Below the pieces are notes generated by a model that did not search any database, had not been told where the DNA came from, and was given only the letters and a program-made list of their open reading frames with translations. 64,000 nucleotides of DNA. It comes from a virus. The position numbers and the translations under genes are program-made. The stretch lies in the IMG/VR virus record IMGVR_UViG_3300027741_000056, positions 1 to 64,000 of that record; one strand, written 5' to 3'. Of the stretch, positions 1 through 64,000 are shown in pieces (positions within the stretch are counted from its first letter, which is position 1; each line of letters begins with the position of its first letter).

Positions 1-1
1 T

Positions 2-751
2 TTAGCTACTTTTAGTAATCCTTTTGATCAAACTACTAATTTAGTTACTATTGACTCTGCGGGGAATATAAATACACAAGCTAATTTAACTGCTGGGGGT
101 CCTATACAGGGTAGTGCACTTACTCTTTCAGCAAGCGGAACCCCTGGTGGAACAACAGGTTACGCTGCAGGCTCTATTGGATTAGACTCCGCTAGTAATA
201 AATTTTATGGAACTACAACTACAACTAGTGGTAAAGGAATTATTCCTTCTATCCAAAAGCAAGTTCTTGCTGGAAACAGCTCCGCCGCTACCACTACTAC
301 TTTAGTTAACGTATTTCCAACTACCCCTGGATTACCTATTGAAGCGGCTAAACTTTATTACTTTAAGGCAACCTACCATTTTAATACCACTTGGACTTCA
401 GGAACAACAGCGGTTGCTAACGTAGCTTTTACGTTTGCTAATGCCCCAGTAGCAATTAAATACACCATAAAAACCTATAATGCCACTACTGCAAACTCGG
501 CTTTAGAATATAACGCCGTGCGTACAACTGCAGCGGCCTCTCAAGCAACTTCTGCTTTTACAGCCTCTAGAAACTCAACGGCTGAAATTGAAGGTTATTT
601 TACATCTAATGCGACAACAGGTGGAACTCTTATTCCTCAATTTAGCATGTCAACCACAGGCTCATCTACAGTAGTTTCACAGTTTTCTACATTTGAGATT
701 CAAAAAATAGGCACTACAGGTACTCAAAATATTGCTGGTGCATGGGCATAA
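2..751 (+). CDS. Tail fibre-like protein, C-terminal part (cut by window edge)
   Basis: The frame is open from the first bases of the window to the stop at 749-751, so at least 249 residues are present and the N-terminus lies outside. The visible part is rich in Thr, Ser, Ala and Gly with regularly spaced short beta-like segments, as in phage fibre or receptor-binding tips. There is no Cys and no obvious enzymatic motif. It ends the rightward tail module that also fills the right end of the window, so it is probably a distal tail or host-recognition protein. The composition-based call is reasonable; the specific role is inference. Confidence 0.6.
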   Translation, partial: LATFSNPFDQTTNLVTIDSAGNINTQANLTAGGPIQGSALTLSASGTPGGTTGYAAGSIGLDSASNKFYGTTTTTSGKGIIPSIQKQVLAGNSSAATTTTLVNVFPTTPGLPIEAAKLYYFKATYHFNTTWTSGTTAVANVAFTFANAPVAIKYTIKTYNATTANSALEYNAVRTTAAASQATSAFTASRNSTAEIEGYFTSNATTGGTLIPQFSMSTTGSSTVVSQFSTFEIQKIGTTGTQNIAGAWA

Positions 752-823
752 TAATAGTTTAATTAACAAGTTGTCATAACATATATGCTAGTATTTCCTT
801 GACCATCTAACTAGGAGTAAAAC

Positions 824-1051
824 ATGGCCATCGATTACGACGCTCTGCTATCTGCTGAGCAAAAGCAAACAATCATTGAGAACCGTATTCAGCAGTTTGC
901 TGCCGATATGTTTCAAACTGAACTAAATCGTGAGATTCATGTACGCGCAGGTAATGAAGATGCTATTACTGGTTCTGACGAATCTATTGCATTTTTGAAG
1001 ATTGCTATTGATGTTCATCAGGAAGAATTGGCTAAAATTTCTGCCGAGTGA
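824..1051 (+). CDS. Small hypothetical protein, end of tail operon
   Basis: A 75-residue acidic, mainly helical protein (starts MAIDYDALLS) with no Cys or membrane segment. A good ribosome site (AGGAG, 6 nt before the ATG) supports the start. It follows the fibre gene by 72 bp. The upstream gap contains TATGCTAGTA, also found in the -10 region of the promoter near 9903, so it may have its own promoter. I do not recognise the family. It faces the leftward early genes across a shared terminator region. Confidence 0.7.
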   Translation: MAIDYDALLSAEQKQTIIENRIQQFAADMFQTELNREIHVRAGNEDAITGSDESIAFLKIAIDVHQEELAKISAE

Positions 1052-1065
1052 CCTGTTTTTGGGCA

Positions 1066-1109
1066 TAAAAAAAAGACCAAATGGGGCGCCCCCGAAGGGG
1101 TGCCCCATT
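1066..1109 (-). terminator. Rho-independent terminator for the leftward early genes
   Basis: A GC-rich hairpin pairs 1080-1092 with 1097-1109 around a CGAA tetraloop. On the minus strand it is followed by a U-rich tract (complement of A1067-A1074). It lies between convergent genes, so it may also stop rightward transcription, but the U tract fits leftward transcripts better. Confidence 0.75.
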
Positions 1110-1200
1110 GGCTTTATACATTGACGTAATGCATAACGCACACACCAAATAAAACACGACTAAGGAAAATGTCTCATTGGTTTTATGCATTAGCGTAATG
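1106..1200. repeat. Two direct copies of a palindromic ~26-bp element
   Basis: Positions 1106-1131 and 1175-1200 match at 22 of 26 bases, with starts 69 bp apart. The 3' half of each is an imperfect palindrome of the type CATTA-GCG-TAATG. Such paired palindromes usually bind a dimeric regulator or mark an origin or maturation site. Function is inference. Confidence 0.6.
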
Positions 1201-1457
1201 TAGTTGCACATGTTGCGTCCGGTTTTTACCTTGCACTGTCTACCACACAAGGCTTGGTATGTGCATGCACGCAGGCCTCTGTCTATTTGCATATCAGCGA
1301 GGGGCCACTCACGTCAATGTCTTTCGGGTATTGCTACGTGCGTCGTGCGGGCGATACATCAAATAAATAGTCAGTCGACCTTAAACTACTGCCAGAACAA
1401 CAGTAAGCATAGGCAGGTTGACGTTTGCTCCCTGGAAAGGAGTCAGACGCACTTTAC
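1201..1457. other. Non-coding spacer between convergent blocks
   Basis: I see no convincing gene here. Open frames exist on both strands but have no ribosome site and phage-atypical composition. A small inverted repeat (CTCC-CTGGAAA-GGAG) lies near 1430. Nothing else could be assigned. Confidence 0.4.
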
Positions 1458-1817
1458 TTAAGGTATCGTAACTGCGGGAGCAGTCATCTTGGGGGGTAGA
1501 CCCAAGTCTTTTCCAACAGGATCACCAATGTACAGGTCATTTTCTGTCATTCGTGTCGGTGGACGTTGTGCTGCTGGCGCACCGTTTGGCACACCAGCTT
1601 TTGCTGGAACAGGTACGGTCAAGGGTCCTTGACCTACGTGACCTTCAGCAAACCAGATTGCTACTTGCCGTACTGAATCAAATACGGTCAAGACGCGAGT
1701 GAGGATTCCTGAGAGGTTTCCAAACTGGTTGAGTCGGTCAAGGTTTCTTGCTCCGTTAGTCTTTGCCCAGGAGAATCCAAAAATGGAGACTGCTGTTGCC
1801 ACAATAAGTAAGCCCAT
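1458..1817 (-). CDS. Small membrane-anchored protein, unknown function
   Basis: A 119-residue protein beginning with a hydrophobic segment (MGLLIVATAVSIFGF, residues 1-16), then an amphipathic helix and a Pro-rich tail. The ribosome site GAAGGAAG before the ATG at 1817 is strong and an in-frame stop lies just upstream, so this start is firm. Its first 130 nt lie inside the end of the next gene upstream (1688-2668), in another frame. It is the last gene of the leftward block before the terminator at 1066-1109. Function unknown. Confidence 0.7.
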   Translation of the reverse strand: MGLLIVATAVSIFGFSWAKTNGARNLDRLNQFGNLSGILTRVLTVFDSVRQVAIWFAEGHVGQGPLTVPVPAKAGVPNGAPAAQRPPTRMTENDLYIGDPVGKDLGLPPKMTAPAVTIP

Positions 1818-2668
1818 CGGTTACTTCCTTCATCTTGTAAGTCGTACACAGTTTGCCATCCTCTGTAAAAAGCATCTTGTGCTATTGACCAGATTTTGGC
1901 TGAGGTTTCAGATAGATGTTCTTCGATAACTGGTGGGTTAACATAGATTTCTTCTATCAATTGTTGTGCGTGATCTCGTGCATCGCAGTCACAGTCTTGC
2001 CTGTAATCTTTAGCATGCGAGCACTCATCGGTGCATTCTACGAGTTCTAGTGAGCACCAACAGTCGTTAAATCCTTCTAGCTTTTTCACAATTTCTGGGC
2101 TATTAATTTCGGATTTAAAGATGCGGTAATACTCTTCTTTAAGAGGCATTACGGTCCAGATAGGAACAACACCTACAATATGAAACTTATTGTTTTCGTT
2201 TCCGACAACAATTTCGTTACCGTTTACTTCGTAATCAAAACGGTCAGCGTTAGATTCATACTGTAGGTTGTCTATAGCCCACCGGTGATTTTCAAGCGGG
2301 CTATAGACTCGTTGGATTCCTACGCAAGGGTAATCAATGTCAAAGAAATCAACTAGTTGCTGGTATGGCATGTTAGTTGATGGGTCAATGATTGAGCACC
2401 ATTGCACTGCTGTTGGGTACAGGTAGGGCTGTCGCTGTTGTGTACAAACGCAGTTGTAAGCCATGCTGTGGTAATACCCGACGCAATTGTTGCATTCAAA
2501 TATTTGTCCAGCGTGTATTCCAACACCGGATTCAGCACCGCTAAGTAGTGAATACCAGTTTGTTTTGTCACCGGAAAGCCAGCGTTCATAGCCCGCTTTC
2601 CATTCAGCGATAAAAGGTGAATAAAAGGTATCTAACGTTGGCCTTTCATCACCTCTCATGCCCCACAT
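1688..2668 (-). CDS. Cys-rich hypothetical protein
   Basis: A 326-residue protein with several Cys clusters: CNNC and CVC near residues 59-75, then CWC, C-x3-C and CDCD around 203-228. These suggest a metal-binding or disulphide-bonded fold. The middle region has repeated aromatic and acidic residues. The last ~43 residues (Ser/Thr/Gln-rich) are encoded in the overlap with the next gene and may be poorly constrained. It starts 2 bp after the stop of the upstream membrane-protein gene; the ribosome site is weak, so Met4 (2659) is an alternative. No family recognised. Confidence 0.65.
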   Translation of the reverse strand: MWGMRGDERPTLDTFYSPFIAEWKAGYERWLSGDKTNWYSLLSGAESGVGIHAGQIFECNNCVGYYHSMAYNCVCTQQRQPYLYPTAVQWCSIIDPSTNMPYQQLVDFFDIDYPCVGIQRVYSPLENHRWAIDNLQYESNADRFDYEVNGNEIVVGNENNKFHIVGVVPIWTVMPLKEEYYRIFKSEINSPEIVKKLEGFNDCWCSLELVECTDECSHAKDYRQDCDCDARDHAQQLIEEIYVNPPVIEEHLSETSAKIWSIAQDAFYRGWQTVYDLQDEGSNRWAYLLWQQQSPFLDSPGQRLTEQETLTDSTSLETSQESSLAS

Positions 2669-2670
2669 GG

Positions 2671-3648
2671 TTACTTACGCTTTTTGTTCGGGTTGCTCTT
2701 AGGGTAGCTGTTACGCTGTCCCGGCTTGACGTTTGGGAAGTCTTTAGCCAGCGAACGTTCAGTGTCTGCTACTTCTTGAGCAACTGCTGCATTAGCAACC
2801 ATTTCTGCTTGCTCTAGAGTGATGTCACCCTCAACTTCTACAGTGGCAATGTTTGACACAATGTCAATTACCGTTGCGCTTGCTGTAATCTTGTCGATGT
2901 TTTCGCTGATTACTTCTGCTACGATTTCGTCACGCTTGTAGAACAGGGTAAATGCTGCGCTAGCCATTGCTACGGAAACAATGAATAGGACGGTTGCGAC
3001 TCCGCCTGATAGTGCTGCGGCGATGAAATTTCCGACGAACGGAAGGCTTGAAACAAACGATACAACAGCGCCGTTTAGTAGAGCGTTAACAGCTAGTCCT
3101 GCGCCAACTGTTACAGATGCAAAAGTTGTTGAGCGGATAGTGATTGGGTTGTTGAAAGCGTGCTTCATGATTGTTCCGAGACCTGAAAGGTTACGGTATG
3201 CAAAGTTAGCAGCGTTGTAACGCATTTCAGTGAATGTAGCGTTTGCATCATGCACAAAATCACCAGTAGGTGCGTGTACACTCTTTACCAAACTGCCGAG
3301 CAATGCACCGACCTTATCAATGCTGTTGTGCGTGATAATCGCGACTGTAGTGATGGTATTTGTTACAAAAGAAATCACTGACTGTACGATTCCTGTTAGT
3401 GTCAAATACCCTTGCTTAGTTGCAGTTAAACTAGCAACTAGTGATCCACTAACACCTGCTGGCATGGATGACCATACGCGCTTTGCAAAGTTAAGGCCTG
3501 TTGTCGTGATGCCTTTTGTTGATGATGTTAGCTTGATTGCTAGTGCCTTAAGGAAGGCTAGCTGGTTAGTCGCTTTGGACTGTACTTTAACTAGGACTGA
3601 CTTGTAGTCCAAGCCTGCGCCTACTGGCGCTGCTGATGATGCAGACAT
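2671..3648 (-). CDS. Multi-pass membrane protein
   Basis: A 325-residue protein with at least three hydrophobic segments: near residues 85-107 (VQSVISFVTNTITTVAII), 183-205 and 208-238 (GGVATVLFIVSVAMASAAF), the last followed by basic residues. The C-terminus is acidic, then ends in a Lys/Arg/Asn tail. I chose Met at 3648 because AAAGG lies 7 nt upstream; an in-frame ATG at 3678 has no such site. It is the first gene after the XRE regulator and has a palindrome upstream (3673-3689). It may alter the host membrane; that is inference. Confidence 0.65.
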   Translation of the reverse strand: MSASSAAPVGAGLDYKSVLVKVQSKATNQLAFLKALAIKLTSSTKGITTTGLNFAKRVWSSMPAGVSGSLVASLTATKQGYLTLTGIVQSVISFVTNTITTVAIITHNSIDKVGALLGSLVKSVHAPTGDFVHDANATFTEMRYNAANFAYRNLSGLGTIMKHAFNNPITIRSTTFASVTVGAGLAVNALLNGAVVSFVSSLPFVGNFIAAALSGGVATVLFIVSVAMASAAFTLFYKRDEIVAEVISENIDKITASATVIDIVSNIATVEVEGDITLEQAEMVANAAVAQEVADTERSLAKDFPNVKPGQRNSYPKSNPNKKRK

Positions 3649-3672
3649 GTCTACACCCTTTCTTTGTGTGTA

Positions 3673-3689
3673 ATTCACTTTTAGTGAAT
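3673..3689. promoter_or_regulatory. Operator-like palindrome
   Basis: ATTCACT-TTT-AGTGAAT is a perfect 7-bp inverted repeat with a 3-bp spacer. It lies between the XRE gene (3768-4010) and the membrane-protein gene. Dimeric helix-turn-helix repressors bind sites of this form, so it is a candidate target of the adjacent regulator. Confidence 0.45.
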
Positions 3690-3721
3690 GGGTAAGGTAC
3701 TTCTGTTTCCCTAACTCCCCT

Positions 3722-3751
3722 AGATGCTCAACCAGATAAGTGGCTGAGCAT
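3722..3751 (-). repeat. Hairpin downstream of the XRE gene
   Basis: GATGCTCA at 3722-3729 pairs with TGAGCATC at 3744-3751 (8 bp, 14-nt loop). There is no U tract, so it is more likely an RNA-stability or pausing hairpin than a full terminator. Confidence 0.4.
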
Positions 3752-3767
3752 CGTAGGCAATCAGAGG

Positions 3768-4010
3768 TTAAAGTGCTTCACCTGGGCTGATTACTTCAAG
3801 GGCGCGAAGTAGCGTATTGATTTCTACGCCTAGCGCTTCGCACAGCGGGGGAAGAATGTCGATACTTGGCCTGGTTTCAAATGTGAAGTAACGGTACAAG
3901 TTACCTCGGTTGATACCAACGGCTACTGCGACTTCTTGCAGAGACTTATACTCAAGCTCTTTCATTCGTTCGCGTAGCCATTTCATTCCGGTTGGTTGTT
4001 TCTTAGCCAT
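3768..4010 (-). CDS. XRE-family helix-turn-helix regulator
   Basis: An 80-residue single-domain DNA-binding protein. The order LQEVAVAVGINRGNLYRY (about residues 24-41) fits the helix-turn-helix of Cro/C1-type repressors, followed by 'PSIDILPPLCEALGV', typical of helices 4 and 5. It overlaps the upstream gene by 8 bp, so the two are translated together. No dimerisation or protease domain is present, so it resembles Cro or small phage regulators rather than full lambda-type repressors. The palindrome at 3673-3689 is a possible binding site. Confidence 0.85.
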   Translation of the reverse strand: MAKKQPTGMKWLRERMKELEYKSLQEVAVAVGINRGNLYRYFTFETRPSIDILPPLCEALGVEINTLLRALEVISPGEAL

Positions 4011-4398
4011 GGTGTACTAGCTCCTTTTCTTCTGCGCATTCGATGCAACCGCAGTCGCTGCACATTTTGTCGTATTCGTTAAAGATGTGACTGAGTGTTG
4101 CTGATGTTAGGTTGCAGTTACGGTCAATGACTTTTGCTGCTTGGGTAGTTGTTTGTGCGAGTGCGTCTACAATTTCGCCGTCGATTGAATTCATGATGCT
4201 TGACGCTTGTGACGCTGCAACATCTGGCGGTAGATAGTTCTCTAGGTGGCGTGTGATTGTGGTCTCGATAGCACCTAGTAGTTCACGACCAAAGATAGTT
4301 TTAGCTTGGTCGTTAAAGTGGTCAATCATGATACTGCGTGTTACTTCGTTTTTTTCATACTCGCGCTTGAGTATTGCTTTTTGTATTTGCTTGCACAT
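4003..4398 (-). CDS. Hypothetical protein with a C-terminal Cys cluster
   Basis: A 131-residue, mostly helical protein whose C-terminus carries CSDCGCIEC, a likely metal-binding knuckle. I chose the ATG at 4398 because GGAG lies 6 nt upstream; an upstream ATG at 4413 falls against the U tract of the preceding terminator. It is the first gene after the structured RNA and terminator at 4413-4583, so its expression may depend on read-through. Family not recognised. Confidence 0.65.
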   Translation of the reverse strand: MCKQIQKAILKREYEKNEVTRSIMIDHFNDQAKTIFGRELLGAIETTITRHLENYLPPDVAASQASSIMNSIDGEIVDALAQTTTQAAKVIDRNCNLTSATLSHIFNEYDKMCSDCGCIECAEEKELVHHG

Positions 4399-4412
4399 GT
4401 TTACTCCAGACA

Positions 4413-4583
4413 TGAAAAAAGCCCCGACGCTGTTTGCGTCAGAGCTGATTGCTTTGTATTTTGTCTTAAGGTTTGTCCGGTCACATCCAAATCGTGACTG
4501 AGGTTATCCTCCGAGACTGGGAGTGATTATCAGATCAAATCGTAATAATCACTAGTTATCGGGTAAAGGTCTCCCAACCCGAT
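4413..4583 (-). ncRNA. Structured RNA or attenuating leader with a pseudoknot
   Basis: This ~170-nt stretch runs from a predicted start 7 nt after the promoter at 4590-4619 to a U-tailed hairpin. Helices: 4577-4583 with 4558-4564 (7 bp); 4545-4553 with 4522-4530 (9 bp); 4508-4511 with 4500-4503; 4494-4499 with 4479-4484. The loop of the first helix (4571-4576) is complementary over 6 nt to 4518-4523, giving a possible pseudoknot. No tRNA T-arm is visible. Either a free-standing small RNA or an attenuator for the gene at 4398. Confidence 0.6.
4415..4446 (-). terminator. Terminator ending the structured RNA
   Basis: An 11-bp stem (4436-4446 with 4420-4430, counting G.U pairs) with a 5-nt loop is followed on the minus strand by six U. 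It sits only ~20 nt before the start codon of the next gene, which is typical of attenuators. Confidence 0.75.
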
Positions 4584-4589
4584 ACATCT

Positions 4590-4619
4590 ATTATACCACA
4601 CATTTACAACGGCTTGCAA
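4590..4619 (-). promoter_or_regulatory. Sigma70-like leftward promoter
   Basis: Minus strand reads TTGCAA, 18 nt, TATAAT, then AG. The same layout (TTGCAT, 18 nt, TATAATAG) recurs at 7402-7431. Confidence 0.7.
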
Positions 4620-4621
4620 CT

Positions 4622-4810
4622 TTATTTGAAAGTTTTTTCTAACTCTCTTAAAACATCTTTTTCTTCACGAGATAGTTTGAGTTTATCTCGGTAGTAGCCA
4701 GATGTTACCGTTCGTGTAGAAAGCCAGGCGCGAACACCAGCAGTAATAGCTACTGATGAACCTAATGTAAGTAGTGCACCCATGTATTTAATGGTATCTA
4801 AATGTGTCAT
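4622..4810 (-). CDS. Small single-pass membrane protein
   Basis: A 62-residue protein with one hydrophobic segment (about residues 9-30, MGALLTLGSSVAITAGV) and a charged cytoplasmic-type tail. Its ATG overlaps the upstream stop by 1 bp (TAATG), so translation is coupled to the preceding membrane protein. The promoter for the next transcript begins just beyond its stop. Function unknown. Confidence 0.7.
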   Translation of the reverse strand: MTHLDTIKYMGALLTLGSSVAITAGVRAWLSTRTVTSGYYRDKLKLSREEKDVLRELEKTFK

Positions 4811-5112
4811 TATTTGTCAACCACAGTCGGGCCTGTGTATCCGCTAATCTTTCGTGCAGCAACCTCAATGTTATTGATGTCGCCAATGTGGCTTAGTTCA
4901 CACGTCTTATTCTTGTACAGTTCTCGTTCTTCGTACAAGATTTGATTCTCTGTGTCGTAGTCGTACAGAGATTTTAATAACTTTTGATTCTCAGCGTCAC
5001 GTTCTACAATTTCGCTAAGAAGTTTGTGGTTTTCTTCAACGCGGTAAAAACCGCCAATAACAATGCCTGTAAATAAAATTCCAAACATTTCTACATAACT
5101 AATGGCGTTCAT
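4810..5112 (-). CDS. Membrane-anchored coiled-coil protein
   Basis: 100 residues: an N-terminal hydrophobic segment (MFGILFTGIVIGGF, about residues 9-22), then a Glu/Asn/Leu-rich heptad-like helix to about residue 70. The ATG at 5112 overlaps the stop of the 59-residue gene upstream (ATGA) and has AAAGG upstream. The layout of anchor plus coiled coil resembles spanin or exclusion proteins, but nothing sequence-specific supports either; the early position argues against lysis. Confidence 0.65.
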   Translation of the reverse strand: MNAISYVEMFGILFTGIVIGGFYRVEENHKLLSEIVERDAENQKLLKSLYDYDTENQILYEERELYKNKTCELSHIGDINNIEVAARKISGYTGPTVVDK

Positions 5113-5288
5113 TTCTTGCCTTTCTCGTGCTTTTCTAAGTACGCCGTGCATAGGTTAGCAAAGCGTACATCAACGGGTTGACTTTCATCCTCTAGATGTA
5201 CCAATAGTTCTTGGTTATCCATAAGAAGTTTAATTAAGTCTGCTTGCGACTTTTTTAGGGCATTTACAGCTTTTATTTTATTGAGCAT
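5109..5288 (-). CDS. 59-residue hypothetical protein
   Basis: Starts MLNKIKAVNALKK and ends EKHEKGKK. It overlaps the upstream stop by 11 bp and the downstream start by 4 bp (ATGA), so it fills what would otherwise be an odd gap in a tightly packed operon. Helical and charged, no membrane segment. The frame contains no stop and the spacing logic is strong, but I do not recognise the family. Confidence 0.6.
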   Translation of the reverse strand: MLNKIKAVNALKKSQADLIKLLMDNQELLVHLEDESQPVDVRFANLCTAYLEKHEKGKK

Positions 5289-6027
5289 TTAGCGACCTGT
5301 AGTTGATTCGAGTGTTTCCATAAGATGATTGGTATTTAACAAATTCTTTGTCGTCACAAAAAACTTGTTGTATCAATTTTTCTTCGTTTGTGTAAGGGTT
5401 TTCTGAAACGACTATGTGATACCTATGCTTATCGCAAAAACAAAGATTTGCTCTAATGTATTCGATAGCTGCTTTTTTAGTAAGAAACACACCCCAAAAC
5501 TTTGCTTTAAACAAGCTAGAGTGTTTAGGTATGTCTAATGCTAAATAAGTTTTTGGTGGATCAATAACGTCAGACTCTAAAATGTCGTCAACAATTTTGA
5601 TTGTAGGGCACGGATACTCAAGGTCGCACTCTACGCAAAAACCTTCTTCCTCTGTGTGCAGTTCATCTAACTTATCGACATGAAGTAAAACGTTATTAAA
5701 CTTTTCGTTAATAGCAATTTCACGTTCAAATTTTCTTTCATTTCTTTCTTTTTGTTTTTGCCTCTTAGACTTGTGTGCAAAAGGATTGACATTGACTACT
5801 CGCTCACCGATATTATTCGGACTACCAATAGAGTCCATGTAAGCGTTTGCAGCGTACGTACCTAATTGTTTTTCTACCGCACTGCGTAAACCTTCCGCAT
5901 TACCTTCGGCTACTACCTTAGCAATATCTGAATTTTTTTCGGCGGCTTTTGCAAGTTCGGCAGCGATTTCTTTATACTCATCTGCGGTCAACAGAGTTAT
6001 CGTTCTTAGATTAGTGTTTTTAATCAT
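5278..6027 (-). CDS. Hypothetical protein with Cys motif
   Basis: 249 residues starting MIKNTNLRTITLL. The frame extends upstream to 6252, but that part overlaps the conserved-looking Cys gene at 6020-6262, so I take the ATG at 6027, which overlaps that gene's stop by 8 bp. Features: an Ala/Glu-rich helix, a strongly basic stretch near residues 85-102, and CVECDLEYPC near 133-142. The C-terminal third has mixed alpha/beta character. No family recognised. Confidence 0.65.
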   Translation of the reverse strand: MIKNTNLRTITLLTADEYKEIAAELAKAAEKNSDIAKVVAEGNAEGLRSAVEKQLGTYAANAYMDSIGSPNNIGERVVNVNPFAHKSKRQKQKERNERKFEREIAINEKFNNVLLHVDKLDELHTEEEGFCVECDLEYPCPTIKIVDDILESDVIDPPKTYLALDIPKHSSLFKAKFWGVFLTKKAAIEYIRANLCFCDKHRYHIVVSENPYTNEEKLIQQVFCDDKEFVKYQSSYGNTRINYRSLNAQ

Positions 6028-6262
6028 CAGCGTTTTTCTCACATTCGTGTTTGATGCTGTAATCAAATTGGCAGTAGTAGCACTCCATTGTTTCACCACA
6101 GTTCTTGCACTCGTAGACAAACTGTTGCTCATCGCAGTGGATGATTGTATTGTCAAGAATCCAGTAGTAAGTGTTGTGGTCGATTGCATAATCAGGCATG
6201 TTCCTGGTGTCTGCATCTTTAATGGCGTCGTGCATTGCGTCGAGAGTTCCATGGTCAGCCAT
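6020..6262 (-). CDS. Small zinc-knuckle protein
   Basis: 80 residues; acidic N-terminal half and, in the C-terminal half, CKNCGETMECYYC, which could bind one zinc ion. The ATG at 6262 overlaps the upstream stop by 8 bp; a GTG at 6271 in the same frame is an alternative. It sits in a chain of overlapping small early genes that often carry CxxC pairs. Function unknown. Confidence 0.65.
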   Translation of the reverse strand: MADHGTLDAMHDAIKDADTRNMPDYAIDHNTYYWILDNTIIHCDEQQFVYECKNCGETMECYYCQFDYSIKHECEKNADD

Positions 6263-6527
6263 GCTGACCACTTACTTGCTTTTGTGTGTGCAAATCCGTA
6301 TCCAGTTTGGTTAAGGCTTGCTCTAACTCTCTTGCTAATTTCCTTGCTTCGTTAAACGTCAATGACGTTATCAACTTGTCAAGGTGCGCGTGGTCTTGCC
6401 AGACATTTACTGTTATGTTAACAACACCCTCAACGTAACCGTCTGGCGTGAACATGGTGGCGGAAGTTACGTCAACCAACTTGGTGCGATCTGCTGCGCG
6501 TAGCATTTCTAATTTACGAATATTCAC
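6255..6527 (-). CDS. Hypothetical early protein
   Basis: 90 residues beginning NIRKLEMLRAADRTK. I chose GTG at 6527 because it overlaps the upstream stop (GTGA) and has GGAAG five nt upstream. A beta-rich middle (VNITVNVWQD) is followed by a long C-terminal helix. No Cys motif or membrane segment. Family not recognised. Confidence 0.6.
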   Translation of the reverse strand: MNIRKLEMLRAADRTKLVDVTSATMFTPDGYVEGVVNITVNVWQDHAHLDKLITSLTFNEARKLARELEQALTKLDTDLHTQKQVSGQHG

Positions 6528-7075
6528 TTGACTTCCTTTCGGCTTGGGTTGCTGATAGTCACAAAGCATTCCATGCATACGTAACCTTTTGGGTGTATTA
6601 GCAGGGAGTTTTCGTAATCGTCAGCAACTAGGCACTGGCCGCTGTTCATTGCCATAACGAAGCAGCCTTGGCAAACAGGACGAGTCTCAATGTAGTAGAC
6701 CTGGTACTGCTTTTCTGGCTCTTGCTTAGACAAGCTAAACAGGGCTTTGATAGAGCCTGTAACTAACTCAAACAAAAACGTAACGGCTTCGTTCACGACA
6801 TCTGAATTGTGCGGTAGCGTGTGATCAGGGCATTTGCAGCAATCAACACACAGATAGTCGCCGTCTTGAATGGTGTGCGGGCAAGCCCACTCATCAACAC
6901 GCAGTACATTACATTCCTTGCACAATGGTGGCTTAATCACTTCTTGCTCCTTTGCGGGTTCAGGCATCAATTCTTTGATGTCAGATTTAACTAGGTGGTA
7001 CAGGATGACTAGCAGGACTGGCATGAGCACTAGCAGAAATGCACGTTCTAGGAACGTGGCGATGGTCCAGCCCAT
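6524..7075 (-). CDS. Membrane protein with zinc-ribbon-like clusters
   Basis: 183 residues: one or two hydrophobic stretches near residues 10-28 (FLLVLMPVLLVILYHLV), then Cys-rich segments CKEC, CPH, CVDCCKCPDH, CQGC and CMEC spread over residues 52-170. The pattern suggests at least two zinc sites facing the cytoplasm. ATG at 7075 follows AAGGAAGG by 8 nt. It starts 1 bp after the upstream stop. Role unknown; host-membrane interference is a guess. Confidence 0.7.
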   Translation of the reverse strand: MGWTIATFLERAFLLVLMPVLLVILYHLVKSDIKELMPEPAKEQEVIKPPLCKECNVLRVDEWACPHTIQDGDYLCVDCCKCPDHTLPHNSDVVNEAVTFLFELVTGSIKALFSLSKQEPEKQYQVYYIETRPVCQGCFVMAMNSGQCLVADDYENSLLIHPKGYVCMECFVTISNPSRKEVK

Positions 7076-7076
7076 G

Positions 7077-7316
7077 TTATTTACCTTCCTTGCATAAAGC
7101 GCAGTAACTGCTGTTGTGGCGTTGCCCGCGCATGTGAGCGATGGTTTCTTCTTCGCGAAGCTTTTGCTGAGCCTCGCCAGCAGTTCCAAGTGCTACAAGT
7201 ATTGACATTGCTGTCTTTGCTGTAACACTGGCTGCCTTTTTTGCTGCTGCTTTAGCGTCAACACTTGGGGCGTCGACCTTAGAGCTACTGGTGTTTCCGG
7301 TTTTTGCTTTTGACAT
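7077..7316 (-). CDS. Ala/Lys-rich small protein
   Basis: 79 residues: a low-complexity Ala/Lys/Ser N-terminal half (KAAAKKAASVTAK), a helical centre, and a CALC motif near the end. AGGAG lies 7 nt before the ATG at 7316. It is the first gene of a transcript starting at the promoter 7402-7431, with a perfect 10-bp hairpin in the leader. Confidence 0.65.
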   Translation of the reverse strand: MSKAKTGNTSSSKVDAPSVDAKAAAKKAASVTAKTAMSILVALGTAGEAQQKLREEETIAHMRGQRHNSSYCALCKEGK

Positions 7317-7338
7317 GATTTTCTCCTGTAATGCAGAA

Positions 7339-7365
7339 ACCCCCAAAACACGGTATTTTGGGGGT
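7339..7365 (-). promoter_or_regulatory. Leader hairpin before the 7316 gene
   Basis: A perfect 10-bp stem (7339-7348 with 7356-7365, 7-nt loop) lies between the promoter at 7402-7431 and the ribosome site. The following UUUC is a weak terminator tract, so it could be a partial terminator or an mRNA-stabilising hairpin. Confidence 0.5.
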
Positions 7366-7401
7366 ATTTTCAGGCAGCACAAATGCCGCTTGAATACTTC
7401 T

Positions 7402-7431
7402 ATTATAGCACACTTTGTGACCTTTATGCAA
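7402..7431 (-). promoter_or_regulatory. Sigma70-like leftward promoter
   Basis: Minus strand reads TTGCAT, 18 nt, TATAATAG. It matches the promoter at 4590-4619 in -35, spacing and -10. Confidence 0.7.
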
Positions 7432-7493
7432 CACATAAAGGCAAAAAAATACCGATAGGCTAATAGATACAGAAAGGCTGGTCTCTTTCTGTA

Positions 7494-7532
7494 GTAGGAA
7501 GGGCAGTTTTGCCGTGTTTCTGCCCTTCCTAC
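7494..7532 (-). terminator. Strong hairpin after the DUF932 gene
   Basis: A perfect 13-bp inverted repeat (7494-7506 with 7520-7532, 13-nt loop) starts 9 bp beyond the DUF932 stop. A second small hairpin (CAGAAA/TTTCTG, about 7470-7491) follows on the minus strand. There is no clean U tract, so termination strength is uncertain. Confidence 0.55.
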
Positions 7533-7541
7533 GTCTATTTA

Positions 7542-8498
7542 TTACAGTTTAGCCAGAATAGAATGTGCTTCTTGCTTAGGGCTTTCCAAGCGAGTCAAAG
7601 TGCGCTTAATTAACGAATCAGTGGTCTTAAACTCATTAACATGATCGCACAACTCAATAGCAGCCTGCAAAATGCCCCATTTGGTACCAGAAATACCAGC
7701 ACATGTAGGGCCTTCGTACAGTTTGCGTAACTGTGCACGCTTACCAGTTACATTGTCACGAATCCTTTCAGACATGTCGGTTGAGTATGGCAACCACAAA
7801 TCCATAAAGTCTTCAAACATGTAATCGCTAGCGTTCTGTGTCGCAAAATGCTCAGCCATACGTTCCCAATGCTTAAAAGCACCCAAACTAGATTGAATGT
7901 GCATTCTTGCAGCCTCAATCTTGGTAGCCCAACTGCTGGTATGGCGAATAGTAAACGATGTCTTGTTGCTATCCATTTGCCGTTCAGCGATTGCTTGAGT
8001 ATTAGCACAAACAACCCGTACGGCTGTAGGGCCTAGCTTTAACCCACCCTGACCGTCGTGCCGTGAAATAAACACAAGGTAAGGGTATGTTTCTGACGGG
8101 TCATTCCGGACTTGGATTGGTTCGTCCAAGTACATTGTGGCGACAATTTGTCTTCCGCCATCTAAACTAACTAGCGTTTCAAACTTTAGATTGCTAGTTC
8201 CAGCGATGTTTCCATCCAAGACATAATCGATAATATCGCCAAACTCAGAATTTCCAATAACAGTGTACGAATTCTTTTCAATAGAGAGAATAGAGCCTGT
8301 ATCATTGCGTACAATCCGTTGCCAACCGGGGATAACACTGTGGTCATCATCAAATAACTCCTTTGTTTCAACTTCCCAGGTTAAACCTGCTTGTTTGCGT
8401 GCTTCTTCAAACGATCCTGGCCAATCGCCAATTACGTTGCCTAACTTGTGCCAGGCTGGTGTGCGGACAAACATTCCGCTATCAAATAAATGTGCCAT
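7542..8498 (-). CDS. DUF932 / phage-plasmid-like protein
   Basis: 318 residues. The N-terminus MAHLFDSGMFVRTPAWHKLG and the later VRVVCANT segment (about residues 160-167) are hallmarks of the DUF932 family (phage/plasmid-like protein TIGR03299), common in plasmids and actinophages and of unknown biochemical role. Length matches the family. AGGAG precedes the ATG. It heads the stretch between a strong hairpin downstream and four small genes plus an HNH nuclease upstream. Confidence 0.85.
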   Translation of the reverse strand: MAHLFDSGMFVRTPAWHKLGNVIGDWPGSFEEARKQAGLTWEVETKELFDDDHSVIPGWQRIVRNDTGSILSIEKNSYTVIGNSEFGDIIDYVLDGNIAGTSNLKFETLVSLDGGRQIVATMYLDEPIQVRNDPSETYPYLVFISRHDGQGGLKLGPTAVRVVCANTQAIAERQMDSNKTSFTIRHTSSWATKIEAARMHIQSSLGAFKHWERMAEHFATQNASDYMFEDFMDLWLPYSTDMSERIRDNVTGKRAQLRKLYEGPTCAGISGTKWGILQAAIELCDHVNEFKTTDSLIKRTLTRLESPKQEAHSILAKL

Positions 8499-8506
8499 GC
8501 TTTCTC

Positions 8507-8767
8507 CTACAGGCTTATTGTGTGTGTGTAGTCAAGACCTGCTTCTCGTAGCAAGTCGTTTGCGTATCTTTCGGCATCTGACCATGCGGTCTCTGTGTCA
8601 AAAGTTTTGATTTTTGTGATTTTTATTTCTTTAGGTTTACCAGTTGTTTTTACAATAGTGTACTTTCCAGCCACTCCTTCATTTGGCTCGTAGTAAACCT
8701 CAATTAGCATATCTCCAACTAATCTAGTTGCCGCTAATGTTCTCATCGGGTTGTTGTGTTCCTTCAT
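8507..8767 (-). CDS. Small hypothetical protein
   Basis: 86 residues with an alpha/beta pattern: strand, strand, strand, then a C-terminal helix (AWSDAERYANDLLREAG). AGAAGG lies 5 nt before the ATG at 8767. It overlaps the HNH gene upstream by 44 bp in another frame. The fold resembles small double-stranded-RNA- or DRBM-like shapes only superficially; no family recognised. Confidence 0.6.
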   Translation of the reverse strand: MKEHNNPMRTLAATRLVGDMLIEVYYEPNEGVAGKYTIVKTTGKPKEIKITKIKTFDTETAWSDAERYANDLLREAGLDYTHTISL

Positions 8768-9077
8768 ATTCACCTTCTGGGGTTAATAAAACCCACATTC
8801 TGTGGATAAGGTTAAGTGGTGTTGTGTGTGGCTCTTCCCATGAATGGACCATAAAACCATTCGCGTAAGATTTTTTGGGATTTAGATGAACGCTGTTTGT
8901 GCCTAAGTTGTGGCATTCATGGTGTAATGCTACGGCGTTCTCGATGTTGTTTGTGCCTCCTTGTGAGCGGAGTTTGCGGTGATGAGCTGCCCAACTTTCT
9001 GGTAAATCACCACCGCAATACTCGCACATGCCTTTGCAGCGCTTGTAAAGCGCTTTTCGGTCAATACCTTTAGACAC
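8724..9077 (-). CDS. HNH endonuclease
   Basis: 117 residues with a complete HNH core: CEYC (Cys18, Cys21), AHHRKLRSQGG (His32/33) and LHHECHN (52-58). The Cys pair and final His bind structural zinc; the His-Asn-His residues coordinate the metal for DNA nicking. It lies among early genes rather than beside the terminase, so it may be a homing or host-DNA-cleaving nuclease. It overlaps neighbours on both sides. Confidence 0.88.
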   Translation of the reverse strand: MSKGIDRKALYKRCKGMCEYCGGDLPESWAAHHRKLRSQGGTNNIENAVALHHECHNLGTNSVHLNPKKSYANGFMVHSWEEPHTTPLNLIHRMWVLLTPEGEYEGTQQPDENISGN

Positions 9078-9414
9078 GCATACCGCTGTTTTTGTGGTCA
9101 GAATCGATAGCGTACGACATTGTCCTTGCTGCTTCTACATTGTTCTTAAGGATTGAAAGGTGCATTGATAGTGCTTTGGTGTTTGCTTCTGCAAGTTTGG
9201 CATACAAACGGTCATCGGCGCTTTCTAAAAATGCTTTGTTTTCTTTCTCAAAAACAGTTCCAGTTGCTGATAACCCTGCTTGAGACAGTTTTGTTCGATA
9301 TTTTTGGTCAGCTAATACTTCTTCAACCAAAGCATCTTTGTAGTCTTGATATACCGCGGACTGTTCTAAAGTTACTTGCTCTAGATCATGCACGATACTG
9401 GTTTGTCGTATCAC
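9070..9414 (-). CDS. Helical hypothetical protein
   Basis: 114 residues, almost entirely helix-forming with Ala, Leu, Glu and Lys (LEQVTLEQSAVYQDY...). It overlaps the HNH gene by 8 bp and the upstream gene by 4 bp, so it belongs to the same operon. No Cys, no membrane segment. Unknown function. Confidence 0.65.
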   Translation of the reverse strand: MIRQTSIVHDLEQVTLEQSAVYQDYKDALVEEVLADQKYRTKLSQAGLSATGTVFEKENKAFLESADDRLYAKLAEANTKALSMHLSILKNNVEAARTMSYAIDSDHKNSGMRV

Positions 9415-9656
9415 TTCTTTTTTCCTAACTCTTTGGCTAGCTTAGCGATGATGGCCACAAGGTCGTCCACAATGTCTTCGTAGATAGAAGTTTTAGGGTC
9501 TTCTTGCGGGGTTGGCTTGTGAAAGTGCTCGTTTGCTTTGGCGTTACTATATGGTTTTTTTTCATTGTTATCGTGAAAAAACCAACTGGTGTCGCGCTTG
9601 CGTTCCTTTGGCACTTCGGGTAAGTTTGGTGGTGGAGTCGTGTTGTTCTCGTCCAT
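9411..9656 (-). CDS. Pro/Asn-rich small protein
   Basis: 81 residues: a Pro-, Asn- and Lys-rich, probably disordered N-terminal two thirds (NNTTPPPNLPEVP) and a C-terminal amphipathic helix (IVDDLVAIIAKLAKELGKKK). AAAGGAG lies upstream of the ATG at 9656. Role unknown. Confidence 0.65.
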   Translation of the reverse strand: MDENNTTPPPNLPEVPKERKRDTSWFFHDNNEKKPYSNAKANEHFHKPTPQEDPKTSIYEDIVDDLVAIIAKLAKELGKKK

Positions 9657-9690
9657 TGCGGTTCTTTCTCCTTTGTGTGTGTTGAGTGGA

Positions 9691-9716
9691 AGGCCCCCTA
9701 GTTCTCTAGGGGGTCT
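9691..9716. terminator. Hairpin between two small genes
   Basis: An 11-bp stem (9691-9701 with 9706-9716, TTCT loop, one G.U pair). A U tract (TCTTTTA) follows on the plus strand only; no rightward gene ends here, so its main job may be partial termination or processing of the leftward transcript. Confidence 0.5.
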
Positions 9717-9717
9717 T

Positions 9718-9849
9718 TTACATTACTGCAGTTATCTTAATGTCTGAGCAATGATTTTCCAATTCTTGTTCGACTCTTTCAGAAGCCGTTTCAGGATCTG
9801 GAGCGTCAAGCGTTACTCGGACTATAGCCTCTACTTCATAAGTCGGCAT
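9718..9849 (-). CDS. 43-residue hypothetical protein, first gene of the leftward early operon
   Basis: Starts MPTYEVEAIVRVTLDAPD and ends NHCSDIKITAVM. AAAGGAG lies 6 nt before the ATG, as good as any ribosome site here. Predicted strand-helix-strand, reminiscent of very small ACT/ferredoxin-like phage proteins. Its stop touches the hairpin at 9691-9716. Short but well supported by the ribosome site and codon pattern. Confidence 0.6.
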   Translation of the reverse strand: MPTYEVEAIVRVTLDAPDPETASERVEQELENHCSDIKITAVM

Positions 9850-9880
9850 TAATTTCTCCTTTTATTTCCTAGTGGTGTTC

Positions 9881-9908
9881 TTGACTTGACTTCCTTACTG
9901 TGTATGCT
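9881..9908 (+). promoter_or_regulatory. Rightward promoter for the 9938-11799 operon
   Basis: TTGACT, 16 nt, TATGCT followed by AGTA. The -10 region TATGCTAGTA is repeated exactly at 784-793 ahead of the small gene at 824. Confidence 0.5.
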
Positions 9909-9937
9909 AGTAGTACACACTGACAGAAAGGTTACTG

Positions 9938-10162
9938 ATGGCACTCAGTCTTGACGTACCAGTTGTAAAGAAAGACAAAATCTGTTCTTTACAAAAACTT
10001 CGCAATAAATTAGATGTAGATGATCAAGCAATACTTGATAGCTGGATTGATGGAAAGGTAACACCTTACCGCATCTACATGGCTCTTAAACGAGACGGAC
10101 ATGCTATCGGCAGACAAGTTGTCTACGAACATATGAATGGATGTTGTATCTGTGGCTCTTAA
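9938..10162 (+). CDS. Small putative DNA-binding protein
   Basis: 74 residues. The central part (LDSWIDGKVTPYRIYMALKRDG) looks like a compact helix-turn-helix, and the end is CCICGS. AAAGG precedes the ATG by 7 nt. It is the first gene of a rightward four-gene operon and overlaps the metallophosphoesterase. Similar-sized HTH proteins precede terminases or nucleases in other actinophages. Assignment is tentative. Confidence 0.55.
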   Translation: MALSLDVPVVKKDKICSLQKLRNKLDVDDQAILDSWIDGKVTPYRIYMALKRDGHAIGRQVVYEHMNGCCICGS

Positions 10163-11339
10163 AGATTTTGTTGAAATGGGCCCTGGCAGCCCTGACCCTC
10201 GTGGCAAACACCCAAACATTCCTAAAGGGTGGGAGCCACGTTTAGAGTATGACGAAGCGCAGGGTGGTTATCTTGTCACTAAACCCCGCGAGGTCAAACA
10301 AGACGACCCAAGTTCTTTAGAAATCTTTGACCAATTTAATGTGAATCCTGATAAATGGAAAATCACTAATTTGCGCAGATCTACATGGCAAACATTTAGT
10401 GGCGAATGGCTTGAATCTTTTAAAGCCACTTTTGTGCCGGTTACTCAGTTTAATGAGACACTTAGACTAGATGCAGACCAGTTAATTGAGGAAGTTAAGC
10501 GTCACAAACCAAGTAAGCGCACAGCCCCCTCAGGAGACTTTACAGCCGTTTTTGCTGTGGGTGACACTCAGATAGGTAAAGTAGACGGCGGTGGCTCAGA
10601 GACCATTCTGAGGAACATGCTGACGCGTTTTGACGCCTCTAAAGACCGCCTGACTGATTATCGCAAATTAGGTTACGGTATTGGCGAAGTAGTTGCTCCG
10701 TGGTTGGGTGACTGTATTGAGGGTAATCAAAGTCAAAGCGGGAATGCTGCAGCAGCTGGTCGTATAGATTTGACAATTACAGAACAATACCGTGTGCTAC
10801 GTCGAACGATGATGTATCAGATTAAAGCCTTAGCGCCTATGGTTGAAAGGCTTATTATTCCTGTTATTCCAGGTAATCATGACGAAGCTGAGCGTAGGGG
10901 TGGGATTGTTCGGTCTTACACTGATTCTTGGGCTATCGAAGCTGGAGTTGCTGTAGCGGATGCTTGTGCGGCAAATCCAGAGGTTTACGGAAATGTATCG
11001 TTTATCTTTCCTCAGCCTGATGAGTTAACTGTCACTATGCAAACTAGCAATACTATTCTTGCTATGGCACATGGACACCAGTTTGGTAGAGATCCAATTA
11101 AATGGTGGCAAGCACAGTCGCACGGACGTCAACCTGTAGGCGAAGCGCACATTCTGTTAGGCGCTCATCTTCACCATCATAAAATGCAGGATAGTGGCCA
11201 AGACCGTGTGTTTATCCAGGTCCCTGCGCTTGATGGCGGGTCTACTTGGTTCAGGCATAGGCAAGGTGAAAGCGCTAAAGCAGGTCTGCTAACATTTGTT
11301 ACATCAAACGGCGCATGGCATGAAATGAGTATTTTGTAA
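10137..11339 (+). CDS. Metallophosphoesterase (Mre11/SbcD-like fold)
   Basis: 400 residues with all calcineurin-type motifs in order: GDTQIG (~142), GDCIEG (~190), GNHDE (~246), AHGHQFG (~312) and GAHLHHH (~342). These residues bind two metal ions and hydrolyse phosphodiesters. The ~135-residue N-terminal part is extra and unassigned. Actinophages often carry such a protein and annotate it as exonuclease or metallophosphoesterase. The start is uncertain: the ATG at 10137 lacks a ribosome site and overlaps the previous gene by 26 bp; GTG at 10152 is possible. Confidence 0.85.
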   Translation: MDVVSVALKDFVEMGPGSPDPRGKHPNIPKGWEPRLEYDEAQGGYLVTKPREVKQDDPSSLEIFDQFNVNPDKWKITNLRRSTWQTFSGEWLESFKATFVPVTQFNETLRLDADQLIEEVKRHKPSKRTAPSGDFTAVFAVGDTQIGKVDGGGSETILRNMLTRFDASKDRLTDYRKLGYGIGEVVAPWLGDCIEGNQSQSGNAAAAGRIDLTITEQYRVLRRTMMYQIKALAPMVERLIIPVIPGNHDEAERRGGIVRSYTDSWAIEAGVAVADACAANPEVYGNVSFIFPQPDELTVTMQTSNTILAMAHGHQFGRDPIKWWQAQSHGRQPVGEAHILLGAHLHHHKMQDSGQDRVFIQVPALDGGSTWFRHRQGESAKAGLLTFVTSNGAWHEMSIL

Positions 11340-11596
11340 TGGACCAAACAATCCTTGACGAAGCATGGGAACTAGTTAATGGAGATCGTCAAAGCGACTA
11401 TGGCAAAGCTAAAACTAACATGAGCAGAACAGCCAAAATTTGGTCAGGTATTTTAGACATTGATGTGACACCTGAACAAGTGGCTTTATGTATGGCTGGT
11501 GTAAAACTTGCTCGTACACAACAGGCATACAAGCGTGACAATGTTGTCGATGCTGTTGGTTATCTGCTTGTTTACGACAATGTTATTAGGTCATGA
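11339..11596 (+). CDS. DUF6378-like small protein
   Basis: 85 residues with the pattern ELVNGDRQSDYG followed by a helical segment (VALCMAGVKLARTQQAYKRD). This pattern is widespread in phage proteins, often assigned to DUF6378 or described as nucleotide-pyrophosphohydrolase-like; I am confident of the pattern, less of the function. It overlaps the metallophosphoesterase stop by 1 bp (TAATG). Confidence 0.7.
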   Translation: MDQTILDEAWELVNGDRQSDYGKAKTNMSRTAKIWSGILDIDVTPEQVALCMAGVKLARTQQAYKRDNVVDAVGYLLVYDNVIRS

Positions 11597-11799
11597 GACG
11601 CCAAATTGTCATCAAACTTTTTGGTGATGAGATTGTCAATATTCTCATTGACGAAAGTGATGATGATGTTTTAGAAGAAACAGAAGATTCTGCGGAGCAT
11701 TTGGGATCTGTAGGTTCAGCAGATGTTTCTATCTCCGGGAAGAGTTCTGTTGGTTTTGGGTCTCCGTGGTCTGTGGAGTATTGGTCTGAAGAAGATTAA
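11593..11799 (+). CDS. Small acidic hypothetical protein
   Basis: 68 residues: a short beta-like start (RRQIVIKLFGDEIVNILID), then an acidic and Ser/Gly-rich tail. Overlaps the preceding gene by 4 bp (ATGA). Its last 71 nt run against the convergent leftward gene at 11729-11959, so one of the two C-termini may be unconstrained. Function unknown. Confidence 0.55.
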   Translation: MRRQIVIKLFGDEIVNILIDESDDDVLEETEDSAEHLGSVGSADVSISGKSSVGFGSPWSVEYWSEED

Positions 11800-11959
11800 C
11801 TCTGTGCTCTACCCATTCAACTTTTTGCACATCATAATCGTCATTAATGTTGTCGGATTTCCAACCACATCTACAACCCGCTGATTTCAGCACTGTTAAA
11901 ACACCATTTATTGGTTTAATTTGTATTGCTTGGTCGTAACGGCACTTTTTGTTAGCCAT
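11729..11959 (-). CDS. Small Cys-containing protein after the fibre genes
   Basis: 76 residues. The first ~50 have an ordered look with CRCGW near residue 29-33; the last 25 are Thr/Gln/Asn-rich and lie in the convergent overlap. Start overlaps the fibre gene stop by 1 bp (TAATG), indicating the same transcript. It may be a chaperone or accessory of the fibre module; unsupported beyond position. Confidence 0.5.
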   Translation of the reverse strand: MANKKCRYDQAIQIKPINGVLTVLKSAGCRCGWKSDNINDDYDVQKVEWVEHRVNLLQTNTPQTTETQNQQNSSRR

Positions 11960-12663
11960 TATGCCGCTTCGTAGATTCCACTAAAAACAATAAGGTCACT
12001 TGTGTTACGTGTGTAGATAGCGCTTGTGATACCAGCGCGGTTAGCGTAAATAATTGATGGTGAAGCAGTTGTTGTAATGCTTAACAGCTGAGGAATAAAT
12101 GTTGTTGTGCTGTTTGGCGAAATGATAAGGGCAGCAGTTGATGCTGTGCCTGTAAGTTGTGCTCTGCCTGTGCCTGACCAGTTGGTATCTAATGCTGTTA
12201 CCGGAAGACTGAGCACAAGAGACGTACTGCCGATAGTTGCTGTGGCTAGTGACCAACTACCTTTGAAATAGACTGTTTTGCCTATTTGTTTCCATTGTCC
12301 TACTGGGACAGTGGCGCCTGTGGCCCAACTAGTACCTGTGACAGTTGGGTTGTAAGTTGTCCAAGCCGTGCGATCTACAGCCAAAGTAGAGCCAGATACA
12401 CCGCCGATAGTTGACGTCGAATCAATCGTTCCGGTTATGTTAGTGGCTGTTAGTTGTGCAAGATTTAATGACGCTGTTGCAGAGTTGTAATCCGCTAAGG
12501 TATCAACTTGTAGTGGCGCTGCTACCCATTTGTTGTCTAGGTAAACAATGGTGTCATTAAGGTTCGGGCTTCCAGCGCTGATGTCGGTAATGTCGTTCAG
12601 TTCATGGACATGCCCTGTTGCCGAGGATGTTGATGTTACTTTTCCTTGGTTTACTAAATCCAT
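11959..12663 (-). CDS. Tail fibre / receptor-binding protein
   Basis: 234 residues. Begins with a GHVHELNDITDI segment common at the start of phage fibre tips, then a flexible stretch, then a beta-rich C-terminal domain (from about residue 95, 'WTTYNPTVTG') typical of C-terminal receptor-binding domains. Starts 1 bp after/over the stop of the larger fibre gene. Likely the distal, host-recognising subunit of this module. Confidence 0.65.
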   Translation of the reverse strand: MDLVNQGKVTSTSSATGHVHELNDITDISAGSPNLNDTIVYLDNKWVAAPLQVDTLADYNSATASLNLAQLTATNITGTIDSTSTIGGVSGSTLAVDRTAWTTYNPTVTGTSWATGATVPVGQWKQIGKTVYFKGSWSLATATIGSTSLVLSLPVTALDTNWSGTGRAQLTGTASTAALIISPNSTTTFIPQLLSITTTASPSIIYANRAGITSAIYTRNTSDLIVFSGIYEAA

Positions 12664-14225
12664 TAGGTAACTGTTACTTTCATTTGCCCATTAATGTTTG
12701 TTAATCCAGAAGTTAAATCACGGTCTAATCTCATGTATCCAGTACTAGAGTTGGAATAATCATACATTTGTCCGCCAATTGTTATGCCTTTGTATGTACC
12801 TGCTTTTAGTAGCGCTACCCATTCGGATGGAATCGTTATCCATCCTGACTTTCCTTTTGTTAGCGGCACAGTAGTAAAGCGGTACCATCCTGATTTGTCT
12901 GCGGGTTTTGATGTGGCATAGTCAGTTGTGCTATTAACTGTGTTTGCAGAGGAATAAGTGGTGTACTTATGCAATGTCATTGTTACATAAGTTGTTGTTG
13001 GGCCTGGACTTACAGAACTTCGCTTAAAATATATTGCAATGTTTGACCATGTAGCGCTTGGCACATTAGCAAAAGCATTAGAGCCATAATAAAAGAACGT
13101 GTAATAAGTTCCTGCAAGGTCTGAATAAGAGTATCCGTTGCCGTGGTAATAGTTATTTGATGTTCCTAACCAAGCTGGGGTAGCATACAAACCGCCATCA
13201 ACCCATGTATAGGCTTGTTTAGGGTTAACATAATAATCACCGTTAACGTAATTATCTGTAGTAAATGTAGTTGCTAGTCCTGTTGGTGAGTTATCAGGAC
13301 CTACCTTTGCTTGCAAAGCAATCGTGTATGTTGAACCTTTTGTTAAGCCTGTTATTGTGGCACCTGACGCTACCGAGCTACCACCTGTAAATGCTACGCC
13401 TGTATTAAAATCAACGATGTCAAAAGATGTTGCGCCAGAGTATGTTCCTGTCCAAGTTACAACAGCACTAACATCTGTAATACCAGTAGACGACACTGTT
13501 GGGGCAAATGTTGGTGCAGGTAGCTGGTCAAAATTTACTGTGATTGGTTGCGTTACTGATCCTGTGCTTATGGTGTTTGTTGTCGCATTGTAAATCGGGC
13601 CAAAAGCATTTAGCTTAAAGTCAATTGGTGTCTGTGCTGTTGGTGAAGTGTAAGTGACTGTTTGCGTGCCAACTGGGCTGTTTCCACTAGCTATTGTTGT
13701 GTTGGTATCTGTGTTAAAAATAGTCCAACTTGTAGCGTTTGGTACGTTAAAAGTAAACGTTACTGTGTTGTACGAAGGTGTACTTAAAGTGTAAGTAAAA
13801 GTATCTACGTACACTGTTGTAGGGTAAACCTGCACCCATCGTGAAGTAGGAGTAGTAAAAATAATTTCGCCTTGTGTTGTTGCTGTGGCAGCAAAAGCAG
13901 TTCCTGTTGGTGTTGCAGTAAATGATGTAGAGCTAGTAACTGTAGCTACGGTATATGTGGTGTTGATGGTGGACGGTGAAGCGCCTACTACTGTAACCAA
14001 ATCACCTACTACAAATGAATGTCCTGTTACTGTAAATGTGGCTTTATTGGGTGAACTTGTAACAACAATGGCTGTCGTTTTTGCTTTGTTTAAGTTACGC
14101 CATGCTTTTTGTGCCGGAACATATTTACCATTTTCGTCATAAACAGATAGACGCTTAGCAACGTTAAATGTGTGCTGTGCGCTATTTGCCGATGTATTTG
14201 GTGTAGTCATTAGTATTGAACCCAC
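12663..14225 (-). CDS. Tail/fibre protein with fibronectin III-like domain
   Basis: 520 residues. Domain order: N-terminal linker; a GHSFVVGDLVTVVG module (~50-100) also found in two other proteins of this phage; a beta domain (~120-205); a fibronectin III-like domain (~230-310, ending ATITGLTKGSTYTIALQ); and a C-terminal domain from ~330 with many Tyr and Trp. Ig-like and Fn3 domains help phage tails bind carbohydrate surfaces. Overlaps the collagen-like gene by 16 bp. Confidence 0.7.
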   Translation of the reverse strand: MGSILMTTPNTSANSAQHTFNVAKRLSVYDENGKYVPAQKAWRNLNKAKTTAIVVTSSPNKATFTVTGHSFVVGDLVTVVGASPSTINTTYTVATVTSSTSFTATPTGTAFAATATTQGEIIFTTPTSRWVQVYPTTVYVDTFTYTLSTPSYNTVTFTFNVPNATSWTIFNTDTNTTIASGNSPVGTQTVTYTSPTAQTPIDFKLNAFGPIYNATTNTISTGSVTQPITVNFDQLPAPTFAPTVSSTGITDVSAVVTWTGTYSGATSFDIVDFNTGVAFTGGSSVASGATITGLTKGSTYTIALQAKVGPDNSPTGLATTFTTDNYVNGDYYVNPKQAYTWVDGGLYATPAWLGTSNNYYHGNGYSYSDLAGTYYTFFYYGSNAFANVPSATWSNIAIYFKRSSVSPGPTTTYVTMTLHKYTTYSSANTVNSTTDYATSKPADKSGWYRFTTVPLTKGKSGWITIPSEWVALLKAGTYKGITIGGQMYDYSNSSTGYMRLDRDLTSGLTNINGQMKVTVT

Positions 14226-15121
14226 ATAGATCCGTATGGATAAGTACCTGTAGTTGGGGCTGCCGAACTAGAAATATTTACCGTTGACAATACTGATGTG
14301 GTACCGGTTGTTCCGTCCCACAAATACACATACATAGTATTTGTATCTTGTTGTAGGTAAATTGTTCCGTTAGTGATTGCACCGCCTGTGTTTGTGCTTG
14401 TGTAAAAAGCGGCAGAAGCAGCAGCAGCGTTAGCATAAGACTGAACGCCTGAAGAACCCTTTACACCCGCAAGGCTTACTTTCCAAGAAGCATAAGTTCC
14501 AGTGCCACCCCATGTGTCAACATTTACTGTGACATTTAATGAAGATACAGCAGTAATGATTCCTTCAACAAAGTTAACTGGTGCTGTAGGGTATGCAAGG
14601 CGCACACGGTTTCCTACTGCATAAGCTCCAATAGCGCTAAAAGCAAAAACTTGGTTACCTGTTGATGTTGGGATTGCGTATGAAGTAGTTGATGTAATAC
14701 CATCGTATCCAGCACCAGTAGGACCTGTTGAGCCGCCACCAAAACTACCTTGAAGTGCCCAAGAGCCAGATACCTTTAGATAAATATTTTTGTTGGTGTA
14801 GTCCATGTAAACATCACCGTTGTTACTGGACGTTGGTGCTGGAGGTGATGATGTTGGTGCACCTGATCCTACATAAACCGATGTTCCAGTAGCACCAGTA
14901 TTACCTTGCGGAATACTAAAGTTAAAAACAGCAGCTGATGAAGTTCCTGCGTTAGTTACAGTTGCGCTTGAGCCTGCGCTACCAGTTGTCACTGTTCCTA
15001 CTGCAATAGTTGCTGCTGATCCCGCACTACCTGCTGCGCCTGTTGGCCCTACTCCACGTAAAACACCTGTTCGGACTTGTACTGTTCCGCCAGAGGTTAG
15101 ACGGACTGTGTTGTTGCTCAT
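14210..15121 (-). CDS. Collagen-like tail fibre protein
   Basis: 303 residues. Residues 22-85 contain Gly-x-x repeats (GPTGAAGSAGSAA, PQGNTGATG) around a TVTTGSAGSSATVTN motif, the classic collagen-like stalk of phage fibres. A small domain follows (NNGDVYMDYTNKNIYLK, ~100-117), typical of the stalk-end 'carbohydrate/trimerisation' segment; another Gly-rich link and a beta C-terminus follow. Probably a trimeric fibre shaft. Overlaps the upstream gene by 4 bp. Confidence 0.75.
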   Translation of the reverse strand: MSNNTVRLTSGGTVQVRTGVLRGVGPTGAAGSAGSAATIAVGTVTTGSAGSSATVTNAGTSSAAVFNFSIPQGNTGATGTSVYVGSGAPTSSPPAPTSSNNGDVYMDYTNKNIYLKVSGSWALQGSFGGGSTGPTGAGYDGITSTTSYAIPTSTGNQVFAFSAIGAYAVGNRVRLAYPTAPVNFVEGIITAVSSLNVTVNVDTWGGTGTYASWKVSLAGVKGSSGVQSYANAAAASAAFYTSTNTGGAITNGTIYLQQDTNTMYVYLWDGTTGTTSVLSTVNISSSAAPTTGTYPYGSMWVQY

Positions 15122-15732
15122 ACGCTCTCCATAATTGTTGTTCGGCTATTTACGGTAAAGAAGCCTGATACTAACTTTACTTGAGGATTAGCAATAGGTG
15201 AAGTTACCCCATCAACAGTCGCATAAATATCTATTGAAAACTGTCCAGGCGTAAGGCTTTTTGTGACTGATTTTGGTGCACTTAGTTGAATGATGCCTTC
15301 TGACCCGGCAATAATAATTGATGCTTGAGTAGATGGCGTGTTAGACGATTTGAAAGAAATTATTGTGTTTCCTGAAGCATCTTTAACATCTGCTCGGCAA
15401 CTTTCAAATGTTGCTGAACCATAAGGTGATACAGGCGCAGCGTTTGCGTTTGCTATTTTAAATACAGTTGATGAAGTAACGGCTGTAACAGGAAAAATAC
15501 CGTTATTAACACTTTGGCTAAAACCTGTCAGTGTTGCGTAGTCACCAACACTAAAGGAATGACCAGGTGTAGTAAGTGTTGCTATCCCACCTGAATAAGA
15601 TAATGACGACACTGTTACGGTTGAAGAAGCACGAATTGGCATTACTGTTCCGTCGCTGTCACTCCACAGCAACTGACAGGCAAAGTCCTCGCCGATATCT
15701 AAACTAATATCGACATAATCTTGAGTGGCCAT
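15118..15732 (-). CDS. Baseplate upper-protein-like (BppU-type) tail protein
   Basis: 204 residues. It begins with FACQLLWSDSDGTVMPI and has a later segment in which a strand pair is followed by SLTPGQFSIDIYATVDGV, the layout of BppU-like N-terminal domains that attach fibres to the tail tip. A module GHSFSVGDYATLTG (~58-95) is inserted in the middle and is shared with other structural proteins here. First gene of the fibre cassette and directly after the TerS-like gene. Confidence 0.6.
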   Translation of the reverse strand: MATQDYVDISLDIGEDFACQLLWSDSDGTVMPIRASSTVTVSSLSYSGGIATLTTPGHSFSVGDYATLTGFSQSVNNGIFPVTAVTSSTVFKIANANAAPVSPYGSATFESCRADVKDASGNTIISFKSSNTPSTQASIIIAGSEGIIQLSAPKSVTKSLTPGQFSIDIYATVDGVTSPIANPQVKLVSGFFTVNSRTTIMESV

Positions 15733-16232
15733 TAATAATCTCCTTGATCAGTAATTACTGGCAGTTCAGCAACACGACGTAGAGCAGCAACATATTCTTC
15801 AGATGTACCAGCAACAACGATAGTGTTATTAGTTATTGTACTAGTAGGCATGTTATCAAGACCCAATACTTTAGCACGCGCTTGAATAATCTTTAATGCT
15901 GTTTCTACGGCTTGCCTGTCACCATTAATGGCGTCTTGCCATACAGCGCTTTGCAACTCATCAAGCCGGTCCACTTCCATAGCCAGTAAAGACCTTTTGT
16001 GGCCAGCGTCTACTAAGTCTGCGGCTTCTTTTAAAGCATCAGAAATCAAAGTGTTTACGTTTCGCTCTGAAATTCCTAGGTGTTCTGCTATTGACCATAA
16101 AGAGCGACCTGATCTGCGCATTTCTAGTGCTTTTCTGGCTTTTTCGTTGCGTTCGTCTTGTAAAAGCGCCGCTGAAGTAACTTTTTTGGTTCTAGCTATT
16201 TCTTTAGTAACAGCCGCTTTTTTTACCGTCAT
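15732..16232 (-). CDS. Terminase small subunit-like protein
   Basis: 166 residues: basic N-terminus, a helix-turn-helix (SLWSIAEHLGISERNVNTLI, ~44-63), then LLAMEVDRLDELQSAVW and GDRQAVETALKIIQ...LLG-type helices. This combination is characteristic of actinophage small terminase or terminase-like DNA-binding proteins, which recognise the packaging site. It is far from, and opposite to, the large subunit at 27316, which is unusual. It could instead be a regulatory HTH protein of the same fold. Confidence 0.6.
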   Translation of the reverse strand: MTVKKAAVTKEIARTKKVTSAALLQDERNEKARKALEMRRSGRSLWSIAEHLGISERNVNTLISDALKEAADLVDAGHKRSLLAMEVDRLDELQSAVWQDAINGDRQAVETALKIIQARAKVLGLDNMPTSTITNNTIVVAGTSEEYVAALRRVAELPVITDQGDY

Positions 16233-16660
16233 TTCTTTCTCCTTCTAGGAGCTACAAAAGCTTTGTCGTCATAATCATCCATGGTTTTTTGCACGTTACC
16301 TTTATTGCGTGCTAAAGCCGCTCTTCGTTCAAAACTTGTAAAACCGCCCCATACACCAAAAGGCTCTTGTTTTTTTAAGGCTGTAATTAAACAGTCACGC
16401 TGAACATCACATAGTTTGCAAATAGATTTAGCATAATTTATTTGCTGTGAAGACATTGGCAAATCGGAGTGTCCATAAAATATTTCTGATGGCATTCCAA
16501 AGCAATAAGAATCGTCACGCCAATCTCTGCGTGCCGTATAGCGCCAAGCAAGTGGCGTCGATGGCGTCTTGAGGTTTTTTGAGTTGCTGGCAGGCGTCGT
16601 AATAATTGGGGTGTTTGGAAGCAAGCCATCTTGCGACAGCTTCTTTGTCCGATCTTCCAT
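16229..16660 (-). CDS. whiB: WhiB-family transcription regulator
   Basis: 143 residues with the four iron-sulphur ligands Cys53, Cys81, Cys84 and Cys90 and the GVWGGFTSFERR turn (102-113), both diagnostic of WhiB proteins, which are confined to Actinobacteria and their phages. They bind sigma factors; phage WhiB proteins can block host WhiB2. I chose ATG at 16660 (AGGCGG upstream); no in-frame start exists closer to the core, so its first ~48 residues overlap the RuvC-like gene in another frame. Confidence 0.88.
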   Translation of the reverse strand: MEDRTKKLSQDGLLPNTPIITTPASNSKNLKTPSTPLAWRYTARRDWRDDSYCFGMPSEIFYGHSDLPMSSQQINYAKSICKLCDVQRDCLITALKKQEPFGVWGGFTSFERRAALARNKGNVQKTMDDYDDKAFVAPRRRKK

Positions 16661-16982
16661 TACCAACTACCGCCTTTTTCCATGATGAAGGTCCAATAAA
16701 TATTACCTCTGATTCTACTCGCTGTGCTGCCACAGCCAAAGCACCGGCTACCATACCCATAGATATGCCCGTACGGATGTTGTGGCTAGCGCCCTGAATT
16801 GCTTGTTCAATAACAGTCAATTCAGGGCACGTAGCCCACATTAGGTTGGTTAACCAATCAGACAGGATTAATAGGTTTTTGACGTCATCTTTGCTGGTCA
16901 AAATGAGTTCTTCAAAAACCATGTGGCTAGGGTGTGCGAACGCAATTCGTCTTACACCATAGTCAACTCCTGCTGCATCCAT
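16515..16982 (-). CDS. RuvC-like Holliday junction resolvase
   Basis: 155 residues with an RNase H-type fold: GVDYG (Asp7), VIEQ (Glu59), then DAIDA (Asp139, Asp142), matching the four acidic RuvC catalytic residues. It would cut four-way junctions in concatemeric DNA before packaging. The loop IQGASHNIRTG also fits. Its C-terminal 146 nt overlap the WhiB gene. Ribosome site weak. Confidence 0.75.
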   Translation of the reverse strand: MDAAGVDYGVRRIAFAHPSHMVFEELILTSKDDVKNLLILSDWLTNLMWATCPELTVIEQAIQGASHNIRTGISMGMVAGALAVAAQRVESEVIFIGPSSWKKAVVGNGRSDKEAVARWLASKHPNYYDACQQLKKPQDAIDATCLALYGTQRLA

Positions 16983-16991
16983 GTATCATTT

Positions 16992-17072
16992 CTACCAGTT
17001 TTGTCGCTGAATGTACAACATGACACACAATAAGCCACTAAAGGCTATCAGTAGCATAATGTCTTTAATCAT
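16992..17072 (-). CDS. 26-residue hydrophobic peptide
   Basis: Encodes MIKDIMLLIAFSGLLCVMLY then IQRQNW. It overlaps the preceding stop by 4 bp (ATGA) and GGAG lies 6 nt upstream. The hydrophobic run is long enough to span a membrane. Many phages carry such micro-membrane proteins, but at this length chance cannot be excluded. Confidence 0.45.
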   Translation of the reverse strand: MIKDIMLLIAFSGLLCVMLYIQRQNW

Positions 17073-17272
17073 CGCTTTTCTCCGTCTGCTGGTGGCCCCC
17101 AAGACGACCAAGGGTTTGGGCGCCAAGCAACACGACAAATCTTGTTATCAAACATGGTGATAAGTAGTTCGCCGCCTTCTGGCACGGGTATTTGGTCATT
17201 TTCATCTAGGTTTACTACAAATGTAGAAACAACCTCTTCGTTAATCATCTTTTGTAGCCTCTCATCTAACAT
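17069..17272 (-). CDS. Small hypothetical protein
   Basis: 67 residues, beta-rich in the second half and ending in a Trp/Pro-rich tail (WRPNPWSSWGPPADG). Its ATG overlaps the upstream stop by 11 bp. No family recognised. Confidence 0.6.
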   Translation of the reverse strand: MLDERLQKMINEEVVSTFVVNLDENDQIPVPEGGELLITMFDNKICRVAWRPNPWSSWGPPADGEKR

Positions 17273-17453
17273 CAGTTGATTCTCCTAACTCACTTACTTG
17301 GGTTAACGCATCGCGATATCCCATGGCTATTACAGTGGCTATTTTTAGCCCATTTAATGTTCCGCCATAGTATTCACCTACATATGGCCCTGTTTCTTCA
17401 ATGTAATCGCTAATTTCTTGAGCAATTTTTTGACGAAACTGTTCTTCACTCAT
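17262..17453 (-). CDS. Small hypothetical protein
   Basis: 63 residues starting MSEEQFRQKIAQEIS. I chose the ATG at 17453 because it overlaps the upstream stop by 8 bp; ATG codons at 17471 and 17468 in the same frame are possible. Helical start and end with a Tyr/Gly-rich centre (GPYVGEYYGGTLNG). Resembles small phage proteins between replication genes; function unknown. Confidence 0.55.
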   Translation of the reverse strand: MSEEQFRQKIAQEISDYIEETGPYVGEYYGGTLNGLKIATVIAMGYRDALTQVSELGESTDVR

Positions 17454-17658
17454 CGTCTCTTGAGTCATCATTATCCATTTCATCTTCAGAAAATTCGGCG
17501 TTGCATTCCCAGCAATTTATGGGCAGTGCGCGGCCTTTTGAGTGGTGTCGTCGACAGTTAGCGTTTGCTTCATCGTCGATTATGATTTCTTGCTGATACT
17601 GAGAAGTTGTATTTACCGTTATGGTAATACTTTCGGGTTTGTTTGTTGATGTGCTCAC
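17446..17658 (-). CDS. Small acidic protein with one CxxC
   Basis: 70 residues read from GTG at 17658, which overlaps the nuclease stop (GTGA) and has GGAAAGAG upstream. A Thr/Ser-rich strand region is followed by NCWECNAEF near the C-terminus and a very acidic tail (DEMDNDDSRDDE). A single His/Cys cluster (CRRHH...CWEC) might bind zinc. Unknown role. Confidence 0.55.
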   Translation of the reverse strand: MSTSTNKPESITITVNTTSQYQQEIIIDDEANANCRRHHSKGRALPINCWECNAEFSEDEMDNDDSRDDE

Positions 17659-18425
17659 GCTAACTCTTTCCATTGTGCTGTTGGGCAAGATTCTTTGAAA
17701 TCACAATAATTGTAATTACTGCCTTTTTTAGTTAGACATGTTTCTAGCATGACTGGCAGTTCTTTAATAGCAATGTGATTGTGTAGTGATTCCATGAGCA
17801 GTTCTAGTGTGTCATCGACCTCTTGCATTCTAGCTACTCGAAATTCTTTCCAGATAGCGTGCTCGCGGTTTTCGTACACGATAGAAAAATGGCTTAGATC
17901 AAGTGCTTTCATGTAAGCGTGCGTTTGCATAAGGTGTGGAAATAGAGGTGAGTTTTGTTTTAGTACATCTCGCCATTTGTTGCTGTTTACTGTTTTTAAT
18001 TCCCACCCTGAGCCGTCACTGATTACGCCGTCCATAGCGCCTTTTACTAGCCAAGGATTGTACTCAACTTGAACCTCTATGTCAGCCAACCAACCTTGAG
18101 ATAGGCCGGCAAGTTGCCATCTGTAATGCCCCCACGTTCCAGCGTTCATTACGTCAAAACTGCCGTCTGAAGGGGTAAGTTTTTCTTCCCCTAAATACGA
18201 CAATAGATGCTTACGTTGGCAGGAATCACCGATAAGCGATGGTCTAATGCGACCTGCTCCGCTGGTTCGTGAGTTGTCAAACGAATCGTTATGCATTACT
18301 TCTTGCAAACGAGCAAATGCTTCTGGCGTTATGACTGAACCGCTTTCACGCCATTTGCTCATGCCAAATGTGACAGGCATGTCGTTATTGCCCATCACAC
18401 TTTTTAGTAGGTTAACCATGTTCAT
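17655..18425 (-). CDS. Cas4/RecB-type PD-(D/E)XK exonuclease
   Basis: 256 residues. Cys69 (GDSCQRK) with Cys230, Cys241 and Cys247 form the four-Cys Fe-S signature of Cas4/AddB-type nucleases; Asp132 (GAMDG) and Glu142-x-Lys144 (WELKT) are the catalytic metal and lysine residues. It would degrade or resect DNA ends during recombination or replication. Overlaps the DnaE gene by 4 bp, so it is part of the replication operon. Confidence 0.85.
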   Translation of the reverse strand: MNMVNLLKSVMGNNDMPVTFGMSKWRESGSVITPEAFARLQEVMHNDSFDNSRTSGAGRIRPSLIGDSCQRKHLLSYLGEEKLTPSDGSFDVMNAGTWGHYRWQLAGLSQGWLADIEVQVEYNPWLVKGAMDGVISDGSGWELKTVNSNKWRDVLKQNSPLFPHLMQTHAYMKALDLSHFSIVYENREHAIWKEFRVARMQEVDDTLELLMESLHNHIAIKELPVMLETCLTKKGSNYNYCDFKESCPTAQWKELA

Positions 18426-21067
18426 GATTCTTCTCTTTCTAAGCCGATTAAAGCACCGGCATCAAATAGCGCAGCGACAATACCGCCACATGCTGATGGT
18501 GTGTGACCTAGCCCAAGTGATTTTGCACCTGTGACTCTTCTTCCGCTTACTTTTCGTGCTAAATCATCAAGTGAAGTGTATGGTGCATGTCTGACAATCT
18601 CCTCTGCGGCTTTTGTGCCTACGTTCTTAATAGAGGTTAATCCTTTACGGATTGCGTTTTGTTTGATGTCAGCCGAGTAACCTTCTTGTGATCTATTTAC
18701 ATGTGGGGGTCTTATTTGTACTCCTGCTTCTCTAGCTGCTTTAAGGTAAAGCGGTTCTTGTTTTGCGCCTGTGTAGGAATGTAGCATTCCTGCCCAAAAC
18801 GCTGCTGGGTGGTGCACTGAATAGTAACCAGTTATGTATGCTAAGACACCGTATGCTGTTGCATGTGCTTTGTTAAACCCATAGCCAGCGTATGCCTCAA
18901 GCGCTTCTTCTAGCCATGCCAAGTCATGAATGTTCATGCCTTTGGCTAATGCTAGTTCGCGTACACGCTTAAGTAGTTCTACCAATTCATCTCTTGCATC
19001 ACCAACATTGGCGTTAGATGCTTTAATGACTTTGCGCATGCGTTCAATTTCTTCAGCGTCCAAACCAATATTGCGCATAACACCAATAACTTGTTCTTGG
19101 TATAAAAGCACGCCGTATGTGTCTTTGGTCTCATCAGAAATAATTGCGTGACGTTGCGGTACTGGCTCTACTCTTTGCCTACGGTAAATGAAATCGTCAG
19201 TAGCGCCTGACTCCATAGTTGCAGGTCTAAACAGCGCCATAGCAGCAATAACATCAGCAATCTTTGTAGGCTTTAACCTACGAACACCACTGCGGCTAGA
19301 ACCGCCTTCCAACTGAAACATACCAACCGTATTGCCTTTAGACATAGCACTATATACAGAACGATCATTAAGCGGAATGTCTTCAGGATTTACGCCTGAA
19401 TACTCACTCATAATACGCAAAGCAGTTAGTGTTTTAAGGCCTAGCAAATCAAGTTTTACTAAACCTAAACGCTCAACATCATCTTTATCAAACGATGTCA
19501 CCATAGTTTTACTTGAAGCAACATATTGCAGCGGGACCACAGATGCGGCTTCTGCGCTAGGTGCAACAAGTAATCCAGCAGCATGGACGCCATAGCCCAA
19601 GAATGCTTTCTTGTTTGCTAAACCTTTTAGTGCATTCCATTGATACGTAGTTAAAGGTATGTCAGGGTCTGCGCCAAGTTTTCTTGCACGCATTTTCCAT
19701 CGAACCATAAGGCTACCTTTTTGGTCATTTTCATCATCATCTAGACCCATTTGTAGCCAAGTGCTGATGTTAACAACGTGAAAGTTATCTCTAAGCCAGT
19801 TAACTACCTCATCTCGACGGTCATGCTCAACATCAATATCGATATCTGGTGGCTTAGTCCGGTCTTTTGATAAAAATCGGTCAAACCTTAATCCCCAAAC
19901 AATTGGATCAAAAGATGTGATGCCTAATAGCCAACAAAGTAGCGAACCAGATGCTGAACCACGAACGTTATAATTGATTTTGTTTTCGTCCATGTATCTG
20001 CAAACAGCAGCAGTAAATACTAAATAGCCTGAAAAACCAGCATTTGTAATAACATCTAATTCTTCATAGATACGGTCTAAGTAAGCCTTTTTCTTGCTTG
20101 GCTTTAACTTTCCTGTTTCTATTTTGTAATCTAATGATTTTAAACTTACTTCTGCTAGTTCTTTTTCAGGATTTCCAGTAACTGTCGTGTCAGGTACTTT
20201 AAGCGAAAAAGTATCCAACTCTGGAATTACTACTTTTGCTTTAGACAACAAATCATCAAGCCCTTGCATTCCTGCGTTAAAAATTGCTGGGGCGTGGTGT
20301 TCTTTCATCCATTGTGTATCTACCATGTGGTACCCATCACCAGGAAACAGCGCATCCTCTGGGTCTTCTGACCAAGATACAAGCTCTTTCATGGTGTCAT
20401 GCAGTACACGATCAGACTCTTCTACATAATGCGAGTCTTGCGTAATAATCACCGGTAGACCGTGCTTTTGTGCAATGCGCCATTGAAGGTTTGAGTGCAG
20501 GTCGCTATCTTGACCATCTAAATAGATTGCGTGGTTTTGTATTTCTACATAAAGACCTGAACCAAACCAGCCAGCCATACTCATAAGTAGGTTATCTGTA
20601 ATCTTGTCGATGTCTGCATTTGGTGTTTTTAGTGTTTCAGACAAGACACCAAACCAACAGCCGGTCATTGCTGCAATGCCATCTAATCTTCCGTCTTCAG
20701 CAGCTTGTGCTAAGTCCGCAAAGTCTAGAATTGGCTTGTATTTGAACTGTTGGTGTGACTGCGTAACAAGCCCGGAAAGGTTGCGATAGCCTCTTTCACT
20801 TGTTGCAAGCATACCTAAGTGCATAGTGTCTGGGCGTTTTTGTTCTCTGTTAACTGCGATGTATGCTTCAACACCAGGCAAAGGCAATATTCCGGCTTTT
20901 CTGCAACCTGTATAAAGTTGCACAGAGCCAGCCATTGTTCCATGATCTGTTAACCCAAGAGCAGGGTATTCTAACTCTTTGGCTTTATTGACTATTGCAT
21001 CGACGGTTGGCAGAGCATCTTTAACAGAGTAGCGACTGTGTGTGTGTGCACTCCAAAACGTGCTCAT
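18422..21067 (-). CDS. dnaE: Replicative DNA polymerase III alpha subunit (DnaE-type)
   Basis: 881 residues, shorter than host DnaE (about 1150) mainly at the C-terminus. N-terminal PHP domain: AHTHSRYSV (His8, His10), LTDHG (41-44), PGVEAYI. Polymerase core: VRGSASGSL near 365 and PDIDIDVE near 405-412 with the catalytic aspartates. A helix-hairpin-helix segment lies near 800-850. AGGAG precedes the ATG. With the phage primase, helicase and SSB it would give a largely self-sufficient fork. Family-C polymerases occur in several actinophage groups. Confidence 0.93.
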   Translation of the reverse strand: MSTFWSAHTHSRYSVKDALPTVDAIVNKAKELEYPALGLTDHGTMAGSVQLYTGCRKAGILPLPGVEAYIAVNREQKRPDTMHLGMLATSERGYRNLSGLVTQSHQQFKYKPILDFADLAQAAEDGRLDGIAAMTGCWFGVLSETLKTPNADIDKITDNLLMSMAGWFGSGLYVEIQNHAIYLDGQDSDLHSNLQWRIAQKHGLPVIITQDSHYVEESDRVLHDTMKELVSWSEDPEDALFPGDGYHMVDTQWMKEHHAPAIFNAGMQGLDDLLSKAKVVIPELDTFSLKVPDTTVTGNPEKELAEVSLKSLDYKIETGKLKPSKKKAYLDRIYEELDVITNAGFSGYLVFTAAVCRYMDENKINYNVRGSASGSLLCWLLGITSFDPIVWGLRFDRFLSKDRTKPPDIDIDVEHDRRDEVVNWLRDNFHVVNISTWLQMGLDDDENDQKGSLMVRWKMRARKLGADPDIPLTTYQWNALKGLANKKAFLGYGVHAAGLLVAPSAEAASVVPLQYVASSKTMVTSFDKDDVERLGLVKLDLLGLKTLTALRIMSEYSGVNPEDIPLNDRSVYSAMSKGNTVGMFQLEGGSSRSGVRRLKPTKIADVIAAMALFRPATMESGATDDFIYRRQRVEPVPQRHAIISDETKDTYGVLLYQEQVIGVMRNIGLDAEEIERMRKVIKASNANVGDARDELVELLKRVRELALAKGMNIHDLAWLEEALEAYAGYGFNKAHATAYGVLAYITGYYSVHHPAAFWAGMLHSYTGAKQEPLYLKAAREAGVQIRPPHVNRSQEGYSADIKQNAIRKGLTSIKNVGTKAAEEIVRHAPYTSLDDLARKVSGRRVTGAKSLGLGHTPSACGGIVAALFDAGALIGLEREES

Positions 21068-21089
21068 TATTTCTCCTGAAATATGTAGA

Positions 21090-21124
21090 CAACAAAGGAG
21101 GCTGCCCCGCAGGACAGCCCCCTT
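21090..21124 (-). terminator. Terminator-like hairpin between SSB and polymerase genes
   Basis: Segment 21095-21124 folds into an interrupted hairpin (AAGG, GGCTG and CC paired with GG, CAGCC and CCTT, GCA loop) followed on the minus strand by UUUGUUG. It would lower polymerase expression relative to the SSB gene upstream. Confidence 0.6.
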
Positions 21125-21135
21125 CGTAGTTATGA

Positions 21136-22038
21136 TTAAACGTTGTGCGCTTCGGCAAGTGCAATCAACGCAGAGCGTGTGGACCGTGGCGGAATAGAAA
21201 CATTAGCCTTAGTCAACAGTGTCTTAAGACGCACATCAGAAATAGATGCATACTTGTTATCATCTGCAGATTCAGTCTCAATGACTGCTTCTTCGTATGA
21301 TTCAACAACATCGTATTCTTCATCTGCGATAGTTGTTTCAATGTGCGTAGATGAGAGACTGCGAACAAACTCTTCAACATCCTTGCGAACGGAAGCAAAT
21401 ACTTCAACCAAATCGTACGGTTCAGGTAGTTCAACCGGTGGTTCGTCCTTGATTTGCTTAACGCTCAAGGTAGTGCTCAAGCCAGTTCCACTGACAGTAA
21501 GTGCCCACGGATGAGTTGTGCAAGAGAAGTTCTCGTCAACATCCTTGTATGTGTTAAAAGCCTTAAACAAGTCTCTTGCTCGCGCAGCGCTCATCTTAAG
21601 AATGACATGCTTACCTTCTTCAGTAAGAATGTTTACAGCAACCTTGTCTTGGCCTTTAACACGACCATCTGCAGGTGGGAACCTTAGTGATGGCACAACA
21701 AGTTCAAGTAGAGGGTCAGTGCCTCGTGGGGCATATTGACGAAGCCTTTCGCCTGTTTCAGGGTCTTCAACAATAACTTGGTCGTTGACTGGGAACTCTC
21801 GGCAACCTGGTGGGAGTTGGAAACCTCCACGCAGACCGTCAAAAGCTGCAACTTCACGGTAAATGTACCATCCGTGATCTTCAGCCATTGTTTCTTTGTC
21901 TGTCAAGAAACGAACAATGGTTGTGCCCTTTTCAAGGCGGTAGATAGGACGGTAATTGCTGTTATTCTTTTGCGGCTGAGCGTATCCATCGATACCGGCC
22001 AGCAACATGTCTTCGTCGATGTTGTAATCAATCGGCAT
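21136..22038 (-). CDS. Putative single-stranded DNA-binding protein
   Basis: 300 residues from ATG 22038, with AAAGGAG upstream. Residues 30-45 (YRPIYRLEKGTTIVRFL) and the beta-rich middle resemble phage ssDNA-binding proteins found between helicase and polymerase genes; the region before the end is strongly acidic, as in many SSBs, but it finishes with a small SAP/Rho-N-like segment (LKTLLTKANVSIPPRSTR). Placement in the fork operon supports the call; sequence evidence alone is modest. Confidence 0.5.
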   Translation of the reverse strand: MPIDYNIDEDMLLAGIDGYAQPQKNNSNYRPIYRLEKGTTIVRFLTDKETMAEDHGWYIYREVAAFDGLRGGFQLPPGCREFPVNDQVIVEDPETGERLRQYAPRGTDPLLELVVPSLRFPPADGRVKGQDKVAVNILTEEGKHVILKMSAARARDLFKAFNTYKDVDENFSCTTHPWALTVSGTGLSTTLSVKQIKDEPPVELPEPYDLVEVFASVRKDVEEFVRSLSSTHIETTIADEEYDVVESYEEAVIETESADDNKYASISDVRLKTLLTKANVSIPPRSTRSALIALAEAHNV

Positions 22039-22039
22039 G

Positions 22040-22327
22040 TTAACCAATCTCCTTTGCTTTCTTTGCTTGTAACGCGGCTTCACGCTTAGCGTCAATGATG
22101 GCTGCCAAGTTTTCGGCAGTTTGGAATGCAGTGCCTAGCGCAATTGATTGCGCACGATCACTGGCTTCGTCGGATGTTTCTTCTGGCAATACAGCAATAC
22201 ATGCTTCTGCAGTTGCCCATTGTGTCTGCCCATTCACCAAAAAGGTATGGGTAACTTTTACTGTTACTTTATCGCCGTCGCTAATGGGGATGGGCGCGTA
22301 AACATCGTCATCTTGCTCGTTACTCAT
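22040..22327 (-). CDS. Hypothetical replication-operon protein
   Basis: 95 residues: a beta-rich first half (KVTVKVTHTFLVNG) and a helical second half ending in AKREAALQAKKAKEIG. ATG at 22327 overlaps the upstream stop by 8 bp. It ends 1 bp before the SSB-like gene. No family recognised. Confidence 0.6.
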   Translation of the reverse strand: MSNEQDDDVYAPIPISDGDKVTVKVTHTFLVNGQTQWATAEACIAVLPEETSDEASDRAQSIALGTAFQTAENLAAIIDAKREAALQAKKAKEIG

Positions 22328-22742
22328 TTGTATCTTCTTCCGTGTTTGTGACTTCACTGATTGATAGCCACGGCTTGCGCGGTTTAATCATAATGATTTT
22401 GTTAGCCAGGTCAGACTCTAAACCACCATTAGTTACTATACGGTTAAATGACGTTTTGTCCAACACAGACTTGGTTACTTTTGAATACAATTCTGGCGCT
22501 TCTGCTTTTAGCACCGCTAGGTCAACGTCAAAAGTTTCACTGCGCATTACTTTTGCTTTGAATTGTCGACTATCAATCTCAAACTCAACCTTGTCAAAAG
22601 TATCGGCTAGTTGTTCTTGAATGTCTTCAATTTCATGCTCAATCTCGGCCTTGCGTGATTTGAGCTGGAGCAAGCGGTAAAGATCTGCTGTTAGTTCTTC
22701 ATCCGCTTTTGCTATTTCTTCTGTGTCAATAATATTTGACAT
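22320..22742 (-). CDS. Coiled-coil protein (siphovirus Gp157-like?)
   Basis: 140 residues: a long Glu/Lys-rich coiled coil (residues 5-55) followed by a compact alpha/beta part (SRQFKAKVMRSETFDVD, then LYSKVTKSVLDKTSFNRIV). This layout is common for Gp157-type and other recombination-associated phage proteins, but I see no diagnostic motif. It lies between primase and SSB-like genes. Confidence 0.55.
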   Translation of the reverse strand: MSNIIDTEEIAKADEELTADLYRLLQLKSRKAEIEHEIEDIQEQLADTFDKVEFEIDSRQFKAKVMRSETFDVDLAVLKAEAPELYSKVTKSVLDKTSFNRIVTNGGLESDLANKIIMIKPRKPWLSISEVTNTEEDTNE

Positions 22743-22750
22743 CTCTCTCC

Positions 22751-23575
22751 TTAACTGTGTTTTTTGTATGTGCTATTGGTTATTAAGCTGCGAATACTAG
22801 TGATTCTGTCACCTACTTTTATTTCGCCAGGATCGTTTCCACCTACTGTAGACCAGTGGTGTGACAAAACTGGGGAAATGTCGTTCAGTTGGTGTTTTGC
22901 TCTTTGAGCCGCACCCCAACCAGCCGTGTCATCATCAAAAGCAGCAATTACTACCTTTGGTGATAAATCTGCAATCATTTGTACTTGTGGCGCATGTAGA
23001 CCAGAGCCAAAACAACCTAGTACAGTCCAGTGGTCTGGTATGCCGGATTGGTCTAAAGCCATCACATCAGCTGCTCCTTCAACAAGCACGACTACTCTTG
23101 ATGGCTTGTATTCGCCATAAAAAGTTGCTGATGTACGTACACCGTATGGGTATTTGTATTTGGCTTTTTCATCCTCATGCCTAGTAACAACACCAATAAG
23201 TTCATTGTTTTGATTTCTTATTGGATATGTTGGTGAACCATCAAGATAATTTGTTCCGCATCTGTGTTTAGTTGCAGTCTCAATACCAAACCTTTTTACC
23301 CAGTATGGGCTTGGGCTGTGTGCATCAAATACATCAAGCCATGCTTCTGAATAGATACGTGGTGGTACATCACCTGCAAGTACGCGAATAATGTCTTCTA
23401 CAGTTGGTACATAGCCTTCTGTAGTTCCGTGTGCTTTACATGCATGGCAATACCACACACCTTTGCCAACATTTACGGATGCTGATGCATTACCGTCATC
23501 GTGTACAGGGCAACAGAATGATCTCTCTAATCCTCTTCCTGTAGATAGAGCCTCATCTAGTGTTATTCGTTTCAT
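22751..23575 (-). CDS. DnaG-type primase (zinc finger plus Toprim)
   Basis: 274 residues. CHC2-type zinc finger at the start: CCPVHDD (Cys22, His25) with YCHAC (Cys43, Cys46). Toprim core: VLVEGAADVMAL (~163-174) and AFDDDTAG (~212-219). It makes RNA primers for lagging-strand synthesis. Shorter than host DnaG because the helicase-interacting C-terminal domain is missing; the helicase gene lies directly upstream. Confidence 0.9.
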   Translation of the reverse strand: MKRITLDEALSTGRGLERSFCCPVHDDGNASASVNVGKGVWYCHACKAHGTTEGYVPTVEDIIRVLAGDVPPRIYSEAWLDVFDAHSPSPYWVKRFGIETATKHRCGTNYLDGSPTYPIRNQNNELIGVVTRHEDEKAKYKYPYGVRTSATFYGEYKPSRVVVLVEGAADVMALDQSGIPDHWTVLGCFGSGLHAPQVQMIADLSPKVVIAAFDDDTAGWGAAQRAKHQLNDISPVLSHHWSTVGGNDPGEIKVGDRITSIRSLITNSTYKKHS

Positions 23576-23578
23576 TTC

Positions 23579-24877
23579 TTACCCCATTTGCATTTCTTCA
23601 GCTTCGTCATCAGCCATTCTCATTTCTGCTGCACGTTCGGCGCTAATGTCGCCAAAGCGTCCAAAGGTTGGGTCAAACTCAGTAAACCAGCGCGAACCAG
23701 ATTCACCGTGTCGATACTTAGTGAGTGAGTTAAGCAATACATGCTTAGATACTCTTTTGAGCGTCACTAACGCGTCAGCATCTTGTCCTAAAGCATCAGA
23801 TTGTGCTAAATGTTCAGCGCCTGGTGTTTTGTCTGAGTTGCCTCCAGCGCGGTTTATTTGTGCCGCGGCAATGATTGGGACATTGCGATTAAGTGCTACT
23901 TCTTTAAGTTGGTTAGAAATAGCAGCCATTGCTCGCCAGTCTTCAATAGCGCGTGAGCCGGTTGTTGTGTGCATAAGGCCAACGTAGTCCACGATAACTA
24001 ATGTGTTATCACCTGCAACGGCTGAGATGACTGATGCGTCACATCTGCCTTTGGATGGATCATAGACACTAATTGTTCCTGTGGCTGTTTCTGACCACTT
24101 TTCCAATAGTTTGCGGCGTGTATCAATGTCTATTTCTGTCCATGGACGTTTGTAGTCTTTGAATGCCACTCGATGAATACGATCTTGTACGGATTTAGCA
24201 GGCATTTCGAGACTGAAGTATGCAACATCCCAGCCACCTTCTGCTGCAGCAACAGCATGTTGAATCATTTTCCATGATTTACCAATACCTAAACGCGCTG
24301 CTACAAACCACAAATCACCTGCAGCAATACCACCAGTGATTGCGCTAAGCATTCCATACGGTACTGGGCACATGTTGAGCTCTTGCTCATTCTCCAAAAG
24401 TGTTAAATCTGTAGCATCAATGCCCATACCAATGGCTGGTTGTATTTGCGATAAACCATTTTTTAGGTAATCAATAGCCTCATCGTTTGCGTCTTCTGCA
24501 AGAGATGCTGATGCTTTAGACATTGCTGAACGTAAAACTCTGTTTGTGTGTGCATCAGATAGTTGACTTGCTGCCCATACAGGGTTTATGTCTGATGTGT
24601 ACGGGAACCGTGGGTACTTTTCTTGAAGTAAGTGAACTGGTGGAGCACAGTTAGCATCCTGTTGGTATTTCATACAAAACTCATGAATAGGTTTGTGGCC
24701 TGATATTTGTTCTGTCTTAACACCAAACATACCTGGGATATAGACACCGGTATCTATTAGCGCTGAAATAAACAATGCTTCTGGAGCATGATCTGCTGTA
24801 GAACCGTAGTTAACTTGTATGTGCTTATCACTGACCAGTTTCATGTAACTGTTTTTCTCTTGTTTTTGTAATCCCAT
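23579..24877 (-). CDS. dnaB: DnaB-like replicative helicase
   Basis: 432 residues. Walker A AARLGIGKSW (~192-201), SLEMP (~220), Walker B TLVIVDYVGLM (~290-300) and a RecA-type C-terminal core (IIAAAQINRAGG). The Walker A departs from the usual GxxGxGK(T/S) in having Arg-Leu. The N-terminal domain is DnaB-like and shorter. AGGAG lies 6 nt before the ATG. It is the first gene of the leftward replication transcript, behind a leader with its own terminator. Confidence 0.9.
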   Translation of the reverse strand: MGLQKQEKNSYMKLVSDKHIQVNYGSTADHAPEALFISALIDTGVYIPGMFGVKTEQISGHKPIHEFCMKYQQDANCAPPVHLLQEKYPRFPYTSDINPVWAASQLSDAHTNRVLRSAMSKASASLAEDANDEAIDYLKNGLSQIQPAIGMGIDATDLTLLENEQELNMCPVPYGMLSAITGGIAAGDLWFVAARLGIGKSWKMIQHAVAAAEGGWDVAYFSLEMPAKSVQDRIHRVAFKDYKRPWTEIDIDTRRKLLEKWSETATGTISVYDPSKGRCDASVISAVAGDNTLVIVDYVGLMHTTTGSRAIEDWRAMAAISNQLKEVALNRNVPIIAAAQINRAGGNSDKTPGAEHLAQSDALGQDADALVTLKRVSKHVLLNSLTKYRHGESGSRWFTEFDPTFGRFGDISAERAAEMRMADDEAEEMQMG

Positions 24878-24892
24878 TTTTTCTCCTGTGTG

Positions 24893-24944
24893 TATAAAAC
24901 AAAATAGCCTTAAGTCTGTATCTAGAATTACCTAGACTAAGGCT
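24893..24944 (-). terminator. Attenuator-type terminator in the replication leader
   Basis: AGCCTTA-A-GTCT (24906-24917) pairs with AGACTAAGGCT (24934-24944), one bulged base, and is followed on the minus strand by AUUUUGUUUUAUAC. It lies between the promoter -10 at 25014-25019 and the helicase start, so transcripts must read through it to reach the replication genes. Confidence 0.65.
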
Positions 24945-25013
24945 TAAAGCTATTTTTGGGAAGTCAAAAGTTAAAATCTTTTAGGCATACTGCCCCCTCC
25001 CCGTGTAAGAGCA

Positions 25014-25019
25014 ATTATA
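25014..25019 (-). promoter_or_regulatory. Candidate -10 for the replication operon
   Basis: Minus strand has TATAAT at the right distance to give a ~130-nt leader before the helicase. The -35 is weak, so an activator or alternative sigma factor is possible. Confidence 0.45.
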
Positions 25020-25114
25020 CCAGATAAATCTGAATAGGAATACCTAACAGGAAGCCATAGCAGGTAATACTTTGTAACAATCTGATAACAAGAACTTATG
25101 GGTAATCAAAGTGG

Positions 25115-25143
25115 GGTTGCGATTAGAAAGCATATGATACAAT
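25115..25143 (+). promoter_or_regulatory. Rightward promoter for the lysis leader RNA
   Basis: TTGCGA (25117-25122), 15 nt, TACAAT (25138-25143); GGTTGC at 25115 gives a 17-nt spacer. It diverges from the replication promoter ~100 bp to the left. Confidence 0.45.
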
Positions 25144-25149
25144 AAAGGC

Positions 25150-25369
25150 TGAGTACGTAGTGTTCAGAAAGCAGATTAAATAACATTCACAATAACACTC
25201 CATTAAAAGTGTTAAAGTGAAAGAAGCGAAAGCAAAAAATCTGAGTACTTAACTGAGCATAGCTGTTAAAGCGAAGCGCCACTACGGTACGGAAGCCTAA
25301 ACATATAGCGATAACCACTGTAAAAAATAGGCAAGGAATAACCCTTGTTAACGCAGGGGTTTTTTCTTT
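25150..25369 (+). ncRNA. Structured leader or small RNA upstream of the endolysin
   Basis: A ~220-nt gene-free segment from the promoter to a U-tailed hairpin. Helices: 25172-25177 with 25238-25243; inside it 25186-25190 with 25217-25221 and 25193-25199 with 25208-25214; then 25249-25253 with 25265-25269. It ends with terminator 25340-25344 with 25357-25361, followed by TTTTTTCTTTT. CAAGG at 25332-25336 can pair with CCTTG at 25343-25347, which would exclude the terminator. No known riboswitch core recognised. Confidence 0.55.
25340..25369 (+). terminator. Terminator in the lysis leader
   Basis: Hairpin between 25340-25344 and 25357-25361 followed by a long U tract, 40 nt before the endolysin start codon. 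Confidence 0.65.
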
Positions 25370-25408
25370 TGTGTACACTAGACACATAACTACAATCAAG
25401 GAGCAATA

Positions 25409-25825
25409 ATGGCAATATCACGTATTACAGGCACTCAAGCATTTTCACACATGAATGTTTGGCGTCTTAATGAAAAAAATGGTTTTCTTGGCTACTGCCA
25501 CAGAACATGTCAGAATGCTTGGGGACTACCTCCTAAGTATGAATCAGCTATTGATGCATGGAATCATGTACCTAAGCAGCATCGTCATACAGATCCAACT
25601 AAGGCTCCTATAGGAAGTCCCCATTTTTGGGAAGGTGGCTTGTATGGGCATGTGGCGCTTCAGTCAGATAAGAAAGATGTTGTTATTACTACTGATGCCC
25701 CTCGCCCTAATTACATTGGTTTAGAGCACATGGATTTCTTTACTAAGAACTGGGGTAAGAAGTATCTTGGTTGGGCTTCCCAGTACAACGATGTTGATTT
25801 GCAGTTGGGTAAGATGCCTTCATGA
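25409..25825 (+). CDS. Endolysin peptidase/amidase domain (NlpC/P60-CHAP type)
   Basis: 138 residues. GYCHRTCQNAWG (27-38: Cys30 or Cys34 as nucleophile), SAIDAW (46-51), PIGSPHFW (67-74) and GHVAL (His81) reproduce the Cys-His order of short actinophage lysin peptidase domains that cut peptidoglycan cross-links. No cell-wall-binding domain, so it is single-domain. AAGGAG precedes the ATG. A small membrane protein overlaps its stop, giving a lysis pair. Confidence 0.7.
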   Translation: MAISRITGTQAFSHMNVWRLNEKNGFLGYCHRTCQNAWGLPPKYESAIDAWNHVPKQHRHTDPTKAPIGSPHFWEGGLYGHVALQSDKKDVVITTDAPRPNYIGLEHMDFFTKNWGKKYLGWASQYNDVDLQLGKMPS

Positions 25826-25965
25826 TTAAATGGCTCAAGAGTTTAGATTGGGAACTTGTATTGTTCAGGTTCATTATTCTTATGACCGGCGCTTGGGCAT
25901 TATTCAATGCTTTCTTACTAGCTGATTTGTTTTATTGGTACAAGACAGGTCACAATTTCTGGTAA
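25822..25965 (+). CDS. 47-residue membrane protein, holin candidate
   Basis: Start overlaps the endolysin stop by 4 bp (ATGA). Sequence: short basic/aromatic start (MIKWLKSLDWE), one long hydrophobic segment (about residues 12-36, with VLFRFIILMTGAWALFNAF) and a short aromatic tail. Size, single membrane span and coupling to the endolysin fit a small holin or antiholin. No family match by eye, so the role is inference. Confidence 0.6.
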   Translation: MIKWLKSLDWELVLFRFIILMTGAWALFNAFLLADLFYWYKTGHNFW

Positions 25966-26114
25966 TATTTTGCTTAGTGTGGGCTTCCTAGGACGTGCCT
26001 TTACTAGCCGCAGTATTGTGGCTCCGTATGGAGTACCAATACCGCCTTGCCAAGACCCTCGTGCACCACATTCTTTCAGTGTTTGTGGGAGCGGGGGTTT
26101 TGTGCTACATTTAA

Positions 26115-26186
26115 GGTACTGTAGTCCAATAGAGCAGAGACGGCCAGAAAATGGAGGGATTGCAGGTTCAAATCCTGCCAGTACCA
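26115..26186 (+). tRNA. tRNA-like element with a degenerate anticodon arm
   Basis: GGTACTG (26115-26121) pairs with CAGTACC (26179-26185); the T-arm GCAGG-TTCAAAT-CCTGC is perfect; the D-arm is GTC...GAC. The anticodon arm is not normal: only CCA-GAAAA-TGG pairs (3 bp, 5-nt loop), U33 is absent and the segment is ~3 nt short. No anticodon can be assigned. Either a decayed tRNA or a tRNA mimic within the larger RNA. Confidence 0.45.
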
Positions 26187-26492
26187 CTTCGCTAGTCTAT
26201 GCACCATGACGTCTGGGAGTATGGGCCTCCATTAAATTGGGCGGCGGAGTCTTTTATGGAATAAGAGTTTGTTTATTCCAAGTTATATGATAAGTTTTCT
26301 TTTAACAGCACGGATTGCAACTGTGTTGGTGAGTGGCTGAAAAAAGTCTCCTGTTTAGGTGGGATGATAAAGCACAACGTGGGTTTAGCGGCCTGGACTT
26401 AGCGGTCTAAAGCGTTGGTAGGAACAAGGCGGTACATAGGATACCTAAACTTCTCCTTGGTGGTAACAGACAATCCACCCTTACAACCTTAA

Positions 26493-26548
26493 GGCCCCGT
26501 ATGCGGACATGATCTGATTGTGACCGGTACGGGGTCTTTTGTGATTTT
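26493..26548 (+). terminator. Terminator ending the large RNA region
   Basis: GGCCCCGTA (26493-26501) pairs with TACGGGGTC (26528-26536), one G.U pair, followed by TTTTGTGATTTT. Confidence 0.75.
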
Positions 26549-26677
26549 AGTAGTGTAGAACCTGTGAAATTGGTAGTGTTATATTGTTTACATTGAAATA
26601 TAACAAAACCACGCTAAGTGTTACATTGTTGCATCTTAGTGCAACACTTTGCTTGGTTATGTTGCACCACAATGCAA
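26549..26677. other. AT-rich spacer with two hairpins
   Basis: Contains GTTATATT/AATATAAC (about 26578-26604) and AAGTGTT/AACACTT with an inner TTGCA/TGCAA (about 26614-26650). No gene seen. It separates the large RNA's terminator from the tmRNA-like RNA and may carry that RNA's promoter, which I could not identify. Confidence 0.4.
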
Positions 26678-26757
26678 GGGGCAGGAAGGTTTCGACTAGA
26701 CATTAAAACCGCATGTCGGTAGTGTTTAGGACCAGAGTTCAATTCTCTGCTGCTCCA
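26678..26757 (+). ncRNA. tmRNA-like RNA reduced to its tRNA-like domain
   Basis: The acceptor stem GGGGCAG (26678-26684) pairs with CTGCTCC (26750-26756); the third pair is G.U, the alanine identity element of tmRNA, and A26757 is the discriminator. GAAGGTTTCGACT follows the 5' strand as in actinobacterial tmRNA. A 9-bp P2-like helix joins 26696-26704 to 26721-26729, capped by ACCG-CATGT-CGGT. The T-arm is CAGAG-TTCAATT-CTCTG, preceded by TAGGAC as in tmRNA. No tag reading frame or pseudoknots are present: ~80 nt against ~360 for a normal tmRNA. Confidence 0.65.
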
Positions 26758-26783
26758 CACGCGGCCAAACAAAGGAGATAAGT

Positions 26784-27254
26784 GTGACAACGCAAACATT
26801 AGAGAAGACACTTGATAGGTTTTATTCAAAAACTCAAGTATCTGCAGGTACTGATTGCTTGAAGTGGGTTGGTGCTATTAATAGCCAAGGTTATGGAAAC
26901 TTTTGGTATGAAGGTAAGACTGTTTCAGCACATAGGTTTATTTTTGTTATGCGCAAGAATGATGGTGAATGGCTAGATAGAAAACTAGTTGTTAGACACA
27001 CATGTGATACTAGAGATTGCACAAACATTGATCACCTTATTTCTGGTACTTACGGCGACAACTTGCAAGATGCTTGGGATAGGAATCGTCGTAGTCGCAC
27101 GTTAAAGAAAAAGTCTTCTGCAGTTGCTAAAAAATGGAGTGAACACGCTCACGATGTGGGACTAGATGATTTGGAAACCCCTACGTTAGAGCAGATACGT
27201 ACTGCTCAAAAGTTAGCTCGTGAAGTTCTTAGGGAACAAAAAGCGCGTGGCTAG
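26784..27254 (+). CDS. HNH endonuclease beside the terminase
   Basis: 156 residues with an HNH_3-type core: VSAHRFIF (~47-54), VRHTCDTRDC (~70-79), HLISGTYGDN (~84-93). The first His of the RHTC block and the later Asn/His are catalytic. Start is GTG with AAAGGAG upstream. HNH proteins next to large terminases often nick or cut DNA during packaging; alternatively a homing nuclease. C-terminal third is a basic helical tail. Confidence 0.88.
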   Translation: MTTQTLEKTLDRFYSKTQVSAGTDCLKWVGAINSQGYGNFWYEGKTVSAHRFIFVMRKNDGEWLDRKLVVRHTCDTRDCTNIDHLISGTYGDNLQDAWDRNRRSRTLKKKSSAVAKKWSEHAHDVGLDDLETPTLEQIRTAQKLAREVLREQKARG

Positions 27255-27315
27255 TTATGTGTTGACAGTCTTGCTACTGCTATGGTGGGTTGCATCATCG
27301 TACTCAGGAAAGTAA
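27247..27315 (+). CDS. Possible 22-residue hydrophobic peptide
   Basis: A GTG-started frame overlaps the HNH end and stops immediately before the terminase ATG (TAAATG). It encodes a Leu/Trp/Val-rich stretch (SYVLTVLLLLWWVASS). The junction is neat, but the ribosome site (AGGG, 12 nt away) is poor and the length is minimal. Confidence 0.25.
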   Translation: MASYVLTVLLLLWWVASSYSGK

Positions 27316-28821
27316 ATGACTGAATCACCTATTTTTAGCCTTGTCAGGCCACCAACCAATAAAGAAGAGTTGTGGTGGACTGTTAAAGCGCTGTGGGGTG
27401 TTGAACTTCCAAGAGTGCAAGTGTGTCCGGATCACACAGCGCCTTTTGATGCTTTTGCAGAGGCGTATTTTGGTAATGATTACAACTGGGTGCTTTGGTA
27501 TGGTTCGCGTGGTACAGGCAAGTCTTACATGCTTGCTTTGCTTGCTTTAACTAAGGCTGCTTTGCTTGAGATTAACGTAACGCTTCTTGGTGGGTCTATG
27601 GCTCAGTCACAAAACATTCATGAGCATGTGGAGTTTTTGACGCAATTTCGTAATGCGCCAGTGCACGCTATTGAATCAATTATCAAGACACAAATTACTT
27701 TTACTGGTGGTAACTGGATTCGTCCTCTACCAGCTTCTCAAAAGACTGTTCGTGGTCCTCACCCTCAAATGACTCTGCTTGATGAGATTGACGAAATGGA
27801 GCGTAAGATTTATGACGCTGCTATGGGTCAGGCTATGACTAAACCTAACGTGCGTGGCGTTGAGATTCCTGAAATGGTTGTTGCTTCTTCTACTTGGCAA
27901 AACCCTGTTGGCACGTTTCAGTCTGTTATGGATGAAGCTTTGGCTAAGGGTATGCCTGTTCGTACGTGGTGTTATCGTGAGCAGTTGAAACCTAATGGGT
28001 GGATGGATCCTGATTTTATTGAACGTAAACGTATGTCTGTTCCAGCAGAAATGTTTCGTGTTGAGTATGAACTTGGTGAACCTGCTGGTGGGTCTCGTGC
28101 GTTTGATTTGGAAAAGTTAAATAAGGCTTTTGTTGAATTGCAGATTGTTGATGAGCGTCATTCTGCTAATGATGATGAGTGGATTTTTGAGCATCCAGTG
28201 CCTACTGCTACTTATTCTGCTGGGGCTGATTGGGCAAAAGAGCAAGATAAGACTGTTATTGCTGTGTTTAGGTTAGATGAGGGTAAGCGCACTCTTGTTT
28301 ATTATCGCCGGTTTAATCGTATGGATTGGCCTACGATGATTGGTGTTTTTAACAAGGTAACTACTGACTATCAGGCTATGGCAGCGCATGATGCTACTGG
28401 TATTGGCAATGTTGTTCATGACATGGTTGATGAGCGTGTGATTAAGTTTACGATGTCTTCTCAGAAGCGTACTGAGATGCTTACTAATTACATTACTGCT
28501 GTTGAGCAGGGGCGTTATCGTTTGCCTCGCAATACGCCTGCTTACAATGAGCATAAGTCCACTACTGTTGAGGAAGTTTTTGGTGGTGGTGGTTGGAACT
28601 CTCATTTGTCTGATGATGTGTGTGCTTTTGCTTTGGCTCATCATGCTGCTGAACGTATGGCTCCTCCTGCTTCTGGTGAGGGTGTTAAGAAAACTGAATT
28701 TGCTCCGGCTAAGTTTAAAGAGATTACTCCTGTCTATGAGGATGATGGGCGTTACGTTACGCAGGTTGGTTCAGTGACTGTTAAGGATGACAGTGGTGTT
28801 GGAGTTTTTAACCTTTTCTGA
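27316..28821 (+). CDS. terL: Terminase large subunit
   Basis: 501 residues: ATPase with Walker A GSRGTGKS (~63-70), Walker B LLDEIDEM (~152-159) and motif ASSTWQNP (~193-200); C-terminal RNase H-like nuclease with ADWAKEQDKT (~300), ATGIG and the final DD pair near residue 438. It cuts concatemers and drives DNA into the prohead, working with the portal at 32549 and a small subunit, possibly the protein at 15732. Confidence 0.95.
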   Translation: MTESPIFSLVRPPTNKEELWWTVKALWGVELPRVQVCPDHTAPFDAFAEAYFGNDYNWVLWYGSRGTGKSYMLALLALTKAALLEINVTLLGGSMAQSQNIHEHVEFLTQFRNAPVHAIESIIKTQITFTGGNWIRPLPASQKTVRGPHPQMTLLDEIDEMERKIYDAAMGQAMTKPNVRGVEIPEMVVASSTWQNPVGTFQSVMDEALAKGMPVRTWCYREQLKPNGWMDPDFIERKRMSVPAEMFRVEYELGEPAGGSRAFDLEKLNKAFVELQIVDERHSANDDEWIFEHPVPTATYSAGADWAKEQDKTVIAVFRLDEGKRTLVYYRRFNRMDWPTMIGVFNKVTTDYQAMAAHDATGIGNVVHDMVDERVIKFTMSSQKRTEMLTNYITAVEQGRYRLPRNTPAYNEHKSTTVEEVFGGGGWNSHLSDDVCAFALAHHAAERMAPPASGEGVKKTEFAPAKFKEITPVYEDDGRYVTQVGSVTVKDDSGVGVFNLF

Positions 28822-28884
28822 TTGCAATCGTTTGTTTGTGGGCTTAGGCTTGTAACGTCTGTTTTCTCAGTTTGCGAGGTTCTT

Positions 28885-29169
28885 ATGAACACTTTTCTTA
28901 AATGGTTTGGTACTAGTCCTGTTGCGGCTGTGCTAAAGATTGCTGTTAGTGGCTTGTTGGTTATTGTGTTTGATTCGATTAATTCTTATCATTTGCCTGC
29001 AGGTGTAGCTTTGGTTATTACTGCTTTTATTCCTGTTGTTGTGGACTATCTAAATCCGCATGATGCTCGTTTTGGTAAGGGCGCTGCGCCTAGCCTTGTG
29101 GATTTTTTGCAGGCTTACACTAAGGTTATTAATGCTGAGTCTGCTAATAGTGAGACGCCACAATCATGA
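28885..29169 (+). CDS. Two-span membrane protein, holin candidate
   Basis: 94 residues from ATG 28885 (GAGG upstream). Two hydrophobic segments: VLKIAVSGLLVIVFDSI (~15-31) and GVALVITAFIPVVVDYL (~40-56), joined by a short loop; hydrophilic C-terminus. Small size, two spans and the following one-span protein fit a two-component holin. It lies far from the endolysin (25409), which weakens but does not exclude this. Confidence 0.6.
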   Translation: MNTFLKWFGTSPVAAVLKIAVSGLLVIVFDSINSYHLPAGVALVITAFIPVVVDYLNPHDARFGKGAAPSLVDFLQAYTKVINAESANSETPQS

Positions 29170-29405
29170 GTGAAAAAATCGTTTCGTTAGGCCAGTTAGC
29201 GTTTGCTATCGCTTCTATCTTGTCTTTGGCCGGGATTCTTGTTCGTTGGGGAATTGTTAAACCTTTGAAGCGTTTTATTGCTGACCAAACGTACCCTATT
29301 CAGCCTCATGCTAATGGGGGCGATTCTTTGCCTGATGTTATTAAGACTATTAAACGTATTGAAAATAAGTTGGACCAGCACCTTGAAGTAGATCACGGAC
29401 GCTAA
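29166..29405 (+). CDS. One-span membrane protein (DUF2746-like)
   Basis: 79 residues: hydrophobic segment LAFAIASILSLAGILVRWGI (~10-29), basic residues, then a soluble helix (DVIKTIKRIENKLDQHL). Actinophages often have such a protein after a holin. Overlaps the preceding gene by 4 bp. Function inferred from layout only. Confidence 0.6.
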   Translation: MSEKIVSLGQLAFAIASILSLAGILVRWGIVKPLKRFIADQTYPIQPHANGGDSLPDVIKTIKRIENKLDQHLEVDHGR

Positions 29406-29447
29406 AAAAGCCATAGTGTATGGTTATCTCATACCTTCGGAGGATTT

Positions 29448-29876
29448 ATGGAACTTATTGCGTCTTTGCGTAAAACATTGGCTAATGTTGTTACTGAGTA
29501 TTTTCATGCTCATGGGTTTCATTGGAATGTTGTTGGCCCTGAGTTTGCGCAGTTGCATGAGTTTTTTGAGTCTGTGTATGAAGACATTTATTCTTCGATT
29601 GACCCTATTGCTGAGATTTTGCGTAAGTTGAATGCTAAGTCTCCTTTTCGTTTGTCTGAGTTTATGGCTGATTCTACGATTACTGAGGCTAATCCTGTTG
29701 AGGCTTTAGATATGGTTCATGCTTTGAGCATGATGAATACTAAGGTTATTGAGTCTTTGAATGAGACTTATGGTTTGGCTAATGATGCTAATGAGCAGGG
29801 TGTGTGTAATTTTATTGCTGAACGTATTGATATGCATAAGAAGTGGGCGTGGCAGATGCGCTCATTGTTGAGTTAG
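29448..29876 (+). CDS. dps: Dps-family DNA-binding ferritin-like protein
   Basis: 142 residues with the Dps ferroxidase residues at canonical spacing: His25 (HWNVVGPEF), His37 (LHEFF), Asp52 and Glu56 (DPIAEI). Dps dodecamers oxidise iron and condense DNA, protecting it from peroxide. GGAGG lies 7 nt before the ATG. Its place between lysis-type membrane proteins and head genes suggests late expression, perhaps protecting or compacting DNA before packaging. No basic DNA-binding tail is visible. Confidence 0.88.
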   Translation: MELIASLRKTLANVVTEYFHAHGFHWNVVGPEFAQLHEFFESVYEDIYSSIDPIAEILRKLNAKSPFRLSEFMADSTITEANPVEALDMVHALSMMNTKVIESLNETYGLANDANEQGVCNFIAERIDMHKKWAWQMRSLLS

Positions 29877-29878
29877 TT

Positions 29879-31906
29879 ATGTATGTTCGTAAGAGTCAGT
29901 TAGAGATTCCTGGCATTGGTGATGTGTTTCATGAGACTGCTAAGCGTAAATTACCTAACTATGCTTGGTGGAAGCACATGAATGGTAAAACTTCTAAAGT
30001 GCAAGTTATTGGTCCGCATCCAACGCTTAAAGACCATTTTCATGTTATTGATCATCAAGATGTTAAGCGTGCTTTACATCGTGACCAAATTTCGTTTATT
30101 AAGTCAAAACCTATTTCAAAGTCGTTGGAGTATAGTGTAGTTATGAATTCTGTAAATAAAAAATATGACGGTCGTGACTTGTCGCATTTGTCCACCAAAG
30201 ACAGAATCAAAAATAACCCTCAATATATAGCACCTATTGCTGGCGGAGCTGCTCTTACCGGTATGTCGATACGAAATTATCATAAAGCCAATGTTGCTTT
30301 TTTAGACAGCCACAACAAAATGTTGGATTATGGAGGGCATGCTTTATCAGAACACCTTGATCCAAATAATAAAATTACAGCTTCTGCTTTTAAAGATCAA
30401 GAAATTGCTGCGTGGGAGCACGGGAAAAAATTAGTAAAAAGAGGCAATAAATATCTTGCTGGTTCTGCTGCGCTGATGACTGCTGGTATGGCAAATAATG
30501 TTAGAGTTGCAAACAAACGACATAAACTTTATGAGCAAAAGAATGGACATCCACCAGAAATCAAAAAATCTATGAATCAATCCCGTTTTGGCGGCGCTAG
30601 TGCTGTTGCTAAGGGTCACGCAGGGGATAAGTATGACAAAGAGCTTGCTGAAAATCGTGCAAAGATTAGCACTACTCACACTATTAATCGCAATGCTTTT
30701 CGCCAGGGCGTTAAAGGTGGGTTGATTGTAGGGGTTCCTACTACTGCCGCTGCTACTTATGGTGCAGTTAAGGGCAAGCAGAAACTTTCTGAAATTAAGA
30801 AAGCATCTATGGGCGCCGCAAGGGTGTTTGAGGGCGCAGCTAATGATATTCGTCGTGCTGTCCCTGTCGGTCATGGTACTGGTGGTATGGGCGACCCTGA
30901 GGTGCGTCGTAGTATTCGCGAGCATGCTGCGCGTGAGATGCAACGCGGTTTGTCTAGAGGTAAAGAAGTTGCTGTTCGTGCTAAAAGTGAATTGGCTGAT
31001 ACACGTCCTCCTGCGTCTAAGAGGGGCACAGACATTGCTTTGAGGGGTAAGAATAGTCTTGTTAGTTTGCGTCAGAGTGTAAAGCCTAAGCCTGTTAAGG
31101 CTAGCCAAGAACTTTTGCCTATTAAGCAAGGTACTTCGGCACCTAAGGTTGAAGAGCCACTTCGTTCAGAAAAGGCTAGTCCTAAGCATTCATTTGTTGT
31201 TCCGCCTAAGCCTGCCGCAACTGGCGCTGCTCCACACGCTGCACCTCCTGCTGGCCCGCATCGTTTTGATGAAGGCGTTAAGACTAAGAGTTATGTTCCT
31301 CATGCTTTGGCTGCTGCTGGCGTGGGTACTACGGCTGGTGTGGCTATTACTGATCCTCAAAAGCGCAAGAATTGGGCTAGTGGGGCTAAGAGCCAGATTC
31401 ATGAGTTGACTAAGGCTGAGAACTATGATGCTTCTGGCAATCCTCGTCAGAGTCCAACTATTTCTGGTAATACTGCGTTGGGTCTTGCAGGTGTTGGTAC
31501 TGCTGCTTTGGGCGCTCGTACTTTGGGTCGCGCAGGTAATTTGCCTCATACTGCGGCGCGTAATGCTAATCTTCAGACTAACAATTTGCTGCAGCAACAA
31601 GGTTTGAATGCTAATAAGGAGGCTGCTCGTCAGGCTGCTGAGGCTAAGGCAGCTAAGGCTAAAACTCCTTGGGGCAAGTCGCGTGCCAATAAGCAAGTAG
31701 ATCGTGCTATTTATCATGAGTCTCGCCAGAATGAGCGTTTGATTGCTCAAGAGGGGAAGACTACTGCTGCGCATGATTTGGCGCATGCTGTTAAGCCACG
31801 TATGAAGATGATGCGTAATGGTGGTTTGGCTATGGTTGCTGGCGGCACTGCTTTGGCTGCGGGTGCTTTACATAATGCTGGTAAGAATCGTGAGGTTCCT
31901 CAGTAA
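29879..31906 (+). CDS. Large basic glycine-zipper protein (head module)
   Basis: 675 residues from ATG 29879. N-terminal ~75 residues form an ordered domain (MYVRKSQLEIPGIGDVFHET; H-rich segment DHFHVIDHQDVKRAL). The rest alternates basic stretches with at least five small-residue hydrophobic segments, e.g. PIAGGAALTGMS, YLAGSAALMTAGMA, GGLIVGVPTTAAATYG, ALAAAGVGTTAGVAI, GLAGVGTAALGA, MVAGGTALAAGA. One Pro/Ala-rich linker. Similar proteins recur in this module. Likely virion-internal and membrane-interacting, for example DNA ejection; inference. Confidence 0.6.
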   Translation: MYVRKSQLEIPGIGDVFHETAKRKLPNYAWWKHMNGKTSKVQVIGPHPTLKDHFHVIDHQDVKRALHRDQISFIKSKPISKSLEYSVVMNSVNKKYDGRDLSHLSTKDRIKNNPQYIAPIAGGAALTGMSIRNYHKANVAFLDSHNKMLDYGGHALSEHLDPNNKITASAFKDQEIAAWEHGKKLVKRGNKYLAGSAALMTAGMANNVRVANKRHKLYEQKNGHPPEIKKSMNQSRFGGASAVAKGHAGDKYDKELAENRAKISTTHTINRNAFRQGVKGGLIVGVPTTAAATYGAVKGKQKLSEIKKASMGAARVFEGAANDIRRAVPVGHGTGGMGDPEVRRSIREHAAREMQRGLSRGKEVAVRAKSELADTRPPASKRGTDIALRGKNSLVSLRQSVKPKPVKASQELLPIKQGTSAPKVEEPLRSEKASPKHSFVVPPKPAATGAAPHAAPPAGPHRFDEGVKTKSYVPHALAAAGVGTTAGVAITDPQKRKNWASGAKSQIHELTKAENYDASGNPRQSPTISGNTALGLAGVGTAALGARTLGRAGNLPHTAARNANLQTNNLLQQQGLNANKEAARQAAEAKAAKAKTPWGKSRANKQVDRAIYHESRQNERLIAQEGKTTAAHDLAHAVKPRMKMMRNGGLAMVAGGTALAAGALHNAGKNREVPQ

Positions 31907-32559
31907 TGACTATTTCGCAGTCTCGTTTTGGTAGCCAAGCGGAGGTTGGTCGTTCGCCTAATCGTAAGAATGCCAAGGATCAGCATCATTGGGGTGCTGC
32001 TGTTGGTTTAGGTGTTGCTGGTACTGGTTATGGTGCCACTCGCGCTGCGAGTGTATTGAGTAATAGTGCTGGCGCTTCTAAAGCTAAGGCTAATCAGTCT
32101 CGTGCTGGTATTCGTATTAGTCAGGGCGACGCTAATCTTGCTAGGAATCTTCAAGCAGTTGAGCAGGCTAAGTTGGCTAAGTTACGTGGTCGCAATAAAG
32201 GCCAAGCGATGTGGATTGTTGATGGTCAGGGTCGTAGGGTTAATGTTCCGGCTACTGCAGATAGTGCTTTTATGCATGGTGTTATTAATGATGTGGTTCG
32301 GGAAAGCAATAAGCATGCGCAGACTGCTAGCAGGCATGATTTGGCAACTAAAAAGTCTCGTGATGAGGCGCGTGCTCATGCTCAAAATTATGCTCGTATG
32401 AATCGTTACAGTAAGTTGGCTTCTCGTGGCGGAAAGATTGCTATTGGTACTGGCTTGCTGGGCGCGGCTGGTGCTTTGGCTCAAACTGAACATGCTCGTG
32501 GTACAGTTGGCTACAAGCGACCTACACGCGCACAATTAAGGGGACGTAATGTCAGATGA
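31906..32559 (+). CDS. Basic glycine-zipper protein
   Basis: 217 residues, rich in Ala, Arg and Lys, with zipper segments WGAAVGLGVAGTGYGATRA (~25-43) and GKIAIGTGLLGAAGALA (~183-199). Overlaps the previous stop by 1 bp and the portal start by 11 bp. Same style as 29879-31906 and 34374-35561. No enzymatic motif. Confidence 0.6.
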   Translation: MTISQSRFGSQAEVGRSPNRKNAKDQHHWGAAVGLGVAGTGYGATRAASVLSNSAGASKAKANQSRAGIRISQGDANLARNLQAVEQAKLAKLRGRNKGQAMWIVDGQGRRVNVPATADSAFMHGVINDVVRESNKHAQTASRHDLATKKSRDEARAHAQNYARMNRYSKLASRGGKIAIGTGLLGAAGALAQTEHARGTVGYKRPTRAQLRGRNVR

Positions 32560-34120
32560 TGTACGTTTGGCGGCTAGACAAACTGATGGCTTAAATGCCA
32601 CGCCTGCTGATATTCAGGCTTTAGAAGAATTAAAGAATGCTTCGCCGTTTCTGGAACTGGGTACTACTGGTCTTAAGCGTGCTGGTGGCTATATTGATGA
32701 ACAGTTTCTTCCGCAGTTGCGTGGGCGTAAGGCTGTTCAAGTCTTTAAGGAAATGGCTGAGAATGACCCTTTGGTTGGGTCTTTGTGGTTCACTATAGAT
32801 CGTTTGATTCGTAATGTTGAATGGCGTGTTGAGCCTGCCAGTAAGTCTAAAGAAGATACTGATAATGCAAAGCTTGTTGAAACTTGTATGGATGACATGT
32901 CTCATACTTGGGATGATTTTATTTCTGAGGTTTTGTCTTGTGTGATTTATGGCTGGTCTTGGCATGAGATTGTGTACAAGCGTCGTGTTGGTCCGTGGGA
33001 GCGCGATTCTTCTAAGCGCTCTAAGTACACTGATGGTTTGATTGGCTGGCGTAAGATGCCAATTCGCGCACAGGAAACTTTGTTGCGTTGGGCGTTTGAT
33101 GATACTGGTGATGTTTCTGCGATGATTCAGTTGGCTCCTCCTCGTTATGAAACTAAGGTTTTGCCTATTGAGCGTTCGTTACTGTTTCGTTATCGTCATC
33201 AAAAAGGTAATCCTGAGGGTATGTCTATGCTTCGTCAGGCTTATCGTCCTTGGTACATGAAGAAGCGCCTTGAAGAATATGAGGCTGTTGGTATTGAGCG
33301 TGACCTTGCTGGTTTGCCTGTTGTTAAGGTGCCGGCAGAGTTTTTGCGGGCTAAGCCTGGCTCTCAGCAGGCTCAAACTGTTGAGGCGTTTAAGCGTATG
33401 GTTAAGTCTGTGCGTCGTGATGAGCAAGAGGGCATTGTGTTTCCTATGGCTTATGATCAGGACACTAAGCAACCTTTGTATTCGTTTGAACTTATGGGCG
33501 GTGGCGGTGCTCGTGCTTTCAATACTGATGCAATTATTCAGCGTTATGAGCAGCGAATTTTGATGTCTGTTTTGGCTGATTTTATTATGGTTGGTCATGA
33601 GGGTGGTGGCTCTTACAGTTTGCATACTGATAAGACTGGTATTTTTCGTACTTCGCTTAACTCTATTGCTGGTTCTATTGCAGATACTTTGAACCGTTAT
33701 GCTATTCCTCGGTTGTTTTCTGTTAATGGTATGAAGCCTGCTGAGTTGCCTAAGATTGTGCCTGGTGATGTTGATAGTCCAGATATTGCGCAGTTGGCTC
33801 AGTTTATGTCCGCTATGTCTAGCACTGGTGTCACATGGTTCCCAGACCCAACTATGGAGAACTTTATTCGAGATGCTGCTCGTTTGCCTAAACTTAATGA
33901 AGAGGATGAAGATCGTCGTCGTCAAATGCAGATGCGTACGGAGGCTACGCAATACGCACAAGCTAACATTGCGTATGTTCAGGCTAAGCAACAGTTGGCT
34001 CAAACTTTGATGGGTCAGCAACAACAGCAAGCGCAGCCTGGTCAGCCTGGTCAACAGGATAGTCAACAGAATGCTAGTCAACAAGAAAGTCAACAACAAA
34101 ATCCTCAGCAGGGGCAGTAA
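32549..34120 (+). CDS. Portal protein
   Basis: 523 residues. DUF935/gp6-like portal features: DPLVGSLWFTIDRLIRNVEW (~73-92), SCVIYGWSWHEIVYK, then PIRAQETLLRWAF, LFRYRHQKGNPEG and a conserved C-terminal helix region; the last ~50 residues are a Gln-rich tail. Twelve copies would form the DNA channel at the unique vertex, docking the terminase and connector. Position after terminase is as expected. Confidence 0.85.
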   Translation: MSDDVRLAARQTDGLNATPADIQALEELKNASPFLELGTTGLKRAGGYIDEQFLPQLRGRKAVQVFKEMAENDPLVGSLWFTIDRLIRNVEWRVEPASKSKEDTDNAKLVETCMDDMSHTWDDFISEVLSCVIYGWSWHEIVYKRRVGPWERDSSKRSKYTDGLIGWRKMPIRAQETLLRWAFDDTGDVSAMIQLAPPRYETKVLPIERSLLFRYRHQKGNPEGMSMLRQAYRPWYMKKRLEEYEAVGIERDLAGLPVVKVPAEFLRAKPGSQQAQTVEAFKRMVKSVRRDEQEGIVFPMAYDQDTKQPLYSFELMGGGGARAFNTDAIIQRYEQRILMSVLADFIMVGHEGGGSYSLHTDKTGIFRTSLNSIAGSIADTLNRYAIPRLFSVNGMKPAELPKIVPGDVDSPDIAQLAQFMSAMSSTGVTWFPDPTMENFIRDAARLPKLNEEDEDRRRQMQMRTEATQYAQANIAYVQAKQQLAQTLMGQQQQQAQPGQPGQQDSQQNASQQESQQQNPQQGQ

Positions 34121-34374
34121 TGAATTTGGTTCTTGAACATAGGGCGCAAATGACTATTGCGGGTGCTTGTGCGCACATTGCGCAGGAGAATAATGCTGAT
34201 GCTGCAAAACTTGTTAATTTGTTTGTGTCTGATGTTATGGAAGAGAATGGCGTTAAGTTTGATGAGGCTTTAGAGATGCTGGCTCGTGCTGGCATTGCTG
34301 TTTCTATGATGGCTGCTGAACCTAATGTTGAGGAAACTTTTAGGCGTATTACTTTGGCGCTAAGTGGGTTGTGA
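34120..34374 (+). CDS. Small helical head-module protein
   Basis: 84 residues, all-helical (AQENNADAAKLVNLFVSD; ALEMLARAGIAVSMM). Overlaps the portal stop by 1 bp. Possibly a portal- or scaffold-associated factor. No family recognised. Confidence 0.6.
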   Translation: MNLVLEHRAQMTIAGACAHIAQENNADAAKLVNLFVSDVMEENGVKFDEALEMLARAGIAVSMMAAEPNVEETFRRITLALSGL

Positions 34375-35561
34375 TGAAGAAAGAGTCAAAGAATAGATTA
34401 CATGGCGTTGAGGCTGCTGCTGTTGGTGGCAGTCTTACTGGCGTGGGCGCTAACATCAATTACCGCGCTGAGCGTACTTTGAGGGAGTCTGGCAAGAAGG
34501 GTTTGTGGGATGCTACTAAGGCCCGTGAGTTAGGTTCTCATCATGCCAAGTTTGTTGGTTCAAAGTTTGGTGCTCGTGGTTTGCAGGTCACAGGTATTCC
34601 TTTGGCTTTGGTTGGCGCTAAGCATGCTGTCACTGGTGAGGATACTCGTCGTTTGGACATTCACCATGATGTGGTTAAGCCTGTTGCTCGTAATGCTGTT
34701 ATGGCTGACCAGTTGAAGCGTGGGGAAAAGACTTTGAGTAAGAGTGATGCGCCGGAGTATGAAGACAAGATTCTTAATTCTAAGCGTCGCGCTAAGAACT
34801 TTTCTCGTGTTGCTGGCACTTTGGGTCTTGCTGCTTTGGGTACTCGTGCACCTGAGATTGCTAATTATGCTGTTAAGAAAACTCCTAAGTTGGCGGCTAA
34901 TAAGCATATTTCTACTTTGATTTCACATGAGCCTAAAGCGACTAAAGCTTCTAACGCATTGGGTATTGGCTCTATTGGTGTTGGTTCTTTGGGTGCTTTT
35001 AATAATGCTCATATGCAAAACTTAGAAGTTAAGCAGGGTAAGCAGCGTAGGGCTTCGTCTTCTATTATTAAGCGCGATGACAAGTTTTTGGCTACTCATC
35101 GTGATCGTATTAGTCCAAAGGCTGAAGAGGGCTATAAGTATTTAAAACACGGCGCTAATAGTCGCACGTTTGATGCCGCTGCTGCTGGAGCGTTAGGTAC
35201 TGGCGCTATTGCTTATTCTGTCAGGGATTTGCGTCATAAGAATAAGGCTGGTGCGGCGCTAGGTACTCTTGCTGGTGCTATTACTCTTAAAGAAGCGCAT
35301 GATAATGCTCGGGCTGCTAGGGCTTGGAATGCTAAGGCTAATAAGATTAAGGCTAAGGCTTATGAGCGCGAGGCTGTTGGTGAGTGGGGTAAGGGCCGTC
35401 ATGTTGCTGTTGCTAAGTCTTTGTGGGATGTTGAAAAGGCATCTTTGGCTTTGGTGCCTAGCGTTCCTAAGGGTTTGATGCGTAAGCCTGCTATTAGAGC
35501 AGGTCATTTGATGAGAACGCGTAGTGGTAAGGTTGTTTCTGTTAATGGGTCGATTGGTTAA
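34374..35561 (+). CDS. Basic glycine-zipper protein
   Basis: 395 residues. Alternates Lys/Arg-rich helices with zipper segments: AAAVGGSLTGVGA (~13-25), VAGTLGLAALGT (~144-155), ALGIGSIGVGSLGAF (~193-207), AAAAGALGTGAIAYS (~268-282), AGAALGTLAGAI (~292-303). A GTG at 34371 is an alternative start. Composition and layout match the other proteins of this set; a role inside the head or in membrane passage of DNA is inference. Confidence 0.6.
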   Translation: MKKESKNRLHGVEAAAVGGSLTGVGANINYRAERTLRESGKKGLWDATKARELGSHHAKFVGSKFGARGLQVTGIPLALVGAKHAVTGEDTRRLDIHHDVVKPVARNAVMADQLKRGEKTLSKSDAPEYEDKILNSKRRAKNFSRVAGTLGLAALGTRAPEIANYAVKKTPKLAANKHISTLISHEPKATKASNALGIGSIGVGSLGAFNNAHMQNLEVKQGKQRRASSSIIKRDDKFLATHRDRISPKAEEGYKYLKHGANSRTFDAAAAGALGTGAIAYSVRDLRHKNKAGAALGTLAGAITLKEAHDNARAARAWNAKANKIKAKAYEREAVGEWGKGRHVAVAKSLWDVEKASLALVPSVPKGLMRKPAIRAGHLMRTRSGKVVSVNGSIG

Positions 35562-35572
35562 GGGGTTTTGTT

Positions 35573-38500
35573 GTGTCGTTGCTTGATGCGGTTCGTAAGG
35601 CTGTAGAGGAAGACCCTATTGGCGGTTCGATTCTTATTGATGAAATCGTTTATTCGGTTTTGGCTGATGAGGCTGAGCAGGTTCGCCCTGCGGTTGAAAA
35701 GATGCTGTCTGTGTTTATGGCAGAGCGTGTTGGTGTTGCTAAGCGTGCGTTAGGTCGTGCATATGTTGAGACTATGGCTAATGGTGAGTATCCTGACCCT
35801 GAAGTTCAAAAGAATGCTGAATGGATTGCGGGCATCGAGCGTTTTATTGCTTCAGATATTTCTAAAGCTGATGATCGTACTTTTGATGAGCGTCTTCATC
35901 CTCGTGGCAGTGGTGGCCGCTTTAGTGTCAAAGCACCTCCTGCGGCTGAGGTAAAAGCAGGCGCATACGTTGGTTATGCCGCTGCGCAGCATAAGTCTAA
36001 GCATAGTGCGTCTACTCAAACGCACGTTATGCATGATGGTAAGAAAAACGTTTATGCTGAAGGTATTCATCCGGATACGCAAGAACTTGTTGACCAGCAT
36101 CAGTATCAGTGGGATGCAGCTAATCAGCAGGCTAATAGCATTATGGAAAGTTTTGGTCGTGATGCGGGAAAGATTAACCTTCGTATTACTGTTCAAAATA
36201 AGCATAATGACAAGTTGCGTGACATTGTTGTTCCTGGCTCTGAGGCTAAGGGTGGTCTACCGTCTGATAGCGCTTGGTCTATTAATGATGATTACAAGTC
36301 TATGAGTGTTGATGCGGCTAATTTGGATAACCCTACTGACCAAATTCTTATTGATAATAAGGTTAATGCTTATAATGTGATGGGTAATGCAGGCGGTCCA
36401 GCTTTGGCTGAATTGGGCACTATTGATTCTTCTCGTTACACAAAACTTGGTCAGACTATGGATCGCGGTTACATGCGTTCTCAAGACAAGTCTAAGATGG
36501 GCACTTTCTTTGACCGGTTGCATGCAGGTGGTGGCATTCTTCGTGAAACTCCTGGTATGGAAAAGTATGGGCGTTTTGCGCAGTTTGTTGGTCAGACTGG
36601 TCCTGAGGCTGAAAAGTATTTGGGGCCTTATGCTCAGCAGGCTGCGTATCGTTACCGCGGTACTGAGAAAGAACCTGATTTAGATTTGGTTAGTCAGTTT
36701 AATAGTGTCACTATGAATGCTGTTAATGCTGTGGCTACTAACCCTAATAATACTTTGGCTATGAATCATCTTGAAAATGAAGTTTCAGGTCAGGGTGAAA
36801 AAGACGTTGTTGCTACGTCGGCTGTTTATGAAATGAATCATTTGAAGCGCACTCGTGGTGGCGAGTATACGCCAGATGAGTTGGCACTAAATGTTCGTGC
36901 TGATGTGGCGGCTCGTCATTTGTTGAATACGTTACCGTCGGACCCTTTTGTTGCTGATTTGTCTCGCGCAGCGGGTAATGTGTTGCCGTCGCAGGGTGTC
37001 ATTATTGATGCTGATGGCGATGTTGTTAGTCAGTCTGTTGGTTTTTCTGATGACCATTATTTGCCTTTTGATTTGAAGAATCTTAAGTCTTTGCGTGGCG
37101 GCCAGTATGTGCGTACTCGTCAGCAGGGTGGTTTGACTGCGGAGGATGTTTATGCGTCTATTCGTACGGGTGCGCGTATGGCTACTGTTGTTTCCAGCAG
37201 TGGTGTGTTTTCTTTAGAGTTTGACCCTAATTTCCGTGGCGCTCGCGCTAACTCTGATAAGGCTCGACAGATGGTTGACCGCTATGTCAGTATTCTTGAT
37301 GCGGTTCAAAACTCTAATTTGTACACTCAAGATATTGATCAGCGTGAAAAAGAACGTCTTCGCGGTATGGCTAACTCTATGGGCTCTACGCCAAAAGAAC
37401 GCAAAGATTTGTTTGAGCATTATGTTGACCAAGCTCGTACTGCTGGTGCGACGCTTAATGAGCAAGATTTGCAGATGCTTCATGAGGATGCCATTAAGCA
37501 GGTGGATTCTGAGGGCTTTAAGTACAAGAATGAGCGTTACAATCGTCGTGTTAATGAAGTGTTTGATGAGTTGGCTGAGCAGAAGCGTGCAGCCCGTGTT
37601 TCTCGTCTTAATCTAAATTCAAAAGGTTATGACGCTGCTTTGCAAACTTTGCAACAGCAGTTCCCTTATTTTATTCGTTCTGTTAAGTATCAGCCTTTGA
37701 CTGCTGATAAGAATGGTCAGCGTGGATTCTTGCAGTCGCTTGGTCAGTCTGGTGCTGCGGGAGCGCGTCAAAAGTTGGGCGCTAAGGATCAGGGTTATGT
37801 TAATGCTGGTGCCGGTGATTTACGGCCTAATGTTGGTTACAAAGAGCCTAAGGAAGAAAAGACTGAGGCTGGTGCAGCGCCTAAGGAAGAAAAAGTTAGT
37901 GCAACACCTTCTGCTGGTGCAACACCTGAGACTAAAGCTAAGCCTGTTCCTAAGGCTAAGTTTTTGGGTGATTTGGAAGCATTTACTGCTGTCGCGGATA
38001 AAGAAGCATCTAAAGATGTTGAAGAGTTGGCGTCTATGTTCCGCAGTCATGACCCAACAATTCAAGGTATCCCAGGCACTACAGAGTGGTCTGTAGCAAA
38101 GGGTGCTTTTGAAACTACTGGTGATAAACGTTTGGCTGCTAAGTATCTTTTGGCTGCTTCAAATAATGGAGAGCACGATGCTTTAGTTAAGGCTTACAAA
38201 TCAGACCCTGCTGTTGTAGGCGCGGTTTTGTCTGATGAAAAAGCAGTGAAAGAGGCTTTGGCTGCTTTGTATGGTTCTGCTTGGAAGGGCGAATCTGAAG
38301 CCAGTTTTGGTATGTCGCTTGAGGATTTGCAAAACAATGTGCATTATGTGGCAGATAAAATTAACGATTCTGCTTCGTTAAAGTCTCCTTACGCACCTGC
38401 GGCTCATGGTCCTGCTGGTCTATTTTATTCAGGCGATAAGCCTCAGGAGATGGCTGAGTTGGCGTCTGTTAATGACAAGGCTGGTCTTAAAGCGATGATT

Positions 38501-39046
38501 AATGCTAATCCTGCGGTTGCCGAGATTGCGTCAGACCTTGATGGTTTGGATAACACTCAAATGAGTAAATTGGTCGCTGAGCGCGTTGCTGTGCTTAAAA
38601 AAGCTAAGGATGCTCGTATTGGTGAGTTGTTTAGTTCTGAGGCCGCTATTGATCCGGATAAGGCTGCTGACAAGGCTTTGTCTAAAGCAGGCATTACTCC
38701 TGATGAATGGAAAGATGCGATGGGGTCTAGCACTAGTTCTCATTTTGGTACATTCCAACAGTTCTTGCCTGAAACTATTGACCAGCGTGCGCAAGCTACA
38801 CAAGCTGCTTGGGGTGCTATCTATACGTCTCAGTTGATGGATAAGTTAGAGGAGTTGAAAGCATCTTCTGCTGAGGCAGGTGGTGTTGAGGCCCCAAAAG
38901 CGGAGCCCCCAGCGGGGGAGTTAGCGAAAAGCCAGCAGGGGTACTCGTCCCGACAGGTGCTCATCGCGAAGAATCATTGGCTGGCCCAAGAGGTGGCAGT
39001 GAGGCGCGAGGCGGGTCTACCACTGGTGCCGATACGGCAAAAGTAG
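35573..39046 (+). CDS. Giant head-module protein (0-frame product)
   Basis: 1157 residues from GTG 35573 (AGGGG upstream). A helical N-terminal domain (1-100) ends in DERLHPRGSGGRF (~105-117), a motif repeated in the 818-residue protein. A long middle domain (~140-720) has no recognised fold; an Ala/Pro/Glu linker (~750-800) precedes a helical C-terminal region (LGDLEAFTAVADKEASKDVE...). Near the end a slippery site and hairpin (38893-38918) would divert ribosomes to an AAA+ ATPase in the -1 frame, so two products are expected. Confidence 0.7.
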   Translation: MSLLDAVRKAVEEDPIGGSILIDEIVYSVLADEAEQVRPAVEKMLSVFMAERVGVAKRALGRAYVETMANGEYPDPEVQKNAEWIAGIERFIASDISKADDRTFDERLHPRGSGGRFSVKAPPAAEVKAGAYVGYAAAQHKSKHSASTQTHVMHDGKKNVYAEGIHPDTQELVDQHQYQWDAANQQANSIMESFGRDAGKINLRITVQNKHNDKLRDIVVPGSEAKGGLPSDSAWSINDDYKSMSVDAANLDNPTDQILIDNKVNAYNVMGNAGGPALAELGTIDSSRYTKLGQTMDRGYMRSQDKSKMGTFFDRLHAGGGILRETPGMEKYGRFAQFVGQTGPEAEKYLGPYAQQAAYRYRGTEKEPDLDLVSQFNSVTMNAVNAVATNPNNTLAMNHLENEVSGQGEKDVVATSAVYEMNHLKRTRGGEYTPDELALNVRADVAARHLLNTLPSDPFVADLSRAAGNVLPSQGVIIDADGDVVSQSVGFSDDHYLPFDLKNLKSLRGGQYVRTRQQGGLTAEDVYASIRTGARMATVVSSSGVFSLEFDPNFRGARANSDKARQMVDRYVSILDAVQNSNLYTQDIDQREKERLRGMANSMGSTPKERKDLFEHYVDQARTAGATLNEQDLQMLHEDAIKQVDSEGFKYKNERYNRRVNEVFDELAEQKRAARVSRLNLNSKGYDAALQTLQQQFPYFIRSVKYQPLTADKNGQRGFLQSLGQSGAAGARQKLGAKDQGYVNAGAGDLRPNVGYKEPKEEKTEAGAAPKEEKVSATPSAGATPETKAKPVPKAKFLGDLEAFTAVADKEASKDVEELASMFRSHDPTIQGIPGTTEWSVAKGAFETTGDKRLAAKYLLAASNNGEHDALVKAYKSDPAVVGAVLSDEKAVKEALAALYGSAWKGESEASFGMSLEDLQNNVHYVADKINDSASLKSPYAPAAHGPAGLFYSGDKPQEMAELASVNDKAGLKAMINANPAVAEIASDLDGLDNTQMSKLVAERVAVLKKAKDARIGELFSSEAAIDPDKAADKALSKAGITPDEWKDAMGSSTSSHFGTFQQFLPETIDQRAQATQAAWGAIYTSQLMDKLEELKASSAEAGGVEAPKAEPPAGELAKSQQGYSSRQVLIAKNHWLAQEVAVRREAGLPLVPIRQK
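38893..38918 (+). promoter_or_regulatory. Programmed -1 frameshift signal (CCCAAAA plus hairpin)
   Basis: The heptamer is read C-CCA-AAA in the 0 frame, the ideal X-XXY-YYZ pattern. Six nt later CCCCC-AGC-GGGGG (38906-38918) forms a GC hairpin. The -1 frame is closed by TGA at 38887-38889, opens immediately after it and leads without a stop into the AAA+ ATPase, so the site is placed exactly where a shift can work. Confidence 0.75.
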
Positions 39047-39846
39047 AGCGTATTAGTTCTGACCTTCATTCAATGATTGGTATGAATGAAGTGGCTAATG
39101 AAGTGGATAGTCTTGTTGCTACTGGTTTGATGAATCAGAAGCGCGAAGAAGCTGGCTTGCCTGTGTCTAATAACGCTAAGCATTTGGTGTTTGTTGGTGA
39201 GCCTGGTACTGGTAAAACGACTGTGGCTAAAAAGTTGGCAAAGTTGTATAACGCGGCTGGTTTGTTGCCAAAGGATACTGTTGTTGAGACTGACCGTAGT
39301 AAATTGGTTGGTAAGTATGGCAATAACATTTCTGATCGTGTTCGTAAAGAGTTTGAGTCTGCTCGTGGCGGTGTTTTGTTTGTTGATGAGGCTTACACTC
39401 TTGCGGATGATGCTTTTGGTAAAGAAGCTGCTACTCAGTTGATGAAACTTATGGAGGAACATAAGGATGATACTGTGGTTATTGTTGCTGGTTATCCGGG
39501 TGAGATGGGTAAGTTTATGGCGCTTAATCCTGGTATGAAGTCTCGTTTTTCTAAGACTGTTAATTTTCCTAACTATTCTCATAAGGAGCAGGTACAGATT
39601 CTTGAGCAACGTATGGCTAGGCATAAGGATGTGGTTGATAGTCCACAGACTGCTAAGGCTTTGAATGAGGCTGTTCGTGTGGCATCTGCTGAAGGTGGTA
39701 ATGGCCGTGCTATGGAGCGTTTGCATGCCAGACTTGAAGAGGCAAGAAATGTGCGTTTGAGTCGTAAGCCTGATTTGTCTACTGAAGATTTGTCTGTGTT
39801 TACTGTTGATGATGTAAACTCGGCTATCGGGGCTTCTAGCTCTTAG
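38899..39846 (+). CDS. AAA+ ATPase (CbbX/EccA type), expressed as a -1 frameshift fusion
   Basis: The -1 frame adds 315 residues to the first 1109 of the giant protein, giving ~1424. The ATPase region has LHSMIGMNEV, Walker A GEPGTGKTT (start at nt ~39197), GKYG (pore-loop region), Walker B VLFVDEAYTL, sensor VIVAGY and an arginine-rich GMKSRF. These fit the CbbX/SpoVK/EccA group, which remodel proteins. Read alone, the first possible start is TTG at 38977 with no ribosome site, so fusion is favoured. It might unfold or load a head protein; inference. Confidence 0.75.
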   Translation, partial: SGAPSGGVSEKPAGVLVPTGAHREESLAGPRGGSEARGGSTTGADTAKVERISSDLHSMIGMNEVANEVDSLVATGLMNQKREEAGLPVSNNAKHLVFVGEPGTGKTTVAKKLAKLYNAAGLLPKDTVVETDRSKLVGKYGNNISDRVRKEFESARGGVLFVDEAYTLADDAFGKEAATQLMKLMEEHKDDTVVIVAGYPGEMGKFMALNPGMKSRFSKTVNFPNYSHKEQVQILEQRMARHKDVVDSPQTAKALNEAVRVASAEGGNGRAMERLHARLEEARNVRLSRKPDLSTEDLSVFTVDDVNSAIGASSS

Positions 39847-39864
39847 CATTGAAAGTAGGGGATT

Positions 39865-42321
39865 GTGAATCGTTGGTGGGCCAATCCGGAGTTATCTGCA
39901 GAGATTTTAAAGTCTGTTGATGATTCGGATGTTGTCAATGGTGTTGGTGTGGCTGTTTTGGGTTATCACGGGCTTGCTATGGGTGTTTTAAAGCCTTTAG
40001 TTACTCAGACACTAGTTGATACTCATACTGTGCGTAAGGCGCTTTTACAGGTTGATTTACAGCCTATTGCTAAGGCTTTGTCTGAGGCAACTAAACCTGT
40101 TATGGGTGATGCTTCTGAACGTTATGGCAAATTGTTGGCTGATGCTATTCATGAGAAAGCCGTGGCTTCTACTGAGCGTTTATTGCATACGTGGACAAAT
40201 AACGGAATGCCTTGGCCTAACGCTATTGAACGTGCTGCTGAGGTGCATGGTGTTCCTGTTGAGCGTCTGGGGCGTTATGCGTCTGTTATGAAAGCGGCTA
40301 CTGTTAATCCGCATATTCGTGCTGATTATGCTGATCGCGAGTTGATGACTTATGCATCTGTTATGGGTAGTCGTGAGTCTTTGATTTCTTCTGAGTTAAT
40401 TTCTAAGCAAAAGTCTGAGTTTGAAGAGTTGCACCCTAGGGCTTCTGATGGTCGTTTTACTGATAAGAGTGAAGTTCTTGATTTGCGTGCCAAGTTGAAT
40501 AAGATGAAAAAGTTTAAGGCTGCTCGTGAGGTTGGTTCGCAAGTCAAGCGTGGTACTTTTGATTTTGCTAGGTCTAAGACCGCTGGTGAGTCTCGAACTA
40601 AGATTGCGCCTCGTACTAAAGTGGAGCCTAAAAAAATGGAGGTGCAAACTACTGGCGATACTTTTAAAACTAGTTTTAGGCATTCTTTTCGCAAGCCTGA
40701 TTTTAAACTAAACGACCCTAGTGGCGATTGCCCTACGGTTCCAACGTTTTTTGTTAATGGTGACGTGTATATTCCTGTTAATGCTTCTTTACTTAATCAA
40801 ATTAAAAAGCAGAGTAATCTTTTTACTGCGTGGGATGTTAAGAATCATGATGGTAATGGTGAACTTGAGGCTTTTGGCAAAGATGGCTTTAGTGACTATG
40901 TTGACATACGTGGTTTAAAAAATATTGTTAATGAAGGCACTGTTCTTCTAAAATGTAGTTACACGCCTGTTCACAAGAATCGTGCTGATGTTTTGACTAA
41001 TTCTAGCGGTAATCCGCATACTGATGATTTTAAGTGGAGTACTGTTGCACCTAAAGCTACATTTAGACTTGTTACTGGTGGCCCAGAGCCTCGCAGTTTA
41101 ATGTCTTTGATTAATGCCGGCAAGCATAAGTTGCACAGTTATTCTGACGATTTTGAAGACGATTTTGTACCTAATACTGATGATTTTAAAGTTTATGAAA
41201 TCGCTTTGGTTAATGATGATCCTGATTTGTGGGAAGAAGATATTAGTAAAAATTTGTCAGATGAGGAGCGTGAGGTTTTTAACGTAGAACATCCTCGTGC
41301 TGTTAATGGTCAGTTTACTGATAAGAATGTTACGTCTCTTAAGGCTAAGTTGGATAAGCGCAATAAGATGGCTCGCCAGCGTGAGATTGGGCAAAAAGCT
41401 AAGCAGGGTAATTTTGATTTTAAAGAGTCGCGTCAGAATCAAGCTGATGTTCGTCAGAAGGTTTCTGCTTTGCGCCAAGAGCCAGTTTTTGCTGAAACTA
41501 AATTTAAGCAAAGTTTTAAAACTAATTTTAAAATGTTTTATAGGGATGAAACACATGACCCTATTAAGTTTGGTGACAGTTGGGCTGTGATTGTTCCTTA
41601 CGGTATGTCTCCTATGCCTGATTTGTGGCCATGGTTAAATGAAAAAGCATTTAGCGAGCGTTCGTATAAAAAAGAAACTCACCCTAAAGGTCCTACAGAA
41701 ATAGTTTCAGGAAATCTTGAGGATGATAGAACTGCTTTAAAAGTGTTTAAAAATACTCATGGCAGCAGTTTGTTAATACCTAGAGAACAACGCACGTCTC
41801 CCGGTAGGGCTTTGTCACCAGTTGTTGGAAATATTATTAATCATGCTGATCGCAGAGAGCCTGAAAAAATTATTAAAGTTACAGGTACTGGTGGTAATAG
41901 CGAAGATACTGGTGAGTGGTCTTTTGAAACACCTGAGCAGGCGCTTGAAGCGGCTAATAATAGTAAGCAGCGTTTTAGTCTAAGTAATTCATTTTTAATG
42001 TGGCAACCGGAAGCTTTGATTAATGAAAACGGCGAATATGATGCTATTTTGGCTGGGTACAACCCAGAAGAGAAATATCAACTTATTGTAGGTAGTTATA
42101 GTGACCTTTGGGAAGCGCATTATATTGCTAACGAAAATCCTGAAGAGTTTGCTGAAAGAGTAAAAATTGTGCCTTCTGATAAGGACGTAAGTAATTTGCA
42201 GGAGTTTTTATCACTTAGTGATAGCGATGAGATTATTGATGAAGTTAATTCGGCTATTCGCGATAAGGGTACTAACCCGCCAATAGAATTGTATGAAATT
42301 AAAGTTATGCCACCTTGGTAG
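39865..42321 (+). CDS. 818-residue head-module protein with two related halves
   Basis: Starts at GTG 39865. N-terminal helical domain (1-175), then two repeats beginning with HPRASDGRFTDK (~188) and HPRAVNGQFTDK (~475), each followed by a basic helix (L-x-AKL-x-K...REIG...FDF) and a beta-rich domain of ~250 residues ending in ...YEI. The same HPR-GRF motif occurs once in the giant protein. Position between the ATPase and the protease suggests a minor head or internal protein. The repeat indicates an internal duplication. Confidence 0.6.
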   Translation: MNRWWANPELSAEILKSVDDSDVVNGVGVAVLGYHGLAMGVLKPLVTQTLVDTHTVRKALLQVDLQPIAKALSEATKPVMGDASERYGKLLADAIHEKAVASTERLLHTWTNNGMPWPNAIERAAEVHGVPVERLGRYASVMKAATVNPHIRADYADRELMTYASVMGSRESLISSELISKQKSEFEELHPRASDGRFTDKSEVLDLRAKLNKMKKFKAAREVGSQVKRGTFDFARSKTAGESRTKIAPRTKVEPKKMEVQTTGDTFKTSFRHSFRKPDFKLNDPSGDCPTVPTFFVNGDVYIPVNASLLNQIKKQSNLFTAWDVKNHDGNGELEAFGKDGFSDYVDIRGLKNIVNEGTVLLKCSYTPVHKNRADVLTNSSGNPHTDDFKWSTVAPKATFRLVTGGPEPRSLMSLINAGKHKLHSYSDDFEDDFVPNTDDFKVYEIALVNDDPDLWEEDISKNLSDEEREVFNVEHPRAVNGQFTDKNVTSLKAKLDKRNKMARQREIGQKAKQGNFDFKESRQNQADVRQKVSALRQEPVFAETKFKQSFKTNFKMFYRDETHDPIKFGDSWAVIVPYGMSPMPDLWPWLNEKAFSERSYKKETHPKGPTEIVSGNLEDDRTALKVFKNTHGSSLLIPREQRTSPGRALSPVVGNIINHADRREPEKIIKVTGTGGNSEDTGEWSFETPEQALEAANNSKQRFSLSNSFLMWQPEALINENGEYDAILAGYNPEEKYQLIVGSYSDLWEAHYIANENPEEFAERVKIVPSDKDVSNLQEFLSLSDSDEIIDEVNSAIRDKGTNPPIELYEIKVMPPW

Positions 42322-42368
42322 ACTTTAGCTGTAAGATAAGATAAACGTAATAAGAATTTGGAGAATCA

Positions 42369-43082
42369 ATGGATTCGTTAGAGATTGTTAAGTCGCTTCA
42401 TAAGGTTGATCCTGGCTTTGTTGATTTGTGCAAAACTTTGTTTGGCGATGCTGTTTATCCTGAGGCCATTTGGGAGTATTTGTACACTCCTGAGGGTATT
42501 TCTAAGATGGGTCCAGAGCCTTCAGAGCTAAATACTTCTTCTAGTAATAAGCGTGGCCGTCTTGTTCCACAGGAGCGTACTCCGCAGGTGCCTCGCGTTA
42601 AGGTTCCACCTAAGCATTCTCATAAGGGCGAGCAGGTTGATAATACTGACGCTATGAGTAAGTCTGATGATGATTTTGACATTACGTGGGCTGGTGAGTT
42701 TGCTAAGTCTGATGAGGATAAGCGTCAAGTTTTTGGTTGGGCTTCTATTGTTGAGGTTGATGGTCGCCCGGTTGTTGATCGTCAGGGCGATTGGATTACT
42801 CCTGAAGAGATTGAGAAGGCTGCATACCAGTATGTTCTTAATTCTCGTAAAGCAGGTCATCAGCATAAGCGTGATGGCGACCAGCCGTTTCATGCCGGTG
42901 ACATGATTGAGTCTTTTGTTATGACACCTGAAAAGGTTGAAAAGATGGGTTTGCCTGACGATACTCCTATTGGTTGGTGGGTTGGCTACAAGATTCATGA
43001 TGAGGATGCTTGGCAGAAAGTTAAGAAGGGCGAAGTTACTGGCTTTTCTATTCATGGTCGCGGTAAGCGTAAAGAAGTCTAA
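42369..43082 (+). CDS. Prohead protease, XkdF-like serine protease
   Basis: 237 residues. The second half has the XkdF pattern: QVFGWASIVEVDGRPVVDRQ, GDWITPEEIEKAAY, KAGHQH (likely catalytic His), IESFVMTPEKVEKMG, GWWVGYKI and GFSIHG (likely catalytic Ser). Residues 45-100 are a Ser/Pro/Lys linker. It would cleave scaffold and head proteins during maturation. GGAG precedes the ATG. The VDRPAN segment that often ends such proteases is instead in the gene at 44769. Confidence 0.8.
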   Translation: MDSLEIVKSLHKVDPGFVDLCKTLFGDAVYPEAIWEYLYTPEGISKMGPEPSELNTSSSNKRGRLVPQERTPQVPRVKVPPKHSHKGEQVDNTDAMSKSDDDFDITWAGEFAKSDEDKRQVFGWASIVEVDGRPVVDRQGDWITPEEIEKAAYQYVLNSRKAGHQHKRDGDQPFHAGDMIESFVMTPEKVEKMGLPDDTPIGWWVGYKIHDEDAWQKVKKGEVTGFSIHGRGKRKEV

Positions 43083-43084
43083 AA

Positions 43085-43384
43085 ATGTCTATCAGTAGAG
43101 CTTTTGTTGAAAGTAACATTTCTAAAGGGTCAAATGTTAGGGAGTTTCCGTATCTTCCTGAGAACATTAGGGATTGGCAAAATAATGCTGTGCCTATTCG
43201 TCGTAATCCTGTGTCTCCTTTGCAAATGATTGCTTCGGCAAATGTTATGGCTGTTGGTAGTAATTTGGGTAATCAGTCTGGTATGACTAAACGTCAGTTG
43301 CGTCGTTTGGCTCGTGGTTTGAATATTTATGAGGGTGGTCGCGCAACAGTGTATTCGCCTCTTGGTCAAGGTACGATGGTGTAA
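43085..43384 (+). CDS. Small head-module protein
   Basis: 99 residues, Asn/Arg-rich, starting MSISRAFVESNISKG; no membrane segment. A helix-rich middle (MTKRQLRRLARGLNIY) could bind nucleic acid. Starts 2 bp after the protease and shares 1 bp with the next gene. Unknown. Confidence 0.6.
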   Translation: MSISRAFVESNISKGSNVREFPYLPENIRDWQNNAVPIRRNPVSPLQMIASANVMAVGSNLGNQSGMTKRQLRRLARGLNIYEGGRATVYSPLGQGTMV

Positions 43385-44715
43385 TGGCTGCTGATTCTTC
43401 TAATCATAAAAATCATGCGCACGAGCTGGGCGCTGGTCTTGTTGGGTCTACTATTGCTGAGGGCGCTGCTGTTGCGGAGTCGGCTAAAAAGTATCGTAAT
43501 CTTAAGGCTAAAGGTTTTCAGGCTACGCCTGAAGAAATGGGCGCTATTGCGCGTAAGATTGGTGCTAAGAACGCAGCAATTGCTGGTCTTGGTTTGCAGG
43601 GCGTAAATATGGCTATTGGTGCGGGTGCTGCGCACCACTTGTTGAAGAAACCTAAAGGAAGTGCAATGAATACTGGTCAGTCTGCTGTAAATAAGTCGCA
43701 GGGTTCTGTGAGCCGTAATGGTCATGGTAAAAACTTGAATGATAAAAAGAATGGCATTGTTGCTTCTAACACTATTGCTAGTGGTGCTATTGGGGCTGGT
43801 TCTGCAGGCTATTTGGGCCACATGCTAGGTGATGGCGGTTTTGAGCGTAGTTTAACTGGCGTTAAGGAAGATAAGGCCACTAAGCCTAAGCGCGAGATGG
43901 TTCGTGGTTCTCGTAGTTCTAATCGCGAGTATGAAAAGATGATGCGGGCTAATGGCTTGATGCAGAAAAAAACTTTGGCTGAGCATGGCAAGAGGGCTAA
44001 GGCGCTTGCTGGTAAGAATAAATGGGCTGTTGGCGGCGCGGTTGCTGGTGGCGCTTTGGGTGCTGTTGATGGTGCTATTCGTGGTCAAGAGTATGTAAAT
44101 GCTGCTCACCGTTCGGGCATTCAAAAGTCTTTGGTGGAAGTTTCTAAAGGATTGCCTAGTTCAGTAAACACAGCAACAATGATGTCTAGCCATACCTCTG
44201 ACAGAATCATGGCTAACGCTTATGGAAAAAACGTTTCTTCTCGTGTTTCAGCTGTTAGAAATCAAGCTGGTAAAGATACTGGGCCTTTGTCTGGCCTTAG
44301 AGCTGAGCAGGAAGCAAAGCGCATCAGAGATGCTAAAAAAACCGGTATTGATTTACGCAGTGAGTCCCGCAGGGCGTTGGACAAACCAAGCAAACGCGCT
44401 AGTTCATTTAAAGAGTCGGGTGTTGGCAAGGCCTATCGCCGTTTTGATCCTGAGGCTGATCGTCAGCGTCGCTTAGGTCTTTATTCTGGCGCTGCTGCAG
44501 GTACTGGCGTTGTATTGGGTCGTGAGGCTGCACGAAATTACACAGTTAGCGGTCTTGATTCTGCTAGCCGCGCTAAGGATGGTTTGGGAATTAAGTTGAA
44601 GCCTGGTTTGACCAAGCGTGGTTTGGGTTTGACTGCTGCAGCGTTGGGCGCCAGTGTTGTTAGTGCTGGGTCTTACAAGCGTGGTGTTAGTGCTCGTAAT
44701 CAGCCGTGGACATAA
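43384..44715 (+). CDS. Basic glycine-zipper protein
   Basis: 443 residues, about one fifth Lys/Arg, with zipper segments ELGAGLVGSTIAEGAA (~14-29), AAIAGLGLQGVNMAIGAGAA (~62-81), IASGAIGAGSAGYLG (~125-139), AVGGAVAGGALGAVDGAI (~216-233), GAAAGTGVVLG and GLTAAALGASVVSAGS near the end. Fourth and clearest member of the set. It sits between the protease and the scaffold-like gene, interrupting what is normally one block. Confidence 0.6.
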   Translation: MAADSSNHKNHAHELGAGLVGSTIAEGAAVAESAKKYRNLKAKGFQATPEEMGAIARKIGAKNAAIAGLGLQGVNMAIGAGAAHHLLKKPKGSAMNTGQSAVNKSQGSVSRNGHGKNLNDKKNGIVASNTIASGAIGAGSAGYLGHMLGDGGFERSLTGVKEDKATKPKREMVRGSRSSNREYEKMMRANGLMQKKTLAEHGKRAKALAGKNKWAVGGAVAGGALGAVDGAIRGQEYVNAAHRSGIQKSLVEVSKGLPSSVNTATMMSSHTSDRIMANAYGKNVSSRVSAVRNQAGKDTGPLSGLRAEQEAKRIRDAKKTGIDLRSESRRALDKPSKRASSFKESGVGKAYRRFDPEADRQRRLGLYSGAAAGTGVVLGREAARNYTVSGLDSASRAKDGLGIKLKPGLTKRGLGLTAAALGASVVSAGSYKRGVSARNQPWT

Positions 44716-44768
44716 AAGTTGTTAAGTCTAATGCGAGCAATCATTTTTTGTAAGAAGATTGGAGTACT

Positions 44769-45779
44769 ATGAATCAAAATGTAAAGCGTCTTTTTGACAT
44801 TGAGATAGATGAGGTGTCTGTCGTGGACCGTCCTGCTAATCAGCATGGCCTTATTGCTTTCGCTAAAAACGACGATAGCGCTGAAGAGATTCCTGCTGCT
44901 TTGTTTGATGAAACTGGCGAGGAAGTTCCTGCTGAAATTCTTGAGCATGGTGATGTTGTTTTTGATGCTGAAGGCAACGAGTATGTTTACGTCGAAGATG
45001 AAATTGAAGATGATTCTGATGACGATGTTGAAAAAAATATGTTCTCAGGTTTTGCAGAAAAGTTTGCTGCAACAAAGATGGGACAAAAGGCTCTCCCGCA
45101 CATGATTAATGCTGCGGAGAAATCTGGCACTGCATACCGTGGTGCTACAAGTTCTGAAGCTGGTCAGTCGCTTGTTCGTGGTGCGAAGAAGACGTCTGGT
45201 TGGGTGAAAGAAAATCCAGGCAAAAGTCTTGCCGTTGTTGGTGCCACCGGTGCCGCTGGTGGATACGCCTTGTCTAAGGCAGAAATGAGTGATCATATGA
45301 GTCTAGGTGACTCGGTTCTTGAGGAACTAAGTAAGGCGGTCACCGAGCGTGATCGCGAAGAAATTATCGCTAAGGCGATGGATGAAGTTGAAATCGCGAA
45401 GGCTCAGGCTGCTGAAGCATTTGAATATGCTGCAGCAATTGAGGATGCCCGTATCGAAGATGCTTTCATCTCTAAGGCAGCGGAGTACAATCTTCCGGTT
45501 GCTCCTGAGGTATTTGGCCCTATTTTGAAGTCAATCGCTGAGGCTTTGACTGATGAAGAGCTAGAACTTGTCGATGAACTTTTCTCTGCTATCGGTGATG
45601 CGTTGTACAACGAAATCGGGTATGTTGGAGATACAGACAATGCTTCGGTACTTGATACTGTAAATGGACTTGCTAGCGAGTTTGTTGGTAAGGCTGATGT
45701 GTCTTACGAGCAGGCTTTTACTGCAATGTTTGAATCTAATCCAAGCGCATATGACGCTTACCTAGCAGAAGGACGATAA
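44769..45779 (+). CDS. Scaffold-like head protein with VDRPAN motif
   Basis: 336 residues, strongly acidic overall. Residues 10-25 (FDIEIDEVSVVDRPAN) match the segment found near the end of XkdF-type proteases. An acidic stretch (~45-85), one glycine-zipper segment (SLAVVGATGAAGGYALSK, ~148-165) and a long helical Glu/Ala-rich C-terminal half follow, as in scaffolding proteins. GGAG upstream. Immediately before the decoration and capsid genes, as expected for scaffold. Confidence 0.6.
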   Translation: MNQNVKRLFDIEIDEVSVVDRPANQHGLIAFAKNDDSAEEIPAALFDETGEEVPAEILEHGDVVFDAEGNEYVYVEDEIEDDSDDDVEKNMFSGFAEKFAATKMGQKALPHMINAAEKSGTAYRGATSSEAGQSLVRGAKKTSGWVKENPGKSLAVVGATGAAGGYALSKAEMSDHMSLGDSVLEELSKAVTERDREEIIAKAMDEVEIAKAQAAEAFEYAAAIEDARIEDAFISKAAEYNLPVAPEVFGPILKSIAEALTDEELELVDELFSAIGDALYNEIGYVGDTDNASVLDTVNGLASEFVGKADVSYEQAFTAMFESNPSAYDAYLAEGR

Positions 45780-45782
45780 GTC

Positions 45783-46724
45783 ATGGCTTACGAAGAGTCC
45801 CTTAAATCCATTTCCCTCGCTGCTGACGCTTCGATTGCTGGTTACACCGGTGTATCTAACGTTGGTCTTGGTGGATTCCCATCTAGCAAGTCTTTGACTG
45901 CTACTGTTTCTTACGCATCGTCAGTGAACACTTTCACCACTCCAACACCTCATGGTTTTTCTTTTGGTGACACGATTGTTGTTACTGGTGCTACTGCTGC
46001 AGGAAATAATGGTACTTTCACTATTACAGGTATTGCTTCGGCAACTACTTTTACTGTTGCTAACGCTACCCCTGGTGTTACACAGTCTACTGCAGGTATC
46101 ACTGTAACTCGTAACATTAGCACTGCTGGTAATCAGTACCGCTTTGTTAAAGTGACTGGTTCTAAGACTGCTGGTCTTTGTACTTCTGCATCAGATTACT
46201 CAATTGGTGTTTTGCAGAATAAGCCACAGGTTGTGGGCGCTGCTGCTCAGGTTGGCTTCATTGGTGTTTCGTTTGTAGTTTCAGGCGATACAGGTATTAC
46301 TGCAGGCGCAAAAGTAACTTCAGATTCATTAGGTGCTGCTACTAGGTTCCTTGGTGGTTACACTAACGCTCTAAGTTACTCACAGGGTTCAACTTCTAGC
46401 ACCTTCTCTTCACCAACTGTCACTATGACTCTTGGTGCTGCAGGAACTGGTACCACTACTGACGTAACGTCACATGGCGTACAGGTTGGCGACATCGTTA
46501 ACATTTCGTATGCTACAACTGCTGCTAACAACGGTACTTTTGTTGTAACTGCTGTTGGTGCTACTACAATCTCTTACATTAACGCTGCAGGTGCTGCTGA
46601 AGCTGGTCGTGCTTCTTCAGCTACCAAGGTTAACGTTATTCGTAATCAGGTTATTGCTGGTACCGCACTTGCTTCTTCGTCTACCGCAGGCGAGCTTATC
46701 CCCGTGCTTCTGGCCGCACGATAG
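45783..46724 (+). CDS. Capsid decoration protein with two inserted modules
   Basis: 313 residues. A DUF2190/decoration-like core (ISLAADASIAGYTGV; CTSASDYSIGVLQNKPQ; AGELIPVLLAAR) is interrupted by two beta modules: PHGFSFGDTIVVTGA (~58-72) continuing NNGTFTITGI, and SHGVQVGDIVNISYA (~238-252) continuing NNGTFVVTAV. The same module occurs in two tail genes. It would sit on the capsid surface and stabilise it. Confidence 0.65.
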   Translation: MAYEESLKSISLAADASIAGYTGVSNVGLGGFPSSKSLTATVSYASSVNTFTTPTPHGFSFGDTIVVTGATAAGNNGTFTITGIASATTFTVANATPGVTQSTAGITVTRNISTAGNQYRFVKVTGSKTAGLCTSASDYSIGVLQNKPQVVGAAAQVGFIGVSFVVSGDTGITAGAKVTSDSLGAATRFLGGYTNALSYSQGSTSSTFSSPTVTMTLGAAGTGTTTDVTSHGVQVGDIVNISYATTAANNGTFVVTAVGATTISYINAAGAAEAGRASSATKVNVIRNQVIAGTALASSSTAGELIPVLLAAR

Positions 46725-46741
46725 AAATAGGAGACTAACTC

Positions 46742-47749
46742 ATGCCAAGTCCATCCCAGTCCGATCTGCATGTTAATGTGCCGTTGACCAATGTGTCGAT
46801 TGCCTACATGCAGTCTGCAGATGCATACATTGCTGACAAGGTTTTCCCTAAGGTTCCTGTCAAGAAGCAATCTGACCTTTATTGGAAGTACAGCAAGAGC
46901 GATTGGCGTCGTACTGACGTTGCTCGTCGTGCTCCTTCTACAGAGTCACCTGGCGTTGGTTGGAATACAACCACCGACCAGTACTTTGCTCATGTCTACG
47001 CTGTTCACAAGGACATTGATGACCAGCTACGCGCTAATGCTGATAGTAACTTTGTGCTTGACCGCGATAGCACCGAGTTCATCACTAATCAGCTTCTTTT
47101 GAAGCGTGACGTTGACTGGGCTGCTAAGTACTTCACTACTGGCGTTTGGGACAATGACCTTGTTGTTGGTGCTTCTGCTAACACTAATGGTTTCACTGCT
47201 CCGGCTGCTAAGTGGTCTGATGCTGGTTCTGACCCTATTGGTGACGTTGCTCGTGCGGTTATTGCTTTCCGTAAGAACACTGGTTTTGCGCCTAACATCA
47301 TGGTTATTGGTGCGGATGTTATGACTGCTCTCAAGCAACATCCAGACATCATTGACCGTATCAAGTACACTCAGCGCGGTATCGTGACTGAAGACTTGAT
47401 TGCTACTATGTTTGGTGTTAACGAGTTGTACACGTCGTACGCTTCACAGGCTACTGGTCCACAGATTCCAGATGCTAAGACTCAGGATGCTGCTGCTTCA
47501 TACAGTTTCATTAATGATTCTAAGTCTGCTCTGTTGTGCTACGCTCCTTCAGCACCTAGCTTGATGACTCCATCTGCTGGTTACACGTTCACTTGGAACG
47601 GCTACCTCGGTGGTAACTCTGAAGGTATTAAGATTAAGCGTTTCCGTATGGAGCATATTGCTTCTGATCGTATCGAGGCAGAAATGACTTACGATATGAA
47701 GACGGTTGCTACTGACCTTGGTGCTTTCTTCACGGGCGTGGTTGCATAA
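46742..47749 (+). CDS. Major capsid protein
   Basis: 335 residues, HK97-fold gpE-like family. Recognisable parts: ADKVFPKVPVKKQSD (~30-44), a long central alpha/beta region, APNIMVIGADVMTALKQHPD (~181-200), IKYTQRG, and a C-terminal strand region IKIKRFRMEHIASDRIEAEM. No cleaved delta domain is present; scaffold is supplied separately by 44769. AGGAG ribosome site upstream gives a strong start. Confidence 0.88.
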   Translation: MPSPSQSDLHVNVPLTNVSIAYMQSADAYIADKVFPKVPVKKQSDLYWKYSKSDWRRTDVARRAPSTESPGVGWNTTTDQYFAHVYAVHKDIDDQLRANADSNFVLDRDSTEFITNQLLLKRDVDWAAKYFTTGVWDNDLVVGASANTNGFTAPAAKWSDAGSDPIGDVARAVIAFRKNTGFAPNIMVIGADVMTALKQHPDIIDRIKYTQRGIVTEDLIATMFGVNELYTSYASQATGPQIPDAKTQDAAASYSFINDSKSALLCYAPSAPSLMTPSAGYTFTWNGYLGGNSEGIKIKRFRMEHIASDRIEAEMTYDMKTVATDLGAFFTGVVA

Positions 47750-47751
47750 TC

Positions 47752-48360
47752 ATGTATCGTCCTGCAACTGTTCTTCGCTTAGCTAAGGCTCTCACTATTG
47801 GTGGTGTGAATCGTGCTAAGGGATATATTCTTACTGATGCTGAAGTGTTGAGTATGAAGACGTTGCAGTCTCTTCTTGCGAAGCGGTGGGTGGTCCCTGT
47901 TCCGGGGCCATCCGCCGTTCGCTTGGCTACTGCACGCCAGCAGTCTCCTGATGGTGCTTTTGGGCCTACGGGCTTGTTGGATACTTCTTACATGACGGAT
48001 AGTTCTGCTAATAACTCTGTTAAGTACACTCCAATACCTACTTATCTAAATCCTCAGGTTCTTCGGGATTATGCTAAGGATAATATTCCTTATGCTTTGA
48101 CTGGTACTGCTGGTTCTGGTCAGGTTGTTTTGAATTGGTATGCGCCTAGCAATAGCCCTTCTGGTTTGACAGATTACAGTATTCAGTACAAGTTGTCTTC
48201 TGCTTCGTCTTGGACTACTTTTACTCATACTGCTTCTACGGCTGTTACTGCAACTATTACTGGTTTAACTGCTAATACTTTGTATGATTTTCGTGTTGCT
48301 GCAATAATTAGTTCTACTACAGGAACGTACTCTAATACGTTTACTATTGATCCTAGTTAG
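47752..48360 (+). CDS. Head protein with C-terminal fibronectin III-like domain
   Basis: 202 residues: an N-terminal part (1-110) typical of small head proteins after the capsid gene, then an Fn3-like domain (TGTAGSGQVVLNWYAPS ... TATITGLTANTLYDFRVAA, ~118-200). Surface Ig-like domains help phages adhere to carbohydrates or mucus. Starts 2 bp after the capsid stop. Confidence 0.65.
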   Translation: MYRPATVLRLAKALTIGGVNRAKGYILTDAEVLSMKTLQSLLAKRWVVPVPGPSAVRLATARQQSPDGAFGPTGLLDTSYMTDSSANNSVKYTPIPTYLNPQVLRDYAKDNIPYALTGTAGSGQVVLNWYAPSNSPSGLTDYSIQYKLSSASSWTTFTHTASTAVTATITGLTANTLYDFRVAAIISSTTGTYSNTFTIDPS

Positions 48361-48368
48361 GGGTTAGT

Positions 48369-48668
48369 ATGACTGTGACTAAGGCTACTAACGGCAAAGT
48401 GCAGACGTCGATTAAGAAAGCAACTTCTACTACTTCTCGTGCTACTTCGGTGTCTCAGGAGGATGTTGCGGTGGCTGATAAAGAGGTTCAGCGGGTTGCT
48501 ACTCGTAATGCGATTAATGCTGATACTACTAAGGCTATTGTTTACAAAGCGGTTAAGCCTTTGGTTGTTGGTGCGCATACTTATGCTGCAGGGGACATTG
48601 TTCCTGAGGCATCTAGTTGGCTTCGTTTAGACTCATGGATTATGGCCCGGTGGGTTGAGGAAGTTTAA
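48369..48668 (+). CDS. Head-associated small protein, short paralogue
   Basis: 99 residues: start MTVTKATNGKVQTSIKKA, then a conserved C-terminal domain (VATRNAINADTTKAIVYKAV ... WIMARWVEEV). The next gene has the same start and end with 320 residues inserted, so this is the unadorned version. Role unknown; probably a capsid surface or vertex component. Confidence 0.65.
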   Translation: MTVTKATNGKVQTSIKKATSTTSRATSVSQEDVAVADKEVQRVATRNAINADTTKAIVYKAVKPLVVGAHTYAAGDIVPEASSWLRLDSWIMARWVEEV

Positions 48669-49933
48669 TGCCAATTACTAAAACTTCTGTTGGCAAGTTT
48701 CAGACTTCTATTCGTAAAGCTAATTCTATTGTTCCTAATTTTGTTTTTGGTACGAATGCTTTAGAAGTTACGCAAGTTGCTTCAAATAATTCGGGCATTA
48801 GAACCCCTAACCTTATTGCTGTTAGTCCTAGTACAACTTACACTTTTTCATATTATGTTAAGCCAGGGTCGGGTAACAGTAGTATTGATCTTGCTACTAT
48901 TGTTCATGACGTAGATTCTGGTGGTTCCAATATTGTCACTCAGCATAATACGACTAATACTACTTATTATGCTAGTGATGGGTGGAAAAGAGTAGTTCAT
49001 ACTTTTACTACTCATGCATCAGCCGCGTTTGTAAGACTTCATATTTGTTATAACACTTATCCTGTGAATTCACAGGCTGTGGCTGGATCAAAATTTGTTG
49101 TTGATGGAATTATGCTAGAACAATCTTCAACTGCTAATGTGTTTAAGCCTAACTTGGTACCAAATTCTTCTTTTGAAACTGATGCTTCTGGTTGGGAATT
49201 ATTAAAATCTCCCGATAATGTGTCGGCTACTTTGCAAACTTCGTCAACATATTCTTTGTATGGTAGTAATAGTTTAAAGCTTTCAGTTGGTTCGACTTTT
49301 ACGCCTGCTACTTCATACGTTTTTGCGGATATTACAAACACACTTGTTGCTGGAACATATGTTTTTAGCGCTTATGTTTATTCACCTGTAGCAACAACAG
49401 TTAAACTTCCTTTTAGAGACAATGATGGTACTTCATATGATGGAGCAAGCGATTTTGTTGTTCCTGCAAACACTTGGACAAGAATATCTAAACCAGTAGT
49501 TCAAGTTGGCACTAATGTACATTGGAGCATTGGTTTTGATGTTGGTCAAGTTGTGGCAAATTCTAATCTGTATATTGATGGGGTAAAGTTAGAAACCTCA
49601 AGCACTGTAAGTGCATATAATTTGGTTCCAAATGAATCTTTTGAAACTAATACTACAGGTTGGGATGTCAATGCCCCTGGTGTTACGTTAACTTTACTTT
49701 CTTCTCCTGTGTCGTCACAAGATGTTTGTGTGGCTAATAGAATGGCACAGCGTCTTGCTACTCGCAAAGTAATTATCGCGGATATTGATAAGACTAAGAC
49801 TTATAAGGCTACAAGGCCTATGATTATTGGTAGTACTAGTTATGCTGTTGGGGATGTTGTTCCTGGCGCCGCTAATTGGACTCGTGTTGAGACTTGGATT
49901 AAAGCCCGTTGGATTGAGGAAGTGGATTTGTAA
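48668..49933 (+). CDS. Head-associated protein with carbohydrate-binding-like insert
   Basis: 421 residues. Ends match the preceding gene (MPITKTSVGKFQTSIRKA; VATR-like RLATRKVIIADIDKTKTYKA; WIKARWIEEV). Between them lie jelly-roll segments of the CBM4/9 type: one ending FVVDGIMLEQSS, one from NLVPNSSFETDASGW to YIDGVKLETSS, and a third start NLVPNESFETNTTGW. These domains bind sugars and may display on the capsid. Overlaps its neighbour by 1 bp. Confidence 0.7.
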   Translation: MPITKTSVGKFQTSIRKANSIVPNFVFGTNALEVTQVASNNSGIRTPNLIAVSPSTTYTFSYYVKPGSGNSSIDLATIVHDVDSGGSNIVTQHNTTNTTYYASDGWKRVVHTFTTHASAAFVRLHICYNTYPVNSQAVAGSKFVVDGIMLEQSSTANVFKPNLVPNSSFETDASGWELLKSPDNVSATLQTSSTYSLYGSNSLKLSVGSTFTPATSYVFADITNTLVAGTYVFSAYVYSPVATTVKLPFRDNDGTSYDGASDFVVPANTWTRISKPVVQVGTNVHWSIGFDVGQVVANSNLYIDGVKLETSSTVSAYNLVPNESFETNTTGWDVNAPGVTLTLLSSPVSSQDVCVANRMAQRLATRKVIIADIDKTKTYKATRPMIIGSTSYAVGDVVPGAANWTRVETWIKARWIEEVDL

Positions 49934-50544
49934 TGTGCGCATCATGTGGTTGTGGTTGTAAGCATGGCATTGCAGCAAAGGGCTGTAATTGTAAATGTAA
50001 AACGTGTCGGGAGGCTCGTATGTCTGTAGAAAAGTCGTTTGCGATTGCTAAGGCTTATCGTGATCTTAATGAGTTTGCTAAGTCTGTTGAGTTGGCTCCT
50101 ACTCATGTGGGTAGTATTTCTGCTGGTCAGCGTTATTGCGATAATGGGTCGTGTGCTACGTGTATTAGGCAGGCTAGTCGTGACAAGAATGCTCGTCAGA
50201 CGGCTTTGCATGTGCGTAAGAGTGACGATAAAATTAACTCTACCCGTTTGGCTTTGGGTACGGTTCTTCCTGGTATGCATGGTGCTGTTGCGGGTAAGAA
50301 GGGTAAGAAGCTTCGCGCTGCTGGTAATGAAATTACCGGCGATGTTGTAGGTGGTGCTGCTGGTATTGGGGCGGCTTATGGTGTTGGTCGCGCTCTGCGT
50401 TCTGGAAAAATTAAGAATCCTAAGACTGCTGCAGGGCTTGCTGCGGTTGGTGGCACTTTAGGTTTGGCTGGTGGTGTTGGTGGCGCTACGGTAGGCACTA
50501 TGCGGGCTCATAAAAAGGGTTACTACAAGGATATTGAAAAGTAA
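49933..50544 (+). CDS. Cys-rich plus glycine-zipper protein
   Basis: 203 residues. Eight Cys in the first 25 residues (MCASCGCGCKHG; GCNCKCKTC) and a second group (YCDNGSCATC, ~67-76) suggest metal clusters. From ~105 it has zipper segments LALGTVLPGMHGAVAG, DVVGGAAGIGAAYGVG and AAVGGTLGLAGGVGGATVG ended by Lys/Arg-rich residues. Same membrane-active style as the other basic head-module proteins. Confidence 0.6.
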   Translation: MCASCGCGCKHGIAAKGCNCKCKTCREARMSVEKSFAIAKAYRDLNEFAKSVELAPTHVGSISAGQRYCDNGSCATCIRQASRDKNARQTALHVRKSDDKINSTRLALGTVLPGMHGAVAGKKGKKLRAAGNEITGDVVGGAAGIGAAYGVGRALRSGKIKNPKTAAGLAAVGGTLGLAGGVGGATVGTMRAHKKGYYKDIEK

Positions 50545-50584
50545 GTATTTCATTAAGTTTTTGTTTATCAGTTAGGATTGTCCT

Positions 50585-51085
50585 ATGTCGTGGACGTATA
50601 GTGGTAATCCGGGTTCTTCTGATAAGGACAGTGTTCGGTTTTATGTAGGGGATACTGATTCTTCTTTTCCGTTGTTGACGGATGAGGAGGTTCAGTTTCT
50701 TTTAGATCAGTGGAATACTGATTACAATGCTCCGCTTTATGTTGCTGCGGTTGCGGCTGAGGTTATTTCTGGTCGTTTTGCTCGTGAGGTTAGTGTTTCG
50801 GCTGATGGTGTTTCTGTTCAGTTGAGCGAGTTGCAGGAGCGTTACAATAATCTTGCTGTTTCTTTGCGTGACCAGTATAAGGCTTTGTATGGGTTCTTTG
50901 ACCCTGTTACTGCGGCTAATATTTTGAGTATTGAGTGGGATCCTGAGATTAAGCCTCTTGTGTTTGGTATTGGCTTTAATGATAATTATCTTGCTGGCCG
51001 TCAGAATTATGGTGATTTTCATCCTGGTCGTTCGACTGATTGGTGGAAGTCTGATGTTCAAAATGAACCGATTGTTTGGGGCTAA
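50585..51085 (+). CDS. Head-tail adaptor (connector) protein
   Basis: 166 residues, gp6/gp15-like layout: VRFYVGDTDSSFPLLTDEEV (~17-36), an all-helical middle (AAVAAEVISGRFAREV, LQERYNNLAVSLRDQYKAL) and a flexible tail. Such adaptors bind the portal and extend the channel. Followed by stopper, completion and terminator-type genes in the standard order. Confidence 0.7.
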   Translation: MSWTYSGNPGSSDKDSVRFYVGDTDSSFPLLTDEEVQFLLDQWNTDYNAPLYVAAVAAEVISGRFAREVSVSADGVSVQLSELQERYNNLAVSLRDQYKALYGFFDPVTAANILSIEWDPEIKPLVFGIGFNDNYLAGRQNYGDFHPGRSTDWWKSDVQNEPIVWG

Positions 51086-51087
51086 TT

Positions 51088-51399
51088 ATGGAATTAGTTG
51101 AGCTTGGTCGTGTTGCTAAGGGCTTGCCTTCTGCAATGAATAGGGCGCTTAAAGCTGGTAACGCTAGTGTTTTTGATAATGAAATGAAACAGGGTATGCT
51201 TCTGCAGCATTTGTCCGGTAAAGAAGCTTCGCGATTTTTGGCTTTGTCTAGAAAAACTACAAGTTTGCCAGAAAAAATTAAGCATGGTTCTGATTATGGT
51301 ATTCATCGTGTTACTGGAGAGGCTGTAAGAGCTAGCGAAGGACGTGCGAAGAGTGCTGCGGCCGAGCGGCCTGGCAAGTTAAAAAGAGTACTTCCGTAA
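51088..51399 (+). CDS. Small connector-region protein
   Basis: 103 residues, basic and helical (LGRVAKGLPSAMNRALKAG; TSLPEKIKHGSDYGIHR). Start taken at ATG 51088, after the adaptor stop. No family recognised; position suggests head-tail joining or virion DNA binding. Confidence 0.55.
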   Translation: MELVELGRVAKGLPSAMNRALKAGNASVFDNEMKQGMLLQHLSGKEASRFLALSRKTTSLPEKIKHGSDYGIHRVTGEAVRASEGRAKSAAAERPGKLKRVLP

Positions 51400-51866
51400 T
51401 GTACAAAATTAATACTAGTCTTGTGCATCGTTATGCTCAGCGTTATGCCGAAATGAATATGACTGCTACTTTGCGTATTGATCGTCCAGGTAAACCTTCT
51501 CTTAATACTACAACTGGTGATGCTACTGCTACTGTGCTTTCTACTATTTACACTGGCAAGGGTAGGGTTACTACGATTGCTGGGCCTGTGCAGTATCAGT
51601 TGGGTGAAGAGCCTCAGTATTTTTCTAGTGGTGCGGTGTCTATTCCTTTGCTTGATGATGACGGGCAGCCTACTACTCCTCAGGTGAATGATGTGGTTGT
51701 TGTGGTTGCTCATCCTGATGTGTTGATGGTTGGTCGTGCTTTTCGTGTTATGGATGTTCAGGCTTCTGGTCAGTTTGAGGCTGTGCGTAACATTTCTGTT
51801 ACTGGTGTTCAGCGTTGGGAAGGTTGGACTCCGGAAACTAATATTCCTTCGGAGTGGTATGTATGA
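51399..51866 (+). CDS. Head closure/stopper-like protein (DUF6093-like)
   Basis: 155 residues, beta-rich with TATLRIDRPGKPSLN near 24-38, YTGKGRVTTIAG and a C-terminal barrel-like part (VNDVVVVVAHPDVLMVGRAFRV). This order is typical of head-closure proteins in actinophages, for which DUF6093 is often reported. Overlaps the preceding stop by 1 bp. Confidence 0.65.
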   Translation: MYKINTSLVHRYAQRYAEMNMTATLRIDRPGKPSLNTTTGDATATVLSTIYTGKGRVTTIAGPVQYQLGEEPQYFSSGAVSIPLLDDDGQPTTPQVNDVVVVVAHPDVLMVGRAFRVMDVQASGQFEAVRNISVTGVQRWEGWTPETNIPSEWYV

Positions 51867-52141
51867 CGTTTAAGAATGTAACAGATAAGTTGCGTCAAAT
51901 GCAGGTTGATGCTCAGAAGGTTCCTCAGGCTTTGCATAATAGTGCTCAGGAGATTGTGAAGTCTAAGCCTTTGGCTAATGTGTCTGCTGTGGTTCATAAT
52001 ACGTCTACGGGTACTGCTATCACGTTTAAGCCTAATGTGGGGGTTAGGGTGGATTCTGCGGCTGTTTCAGAGCATGCTAGTAGTATTGCTAAGGAGTTGG
52101 CTCATAAGAGCACACAGGTCGCTAGAGGGGCTTTGAGATGA
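51863..52141 (+). CDS. Tail completion protein (HK97 gp10-like)
   Basis: 92 residues from ATG 51863, overlapping the stopper by 4 bp. A helical start (VTDKLRQMQVDAQKVPQAL) is followed by a strand-loop-strand region (AVVHNTSTGTAITFKPN) and a helix, the short version of gp10-like completion proteins. Assignment rests on order and layout. Confidence 0.55.
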   Translation: MTFKNVTDKLRQMQVDAQKVPQALHNSAQEIVKSKPLANVSAVVHNTSTGTAITFKPNVGVRVDSAAVSEHASSIAKELAHKSTQVARGALR

Positions 52142-52596
52142 TTGATCATGGCGCGTTAACTGACGCTATTATTGTTCAGTTGGTGGCTACTGGCGAGCTT
52201 GTTGGTGATGGTGTTGCTCCTGCTGATGGTGGCTGGGTTAAGGGTCAACCTAATCAGAGTGTTTTTGCTCCTTATACGGTGCTGGTTTCTACTGGCGCTA
52301 ATGTGATGATTAATGACCTTGATGGTAATTTGGATTGGACTGTGAACTTTAATCTGAGGCATTTTGGTGGGTCTCGTAAGCAGTGTGATTGGATTGCTAA
52401 TAAGACTCGTGTTGCTGTTGATGGCGGTCCTAATAATTTGCTTCATTCTACGTTTGGTAGCACTGAGGTTTTTAAGATTACTGCTATTCAATGGCAAAAT
52501 TTAGGGTCTGTTACTCGTGTCGATACTGTGAATCCACCTTTTTGGCAGTGTTTTGATTCTGTCGGATTTGTTTGTTCGAGGAACAGTTTTTCTTAA
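52138..52596 (+). CDS. Tail terminator protein
   Basis: 152 residues with the alpha/beta pattern of tail terminators: helix (LTDAIIVQLVATGEL), strand (PYTVLVS), strand (WTVNFNLRHFGGSRKQCDWIANKTR) and a final strand region. The hexameric terminator caps the tail tube. Immediately before the major tail gene. Overlaps the completion gene by 4 bp. Confidence 0.65.
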   Translation: MIDHGALTDAIIVQLVATGELVGDGVAPADGGWVKGQPNQSVFAPYTVLVSTGANVMINDLDGNLDWTVNFNLRHFGGSRKQCDWIANKTRVAVDGGPNNLLHSTFGSTEVFKITAIQWQNLGSVTRVDTVNPPFWQCFDSVGFVCSRNSFS

Positions 52597-52599
52597 ACT

Positions 52600-52629
52600 T
52601 TGTAGTAGTATCGGATATACCGGTATTTA
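52600..52629 (+). promoter_or_regulatory. Possible promoter for the major tail gene
   Basis: TTGTAG, 18 nt, TATTTA, 32 bp before the start codon. The spacing matches the other promoters here, the -10 only partly. Confidence 0.35.
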
Positions 52630-52660
52630 ATCGTACGATTGGCTTAGGAGGCCTACCACT

Positions 52661-53662
52661 ATGGCAAGAATTATTCCGAACAATAATACGTGGATTGGGT
52701 TTATTCCTGTCACGTCTTTTGGTTCTGCTATTTCGGGTTACAACACTGCTTGGAACGCGTCACAAACTCAACCAAACATCACCGCTGCTGAAATAGCTAC
52801 TGCTTACGATATGACTCCTTTTGTCATTTCTGTAACCGCACAGTCAACAGGTAACACTGTTCCTACACCTTCTTTGGACACTTTGTTTGAAGGTAACGTT
52901 CCCGGCACAGTTAATGCTTCGTTTACTGCAGATTTTTACCGCGATGATGCTTTATACACTGACCTTAACGGTACTGGCGCTAACGCTGTTGACTTTGCTT
53001 GGACTAAACTTCCACGCGGTCAAAAAGGTTACTTTGTAATCTCGCGTTTCAATGATCCAGGCAGTATTACTCAGGGTACTAACCAGTCACCTGCATCAGG
53101 TAACGTTGTTGAAATTTGGCCTGTAGTTGTAACTGCTCGTACTGCGGGTCCTGTTACATCTAACACTGTTCAGACTTTCACAGTCACTGGTGCTGTTCCA
53201 CAGGAACCAGCTGAAGGTGCAAACGTTATTGCTAGTGCTAGTGCTGTTCCATCTGCTGTTGTTAACCTTGTGGCTACTCGCTTGACTCAGACTGCATCTG
53301 CTTCTGTGCCATCTATTGGTCTTGACTGGGATACTCCGGCTTACACTGGTACGCTATCTGCCGGTGGTTCAGAGGCTGCTACGCCTTATGTTATCCAGGT
53401 TTCAACTTCAGCGACTGGTACGTTCACTGACATTACTCAGTTGACTGCGACTTCTATTGCGTCTTCAACTAATTCATTGCACGTAACTTCGGTTTCACAG
53501 GTTCTAAACACTACGCCAACTACTCCGGTAACTAGTGGTGGTGTTGCATTCACGACTTCACAGGGTACTTCAAAGACCTTGTACTTCCGTGTAGCAGCGC
53601 GTAACGCTAACGGTGTTGGTACTTACAGCAACGTTGTTTCTGTAGCGGCCGTTCACGGTTAA
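52661..53662 (+). CDS. Major tail protein with C-terminal Ig/Fn3-like domain
   Basis: 333 residues. The first ~195 form the tube protein (NNTWIGFIPVTSFGS; DDALYTDLNGTG; LPRGQKGYFVISRF; QTFTVTGAVPQEP). After a short linker, ~205-333 form a fibronectin-like domain (IGLDWDTPAYTG ... TLYFRVAARNANGVGTYSN), exposed on the tail surface as in lambda gpV. GGAGG upstream; a strong terminator follows. Confidence 0.8.
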   Translation: MARIIPNNNTWIGFIPVTSFGSAISGYNTAWNASQTQPNITAAEIATAYDMTPFVISVTAQSTGNTVPTPSLDTLFEGNVPGTVNASFTADFYRDDALYTDLNGTGANAVDFAWTKLPRGQKGYFVISRFNDPGSITQGTNQSPASGNVVEIWPVVVTARTAGPVTSNTVQTFTVTGAVPQEPAEGANVIASASAVPSAVVNLVATRLTQTASASVPSIGLDWDTPAYTGTLSAGGSEAATPYVIQVSTSATGTFTDITQLTATSIASSTNSLHVTSVSQVLNTTPTTPVTSGGVAFTTSQGTSKTLYFRVAARNANGVGTYSNVVSVAAVHG

Positions 53663-53671
53663 ACTAATTTT

Positions 53672-53714
53672 GTATAGGCGGGGAGTTTTCCCTCTCTTTT
53701 CTCCCCGCCTATAC
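53672..53714 (+). terminator. Strong hairpin after the major tail gene
   Basis: A perfect 14-bp stem (53672-53685 with 53701-53714), 15-nt pyrimidine-rich loop. The U tract is short (TTAATA). It would let the major tail protein be made in excess over downstream tail genes. Confidence 0.75.
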
Positions 53715-53784
53715 TTAATACATGTCCGCATCTACACCTCGTAATAAGCGTAAGCTTAAACAGACCAAACGAAGGAAATATATC

Positions 53785-54171
53785 ATGGCACGTAAGATTG
53801 CTACTCTTGAAGATTTATTGAAGAAGCCTGCTCGCACTAAAGAAATTATTATCAATGTTCCTACGGGCAAGTCGTCTACTACTGACTTTGTTGTCACTAT
53901 TAAGGCGATTGGTTCGAAGGCTTATGATGATCTGTTGGCTGCTCATCCCCCAACTAATGAGCAGAAGAAGGAAGGCACTTCGTACAATATTGATACGTTT
54001 GCGCCTGCTCTTATTTCTGCTTGTTCTGTAACTCCGGCATTGTCTGAGGAGCAGGCTACACAGATTTGGACTTCTAATGAGTGGTCTCGCGGTGAGTTGA
54101 CTGAGTTGTTTATTGGGTGTGTTGAGGTTAATTCTAAAGGCCTTGATGTCCCTTTCAACGAAGTCGGCTGA
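53785..54171 (+). CDS. Tail assembly chaperone, short form (gpG-like)
   Basis: 128 residues from ATG 53785 (AAGGAAA upstream). Starts MARKIATLEDLLKKPART and has IIINVPTGKSSTTDFVVTIKAIG, typical of gpG-type chaperones in actinophages. A slippery site near the end leads to a longer gpGT form. The chaperone coats the tape measure during tail assembly. Confidence 0.8.
   Translation: MARKIATLEDLLKKPARTKEIIINVPTGKSSTTDFVVTIKAIGSKAYDDLLAAHPPTNEQKKEGTSYNIDTFAPALISACSVTPALSEEQATQIWTSNEWSRGELTELFIGCVEVNSKGLDVPFNEVG
54150..54156 (+). promoter_or_regulatory. Programmed -1 frameshift slippery site CCCTTTC
   Basis: Read C-CCT-TTC in frame; after a -1 slip both tRNAs re-pair (CCC, TTT). The -1 frame is closed by TGA at 54144-54146 and open from 54147, so the shift must occur here. 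Confidence 0.8.
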
Positions 54172-54512
54172 GGTACGACCCGACTTTCTATATGGAGGTC
54201 GCATGGTGCTCAGACCATGGGCTTCCTCACTCAACTTTGTTTAGTTGGGATGAGGATGACCGAGCTAAACTTGCAGCATATTTGTTGGAGTCTGGCGAGA
54301 AGTGTCAAATGTGTGGCACTGCGGGCTGGGAGTGGGAAGAAGATAGGTATGCTTACGAACCTATTACTCACCAGTGTTGGGGTTGTTACATGAAGGATCG
54401 TGCTACGGACGAGAATGACCGCTTGCCAGGCTCTACAATAACATTAGTACCTTCTTATGTTGCTGAGAGTGTTCGTAATCAAAAGACAAAGAGGCCTGAG
54501 CGAAAGGATTAA
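54156..54512 (+). CDS. Tail assembly chaperone, -1 frameshift extension (gpT-like)
   Basis: 118 residues added in the -1 frame, giving a ~242-residue long form. The segment after the slip, RLRYDPTFYMEVAWC, then HGLPHS and a CQMC...CWGC zinc pair, is the conserved gpT-type region of actinophage chaperones. The ATG at 54192 is internal and not needed. The zinc residues are intact. Confidence 0.8.
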   Translation, partial: QRSRLRYDPTFYMEVAWCSDHGLPHSTLFSWDEDDRAKLAAYLLESGEKCQMCGTAGWEWEEDRYAYEPITHQCWGCYMKDRATDENDRLPGSTITLVPSYVAESVRNQKTKRPERKD

Positions 54513-54514
54513 CT

Positions 54515-57500
54515 GTGTTTAATGAAGATGTAACAGTTGATTTTAATGCCAACGTAGGCCCTTACACGTCTTCTCTTGGTCAAGCTTTGGCTATGACCAA
54601 TCAATTTAGTGCGGCTAATGATATCGCGATTGCTAAATTGGGCAATCTTAATAAGATTTCTTTATCTCTTATTCAGTCTACGGCTGCTTTTACTGGTGCT
54701 AATAAGGTTGCTGTTGCGCAGGCTGCGGCTTATGAGCAAAAACTTTCTTCACTTAATGCTACTGCCAAGATTGCTGGTAAACAGTTTGAGGGTCTTGGCT
54801 CTGTAACTATGAAGTTTGCTCGCCAGTTTCCTGTGGGTATGGATAAGGCGATTGAGACTACTAAGACTTTAGCAACGTCTGGCGTTACTACAACTAAACA
54901 GATTCAAAAGTTGGGCCAGGAGTTTATTAAACTACAGGCTGCTTCTGGCGAGTGGGGCTCTGGCATGCAGCAGGACATGCTTCAGGTTACTCGTTCTTTT
55001 GGTAACTCTACTAACATGATTAAGGGTTTTAGCGATTCCCTTGTTTCTGTTACAGCAAAGTATGGCGCTTCAGCTTCGTCTGTTTTGGCTTTTTCTAAAG
55101 CTATTGCGCCTATTGCTTCTGTAGTTGGTATTAGCCAAGCTTCTGTGTTTGGTTTGTCTACGGCGATGTCTCGTCTTGGTGAAGACGGTTATCGTTCTGC
55201 TAACGCGTTTAACAAGGTTCTTTTGGATATGAACCGGTCTATTCGTACTGGTTCTCCTGAAATTCGTGAGTATGCCAAAGTTTTGAACATGTCTACGGAC
55301 TCTTTGGGTAACTTGTTTAAGAGTGATCCTACTGAAATGATTTTGCGTTTTACTGACGCTATCAATAAGCAAGGTTCGCAGGCTGTTACGACTCTTGATA
55401 ATTTGGGTCTTGATGGTGTTAACACGTTTAAGTCTTTGCAGGCTTTGTCTAAGTCTGGTGACTTGCGTCAAATTGTTGGCGATGCTACTAGTTCTTACAA
55501 TAATGGGTCTGCTAATGCAGGTGCTACTTCGGCATTAGGCGGGGTTAATGACCAATTGTCTAAAATGCAAGAAACTATGTCGCAAACTACTGCTGAGGCA
55601 GGTAAACCATTTCTGTCGTTTTTAAATAGCGTTTTGGGTGTATCAAACGGTATGGCTGAAGGCGTTCATGGTTTGGTTACTGCTCTTTCGGGGCTTGGAC
55701 CATTGCTTCCAGTTTTGACTAGTTTGTGGACAATTCTTAAAGGTATTGCTGTCATTCAACTTGGTCGTCTTGGCTTAAGTATGTTTACAAATTCTAATTT
55801 TGGGCAACAATTTTTTGCTGGACGTACCCAAGCTATTAACGGGCAGGCTTTTGGACCTAATGCTTTGTCTACTGCTGGCGCTCGCGTTGGTCAAGCATTT
55901 GGCACGCTTTTTGGTGGTAAGGATCCAGTTACAGGTGCAAGAGGCGGACCGATTGGGATGCTTAAGGGTGGCGCTCAGTGGATTGCGCAGGCTTATACCA
56001 ACGCTAATGCCAACCTTTACAACGCTGACCCAAGTAACTCTCGTATGCGTACCGATGCCGGTATGGCTGCTTCTAATAATAAATTTATGCTTAAAAATGG
56101 TGGAACAATAATGTCTGCTGAAGAGCAGGCTATTCGTTATGGTAGAGATTCAAATAATGTAATTCGTCCTGCAACGATGGCTACTATGCCTAATGCAATT
56201 GCTAGTCAACTTGCTATGCAAATGGGTGCGTATGGTTCGCCTAATGGTGAGTATGGTGCGTCGCAACGTTTGGCTGTACAAAAAGCAATGTTTAATGATA
56301 TGCGTCAAACTTCAGGTACTTTAGGGTTTTTTAAAGATGCTGTTAAGTATGCAGGCAAAAATGTCGGTGAATTTGGTAAGTCTATGGGCACTAGAGTTAA
56401 GGATTGGGTTAAACAAGGCGCTATTACTGGTGTTTCTGAAGAAGGTACAGCTATTCGTGGTGGTCAGCGTTTTGGTGCTTTAGGCGGCGCTTTAAGCGGA
56501 ATGATGGGAATGCTAGGATCTACTATCGGAATTATGGCTGTCATGGCTGCTGCGGGTTTTGTATCTAAAGCAATTAAGCAAAATAATGAGCGCCAAACTG
56601 GTACTGGTTTTAGTGATGCTTATTCTGTGTACAATGATTTTGCTACTAAAGCAGGTTTGCCAACGCAGTCTTACACTAATACAAATGCTATGTATGATCC
56701 TATGGCTTGGGCGAGTTATTATGCAAAAAGTGCTAAGTCGCCTAGGCAAGCAACTAAAATGTCAACGTCGGAAATTTTAAATGCTTTAAAAACTGATTAC
56801 AAAGCTAGCTATACTTTTAATACTCAAAAAGAGTTATTAACTGGTACTGGTTTGGGTATTCAAGCAAGAATGATGGCTGGTCCTAATGCTAGTCCTGAAG
56901 TTATTAGCCGTTTGACGCAAGATGCGCTTGCTGGCACAAAAAATGCTACTTTGGCGCGTGCCGCTGGTAATTACGCTACTGGTAAATCAACTTACGGTAG
57001 TTCTAATAGTGGTCTTTATACCGACGCTTTTCAATCGGCTGCCGACACAATGACTTATACTGATGCTGTGGCTCACCGTCAAAGTGCCTACGGCGGAACT
57101 ATGGCACAGTTGATTCGACAAGAGGCGACTTCTAATATTAATAATACTGCCCTAAAATTTGGAACCGGTACTATCCGTATGGCTACGCTTTCCGAGGCAG
57201 TAAAAATTCTTAGGGGCACTGCTGGCATTTCAGGCTCAAAGGGCTATAGAGATGTGCAGAACATGAATGCAGCTCGTATTGTTTCGGAATTGCTTGGTGT
57301 AAAGTATGACCTTAATTCTTGGAATTTACTCAAACAACAACGTGTTAACTCAGCTGTGTCTCAGTCTACAAGTGACACTGATCCGCTAAGTGTATTTTTT
57401 GCTAATACTTCTGACAAAAAATCACTCCCAAGTAATTCTTTTTACCAATATTACAAAACTTTGATTAAGGGTGGCGGTTACGGCTGGGAGACGCCATATT

Positions 57501-59920
57501 ATGTAAAAGGTAAGCGCCAAGTTTCTCCTGAAGAAACTTATGCTAAAAAACAAAATAGCCAACTTGGCGGGGCTCTTTTTGCAGCCGAAGATTTTGCTTG
57601 GTCAAAAAGCAAAACTGTTTTAGATATTTATAATGATCCTACAGTTTTTAATGGTATTAAAAACAAAATTGTTAAATTGGCCATTAATGCTTTTGTTGCT
57701 CAAAACGATGTTGGTTCGCAAAATTCTTTTTCACAAGCAATATCTACAATGTCTTTGACTGCTAATGCAGAAAATGGCGCAAATGCTGTCATTGATTTGT
57801 TAAAAGAATTAGCAAATCCTAACCTTGCCGCTACCAGTTCACAAGCTGCTGCAATCATGAATGCTTACAGTATGACGGCTGCTTCGCGCTCGGTTCAACA
57901 AGCGGGTCAATCTGGTTTGGCTAATATTAATGAAAATATTAAAACTGGTGTTAAAGCGGCCAATACTGTTTTGCCTACCGGCGCAACTCAAGATGAGCAG
58001 TCGATTCTTAATCAAGAAAAATCTAATGGTCAGCAAGCAGTTTCGCAAGTGATGTCGTTTGCTAAGCAAATTGCTAATTTAAATCATTCTTTGGCTGAAA
58101 GCCAAAATGATATGAATCTAAACATTACACGTTCACAAGCCAAATTTACATTGGGTATTTTGCGCGGTACGCAAGATTTTGCTAAAAGTTATTACAATGT
58201 TTATGAGCGTATTGGCGGTCAGCGTGTTGCTTCAACAGGCGCGTTAGTTACGAACCTTAAAGAGCAAAATACTCTTTTGAATCGTCAAATGAAGAATGTG
58301 GCTAAGTTGAAAAAACTTGGGCTGTCTGATGATGCCATTCGCACTTTGGATTTGATGAATCCTGCTAACGCACAACAAACAGATCAGCTTGTTAATGATA
58401 TGACTCGTAATGCTGCTTTAGTATCGCAGACTAATGAAACAGTATCTAAGCGCATTGGGCTCTCAAATCAACATGAAACTAGTCCTTTTAATACGGCTTA
58501 TGCTCGTGCTAAAGAAGATTTTAATTTGCAGATGCAGTACATGAATGAAGATTTTGAAAAGGCTGCTAAGCGTGCATATAACGATTTGTTTAATTTTGGC
58601 GAGAACGTTGCTATTGGCGGTAAAGGCGCTACCGATAAACTTGCCAAGGCTTTATCTGGTATGCCTGATGTTGCAGGTAAAGCCGCTAAAGCAGCCGGAC
58701 AAGCAATTTTGGCTAATCTAAAAAGTTCTTTAGGTGGTTTGACTGGCAGCGAGCAATTTAGTTTAGTAAACGGTATTTTGAATGCTCCTAAAAAAGCGCC
58801 AAATGCTGTTTCTGCGCCTAATAGTGGCTCGTCAGGCAGCGGGTATCTTGCTGGTGGTAGCGGTAGTACTTCGCCTACTGGCTCCGCTAATCGTAATGCC
58901 GCTAGTACTATTGGTAAAAATACAGGAGTTGGAACTAGAATTGGTGGCGTTCAATCACAAAGTTCTACACCCGATACTGTGTGGGGCGCTGGTGTTCCTG
59001 TTTTTGGAACTGGTAAGAATCGCACTGAGGTTTGGGCTGCTAGTAACGATTTGATTCATTACGACAAGCATTATGATGCAGCTAGTAAAAAATGGGTTTG
59101 GAATGCTACTGATACTGCCAGTGGCAAGAAACTTACTACTGCTCGCAAGCTAGAGGTTAACGCTTCTTCAAAGCGTGCGCAGTTTCTTGAGGCTGCTTTT
59201 CAACAAATCGGCAAGCCTTACAAAACTGGTGGGTGGCACTACACGGATCATGATGGGCATGATTTTGACTGTTCTGGGCTTGTTGATTACGCAGCGCATG
59301 CTGCTGGGGTTAAAGATTTAGGTTATAGCACTGCGCAAGGTATTAAAAATAAAGTTGCTAAGATTGACAGTAAAAATGCTAAGGCTGGAGATTTAGTTTT
59401 TTGGACTAAAAATGGTTCAAACGAAGCACATCACGTTGCTATTTTTATTGGTAACGGTATGGTTTTGGATGCTCAAAAATCCGGTACTAATGTGCACGTC
59501 CAAGGTCTTAATGATTTTAAAAATGATGGTAATGAGTCTTGGGGACGTATTAAAGGTTTTGCTACTGGTGGTTACATTACTGGCCCTGGTACAGGTACTT
59601 CTGACTCTATTCCCGCCAAACTTTCTCATGGTGAGTTTGTTGTTAAGGCTGATGCGGTTAATAAGTATGGCATTGATTTGTTGCATGCTTTGAATGACCA
59701 AAAACTAGGTTCTCCGGGTTATGTTAAGCATAGTGATGTTAGGGCGTCTAGAATGAATCATTATTCTACTCAAACCTATAATGTGAGTCATTCTCAGTAT
59801 GACCAATCTACGCAGATTAATGGTCCTATTACTGTTCAATCTTCTGATCCTGCAGAGTTTGCTCGTAAGATGAATGCTCGTCAAAGGCGTCAGCGTCTCT
59901 TACAACCGGTAGGTAACTAA
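54515..59920 (+). CDS. Tape measure protein with NlpC/P60 peptidase domain
   Basis: 1801 residues from GTG 54515. N-terminal PhageMin_Tail-type region (~60-300) and hydrophobic segments near 375-425 and 665-690. A long helical region follows. Near the C-terminus an NlpC/P60 domain has FDCSGLVDY (Cys1586) and HHVAIFIG (His1640), which can cut host peptidoglycan during DNA entry. It ends with GGYITGPGTGTSDS...LSHGEFVV, typical of tape-measure C-termini. At roughly 1.5 angstrom per residue it predicts a tail near 270 nm; an estimate. Confidence 0.93.
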   Translation: MFNEDVTVDFNANVGPYTSSLGQALAMTNQFSAANDIAIAKLGNLNKISLSLIQSTAAFTGANKVAVAQAAAYEQKLSSLNATAKIAGKQFEGLGSVTMKFARQFPVGMDKAIETTKTLATSGVTTTKQIQKLGQEFIKLQAASGEWGSGMQQDMLQVTRSFGNSTNMIKGFSDSLVSVTAKYGASASSVLAFSKAIAPIASVVGISQASVFGLSTAMSRLGEDGYRSANAFNKVLLDMNRSIRTGSPEIREYAKVLNMSTDSLGNLFKSDPTEMILRFTDAINKQGSQAVTTLDNLGLDGVNTFKSLQALSKSGDLRQIVGDATSSYNNGSANAGATSALGGVNDQLSKMQETMSQTTAEAGKPFLSFLNSVLGVSNGMAEGVHGLVTALSGLGPLLPVLTSLWTILKGIAVIQLGRLGLSMFTNSNFGQQFFAGRTQAINGQAFGPNALSTAGARVGQAFGTLFGGKDPVTGARGGPIGMLKGGAQWIAQAYTNANANLYNADPSNSRMRTDAGMAASNNKFMLKNGGTIMSAEEQAIRYGRDSNNVIRPATMATMPNAIASQLAMQMGAYGSPNGEYGASQRLAVQKAMFNDMRQTSGTLGFFKDAVKYAGKNVGEFGKSMGTRVKDWVKQGAITGVSEEGTAIRGGQRFGALGGALSGMMGMLGSTIGIMAVMAAAGFVSKAIKQNNERQTGTGFSDAYSVYNDFATKAGLPTQSYTNTNAMYDPMAWASYYAKSAKSPRQATKMSTSEILNALKTDYKASYTFNTQKELLTGTGLGIQARMMAGPNASPEVISRLTQDALAGTKNATLARAAGNYATGKSTYGSSNSGLYTDAFQSAADTMTYTDAVAHRQSAYGGTMAQLIRQEATSNINNTALKFGTGTIRMATLSEAVKILRGTAGISGSKGYRDVQNMNAARIVSELLGVKYDLNSWNLLKQQRVNSAVSQSTSDTDPLSVFFANTSDKKSLPSNSFYQYYKTLIKGGGYGWETPYYVKGKRQVSPEETYAKKQNSQLGGALFAAEDFAWSKSKTVLDIYNDPTVFNGIKNKIVKLAINAFVAQNDVGSQNSFSQAISTMSLTANAENGANAVIDLLKELANPNLAATSSQAAAIMNAYSMTAASRSVQQAGQSGLANINENIKTGVKAANTVLPTGATQDEQSILNQEKSNGQQAVSQVMSFAKQIANLNHSLAESQNDMNLNITRSQAKFTLGILRGTQDFAKSYYNVYERIGGQRVASTGALVTNLKEQNTLLNRQMKNVAKLKKLGLSDDAIRTLDLMNPANAQQTDQLVNDMTRNAALVSQTNETVSKRIGLSNQHETSPFNTAYARAKEDFNLQMQYMNEDFEKAAKRAYNDLFNFGENVAIGGKGATDKLAKALSGMPDVAGKAAKAAGQAILANLKSSLGGLTGSEQFSLVNGILNAPKKAPNAVSAPNSGSSGSGYLAGGSGSTSPTGSANRNAASTIGKNTGVGTRIGGVQSQSSTPDTVWGAGVPVFGTGKNRTEVWAASNDLIHYDKHYDAASKKWVWNATDTASGKKLTTARKLEVNASSKRAQFLEAAFQQIGKPYKTGGWHYTDHDGHDFDCSGLVDYAAHAAGVKDLGYSTAQGIKNKVAKIDSKNAKAGDLVFWTKNGSNEAHHVAIFIGNGMVLDAQKSGTNVHVQGLNDFKNDGNESWGRIKGFATGGYITGPGTGTSDSIPAKLSHGEFVVKADAVNKYGIDLLHALNDQKLGSPGYVKHSDVRASRMNHYSTQTYNVSHSQYDQSTQINGPITVQSSDPAEFARKMNARQRRQRLLQPVGN

Positions 59921-60429
59921 TGGCTGTTAGTAAGTCGACTCCGTATTCAAATTTGCATACTGATGTGCAGGTTCGTATTTCTTTATCTACTGATTTGTAT
60001 TACTCAAATTCGGTAGTTAACAATGCAAGCCGGTGGTTGCTTGTCAATGATGGAATTGTTTATAAACTTGCTAAGGGTTCTTTTGAGAACTCTGCAGTTC
60101 AGTTTAGGCGCGATGAGGTAACTAACTCGTTTCTTGAGGGTAAGTACACTATTAATGCTTTGCGTGAGAATGTTACGGAAACGTTAGCGGTTTATGTCCA
60201 TGGGTCTACACATATGGAAGTTATGGATGCCGTTAAGTCTTTAACTGATGCGTTGTCTCAGATTGGGTTTGTTATTGAGGTGAGTATAGGTAATTTGATT
60301 AAAAGCTGGAATTGTTATGCTTCGGACTATACGGTAAATATTTCGCATGAGTTGCTTCATGCTAAGATGGCTCTTGTAACGGCACAGGTGACGCGTGATC
60401 CTGTTGAAACAATAACTGAGGAAATTTAA
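59920..60429 (+). CDS. Distal tail-like minor tail protein
   Basis: 169 residues, overlapping the tape measure stop by 1 bp. Alpha/beta with VQVRISLSTDLYYS early, then NALRENVTETLAVYVHGST and a C-terminal strand-helix-strand. First gene after the tape measure is normally the distal tail protein; sequence support is moderate. Confidence 0.6.
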   Translation: MAVSKSTPYSNLHTDVQVRISLSTDLYYSNSVVNNASRWLLVNDGIVYKLAKGSFENSAVQFRRDEVTNSFLEGKYTINALRENVTETLAVYVHGSTHMEVMDAVKSLTDALSQIGFVIEVSIGNLIKSWNCYASDYTVNISHELLHAKMALVTAQVTRDPVETITEEI

Positions 60430-60839
60430 TGGGCTATATTTCAATGTATGGCGACCAGTTGCTTTTGGCTTCTTTATTGACGCCAGATTCAGCTGTTAGT
60501 ATTGACTCATTTTATGTGGCTCTTTTGACTGATTTACCTGACAAAAACATTACTGATTCTGCGCTGTTGAGTGAACCTTCTGGTAGTGGGTATGGCCGTG
60601 TAAGTTACCAATCGGGTTACGCTAACTGGTCTTCTTCTGTTGGGGTTTTTTACAACGCTAATGACATTGTTTTTCCTACGCCTACTGGCGATTGGGGACG
60701 TATTGTTGGGTGGGCTTTGTGTGATAGTGCCGGTATTGGCAATGTTATTGCTGTTGGTGCTTTAACGCCAGAATCTAGCGTGTCTGCTTATTCTAATGTT
60801 TATATTCCAGCAACGTCTTTGCGTTTAAAGTTGGTTTGA
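60429..60839 (+). CDS. Minor tail protein (fibre-base type)
   Basis: 136 residues. The sequence FYVALLTDLP (~28-37), SGSGYGRVSY (~55-64) and WGRIVGWALCD (~87-97) matches small beta-sandwich tail proteins found throughout actinophage tails. Overlaps the previous gene by 1 bp. Confidence 0.65.
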   Translation: MGYISMYGDQLLLASLLTPDSAVSIDSFYVALLTDLPDKNITDSALLSEPSGSGYGRVSYQSGYANWSSSVGVFYNANDIVFPTPTGDWGRIVGWALCDSAGIGNVIAVGALTPESSVSAYSNVYIPATSLRLKLV

Positions 60840-60840
60840 T

Positions 60841-62154
60841 GTGGCTTACGGCGTCGCTATTGCTTATCATGATTTTTCGGCAGCTTTACCTGACCTAAAT
60901 AATTCATACTATTTTTCTTTCGGAACTTATCCAAACGCATCTCCAGGTCCTATTACTGTCGGTGATGATGTCACTATTAGGTCGGTTAGTAATACTGATT
61001 GGTACATGTTTGGCTATGTAAATTCTAGTGTTGGCACTACTAGTACAACTATTGTTTACAACATTACTGTTACTGGTTTGTCAGAAATACTTCATGGTGC
61101 ATCTGTTGTTGATGAAACATATTGGAGTATTGATAGCACTGTTAGTATTGATGTTCCTTTGCCCTCTGACGAGTCACTTTCTATGTCAGACGCTAGCGCT
61201 TCGTTAACGGTTCGACCTAAAATTGCGTATCATAAAGGCCTTATTATGGCTAAATCTGCTGTTTTCAATACCGATCCTTATTTTGTTGTAGCCGGATACC
61301 CTATTGCAGCTAGCGGTTTTGGTGTCAATATTTATTCCAAAGGCACTATTGACATGAATGGTGTTGAAACTAACGTTAAATATTCTGATGTTGATTTGTA
61401 TTCTGATGAACGTTGGGTGCCTATCGATTCCACTTTAGGCATTAGCACTCAAGGGGCAAATACTTATTTAACAAAATGGTGGCCGTGGAAATCTAATGTT
61501 GCTAATAGTGTTTTGGCTTCTTCTACAAACAGCCCAACAGTAGTAAATAATGTTCAGGTTAATTACGGCTATGGCACGCAAAACACTAGGCTAAATGAAA
61601 AAGCCGTAAGATTTTTAAATGACCAATATCTAGTTACCAATAATAAACCTTTGACTACTGTTAATAATCAGTCGAAATATTTCACTATGATGTCGGTCAT
61701 TTTTTTACAGCCTCCAACTAAAAGCAATTGGTATGTTGTTATGGGTGCTGGTGGGGATAAATATACTTCTTTTGATCCTTTAATTAGTGTAAGGTATTAC
61801 AGAAACAGTACTTTGAAGTTGATGCTGGGTCATACTGTTTTGTCTGAGATACGTATTGATGCGTCTAGGTTTCAAATGTTTAAGCCTATTGTTATTGCTG
61901 TTAGTGTTTCTGCTACAGATAAAATAGTGCGTTTTGCTGTTTTGGACACTCAATTTCATTACGAACAGGTGGCTATAGCGGCAAATCATCCGTTTGATGT
62001 TAACTTTTATCTTGGTGGGGCTCCTGTTACTGACAAGAATTACACGGCGCATATGTATTTGCTGGAGCATAATCAGTATTATTCTGAGTTGTCACAAGAA
62101 CAAATACAAGACCGTATGCTTTTGTTAGATAAAATTTATGGAGTTACTTTATGA
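60841..62154 (+). CDS. Minor tail protein with LamG/concanavalin-like domain
   Basis: 437 residues from GTG 60841. Beta-rich N-terminal part, then (~230-437) a segment with KYFTMMSVIFLQPP, IRIDASRFQMFKPIVIAV, FYLGGAPVTDKNYTAHMYLL and a final helix, the layout of LamG-type jelly rolls that bind sugars. Probably contacts host surface glycans. Its stop overlaps the next start by 4 bp. Confidence 0.6.
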   Translation: MAYGVAIAYHDFSAALPDLNNSYYFSFGTYPNASPGPITVGDDVTIRSVSNTDWYMFGYVNSSVGTTSTTIVYNITVTGLSEILHGASVVDETYWSIDSTVSIDVPLPSDESLSMSDASASLTVRPKIAYHKGLIMAKSAVFNTDPYFVVAGYPIAASGFGVNIYSKGTIDMNGVETNVKYSDVDLYSDERWVPIDSTLGISTQGANTYLTKWWPWKSNVANSVLASSTNSPTVVNNVQVNYGYGTQNTRLNEKAVRFLNDQYLVTNNKPLTTVNNQSKYFTMMSVIFLQPPTKSNWYVVMGAGGDKYTSFDPLISVRYYRNSTLKLMLGHTVLSEIRIDASRFQMFKPIVIAVSVSATDKIVRFAVLDTQFHYEQVAIAANHPFDVNFYLGGAPVTDKNYTAHMYLLEHNQYYSELSQEQIQDRMLLLDKIYGVTL

Positions 62155-64000
62155 AACGGCCTCAAGCAAATATTACGTCTTTAACTGAGTCTGGTTATTG
62201 GCGTATCATTGTTGATCCTTTGCCTAAAACATCTGGAGATAAGTCTAAAAGGGATGTCACTGTGTTTCGTGGCGGGGCTACTACTGTTTCTAGTTTGTCT
62301 ACTACAGACCCTTTTGGGCCTGCTACCGCTACTATTTCTTTCCCAGCTATTACTATTTTTGATTCGTTGGGTACTGGCGATTTGGATTGGTGTGTGCCTG
62401 AGGCAAATGTAGATATTATTTGGATGTCTCCTCAGTCAGCTGACGGCACTTCTGCTGGTACGCCTTTGTATTATTGGGAAGGTTACTTTCTCGCTTTTGA
62501 GTTTGGCGAAGATGATGCTGGCGGTACTTTGACTATTACATGTAATGGAGCGATGCGTCAGTTAGATAACTTTTTGGCTAAGCCTGAATATTTGACGCAT
62601 CCTATTTCTTATGAGCAGGCTATCGCTCGCCAGTTTTATTATAGTCTGCATCCTTCAAGTCGCCTTCGAGAAATTAGTCCTCTTTCTGAAACTCTTGATG
62701 AGTTGGATTGGTGGGATACGGTATATAACGCTTCTGATTATGCTAATCTTTCTAACTTTTATCGTCCTGTAAGTATTAAAGATAAGACTCGTTGGACTGG
62801 TTTTTTAACTCGTTCTACTGGTAACTTTGAACCTGTTTTGACTACTTATATTCAGGGTTTGTTATCTACTATGCAAACATCTAGGGGCTGTTTTACTATT
62901 TTGTTAGGTAAGGATCGTAGACCTTATTTTAAACATCGTGACCGTTTACATGCGCCTTCTAACGAAACGCTAGTAATTGATTTGTTGTGGCCGGGTGTAC
63001 AGGTTAGTGTGTCTCAGGATTATTCGCAGCGCCTAAATGTTGTTTATGGTAATGGGCAGTCTTTGTCGGGATATTCTTACTCTAACCTTAAAGTTTCTGC
63101 CGATGGGTCTAAAACTTATTACCAACCTTTTGCGGCTAGGCGCCAGGTTTATCCTTCTTTGGAAACAAACATTAATTTTGACCCTAATAAAATGGCTAAA
63201 GAAGTTTCGTTGCAGTTCTTTAGTGGTTTAGATGCAGATGAGGCTGCTGCTGTGGCTAGAAAGCATTTGGAGATGTTTTCTGAGCCTGGTATTACTGGGT
63301 CTTTGACTTTAAAAACTGACCCTCTTGTTAATGGTGTTTCTTATCCTCGTCAAATGATTACAGCTGGTATGTCTGTTCAGTTGGTAGGGCTTTTTGGCGA
63401 CCCTAATGGTGTTGTTGTTCATATTACAGAAACGTCTTATTCTGAAGACGGAAGCGTTTCTATCACTTTTGATTCAAAGTTTCGTGATCAGTTGACTGTG
63501 CAAGAAGTACGTAAGCGCGGGCGTGATTCTATGGTGGTTAATAGAGTTTTGGGCGTTGGCCGTTATGCTCCGAGTATTCCGGATTTGTTGTTCCCGTGGA
63601 CTTACGAAAAGCCAGTTTATTCAGGGTACATTCCGCAAGCGTCAGGGTTTATGTGGAATGCTGGCGTGAATTCTAATACTATTGCTAATGACGTTTCTTT
63701 CCCGTGGGCTGGTTTTACTAAAGCGTATCCACCAGGTAAGTCAGGGCATGAGTCTTTTTATGCCAAGATTGAGGGGCCTGCTAGTACAAATAATGCTGAC
63801 AGTAACTGGTCTGACCCTACGGTAGTTAATCTTGCGGTTACTGGGCAGGTTGTTGGTGCGCAGTTTGTTGCGGTCAAATCTGATGGTACACAGTACAAAG
63901 TGCCTTTTCATGTTTCTATTTGGTATCAAAATGTTGATGTTTTGACAGGTATGCCTATTTTGCCTACGGCAACTGGGGCGGATACTTTTTCTAAAACTAT
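62151..64000 (+). CDS. Large minor tail protein (hub-type), cut by window edge
   Basis: The frame is open from ATG 62151 to the right edge, at least 616 residues, N-terminus KRPQANITSLTESGYW. Features: GYFLAFEFGEDD (~109-120), tail-hub-like beta domains in the first 430 residues (VSQDYSQRLNVVYG, GSLTLKTDPLVNG), then VQEVRKRGRDSM and an Fn3- or fibre-like region near the edge. Position after the LamG-type protein suggests a central hub or baseplate protein. Confidence 0.65.
   Translation, partial: MKRPQANITSLTESGYWRIIVDPLPKTSGDKSKRDVTVFRGGATTVSSLSTTDPFGPATATISFPAITIFDSLGTGDLDWCVPEANVDIIWMSPQSADGTSAGTPLYYWEGYFLAFEFGEDDAGGTLTITCNGAMRQLDNFLAKPEYLTHPISYEQAIARQFYYSLHPSSRLREISPLSETLDELDWWDTVYNASDYANLSNFYRPVSIKDKTRWTGFLTRSTGNFEPVLTTYIQGLLSTMQTSRGCFTILLGKDRRPYFKHRDRLHAPSNETLVIDLLWPGVQVSVSQDYSQRLNVVYGNGQSLSGYSYSNLKVSADGSKTYYQPFAARRQVYPSLETNINFDPNKMAKEVSLQFFSGLDADEAAAVARKHLEMFSEPGITGSLTLKTDPLVNGVSYPRQMITAGMSVQLVGLFGDPNGVVVHITETSYSEDGSVSITFDSKFRDQLTVQEVRKRGRDSMVVNRVLGVGRYAPSIPDLLFPWTYEKPVYSGYIPQASGFMWNAGVNSNTIANDVSFPWAGFTKAYPPGKSGHESFYAKIEGPASTNNADSNWSDPTVVNLAVTGQVVGAQFVAVKSDGTQYKVPFHVSIWYQNVDVLTGMPILPTATGADTFSKT

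Follow-up and report, generated by a model that had tools for sequence, protein, structure and literature searches.

A dnaX-type frameshift cassette predicted to join an AAA+ ATPase to a giant head-module protein in a little-known phage group

The giant gene and its setting

The window, meaning the whole 64,000-nucleotide stretch of DNA analysed here, belongs to a virus record of 68,611 bases. It carries a giant gene (Table 1) with a portal gene upstream (32549-34120) and a major head gene downstream (46742-47749), the product of the latter matching phrog_1005 at 7.4e-88. Wherever one of the 33 loci searched bears the ATPase and contains a portal, the order portal, giant gene, ATPase is kept. 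The family matches of a 237-aa gene downstream are mixed (methyltransferase and head maturation protease). The 818-aa neighbour at 39865-42321, which matches no PHROG family, contains two HPR-type motifs, ELHPRASDGRF and VEHPRAVNGQF, and the giant protein has a similar one, RLHPRGSGGRF.

The giant protein matches no Pfam or PHROG family at E <= 0.001, and its weak library matches to models named minor capsid protein have E values of 0.0045 and 0.023. A tblastn search of giant proteins against 50,697 phage records returned no match at E <= 1e-5, and a scan of genome contigs found no relative. AlphaFold models of the whole protein (pLDDT 78.6) and of its core (pLDDT 88.3, pTM 0.84) matched nothing in the PDB at E <= 0.001; in a viral structure library, the single match at that threshold was A0A6J5RLS4, an uncharacterised protein of an uncultured Caudovirales phage with 37% identity to the giant protein. 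Fold look-alikes of the whole model, with Z up to 6.9, involve helical stretches. Those of the core include many deaminase- or JAMM-like chains at Z 3.8-4.7, the best row, at 5.1, being of a different kind. Both sets lie below the trusted level, and no function was assigned from them. Gene order suggests that the giant protein is a head protein, and this assignment is positional, since the family and fold searches are uninformative.

A frameshift cassette at the end of the giant gene

Shortly before its stop codon, the giant gene contains a Shine-Dalgarno (SD)-like stretch, a slippery heptamer, a short spacer and a candidate stimulatory hairpin (Table 1). A sequence-only reading of this DNA had proposed the in-phase C-CCA-AAA heptamer with its 6-nt spacer and hairpin, and all three were located at 38893-38918. 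It had also described a -1 frame that is shut by a TGA and then open (the TGA lies at 38887-38889), a GC-rich dual-coded stretch, and products of about 1157 and 1424 residues, and the lengths computed from the sequence for the two predicted products agree. GC content reaches 63.1% across 38890-39046, compared with 45.5% for the preceding part of the giant gene and 43.2% for the part of the ATPase that follows; the GC-richest 157-nt window starting outside 38700-39060 reaches 53.5%. Two further features, the SD-like element and the conserved 0-frame tail described below, were absent from that reading.

Table 1. Features of the giant gene, the frameshift cassette and a possible second site in the window
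Feature	Position	Strand	Details
Giant gene, 0 frame	35573..39046	+	GTG start, stop TAG 39044-39046, 1157 aa; predicted motor-less product
Most conserved block of giant protein	36983..37306	+	query for finding relatives; inside predicted core
SD-like stimulator	38872..38882	+	TGAGG-C-AGGTG, one bulged base; -12.8 kcal/mol to anti-SD
-1 frame ORF	38890..39846	+	predicted to be entered at 38899 after slip: ~50 aa linker, then CbbX/EccA-type AAA+ ATPase
Slippery heptamer	38893..38899	+	C_CCA_AAA, in phase: codons CCA 38894-38896, AAA 38897-38899
Spacer, heptamer to hairpin	38900-38905	+	6 nt
0-frame tail of short product	38900..39046	+	dual-coded, 48 aa; terminal motif common to most -1-class relatives
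Candidate stimulatory hairpin	38906..38918	+	CCCCC 38906-38910, AGC, GGGGG 38914-38918; -7.8 kcal/mol
Possible second -1 site	54150..54156	+	CCCTTTC, in phase, ORF two before tape-measure gene; separate from ATPase system

Within the giant gene, the hairpin is equalled by 2.7% of 365 control sites, and the SD-like stretch pairs with the 16S rRNA end more strongly than every control site. It also pairs better than any of the 31 gene starts examined, whose strongest value is -10.2 kcal/mol, and its last paired base lies 10 nt upstream of the heptamer. The gene holds six in-phase heptamers of the XXXYYYZ type, of which only the one at 38893 takes the -1 frame beyond the gene's stop. Among 34 plus-strand ORFs taken to be genes, three heptamers (38893, 54150 and 60824) extend the -1 frame by over 30 nt beyond the stop. 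Taken together, the SD-like site, slippery heptamer and hairpin form a dnaX-type layout. We put at roughly nine in ten the probability that this is a programmed -1 ribosomal frameshift cassette of the dnaX type, through which one phage gene would yield two proteins; its support is close to the strongest that sequence comparison can give.

Conservation in relatives with the -1 layout

Searching viral contigs with the conserved block of the giant protein gave 102 matching stretches, of which the best 80 were kept; the 85 loci analysed include several repeats of the same contigs. An ATPase is present in 26 of the 85, lying in the -1 frame in 25, where it overlaps the giant ORF by 109-529 nt, and fused in one (L024). 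The other 59 loci have no ATPase seen, and 17 of them end before the giant gene does. After omission of six repeats, 19 of the 25 -1-frame loci were inspected. All 19 carry CCCAAAA in phase within the overlap, as do L133, L151 and L135, which makes 22 of 22 with the window included, or about 17 distinct loci once close pairs are considered (L010/L033, L039/L135, L044/L045, L049/L053 and L052/L054; L135 is nearly identical to L039 at the site). Identity of the giant protein to that of the window falls as low as 30.6% (L054, in a comparison without L133 and L151). Given a proline-lysine pair and the codon use of each gene, the chance of C-CCA-AAA is below 0.05 at each of the 22 sites; in L047, none of the 51 lysine codons upstream of the site is AAA.

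This record leaves almost no weight for the idea that the locus is a broken in-frame fusion gene or an assembly error with a coincidental heptamer. Short runs are indeed error-prone, and one relative, L129, is a plain in-frame fusion. Against this, all 22 loci, which come from many assemblies, have an identical frame relation and heptamer, two other contigs (L029 and L030) have the same DNA at the site, and the 0-frame tail is conserved.

The accompanying signals are conserved with more variation. A compact hairpin ranks in the top 5% of its own gene's control sites at 19 of 25 sites, by a criterion set post hoc, after the sites had been seen; the exceptions are L034, L041 (0.056), L043, L151, L055 and L129. 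Stem sequences differ widely between loci. A cruder measure, folding energy over 45 nt, places just 10 of 22 sites among the top 5% for their gene. The SD-like element is in the top 5% at 22 of 25 sites, missing that level at L052, L054 and L127 and reaching it at L129 (0.017), which has no visible cassette. Protein constraint may contribute to this element, as the stretch also codes a Gly-Gly pair in many members. Combined p values of about 1e-15 for the hairpin (21 rows) and about 3e-22 for the SD-like element (20 rows) are too small, because related rows were treated as independent.

Both elements bear on a further explanation, in which RNA polymerase slips at the C4A4 run and the fusion arises from the altered transcript. 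There is a homopolymer-like run at the site, yet runs of four are short for transcriptional slippage, and an SD-like element and a hairpin are signals for ribosomes; we regard this route as very improbable. Transcriptional slippage is reported for Thermus dnaX in PMC5009743.

One locus, L055 (11758-12345), has the heptamer in phase, and its -1 frame encodes a 195-aa non-ATPase stretch that matches no PHROG family; its hairpin is not significant. This -1 frame is possibly a swapped module.

The ATPase reading frame and its start

The best solved-structure matches of the ATPase are EccA1 (2.5e-38) and CbbX (1.3e-35). Walker A and B motifs are present, and AAA_lid_6 (PF17866) scores 21.6 bits against a cut-off of 24.3. 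The EccA1 and CbbX matches confirm the CbbX/EccA-type assignment made in the sequence-only reading. Its statement that the ATPase has no ATG or GTG start or ribosome site of its own is in line with the sequence: the first ATG, GTG or TTG in the -1 frame is TTG 38977, with no SD pairing (-1.0 kcal/mol), and the first ATG is 39073 (+0.7 kcal/mol). That reading had named, as the case that would count against it, relatives lacking the heptamer while keeping a good ATPase start. Beyond the unbroken presence of the heptamer, a conserved and well-placed ATPase start was found in none of the 19 -1-layout loci scanned, in which the P-loop follows the heptamer by 93-122 codons. The ATPase is apparently produced only as a fusion to the giant phage protein, and gene callers may give it a false start.

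A separate ATPase could in principle arise by termination and reinitiation, with ribosomes stopping at TAG 39044-39046 and restarting at ATG 39073 without an SD sequence. The ATG is 27 nt beyond the 0-frame stop in both the window and L010, and an ATG stands 38-44 codons before the P-loop in 16 of the 19 loci scanned. Absence of an SD sequence is weak evidence by itself, because pairing over the 31 gene starts from the ORF list ranges from +1.9 to -10.2 kcal/mol and five of these starts lie above -2. However, ATG 39073 falls in HSMIGM, a conserved stretch within the ATPase domain. An ATG is missing from that position in L041, L044 and L045, and of the 16 loci that have one, only L151 shows an SD-like tetramer before it. 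Reinitiation would also leave unexplained the conserved heptamer, SD-like site and hairpin, as well as their occurrence in the fused lineage described below. We consider it very improbable.

The tail of the unshifted product

Read on in the 0 frame, the unshifted product has a tail after the shift site, which varies from 31 to 69 residues across loci. In most of the 19 tails aligned, it ends in a motif of the form R-V-x-V-L, D/H-P-L-S, G-L-P-L/F-V, which is weak in L050 and L041. Over the same dual-coded DNA, the -1 frame resembles a loose linker. This difference between a conserved 0-frame tail and a loose -1 linker suggests that, in the -1 class, the short product serves a separate function.

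A fused lineage with reversed polarity

The giant protein and the ATPase share one reading frame in L024, L127, L128 and L132. These four of the five fused relatives retain the heptamer and hairpin at the junction, the hairpin of L024 being GCCCCC-GATCA-GGGGGC. Upstream of the site, L024 uses CCA for none of 36 prolines and AAA for none of 32 lysines. A stop in the -1 frame comes at the second codon after the slip in L024, L128 and L132 and at the fifth in L127, so a shift here would delete the motor. Forms with and without the motor therefore appear, from sequence comparison, to be made by opposite routes in the two lineages, and the reversed polarity of the second points to selection for both the motor-bearing and the motor-less form. 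The conserved 0-frame tail is absent from this class, and the 396-aa and 818-aa neighbours of the giant gene were not detected in it.

L129, a sister of the fused members, has a fused ATPase and no cassette at the junction, which indicates that a motor-less form is not universal. It does have an in-phase CCCAAAA at 6468, some 850 nt upstream of the fused ATPase, with an SD-like site but no hairpin; this distant heptamer was judged to be chance or a relic.

A tree of the giant core places L127, L128, L132 and L129 apart from most -1-class members, among members with no ATPase seen; the long branches of L133 and L151 are of unsure position, and L024 was too short and was left out. In the ATPase tree, a branch with support 100/99 separates 21 giant-linked rows from 18 other phage rows (17 of them different), with many inner forks weak. 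Both trees fit, without proving, a single origin followed by later loss and a switch of polarity. The giant protein itself is retained in the ATPase-less relatives, and an ATPase elsewhere in the genome was found in none of the eight such records searched whole, some of which may be fragments. The basic role of the giant protein thus seems independent of the motor.

Proposed mechanism and comparison with known systems

Read from the cassette, its conservation, the missing conserved ATPase start and the reversed polarity, all visible in the DNA, the mechanism would run as follows. Ribosomes translating the giant gene would encounter the SD-like element, the slippery heptamer and the hairpin. 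Those staying in frame would make the 1157-aa protein with its short conserved tail, and a fraction slipping back one base would make a 1424-aa protein bearing the AAA+ ATPase on a linker at its C-terminus; slippage in vivo, and its efficiency, we infer from these features. The long and short forms may then co-assemble in the head or prohead, such that only some subunits bear a motor, which might remodel or thread a protein while the head is assembled or the genome delivered.

A more tentative proposal, to which we give somewhat less than even odds, is that frameshifting fixes the ratio between subunits with and without a motor in a single mixed assembly, of the head or associated with the portal, where a tethered AAA+ ring would remodel or thread proteins in the prohead or during delivery, and that this ratio is itself selected. 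On this view, both lineages would maintain one mixed state through opposite polarities, which would make the ratio the selected trait. The sequence-only reading had likewise envisaged a fixed ratio, perhaps one motor per vertex or per head. Polarity reversal is unusually direct evidence that both products matter, and the locus lends itself to testing what a virus gains by equipping just a part of its copies of a structural-module protein with a motor.

The nearest parallel is bacterial dnaX (tau/gamma), which also combines a slippery heptamer with a stem-loop and yields two products with a common N-terminus, one of them extended C-terminally; dnaX likewise has an SD-like element upstream of the slippery site. 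Unlike dnaX, the present gene is a phage gene, its heptamer is C_CCA_AAA rather than A_AAA_AAG, the optional part is an AAA+ motor attached to an unrelated giant protein, and the short form ends, in the -1 class, in a separate conserved tail. The polarity of dnaX seems to be reversed in a few bacteria, according to PMC5009743.

Among phages, T7 10B, the A2 major head protein and the lambda-type tail chaperones share with this locus a frameshift in a late structural module that gives a minor extended product. The site at 38893 differs in lying outside the major capsid gene and away from the tape-measure gene, and in adding an ATPase. A tail assembly chaperone frameshift (G/GT) was rejected for it, as the site lies between the portal and major head genes and the tape-measure gene starts only at 54515; an extension of the major capsid was rejected as well, since the 0-frame product is not the major capsid protein. 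CbbX and EccA proteins share the sequence match and Walker motifs with the ATPase, which differs in apparently occurring only as a fusion. In Mycobacterium phage Adler, a 633-aa gene includes a broadly similar ATPase, and no giant protein was found in the 24.6-kb stretch of it that was searched. As PMC10885494 and PMC5009743 indicate, the programmed frameshifts known in phages belong mostly to tail chaperones, with a small number in capsid genes. The titles and abstract openings listed in literature searches, subscription journals and preprints excepted, gave no description of an AAA+ motor fused by frameshift to a giant head-module protein. In this little-known group of bacterial viruses, the partner that frameshifting would give to the AAA+ motor is a giant, uncharacterised head-module protein.

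A possible second site and further observations

Tail chaperones are expected just before the tape-measure gene. At 54150, the -1 frame is open to 54512, which is 341 nt beyond the stop. The two ORFs there match only PHROGs of unknown function, so that reading them as tail chaperones is positional; the site is possibly a tail-chaperone frameshift and could serve as an internal control.

A 79,093-base record (L122/L123) has a 127-base overlap at its ends and is possibly a complete genome from the reversed-polarity lineage. The 135,953-base contig 3300027749_000047 contains the locus twice (L001/L003), at 100% and 84% identity to the window and about 67.5 kb apart; this spacing is close to one genome length, and the contig would appear to be two related genomes joined, in nature or by assembly. 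Contig 3300028392_000043 also contains both copies.
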